Below, piece by piece: positions 1 to 5,710 of a stretch of 5,710 nt of DNA. This DNA comes from DAOVGU01 sp030637775 [NCBI: bacterium] (GTDB taxonomy: Bacteria; Ratteibacteria; UBA8468). Position 1 is the first letter of the stretch; each line of letters starts with the position of its first letter. The notes under the pieces were generated by a model. The model ran no database searches. It saw nothing but the letters and a program-made list of their open reading frames with translations, and was not told where the DNA came from. The position numbers and the translations under genes are program-made. The stretch covers positions 1-5,710 of the forward strand of contig DAOWFY010000015.1 in assembly GCA_030637775.1 (NCBI GenBank), in the 5' to 3' direction.

Positions 1-854
1 AAAGCAAATCTGGAAGGCAAGCAATTTCAGGGGATATTTTTATCGATGCAACTGGGGATGGGGACATCTTTGCTAAAGCTGGGATTCCCTTTGAAAAAGG
101 TCGTTTAAAAGACGGTTTAACCCAGTCAATGGGCTTGATGTTTAGGCTGGGAAATGTGAATAAAAAACCTCCCGGAAAAGAAATAATAGATCTAGCGAGA
201 AAAGCAATAGAAGATGGTAGTTTGCCTGCCTATAGAGTATCTTTTGGGTCTCAAGGCAGCACAATTCGGGAAAATGAAGTTTCAGTAAATGTTACGAGAA
301 TACCCGGTGATGGAACAAATATTTATGATTTAACTAATGCTGAAATTAGAGGCAGAAAAGATGTAAAAACGATAGTAAAATTTTTTAGAGAAAATATACC
401 TGGTTATGAAAATTGTTATTTGATAAGTACCGGAGTTATAGGAGTGCGAGAGACAAGGAGATTGGTCGGCGAATATATTTTCACAAGAGAGGATGTTTTA
501 GAGGGAAGAAAATTCAAAGATGTAATTGCAAGAGGTGCCTGGGGAATAGATATCCATTCTCCTGAAGGAAAGCCTGAAGATTTGACACAATGGCCTGAAG
601 AGGGTATAAGTTATGACATCCCATACAGGTGTTTATTGCCAAAAAGAATTGATAACTTAATTGTTGCTGGAAGGTGTATTTCGGCTACTCATGAAGCAAT
701 GGCTTCATTAAGAGTTATGCCTACCTGTATGGCGATGGGACAAGCAGCGGGGACAGCAGCAGCTCTATCGATGAAAGAGGAGACTGCCCTGAGCAGTCTC
801 GATGTGAGAAAGTTACAGAAAGTTTTAAGAGAGCAGGGTGCTAACCTTGGATAA
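1..854 (+). CDS. FAD-dependent oxidoreductase (FAD_oxidored type), 5'-truncated
   Basis: The reading frame is open from base 3, so the gene begins before the window. About 283 residues are visible, ending at TAA 852-854; the ATG at 129 is internal. The start of the visible part reads IDATGDGD (visible residues 14-21), followed by an LMFR segment. Further on are GVRETRR (about 147-153) and a long C-terminal block with VAGRCISATHEA and MGQAAGTAAA (about 221-253). These are hallmarks of the FAD_oxidored family, where the C-terminal block completes the FAD site. The N-terminal GxGxxG dinucleotide fold lies outside the window; from usual family length roughly 150 residues are missing. Such proteins are cytosolic flavoproteins often found in carbohydrate clusters, mostly with unknown substrates. 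It is followed 46 bp later by a Gfo/Idh/MocA gene on the same strand, so a shared pathway is likely. The family call is firm; the substrate is not known. Confidence 0.9.
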   Translation, partial: SKSGRQAISGDIFIDATGDGDIFAKAGIPFEKGRLKDGLTQSMGLMFRLGNVNKKPPGKEIIDLARKAIEDGSLPAYRVSFGSQGSTIRENEVSVNVTRIPGDGTNIYDLTNAEIRGRKDVKTIVKFFRENIPGYENCYLISTGVIGVRETRRLVGEYIFTREDVLEGRKFKDVIARGAWGIDIHSPEGKPEDLTQWPEEGISYDIPYRCLLPKRIDNLIVAGRCISATHEAMASLRVMPTCMAMGQAAGTAAALSMKEETALSSLDVRKLQKVLREQGANLG

Positions 855-866
855 AAGTTTATCCGA
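847..866 (+). other. Small hairpin over the stop codon of the FAD oxidoreductase gene
   Basis: TTGGATAAA (847-855) can pair with TTTATCCGA (858-866) through nine pairs, one of them a G-U wobble, around a two-base turn (in practice a larger loop). It covers the TAA stop at 852-854. No T-run follows, so it is not a classical intrinsic terminator. It could protect a 3' end or slow readthrough into the next gene, or be chance in AT-rich sequence. Confidence 0.3.
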
Positions 867-900
867 ACTATAAAAACATATTTGATAAGGAGATGAAATT

Positions 901-1788
901 ATGTTAAAGATAGGATTGGTTGGGGGGACAAAGGTCTGGCACGCCAGAACCTTTTCTGAGATGTTTAATGGCTATGATAGGAAAGAAGCGGTTAAGAAGA
1001 ATTGGGGTCCTTTGTATGAAGCAAGGGTAGAAAAAGATGCCCGTATCACTTATGTCTGGGATGTCAATAAAGAGGATGCCGAAGAAATAGCCAGAATTTG
1101 CAATATAGAAAATGTCGTCAGTAAAAAGGAGGATATGATTGGCAAGATAGATGGAGTTATCATTCCTGATGATGCTACCTTAAAGCAACAGAGAAGAGTG
1201 GTTCCCTTCTTGAAAGCAGGTTTACCTACCTTTATCGATAAAGCTCTTTCTCCGGATATTAAAGAGGCAGAAAAGATTATAGCATTAGCCAAAAAATACA
1301 ATGCTCCGATAATGTCGGCCTCTGCACTACGCTATGCCAAGGAGGTAGAAAAGTTCAAAAGGGAAAAAAATCAATTGGGGGATATTCTTACAGGTTTTGC
1401 TATCTGTGGTGGAGATTTAGTCTTCTATGGAATTCACGCCTTTGAATTATTATATTCGGTTACTGGACCAGGAATAAAATCGGTAAGAAATATTGGTAGC
1501 AGAGATAAAGATATGGTAGTAGTAAAATATAAAGATGGAAGAAACTTTATCTTAACCGTTTACCGGAAGACCAAGTATCTTTTCCAGATGAATCTTTACG
1601 GAACAAAAGGCTGGCGAGAGGTTAATGTTACCGATAGCGACTACTATTATTCTCATATGCTTAAGGTTTTTGTAAAGATGGTAAGAACAAAGAGAGAACC
1701 CTTTCCTCCAGGAGAAACTTTAGAGATAATTAAGGTACTTGTTCTGGGTAAAAAGTCAAGGAAGGGTAATAGAGAATTAAAACTTTAA
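901..1788 (+). CDS. Gfo/Idh/MocA-family oxidoreductase, atypical active site
   Basis: A 295-residue protein that starts with a Rossmann strand and glycine turn (KIGLVGGT, residues 3-10), as expected for an NAD(P)-binding Gfo/Idh/MocA protein. The second strand is YVWDVN (51-56), with Asp54 a candidate cofactor ribose ligand. The family EKP motif appears as IDKAL (112-116), keeping Lys114. The C-terminal substrate domain has GGDLVFYGIHAFELL (170-184): His179 fits the usual catalytic His, but the Asp normally four residues before it is Phe175. The protein is shorter than the usual 330-400 residues. Family members oxidise or reduce sugar or inositol hydroxyls in the cytosol; the missing Asp makes the exact reaction uncertain. 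The ATG at 901 has a strong Shine-Dalgarno AAGGAG at 887-892, eight bases upstream. It precedes a D-2-hydroxyacid dehydrogenase by 10 bp, so co-transcription is likely. The family is well supported; the substrate is unknown. Confidence 0.85.
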   Translation: MLKIGLVGGTKVWHARTFSEMFNGYDRKEAVKKNWGPLYEARVEKDARITYVWDVNKEDAEEIARICNIENVVSKKEDMIGKIDGVIIPDDATLKQQRRVVPFLKAGLPTFIDKALSPDIKEAEKIIALAKKYNAPIMSASALRYAKEVEKFKREKNQLGDILTGFAICGGDLVFYGIHAFELLYSVTGPGIKSVRNIGSRDKDMVVVKYKDGRNFILTVYRKTKYLFQMNLYGTKGWREVNVTDSDYYYSHMLKVFVKMVRTKREPFPPGETLEIIKVLVLGKKSRKGNRELKL

Positions 1789-1798
1789 GGAGATTTTA

Positions 1799-2815
1799 AT
1801 GGCCATTGAAGGAAAGCCGAAGGTATCATTTTTGATGAAGAAAATTTGGCGTGATAGATGTTTTTCTTCTGAGGATATAAAGAGATTAGGATCATTTGCC
1901 GAAGTAATAGATAAGGGATATGAGGAACTTGATGAAGAAAAGATGAGAGACCTTATAAAAGATGCGGATGGAATCTTAACCTGCTGGGAGACGCCAAGAC
2001 TCACCGAAAAGATACTTACCGTTGCTGATAAACTTAAGATATGGTGTCATTGTGCGGGAACGGTTAAGCCGCATATAAATAAAGAGGCAATGGACATTAT
2101 TTGGAATAAAAATATTGTCGTAACCAATACCGCGGCGGCATTGGGAAGAGGCGTAGCTGAATTTACCCTGGGGATGATTATTGCTGGACTTAAAAAGGTA
2201 TTCTTTATGCAGGAGGGAATCAGTAAAGGAGAATGGTCAGAACTAAGAGGAATGGCTGTTGACCCATATAATGTTACTATTGGGGTAATTGGAGCAGGAT
2301 ACTGTGGCAGCCATCTTATAAAATTATTGCAAAATTTTGAGGTAAAGATATTGTTGTATGACCCATATAAAGATGAGGAGGAATGCAGAAAATTAGGAGC
2401 CGAAAAGGTTGAGTTAGGGTATCTTTTATCCCACTCGGACATTATTACCCTCCATGCTCCAAACATACCAGAGAATGTAAATTTGATAGACGAGAAAAGA
2501 ATAAAGCAGATTAAAGATGAAGCCATCTTTATCAATACTGCCAGAGGGATAGAGGTTGATGAAAAAGCGTTGATAGAGGAACTCAAAACCGGAAGGTTTT
2601 ACGCCTGTCTGGATGTGACCCATCCCGAACCACCAGCGCCTGATAACCCTTTACGAAAGATGAAGAATGTGTTTTTAACCCCTCATATTGCCGGTCATGC
2701 TTCAAATGGAATGAAAAGGCAAGGAAAATATGCGGTGGATGAGCTGGAGCGTTTTTTTAAAGGGGAAGAGGTGAAGTATCGGGTAAAAAAAGAGAAATTT
2801 GATGTAATAGCCTAA
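1799..2815 (+). CDS. D-isomer-specific 2-hydroxyacid dehydrogenase, NAD-binding
   Basis: A 338-residue protein with the two-domain layout of the D-2-hydroxyacid dehydrogenase family, which interconverts D-2-hydroxy acids and 2-oxo acids in the cytosol (relatives: phosphoglycerate, glycerate and formate dehydrogenases). The NAD-binding domain has VIGAGYCG (163-170, GxGxxG pattern) and Asp188 at the end of the second strand, which favours NAD over NADP. The expected catalytic triad is complete: Arg249 in INTARG, Glu277 in the THPEPP segment, His296 in TPHIAGH. Length is normal. The N-terminal substrate domain (about 1-120) does not match one subfamily well enough to name a substrate. The ATG at 1799 has AAGGAG at 1787-1792, overlapping the stop codon of the previous gene, so translation is probably coupled. 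In context it may act on a hydroxy or keto acid intermediate of the same pathway; that is inference. Confidence 0.92.
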   Translation: MAIEGKPKVSFLMKKIWRDRCFSSEDIKRLGSFAEVIDKGYEELDEEKMRDLIKDADGILTCWETPRLTEKILTVADKLKIWCHCAGTVKPHINKEAMDIIWNKNIVVTNTAAALGRGVAEFTLGMIIAGLKKVFFMQEGISKGEWSELRGMAVDPYNVTIGVIGAGYCGSHLIKLLQNFEVKILLYDPYKDEEECRKLGAEKVELGYLLSHSDIITLHAPNIPENVNLIDEKRIKQIKDEAIFINTARGIEVDEKALIEELKTGRFYACLDVTHPEPPAPDNPLRKMKNVFLTPHIAGHASNGMKRQGKYAVDELERFFKGEEVKYRVKKEKFDVIA

Positions 2816-2821
2816 AATATA

Positions 2822-2830
2822 TGATATAAT
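2822..2830 (+). promoter_or_regulatory. Putative extended -10 promoter for the zinc-ribbon gene
   Basis: TGATATAAT (TG at 2822-2823, TATAAT at 2825-2830) is a perfect extended -10 element in the 24-bp gap after the D-2-hydroxyacid dehydrogenase. No good -35 sits at 17 bp; TTGATG at 2799-2804 would need a 20-bp spacer. Extended -10 promoters can work without a -35. Transcription would start near 2837, about three bases before the ATG at 2840, giving an almost leaderless mRNA. This fits the poor Shine-Dalgarno there (AAGGA at 2834-2838, one base from the ATG). Not proven by sequence alone. Confidence 0.45.
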
Positions 2831-2839
2831 AAAAAGGAA

Positions 2840-3169
2840 ATGAGCGTAATTCTGAAAGGAGAACTTTATTGTCTTCATTGTCATCAGGAAACTCCTCACA
2901 CTTTAATCTATGCGGGTCATCCTTTATCCGGCGAGTCTTACTTAAAGAAGATTAAATGTGAGGATTGTGAAACAGTAATTGAGCTGGATAGAATCAAAAT
3001 TCTGGAACTCTATGGCAAGCAGTTGGTAAAGAGGGTTCTTACCAAGCCGATACGCTTGACTAAAGAAATAAGAGCTGACCTTACCAACTTCATCAAGTCC
3101 CTGCCGATAAGAATTATCACCAAACCCTACCGTGCCGCTAAAGAAGTCTTGGAAATTATCAAGGAATAA
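2840..3169 (+). CDS. Small conserved zinc-ribbon protein, function unknown ('bh protein'-like)
   Basis: A 109-residue soluble, basic protein with no signal peptide or membrane segment. The N-terminal half has two CxxC knuckles (Cys11/Cys14 and Cys40/Cys43) with nearby His13, His15 and His20, as in a zinc ribbon. The C-terminal half carries an internal repeat with a 26-residue period: RVLTKPIRLTKEI (65-77) and RIITKPYRAAKEV (91-103) share 7 of 13 residues, with most other positions conservative. From memory it resembles small proteins labelled 'bh protein' in clostridia and related anaerobes; I cannot confirm this and know no established function. The ATG at 2840 is the only ATG between the upstream in-frame stop (2822-2824) and the first CxxC. 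Its Shine-Dalgarno is too close, while an extended -10 lies just upstream. Its stop touches the ATG of the next dehydrogenase, so the two are probably translated together. Possible roles such as nucleic-acid binding or regulation are speculation. Confidence 0.8.
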   Translation: MSVILKGELYCLHCHQETPHTLIYAGHPLSGESYLKKIKCEDCETVIELDRIKILELYGKQLVKRVLTKPIRLTKEIRADLTNFIKSLPIRIITKPYRAAKEVLEIIKE

Positions 3170-4195
3170 ATGAAAGCGGCGGTCTACCATTGTCCTGAAA
3201 AGGTAAGATTAGAAGAAGTCCCCCTTCCCAGGATTAAAGAGGAAGAGGTGTTGGTAAGGGTGAAAGTAGCACTCACCTGTGGGACGGACAGGAAACTATA
3301 TCTTCGCGGTCATCCTCTTTTCCCTCCTCCTTTCATTCTCGGACATGAATTTGCTGGAGATATTGCAAAAATAGGTAAAGGAGTAAAAAAATTCAAAAAA
3401 GGGATGAGGGTCGTGGCAGCAAATTCTGCCCCTTGCCATCATTGTTTCTACTGTAAGTTAGGAAAAGAGGAACTCTGTGAAAATTTTTTTATCAGGTTAA
3501 GTGGGGCCTTTGCCGAATATATTGCCATACCAGAACCGATTGTAAGGGATAATCTCTTTGAGATTCCGAAAGATATTACCTATCAAGAAGCAGTCTTCTT
3601 GGAGCCTCTGGCCTGTGTTATCCACGGCATAGAAGAATCACAAATAAAATTGGGTGATACGGTGGTAATTAATGGAGCCGGTCCTATCGGGCTTTTATTT
3701 TTACAATTGGCAAAATTGCAGGGAGCCCGTGTAATCATTACAGATTTATCAAAGGGAAGACTCTCTTTAGCCAGCAAATTGGGTGCAGATAAGGTCTTGA
3801 ATGTGACTCAAGTGAAGGATGAGGTTAAAGCGGTAAGGGAATTGACTGAAGGGAAAAGAGGAGCAGACATAGCGATCGAGGCGGTAGGAAGCCCGGAAGT
3901 GTGGGAAAAAACAATCGCCATGGTAAGAAGGGGAGGTTTGGTAAACCTCTTTGGAGGCTGTAGCCCAAAGACCTTGATTAAGATTCCTACAAATCTGCTC
4001 CATTACAATGAGGTTACCATTAAGGGAGTTTTTCACCATACGCCAGATTATGTAAGAAAAGCCTTTGCCCTTATCTGCGACAAGAGCATCAATACCGAGA
4101 GCCTAATTACTCAACAATTTCCTCTTCAGAAGATTAAAAAAGTCTTAGAGTTAACAACTGCACAGGAAGGTTTGAAGTTTGCTATAATTCCTTAG
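3170..4195 (+). CDS. Zinc-dependent medium-chain alcohol/polyol dehydrogenase (copy 1)
   Basis: A 341-residue member of the zinc-containing medium-chain dehydrogenase family (sorbitol/threonine dehydrogenase-like), which oxidises secondary alcohols or polyols with NAD(P) in the cytosol. Catalytic zinc ligands are Cys37 (CGTD), His59 and Glu60 (GHE) and probably Glu145 (LEPLAC). All four structural zinc cysteines are present: 89, 92, 95 and 103. The nucleotide fold shows GAGPIG (169-174), with Asp192 after the second strand (VIITD), so NAD is the likely cofactor. Length is typical. The ATG at 3170 directly follows the TAA of the zinc-ribbon gene; AAGGA at 3161-3165 gives a four-base spacing, slightly short but usable. 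The next gene is another, clearly different, dehydrogenase of equal length. The family is certain. The substrate could be a sugar alcohol, inositol-type compound or hydroxy acid, and cannot be chosen from sequence. Confidence 0.93.
   Translation: MKAAVYHCPEKVRLEEVPLPRIKEEEVLVRVKVALTCGTDRKLYLRGHPLFPPPFILGHEFAGDIAKIGKGVKKFKKGMRVVAANSAPCHHCFYCKLGKEELCENFFIRLSGAFAEYIAIPEPIVRDNLFEIPKDITYQEAVFLEPLACVIHGIEESQIKLGDTVVINGAGPIGLLFLQLAKLQGARVIITDLSKGRLSLASKLGADKVLNVTQVKDEVKAVRELTEGKRGADIAIEAVGSPEVWEKTIAMVRRGGLVNLFGGCSPKTLIKIPTNLLHYNEVTIKGVFHHTPDYVRKAFALICDKSINTESLITQQFPLQKIKKVLELTTAQEGLKFAIIP
4180..4188 (+). promoter_or_regulatory. Putative extended -10 promoter before the second dehydrogenase
   Basis: TGCTATAAT (TG at 4180-4181, TATAAT at 4183-4188) is a perfect extended -10 element inside the last codons of the first dehydrogenase. 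Seven bases separate it from the ATG at 4196, so a transcript would start at or next to the ATG and be leaderless. No Shine-Dalgarno lies at usable spacing (the nearest, AGGAAGG at 4164-4170, is 25 bases away). No -35 was found at 16-18 bp. The site is coding (codons for FAII), so chance is possible; the same arrangement before the ATG at 2840 raises its credibility. Confidence 0.38.
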
Positions 4196-5221
4196 ATGAT
4201 AGCTTTGGTTAAACTTTCCCATAAGAAGGATGACTTTGAATTGATGGAAGTGCCAGAGCCTATTCCTGAAGCAGATCAGATTAAGGTAAAGGTAAAAAAA
4301 ACCGGAATCTGCGGGACCGATATCTATGGTTATCAAGCGGTTAAAGCACCTGTTATTTTGGGCCATGAGACCTCTGGAGTTGTGGTAGCAAAAGGCAAAA
4401 ATGTTAAGGGAATCCAGATCGGAGAGCGGGTTACCACTGAGACGACCGTCTCTATCTGTGGGAAGTGCAGGTTTTGTCAGACTAAAGACTATAATCTGTG
4501 TTCTAATAGGAAAGGCTTGGGCTCTGCTGCCAATGGTGCCTTTGCCGAATATTTCTCTATTCGCAAGGAGAGTATCCATAAACTTCCGTCCAATGTGGAC
4601 TTTGCCGCAGGTTCCCTCTGCGAGCCTCTTGCTTGTGCTGTCCATGCGGTAGCCGAGCAGGCAAAGGTTTCCTCCGGGGAAATTGTTCTAATTTTTGGTC
4701 CGGGACCCTTTGGTCTTTTGGTCGCTCAGGTGGTCAACTCTTTGGGAGCGAAAGTCATTATCTGTGGAAAAGAAGGAGATGAAAAGCGGTTAAGATTGGC
4801 AAAACTTTTAGGGGCAGAAGTTGTCGTTAACCTAAAGAAAGGAGGAATTGAAGAAAGGATAAGGGAATTAACCTCTGGCGATGGTGCAGATGTGATCTTT
4901 GAGTGCTCGGGGACGCCATCGGCCCTTCATCTCGGATTAAAATTGATAAGGAAAAAAGGAAGGTATGTGCAGGCAGGAATCTTGAGAGAGCCTGTGAAAG
5001 TAAACTTTGAACAAATCCTTTTTGCCAGAGAAGTTGTACTCCTTGGTTCTCATACCCAGAAACCTTCCTCCTGGAAGAAAGCTCTGAACTTACTGTCTGA
5101 AGGCAAAGTCAATCTCAAAGCTCTAATAACCGATGAATTGCCCCTTTCTCATTGGAGAGAAGGCTTCCGAAAAGCAAAGGAAAGAGACTCGGTCAAGGTG
5201 CTCCTTTACCCTCCTAATTAA
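4196..5221 (+). CDS. Zinc-dependent medium-chain alcohol/polyol dehydrogenase (copy 2)
   Basis: A 341-residue zinc dehydrogenase, related to its upstream neighbour but well diverged. Catalytic zinc ligands are Cys39 (GICGTD), His57 and Glu58 (GHE) and probably Glu143 (CEPLAC). Structural zinc cysteines are 88, 91, 94 and 102. The nucleotide-binding turn is GPGPFG (168-173). After the second strand it reads VIICGKEG (187-194), with Gly191-Lys192 where copy 1 has Thr191-Asp192; loss of the acidic residue hints at NADP or relaxed cofactor use, an inference. It resembles the sorbitol/threonine dehydrogenase-like branch. The ATG at 4196 directly follows the TAG stop of copy 1 in the same frame, with no Shine-Dalgarno at normal distance; initiation may depend on translational coupling or on the leaderless-type promoter at 4180-4188. 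It is the last gene of the run; the next promoter begins 10 bp after its stop. Confidence 0.93.
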   Translation: MIALVKLSHKKDDFELMEVPEPIPEADQIKVKVKKTGICGTDIYGYQAVKAPVILGHETSGVVVAKGKNVKGIQIGERVTTETTVSICGKCRFCQTKDYNLCSNRKGLGSAANGAFAEYFSIRKESIHKLPSNVDFAAGSLCEPLACAVHAVAEQAKVSSGEIVLIFGPGPFGLLVAQVVNSLGAKVIICGKEGDEKRLRLAKLLGAEVVVNLKKGGIEERIRELTSGDGADVIFECSGTPSALHLGLKLIRKKGRYVQAGILREPVKVNFEQILFAREVVLLGSHTQKPSSWKKALNLLSEGKVNLKALITDELPLSHWREGFRKAKERDSVKVLLYPPN

Positions 5222-5230
5222 ACTCTATTT

Positions 5231-5259
5231 TTGACAATTATTTCTTTTTAAATTATAAT
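5231..5259 (+). promoter_or_regulatory. Consensus sigma-70 promoter for the tRNA-Thr/tuf unit
   Basis: TTGACA at 5231-5236 and TATAAT at 5254-5259 are both perfect consensus hexamers with the ideal 17-bp spacer, in an AT-rich setting. Transcription should start near 5266, about 134 bases before the tRNA. A promoter this strong fits a stable RNA and elongation factor Tu, among the most expressed bacterial genes. No GC-rich discriminator typical of stringent control is evident right after the -10 (AAAAGATTC follows). Confidence 0.88.
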
Positions 5260-5305
5260 AAAAGATTCTGGGGTATTAATTTATTGTATGGAATTTCAAA
5301 GTTTA

Positions 5306-5381
5306 GCTCGATAAATCAGGCAAAGCAAGCTTTGCCACTACATAGACAAAATAAATATGTAGTTGCCGAGTTTACTCGGCT
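5306..5381 (+). repeat. Hairpin-rich inverted repeat in the tRNA-Thr leader
   Basis: This fills most of the 178-bp gap between the last dehydrogenase and the tRNA. Three adjacent perfect hairpins are visible: GGCAAAGC/GCTTTGCC (5319-5336, two-base turn), ACTACATA/TATGTAGT (5337-5344 with 5356-5363, 11-base loop) and GCCGAGT/ACTCGGC (5365-5380, two-base turn). A weaker stem, GCTCGAT/ATCAGGC (5306-5321, one wobble, one mismatch), overlaps the first and would exclude it. The left half (5319-5344), reverse-complemented, matches the right half (5356-5381) at 18 of 26 positions, so the element is a large inverted repeat with a hairpin in each arm. No T-run follows any stem, so these are not obvious terminators. 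It is probably a dispersed palindromic repeat; a role in processing or attenuation is possible. Confidence 0.75.
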
Positions 5382-5399
5382 ATGTTCTATAAAGAGGTT

Positions 5400-5471
5400 G
5401 CTGCTGTGGCTCAGTGGTAGAGCACGTCCTTGGTAAGGACGGGGTCATGGGTTCGATCCCCATCAGCAGCT
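5400..5471 (+). tRNA. tRNA-Thr, anticodon GGU
   Basis: A full cloverleaf can be drawn. The acceptor stem is GCTGCTG (5400-5406) with CAGCAGC (5464-5470). The D stem is GCTC/GAGC (5409-5412, 5420-5423). The anticodon stem is CGTCC/GGACG (5425-5429, 5437-5441) around loop TTGGTAA, with anticodon GGT at 5432-5434 reading ACC and ACU. The variable loop is GGGTC, and the T arm is ATGGG/CCCAT with loop TTCGATC. The discriminator is T5471 and CCA is not encoded, so it must be added after processing. All stems are perfectly paired, so the gene looks functional. It sits just before tuf, a common bacterial arrangement, and probably shares its transcript. Confidence 0.95.
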
Positions 5472-5487
5472 GACAGCATAGCTGTCA
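5471..5487 (+). other. Hairpin at the tRNA 3' trailer
   Basis: TGACAGC (5471-5477) and GCTGTCA (5481-5487) form a perfect seven-pair stem with an ATA loop, starting at the tRNA discriminator base and running into the left end of the downstream repeat. Its position suggests possible influence on 3'-end processing of the tRNA, but it may simply be an outer part of the repeat. Confidence 0.5.
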
Positions 5488-5562
5488 TTGCGAGGAGCAA
5501 AGCGACGAAGCAATCCCTCACTTCTTTGAAATGAGAGATTCCTCGTTCCACTCGGAATGACA
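5483..5562. repeat. Interspersed inverted repeat between tRNA-Thr and tuf
   Basis: An 80-bp imperfect palindrome. The ends TGTCATTGCGAG (5483-5494) and CTCGGAATGACA (5551-5562) are inverted copies with one mismatch. The centre folds as AATCCCTCA (5512-5520) with TGAGAGATT (5532-5540, one mismatch), continuing to TTC/GAA around a TTT loop. The bases between (GAGCAAAGCGACGAAGC, then CCTCGTTCCA) pair poorly. The ends and the GCGACGAAGCAAT core match, from memory, a dispersed palindromic repeat scattered through intergenic regions of many unrelated bacterial genomes, which often yields spurious predicted peptides. The open frame across it on the minus strand (5463-5657) also runs through part of the tRNA and the start of tuf and is not a gene. 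It is expected in the tRNA-tuf transcript, where it would fold into a long stem. Confidence 0.75.
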
Positions 5563-5588
5563 TGTTGTGTCAAATAAGGAGAGAAAAA

Positions 5589-5710
5589 ATGGCAAAGGAA
5601 AAATTTGAGATGAAAACACGACATGTTAACGTGGGGACAATTGGTCACGTAGACCATGGCAAGACCACCCTTACTTCTGCAATCACCCTTATTCTCTCCA
5701 AAGGAAATAA
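5589..5710 (+). CDS. tuf: Elongation factor Tu, 3'-truncated by the window end
   Basis: The first 40 codons of EF-Tu, the GTPase that delivers aminoacyl-tRNA to the ribosome in the cytosol. The visible part has the near-invariant [18 protein letters not shown] (residues 12-29), including the P-loop GHVDHGKT (19-26) that binds GTP. The ATG at 5589 has a strong Shine-Dalgarno AAGGAG at 5576-5581 with seven-base spacing, just outside the inverted repeat. Position after tRNA-Thr fits the common locus in which tRNA-Trp, secE, nusG and ribosomal protein genes often follow; those lie beyond the window. Some 355 residues remain unseen. The identity is secure from the P-loop segment, which separates EF-Tu from other translational GTPases. 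Confidence 0.96.

What the first reader, a model, noticed from the sequence alone, without database searches (positions are those of the whole stretch)
2822..4198. Two SD-less genes each have a perfect extended -10 just before the ATG: candidate leaderless transcripts
TGATATAAT ends 9 bases before the ATG at 2840, and TGCTATAAT ends 7 bases before the ATG at 4196. Neither ATG has a usable Shine-Dalgarno, whereas the genes at 901, 1799 and 5589 have strong ones and lack this element. A -10 at this distance is the known layout of leaderless bacterial genes (described for example in Deinococcus). Two independent hits in the same position suggest a second initiation mode used for internal promoters in this operon. 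The 4180 site is coding sequence, so one hit could be chance.
Basis: partly seen in the sequence, partly recalled or inferred. Interest (0 to 1): 0.62.

Follow-up and report, generated by a model that had tools for sequence, protein, structure and literature searches.

The report
Leaderless promoter, plus a coding look-alike
One of the two promoter-like sites is very probably a real promoter placed so close to a gene that its message starts almost at the first codon, a known bacterial habit that I did not find described for this uncultured lineage, while the other site is most likely just part of the preceding gene's code.

Summary
Site 1 (TGATATAAT 2822-2830, 9 nt before ATG 2840) keeps its spacing in two relatives whose upstream DNA shows no similarity; there it heads a conserved unit (zinc-ribbon-like ORF, ADH, ADH). 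It is best read as an extended -10 giving an RNA with a leader of about 3 nt. Site 2 (TGCTATAAT 4180-4188) is the C-terminal codons of the preceding gene. In both relatives the next start overlaps that gene's stop and the element lies only 3 nt from the start; in one it is also degraded. Translational coupling explains gene 4196. Of these 23 genes, 13 follow an opposite-strand gene, and -35-like hexamers pile up at 17-18 nt. Seven exact cases recur in orthologues. This is a lineage (Candidatus Ratteibacteria and kin) using a known mode, leaderless sigma-70 promoters. No RNA data were available.

The parts
2822..2830 (+). Site 1: extended -10 element TGATATAAT of an inferred leaderless promoter; its first three bases are also the in-frame stop upstream of ORF 2840
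   Evidence: kept as TGATATAAT (L062) and TGATATACT (L061) at the same spacing, with no DNA similarity further upstream
2837..2839 (+). Inferred 3-nt leader (transcription start near 2837, seven bases after the end of the -10)
   Evidence: inference from usual -10 to start-site spacing; no RNA data
2840..3169 (+). 109-aa zinc-ribbon-like protein (CxxC...CxxC), no Pfam or NCBIfam match; start codon ATG 2840
   Evidence: M1 aligns in all four homologues compared; no ATG/GTG/TTG in frame upstream, next one in frame at 3023
3170..4195 (+). Zinc-dependent alcohol dehydrogenase family protein, second gene of the unit; AAGGA 4 nt before its ATG, which follows TAA 3167-3169 directly
4180..4188 (+). 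Site 2: TGCTATAAT, read here as F-A-I-I codons of gene 3170, not a conserved promoter
   Evidence: CGCTATCAT in L061; TGCTATAAT but 3 nt from a GTG start in L062
4193..4198 (+). Stop/start junction TAG-ATG (0 nt); ATGA and GTGA overlaps in the relatives
4196..5221 (+). Second zinc-dependent alcohol dehydrogenase family protein, third gene of the unit

Best explanation
Site 1 is an extended -10 sigma-70 promoter whose transcript begins about 3 nt before ATG 2840, so the zinc-ribbon-like ORF is translated from an essentially leaderless mRNA without a Shine-Dalgarno. The same transcript carries ADH 3170 (AAGGA 4 nt before its ATG, and coupling) and ADH 4196 (stop-start coupling). Site 2 is a coding coincidence. 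In this lineage leaderless promoters of this kind serve a minority of genes, with first genes of transcription units over-represented. Shown by sequence: the element, its spacing, its conservation, and the enrichment with controls. Inferred: the transcription start, the actual use of the leaderless RNA, and coupling at 4196.
For: Site 1 keeps its 9-nt spacing and 8 of 8 or 7 of 8 bases in L062 and L061 (83% and 84% protein identity), although blastn finds no match at E 1e-3 among the three upstream regions: L062 has S11, S4, RpoA and L17 genes there, L061 a tRNA-Gly. Own genome: 27 TGNTATAAT-N5-12-ATG against 6 for the reversed pattern, 18 at 6-10 nt against 7 at 13-17 nt. By reading, 14 of the 27 sit before plausible gene starts, site 2 among them; nine of ten tested have a Pfam family. 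Sample of 549 genes, at least 7/8 at 6-10 nt: SD-less 22 of 339 (decoy mean 2.46, max 9; 0 of 200 decoys reach it), SD 1 of 210. Of the 23, 13 have an opposite-strand gene upstream, against 57 of 526 others (p 3e-7). -35-like hexamers (4/6 or better) at spacers 15-19 in 14 of 23 against 114 of 522 (p 1e-4), with 12 counts at 17-18. Orthologues with the exact element: TopA in three genomes; S15, phosphomannomutase, PAPS reductase, a CbiA-type ATPase, a 406-aa protein and ORF 2840 in two.
Against: No transcript data. Site 1 in the window lacks a -35 at 16-18 nt (nearest TTGATG at 20 nt) and is not in the promoter scan list. The element starts 6 nt, and ATG 2840 24 nt, after the stop of gene 1799, so read-through RNA may also carry ORF 2840. 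A distant homologue (G047, 53% identity) is operon-internal with an SD, so the layout is not inherent to the family. At a looser cut (6/8) the signal is weaker: 44 of 339 against decoy mean 20.4, max 37. The 6-10 against 13-17 nt ratio is 2.46 in the family but also 1.36 in 46 unrelated genomes, so the lineage is not unique. Other spacers also give some -35-like hits (6, 3, 8, 2, 6 of 23 in five control ranges). Start codons were taken as the 5'-most ATG, not proven.
Confidence: 0.78

Rival explanations
1. Both sites are real leaderless promoters and give internal starts within one operon.
For: Both have the exact element at 7-9 nt and no SD. Site 2 also has TGCACA 18 nt upstream, 10 of 12 consensus matches, and the element itself is kept in L062. 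From sampled codon usage the chance that F-A-I spells TTT GCT ATA is only about 4%.
Against: Site 2 is not kept as a leaderless layout in 2 of 2 relatives: the element lies 3 nt from the start in both and is degraded in one, so a transcript from there would start inside the gene. A same-strand gene ending within 15 nt is rare upstream of element-bearing starts (2 of 23, site 2 being one, against 244 of 526).
Confidence: 0.12
2. Neither element is used: genes 2840 and 4196 are translated from read-through of the upstream operon by coupling or non-SD initiation.
For: All these genes are co-directional; the gaps before the two ATGs are 24 nt and 0 nt. The scan finds no more promoter-like sites than shuffles do (12 against 11.5).
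Against: Site 1 is conserved where the upstream genes are different and further away, and the element is enriched genome-wide with spacing and -35 evidence.
Confidence: 0.1
3. The element is an AT-rich translation-initiation feature of SD-less genes, not a promoter.
For: Permuted decoys of the same letters are also commoner before SD-less starts (2.46 of 339 against 0.46 of 210).
Against: In the SD-less class the real motif is about ninefold commoner than decoys; hits carry -35-like hexamers at 17-18 nt and favour unit heads; an exact copy also stands directly before a tRNA-Arg gene (L015).
Confidence: 0.04

Closest known systems
Leaderless genes of Deinococcus-Thermus (-10 motif about 6-7 bp before ORFs; PMC12340547, sections 7 and 11 read, other passages seen)
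   Same: A -10 motif directly before the start codon, no leader expected, alongside SD genes; there reporter and transcript work supports promoter function.
   Different: There about 30% of ORFs on average and TANNNT (most often TACACT in D. radiodurans); here a near-consensus, TG-extended TATAAT before 23 of 549 sampled ATG starts (decoys about 3) and 13 of 70 starts behind an opposite-strand gene. A looser motif was not fitted, so the true share may be higher.
TA-led (leaderless) genes in bacteria surveyed by Zheng et al. 2011 (PMC3160421, abstract and passages seen)
   Same: TA-like signal around 12 bp upstream; in several low-GC genomes a TG peak before it, as here.
   Different: 953 bacterial genomes of 2011; I saw no mention of this lineage in the passages shown.
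Extended -10 (TGnTATAAT) sigma-70 promoters (recalled; a passage says that TG can substitute for the -35 region)
   Same: Same core; site 1 has no -35 at optimal spacing.
   Different: Usually followed by a longer leader (recalled).

Membership tests
Leaderless bacterial gene (ORF 2840) | 5' end of the mRNA at or within about 5 nt of the start codon | not testable with these tools
   No transcript data; predicted start near 2837 from -10 spacing.
Leaderless bacterial gene (ORF 2840) | -10 element 6-10 nt before the start codon | tested here: met
   9 nt, 8 of 8 specified bases; same spacing in two relatives.
Leaderless bacterial gene (ORF 2840) | No usable Shine-Dalgarno | tested here: met
   AGGA one base from ATG only, absent in the two relatives.
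Leaderless bacterial gene (ORF 2840) | Start codon correctly placed | tested here: met
   M1 aligned in four homologues; no ATG/GTG/TTG in frame upstream after the stop at 2822.
Leaderless bacterial gene (ORF 4196) | -10 layout kept in orthologues | tested here: not met
   3 nt from the start in both relatives, element degraded in L061.
Translationally coupled gene (ORF 4196) | Start codon overlapping or abutting the upstream stop codon, in relatives too | tested here: met
   TAG-ATG, ATGA, GTGA; coupling itself untested.
Sigma-70 promoter (the 23 element-bearing genes of the sample) | -35-like hexamer 16-18 nt upstream | tested here: met
   14 of 23 at spacers 15-19, against 2 to 8 of 23 in five control spacer ranges; an excess for the group, not for each gene.
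Sigma-70 promoter (site 1 itself) | -35-like hexamer 16-18 nt upstream, or the TG extension in its place | tested here: inconclusive
   No -35 at 16-18 nt; TG extension present.

The most novel reading that the evidence does not exclude
Candidatus Ratteibacteria and kin routinely start a share of the first genes of transcription units, including housekeeping genes such as topA and rpsO, from leaderless mRNAs made at TG-extended -10 promoters, a second initiation mode kept across genera in a phylum with no cultured member known to me.
Probability: 0.6. Interest if true: 0.45.

Novelty: new member of a known kind. Interest (0 to 1): 0.36.

Why it matters
It extends a known alternative mode of translation initiation, with testable predictions, to an uncultured phylum. 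It also warns gene callers that starts in such genomes may lack an SD, and that a -10-like string before an ATG inside an operon can be mere coding sequence.

Tried and rejected
Rejected: equal standing of the two sites. Rejected: chance for site 1 (conservation). A coding-internal hit (LeuRS-like by reading, TGGTATAAT 6 nt before a Met codon) recurs in G000 and G001, so conservation alone is no proof inside genes. The chance that F-A-I spells TTT GCT ATA, as site 2 needs, is about 4% from sampled codon usage: low, and the element is also kept in L062, so codon choice alone does not settle site 2; the lost layout does most of the work. Pattern ratios across phyla were a weak test: 5-12 against 23-30 nt gave 90 to 48 in the family, 1002 to 840 in the rest of the class, 370 to 346 elsewhere; 6-10 against 13-17 nt gave ratios 2.46, 1.32 and 1.36. 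Folding the first 54 nt of the inferred RNA showed no unusual structure (z 0.65 to 1.01). A hit that I first took for a tRNA promoter (L124) precedes only a tRNA-like fragment that neither ARAGORN nor Rfam reports there. Literature: I found no paper that joins leaderless genes with this lineage. One search asked for either of 'Ratteibacteria' and 'leaderless' (2,399 papers; none of the 15 listed held both); one search found five papers with 'Ratteibacteria', seen as a listing; one with 'Omnitrophota' and 'leaderless', listing only; some searches were listings. Absence from this open-access library is weak evidence.

Full report
What the window is. The window is one whole contig (C38) of a 1.397 Mb, 177-contig draft genome, 83.5% complete (length). 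The two named records that encode a close relative of ORF 2840 are MAG CSMAG_1143 (DAOVGU010000099.1, L061) and Candidatus Ratteibacteria CG_4_9_14_3_um_filter_41_21 (PFWI01000003.1, L062). The genes are the end of a FAD-dependent oxidoreductase, a Gfo/Idh protein, a D-2-hydroxyacid dehydrogenase, a 109-aa protein without a family, two zinc ADHs, tRNA-Thr(GGT), and a gene starting at 5589 that is cut by the contig end; the matching gene in L061 is an EF-Tu-type GTPase.

Observation. Both elements are exact and at the stated distances. Strong SDs stand before 901, 1799 and 5589. AGGA lies one base before ATG 2840 and is not kept in the relatives.

Site 1. Aligned with L061 and L062, the coding part is conserved and the short stretch TGATATAAT (TGATATACT in L061), nine bases and ATG is kept. 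Further upstream blastn finds no match among the three at E 1e-3. Different genes lie there: a tRNA-Gly and other genes in L061, and S11, S4, RpoA and L17 genes in L062. The three-gene unit followed by tRNA-Thr is the same in all three. ATG 2840 is well placed: the frame upstream stops at 2822, the next ATG/GTG/TTG in frame is 3023, and M1 aligns in four homologues. A start seven bases after the -10 gives 5'-GAAAUG (inference). The one homologue outside the family among 61 genomes searched (4 of 61 with a match, own included) is operon-internal with an SD by reading.

Site 2. TGCTATAAT is T-GCT-ATA-AT of the ...F-A-I-I-P end of gene 3170. In L062 it is kept but the next start is GTG, 3 nt away and overlapping the stop (GTGA). 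In L061 it reads CGCTATCAT with an ATGA overlap, again 3 nt away. A promoter there would start RNA inside the next gene. The junction in the window is TAG-ATG with no gap. Coupling is the simpler account. Against this: the spelling is a 4% choice from codon usage, and TGCACA lies 18 nt upstream.

Genome-wide test. TGNTATAAT-N5-12-ATG occurs 27 times in the genome against 6 for the reversed pattern; at 23-30 nt it is 13 against 4. Reading all 27: 14 before plausible gene starts (2840 and 4196 included), one before a tRNA-Arg gene (L015) and one before a tRNA-like fragment that neither tool reports, three inside frames, eight before short or doubtful frames. Pfam on ten of the gene-start proteins names nine: CbiA-type ATPase, phosphomannomutase, topoisomerase, argininosuccinate lyase, PAPS reductase, S15, a nucleotidyltransferase, PilM, TsaE; one 406-aa protein has none.

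Sampling contigs 1-80 (655,069 bases; 652 called frames, 599 with both ends) gave 549 genes with a usable 5'-most ATG. With at least 7 of 8 bases at 6-10 nt, SD-less genes score 22 of 339 (200 permuted decoys: mean 2.46, max 9) and SD genes 1 of 210 (decoy mean 0.46). At 8 of 8 the counts are 5 and 0 (decoys 0.12 and 0.01); at 6 of 8, 44 and 2 (decoys 20.4, max 37, and 6.0). At 13-20, 23-30 and 33-40 nt the 7/8 counts lie within the decoy range; exact matches there in SD genes are 2, 1 and 2 against decoy means of 0.1-0.2, as leadered promoters would give. Position by position there are 23 hits at 6-10 nt, 5 at 11-19 nt and 9 at 20-24 nt. ATG is the main start: first GTG 3 of 307 and first TTG 3 of 415, against 23 of 542 for ATG. 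SD and -10 compete for the same space, which is why decoys were scored in each class.

Context of the 23 element-bearing genes. 13 follow an opposite-strand gene (57 of 526 others; p 3.3e-7), and 2 have a same-strand gene ending within 15 nt (244 of 526), site 2 being one of them. Among 70 starts behind an opposite-strand gene 13 carry the element (decoy mean 0.67, max 4); among 445 behind a same-strand gene 10 do (decoy mean 2.10, max 6). A 4/6 or better match to TTGACA lies at spacers 15-19 in 14 of 23 (114 of 522 others, p 1e-4), with counts of 6 at 17 and 6 at 18; five other spacer ranges give 6, 3, 8, 2 and 6. This was not used to pick the genes and is independent support for promoters.

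Relatives. Exact hits number 25 in G001 and 17 in G003. Seven true-start orthologue groups share the layout: TopA in all three genomes (10, 7, 9 nt), S15 (7, 6), phosphomannomutase (6, 6), PAPS reductase (11, 9), the 406-aa protein (10, 9), the CbiA-type ATPase (10, 10) and ORF 2840 (9, 9). An eighth shared group is coding-internal. Across 81 genomes the exact pattern at 6-10 against 13-17 nt gives 64 to 26 in the family (4 genomes), 686 to 519 in the rest of the class (31) and 585 to 431 elsewhere (46). So the family stands out, but the trend is not confined to it.

Comparison with the known. Leaderless genes with a -10 close to the start are a known bacterial mode. Zheng et al. 2011 (abstract and passages) place TA-like signals around 12 bp upstream and note a TG peak in several low-GC genomes. 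Zhong et al. 2025 (sections 7 and 11, other passages) treat the motif in Deinococcus-Thermus as a promoter with reporter and transcript support and survey other phyla. A review (passages) describes 70S initiation at AUG at or near the 5' end. This case is a new member of that kind. What is new, as far as I found, is the lineage and the measured association with unit heads.

Noticed in passing
window 5231-5259: Perfect TTGACA-17-TATAAT before tRNA-Thr and the gene at 5589; by reading, kept in L061 and, with a weaker -10 (TAATAT), in L062: a leadered promoter that can serve as a yardstick.
   Followed up: partly
window about 5473-5565; L061 about 2550-2630; L062 about 2720-2862: Interspersed repeat-like sequence (GTCATTGCGAGGAG... 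and its reverse), seen by reading near the same gene unit in all three genomes.
   Followed up: no
window 2840-3169; L178 1477-1788: Zinc-ribbon-like protein family without a Pfam or NCBIfam match; in a distant genome it lies between genes read as a dehydrogenase E2 and PTS HPr/EI genes.
   Followed up: partly
L087:5644-6138, L111:2301-3965, L120:4183-5058 (contigs of the own genome): Three of the 23 element-bearing genes encode an aconitase-C, a TPP-enzyme and a class-IV aminotransferase protein, perhaps LeuD, IlvB and IlvE (recalled); a shared regulation of branched-chain amino acid synthesis could be checked.
   Followed up: partly
L124 1949-2100: An exact TGTTATAAT stands before a fragment resembling the 5' half of tRNA-His; an intact tRNA-His lies about 1 kb further on.
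   Followed up: partly
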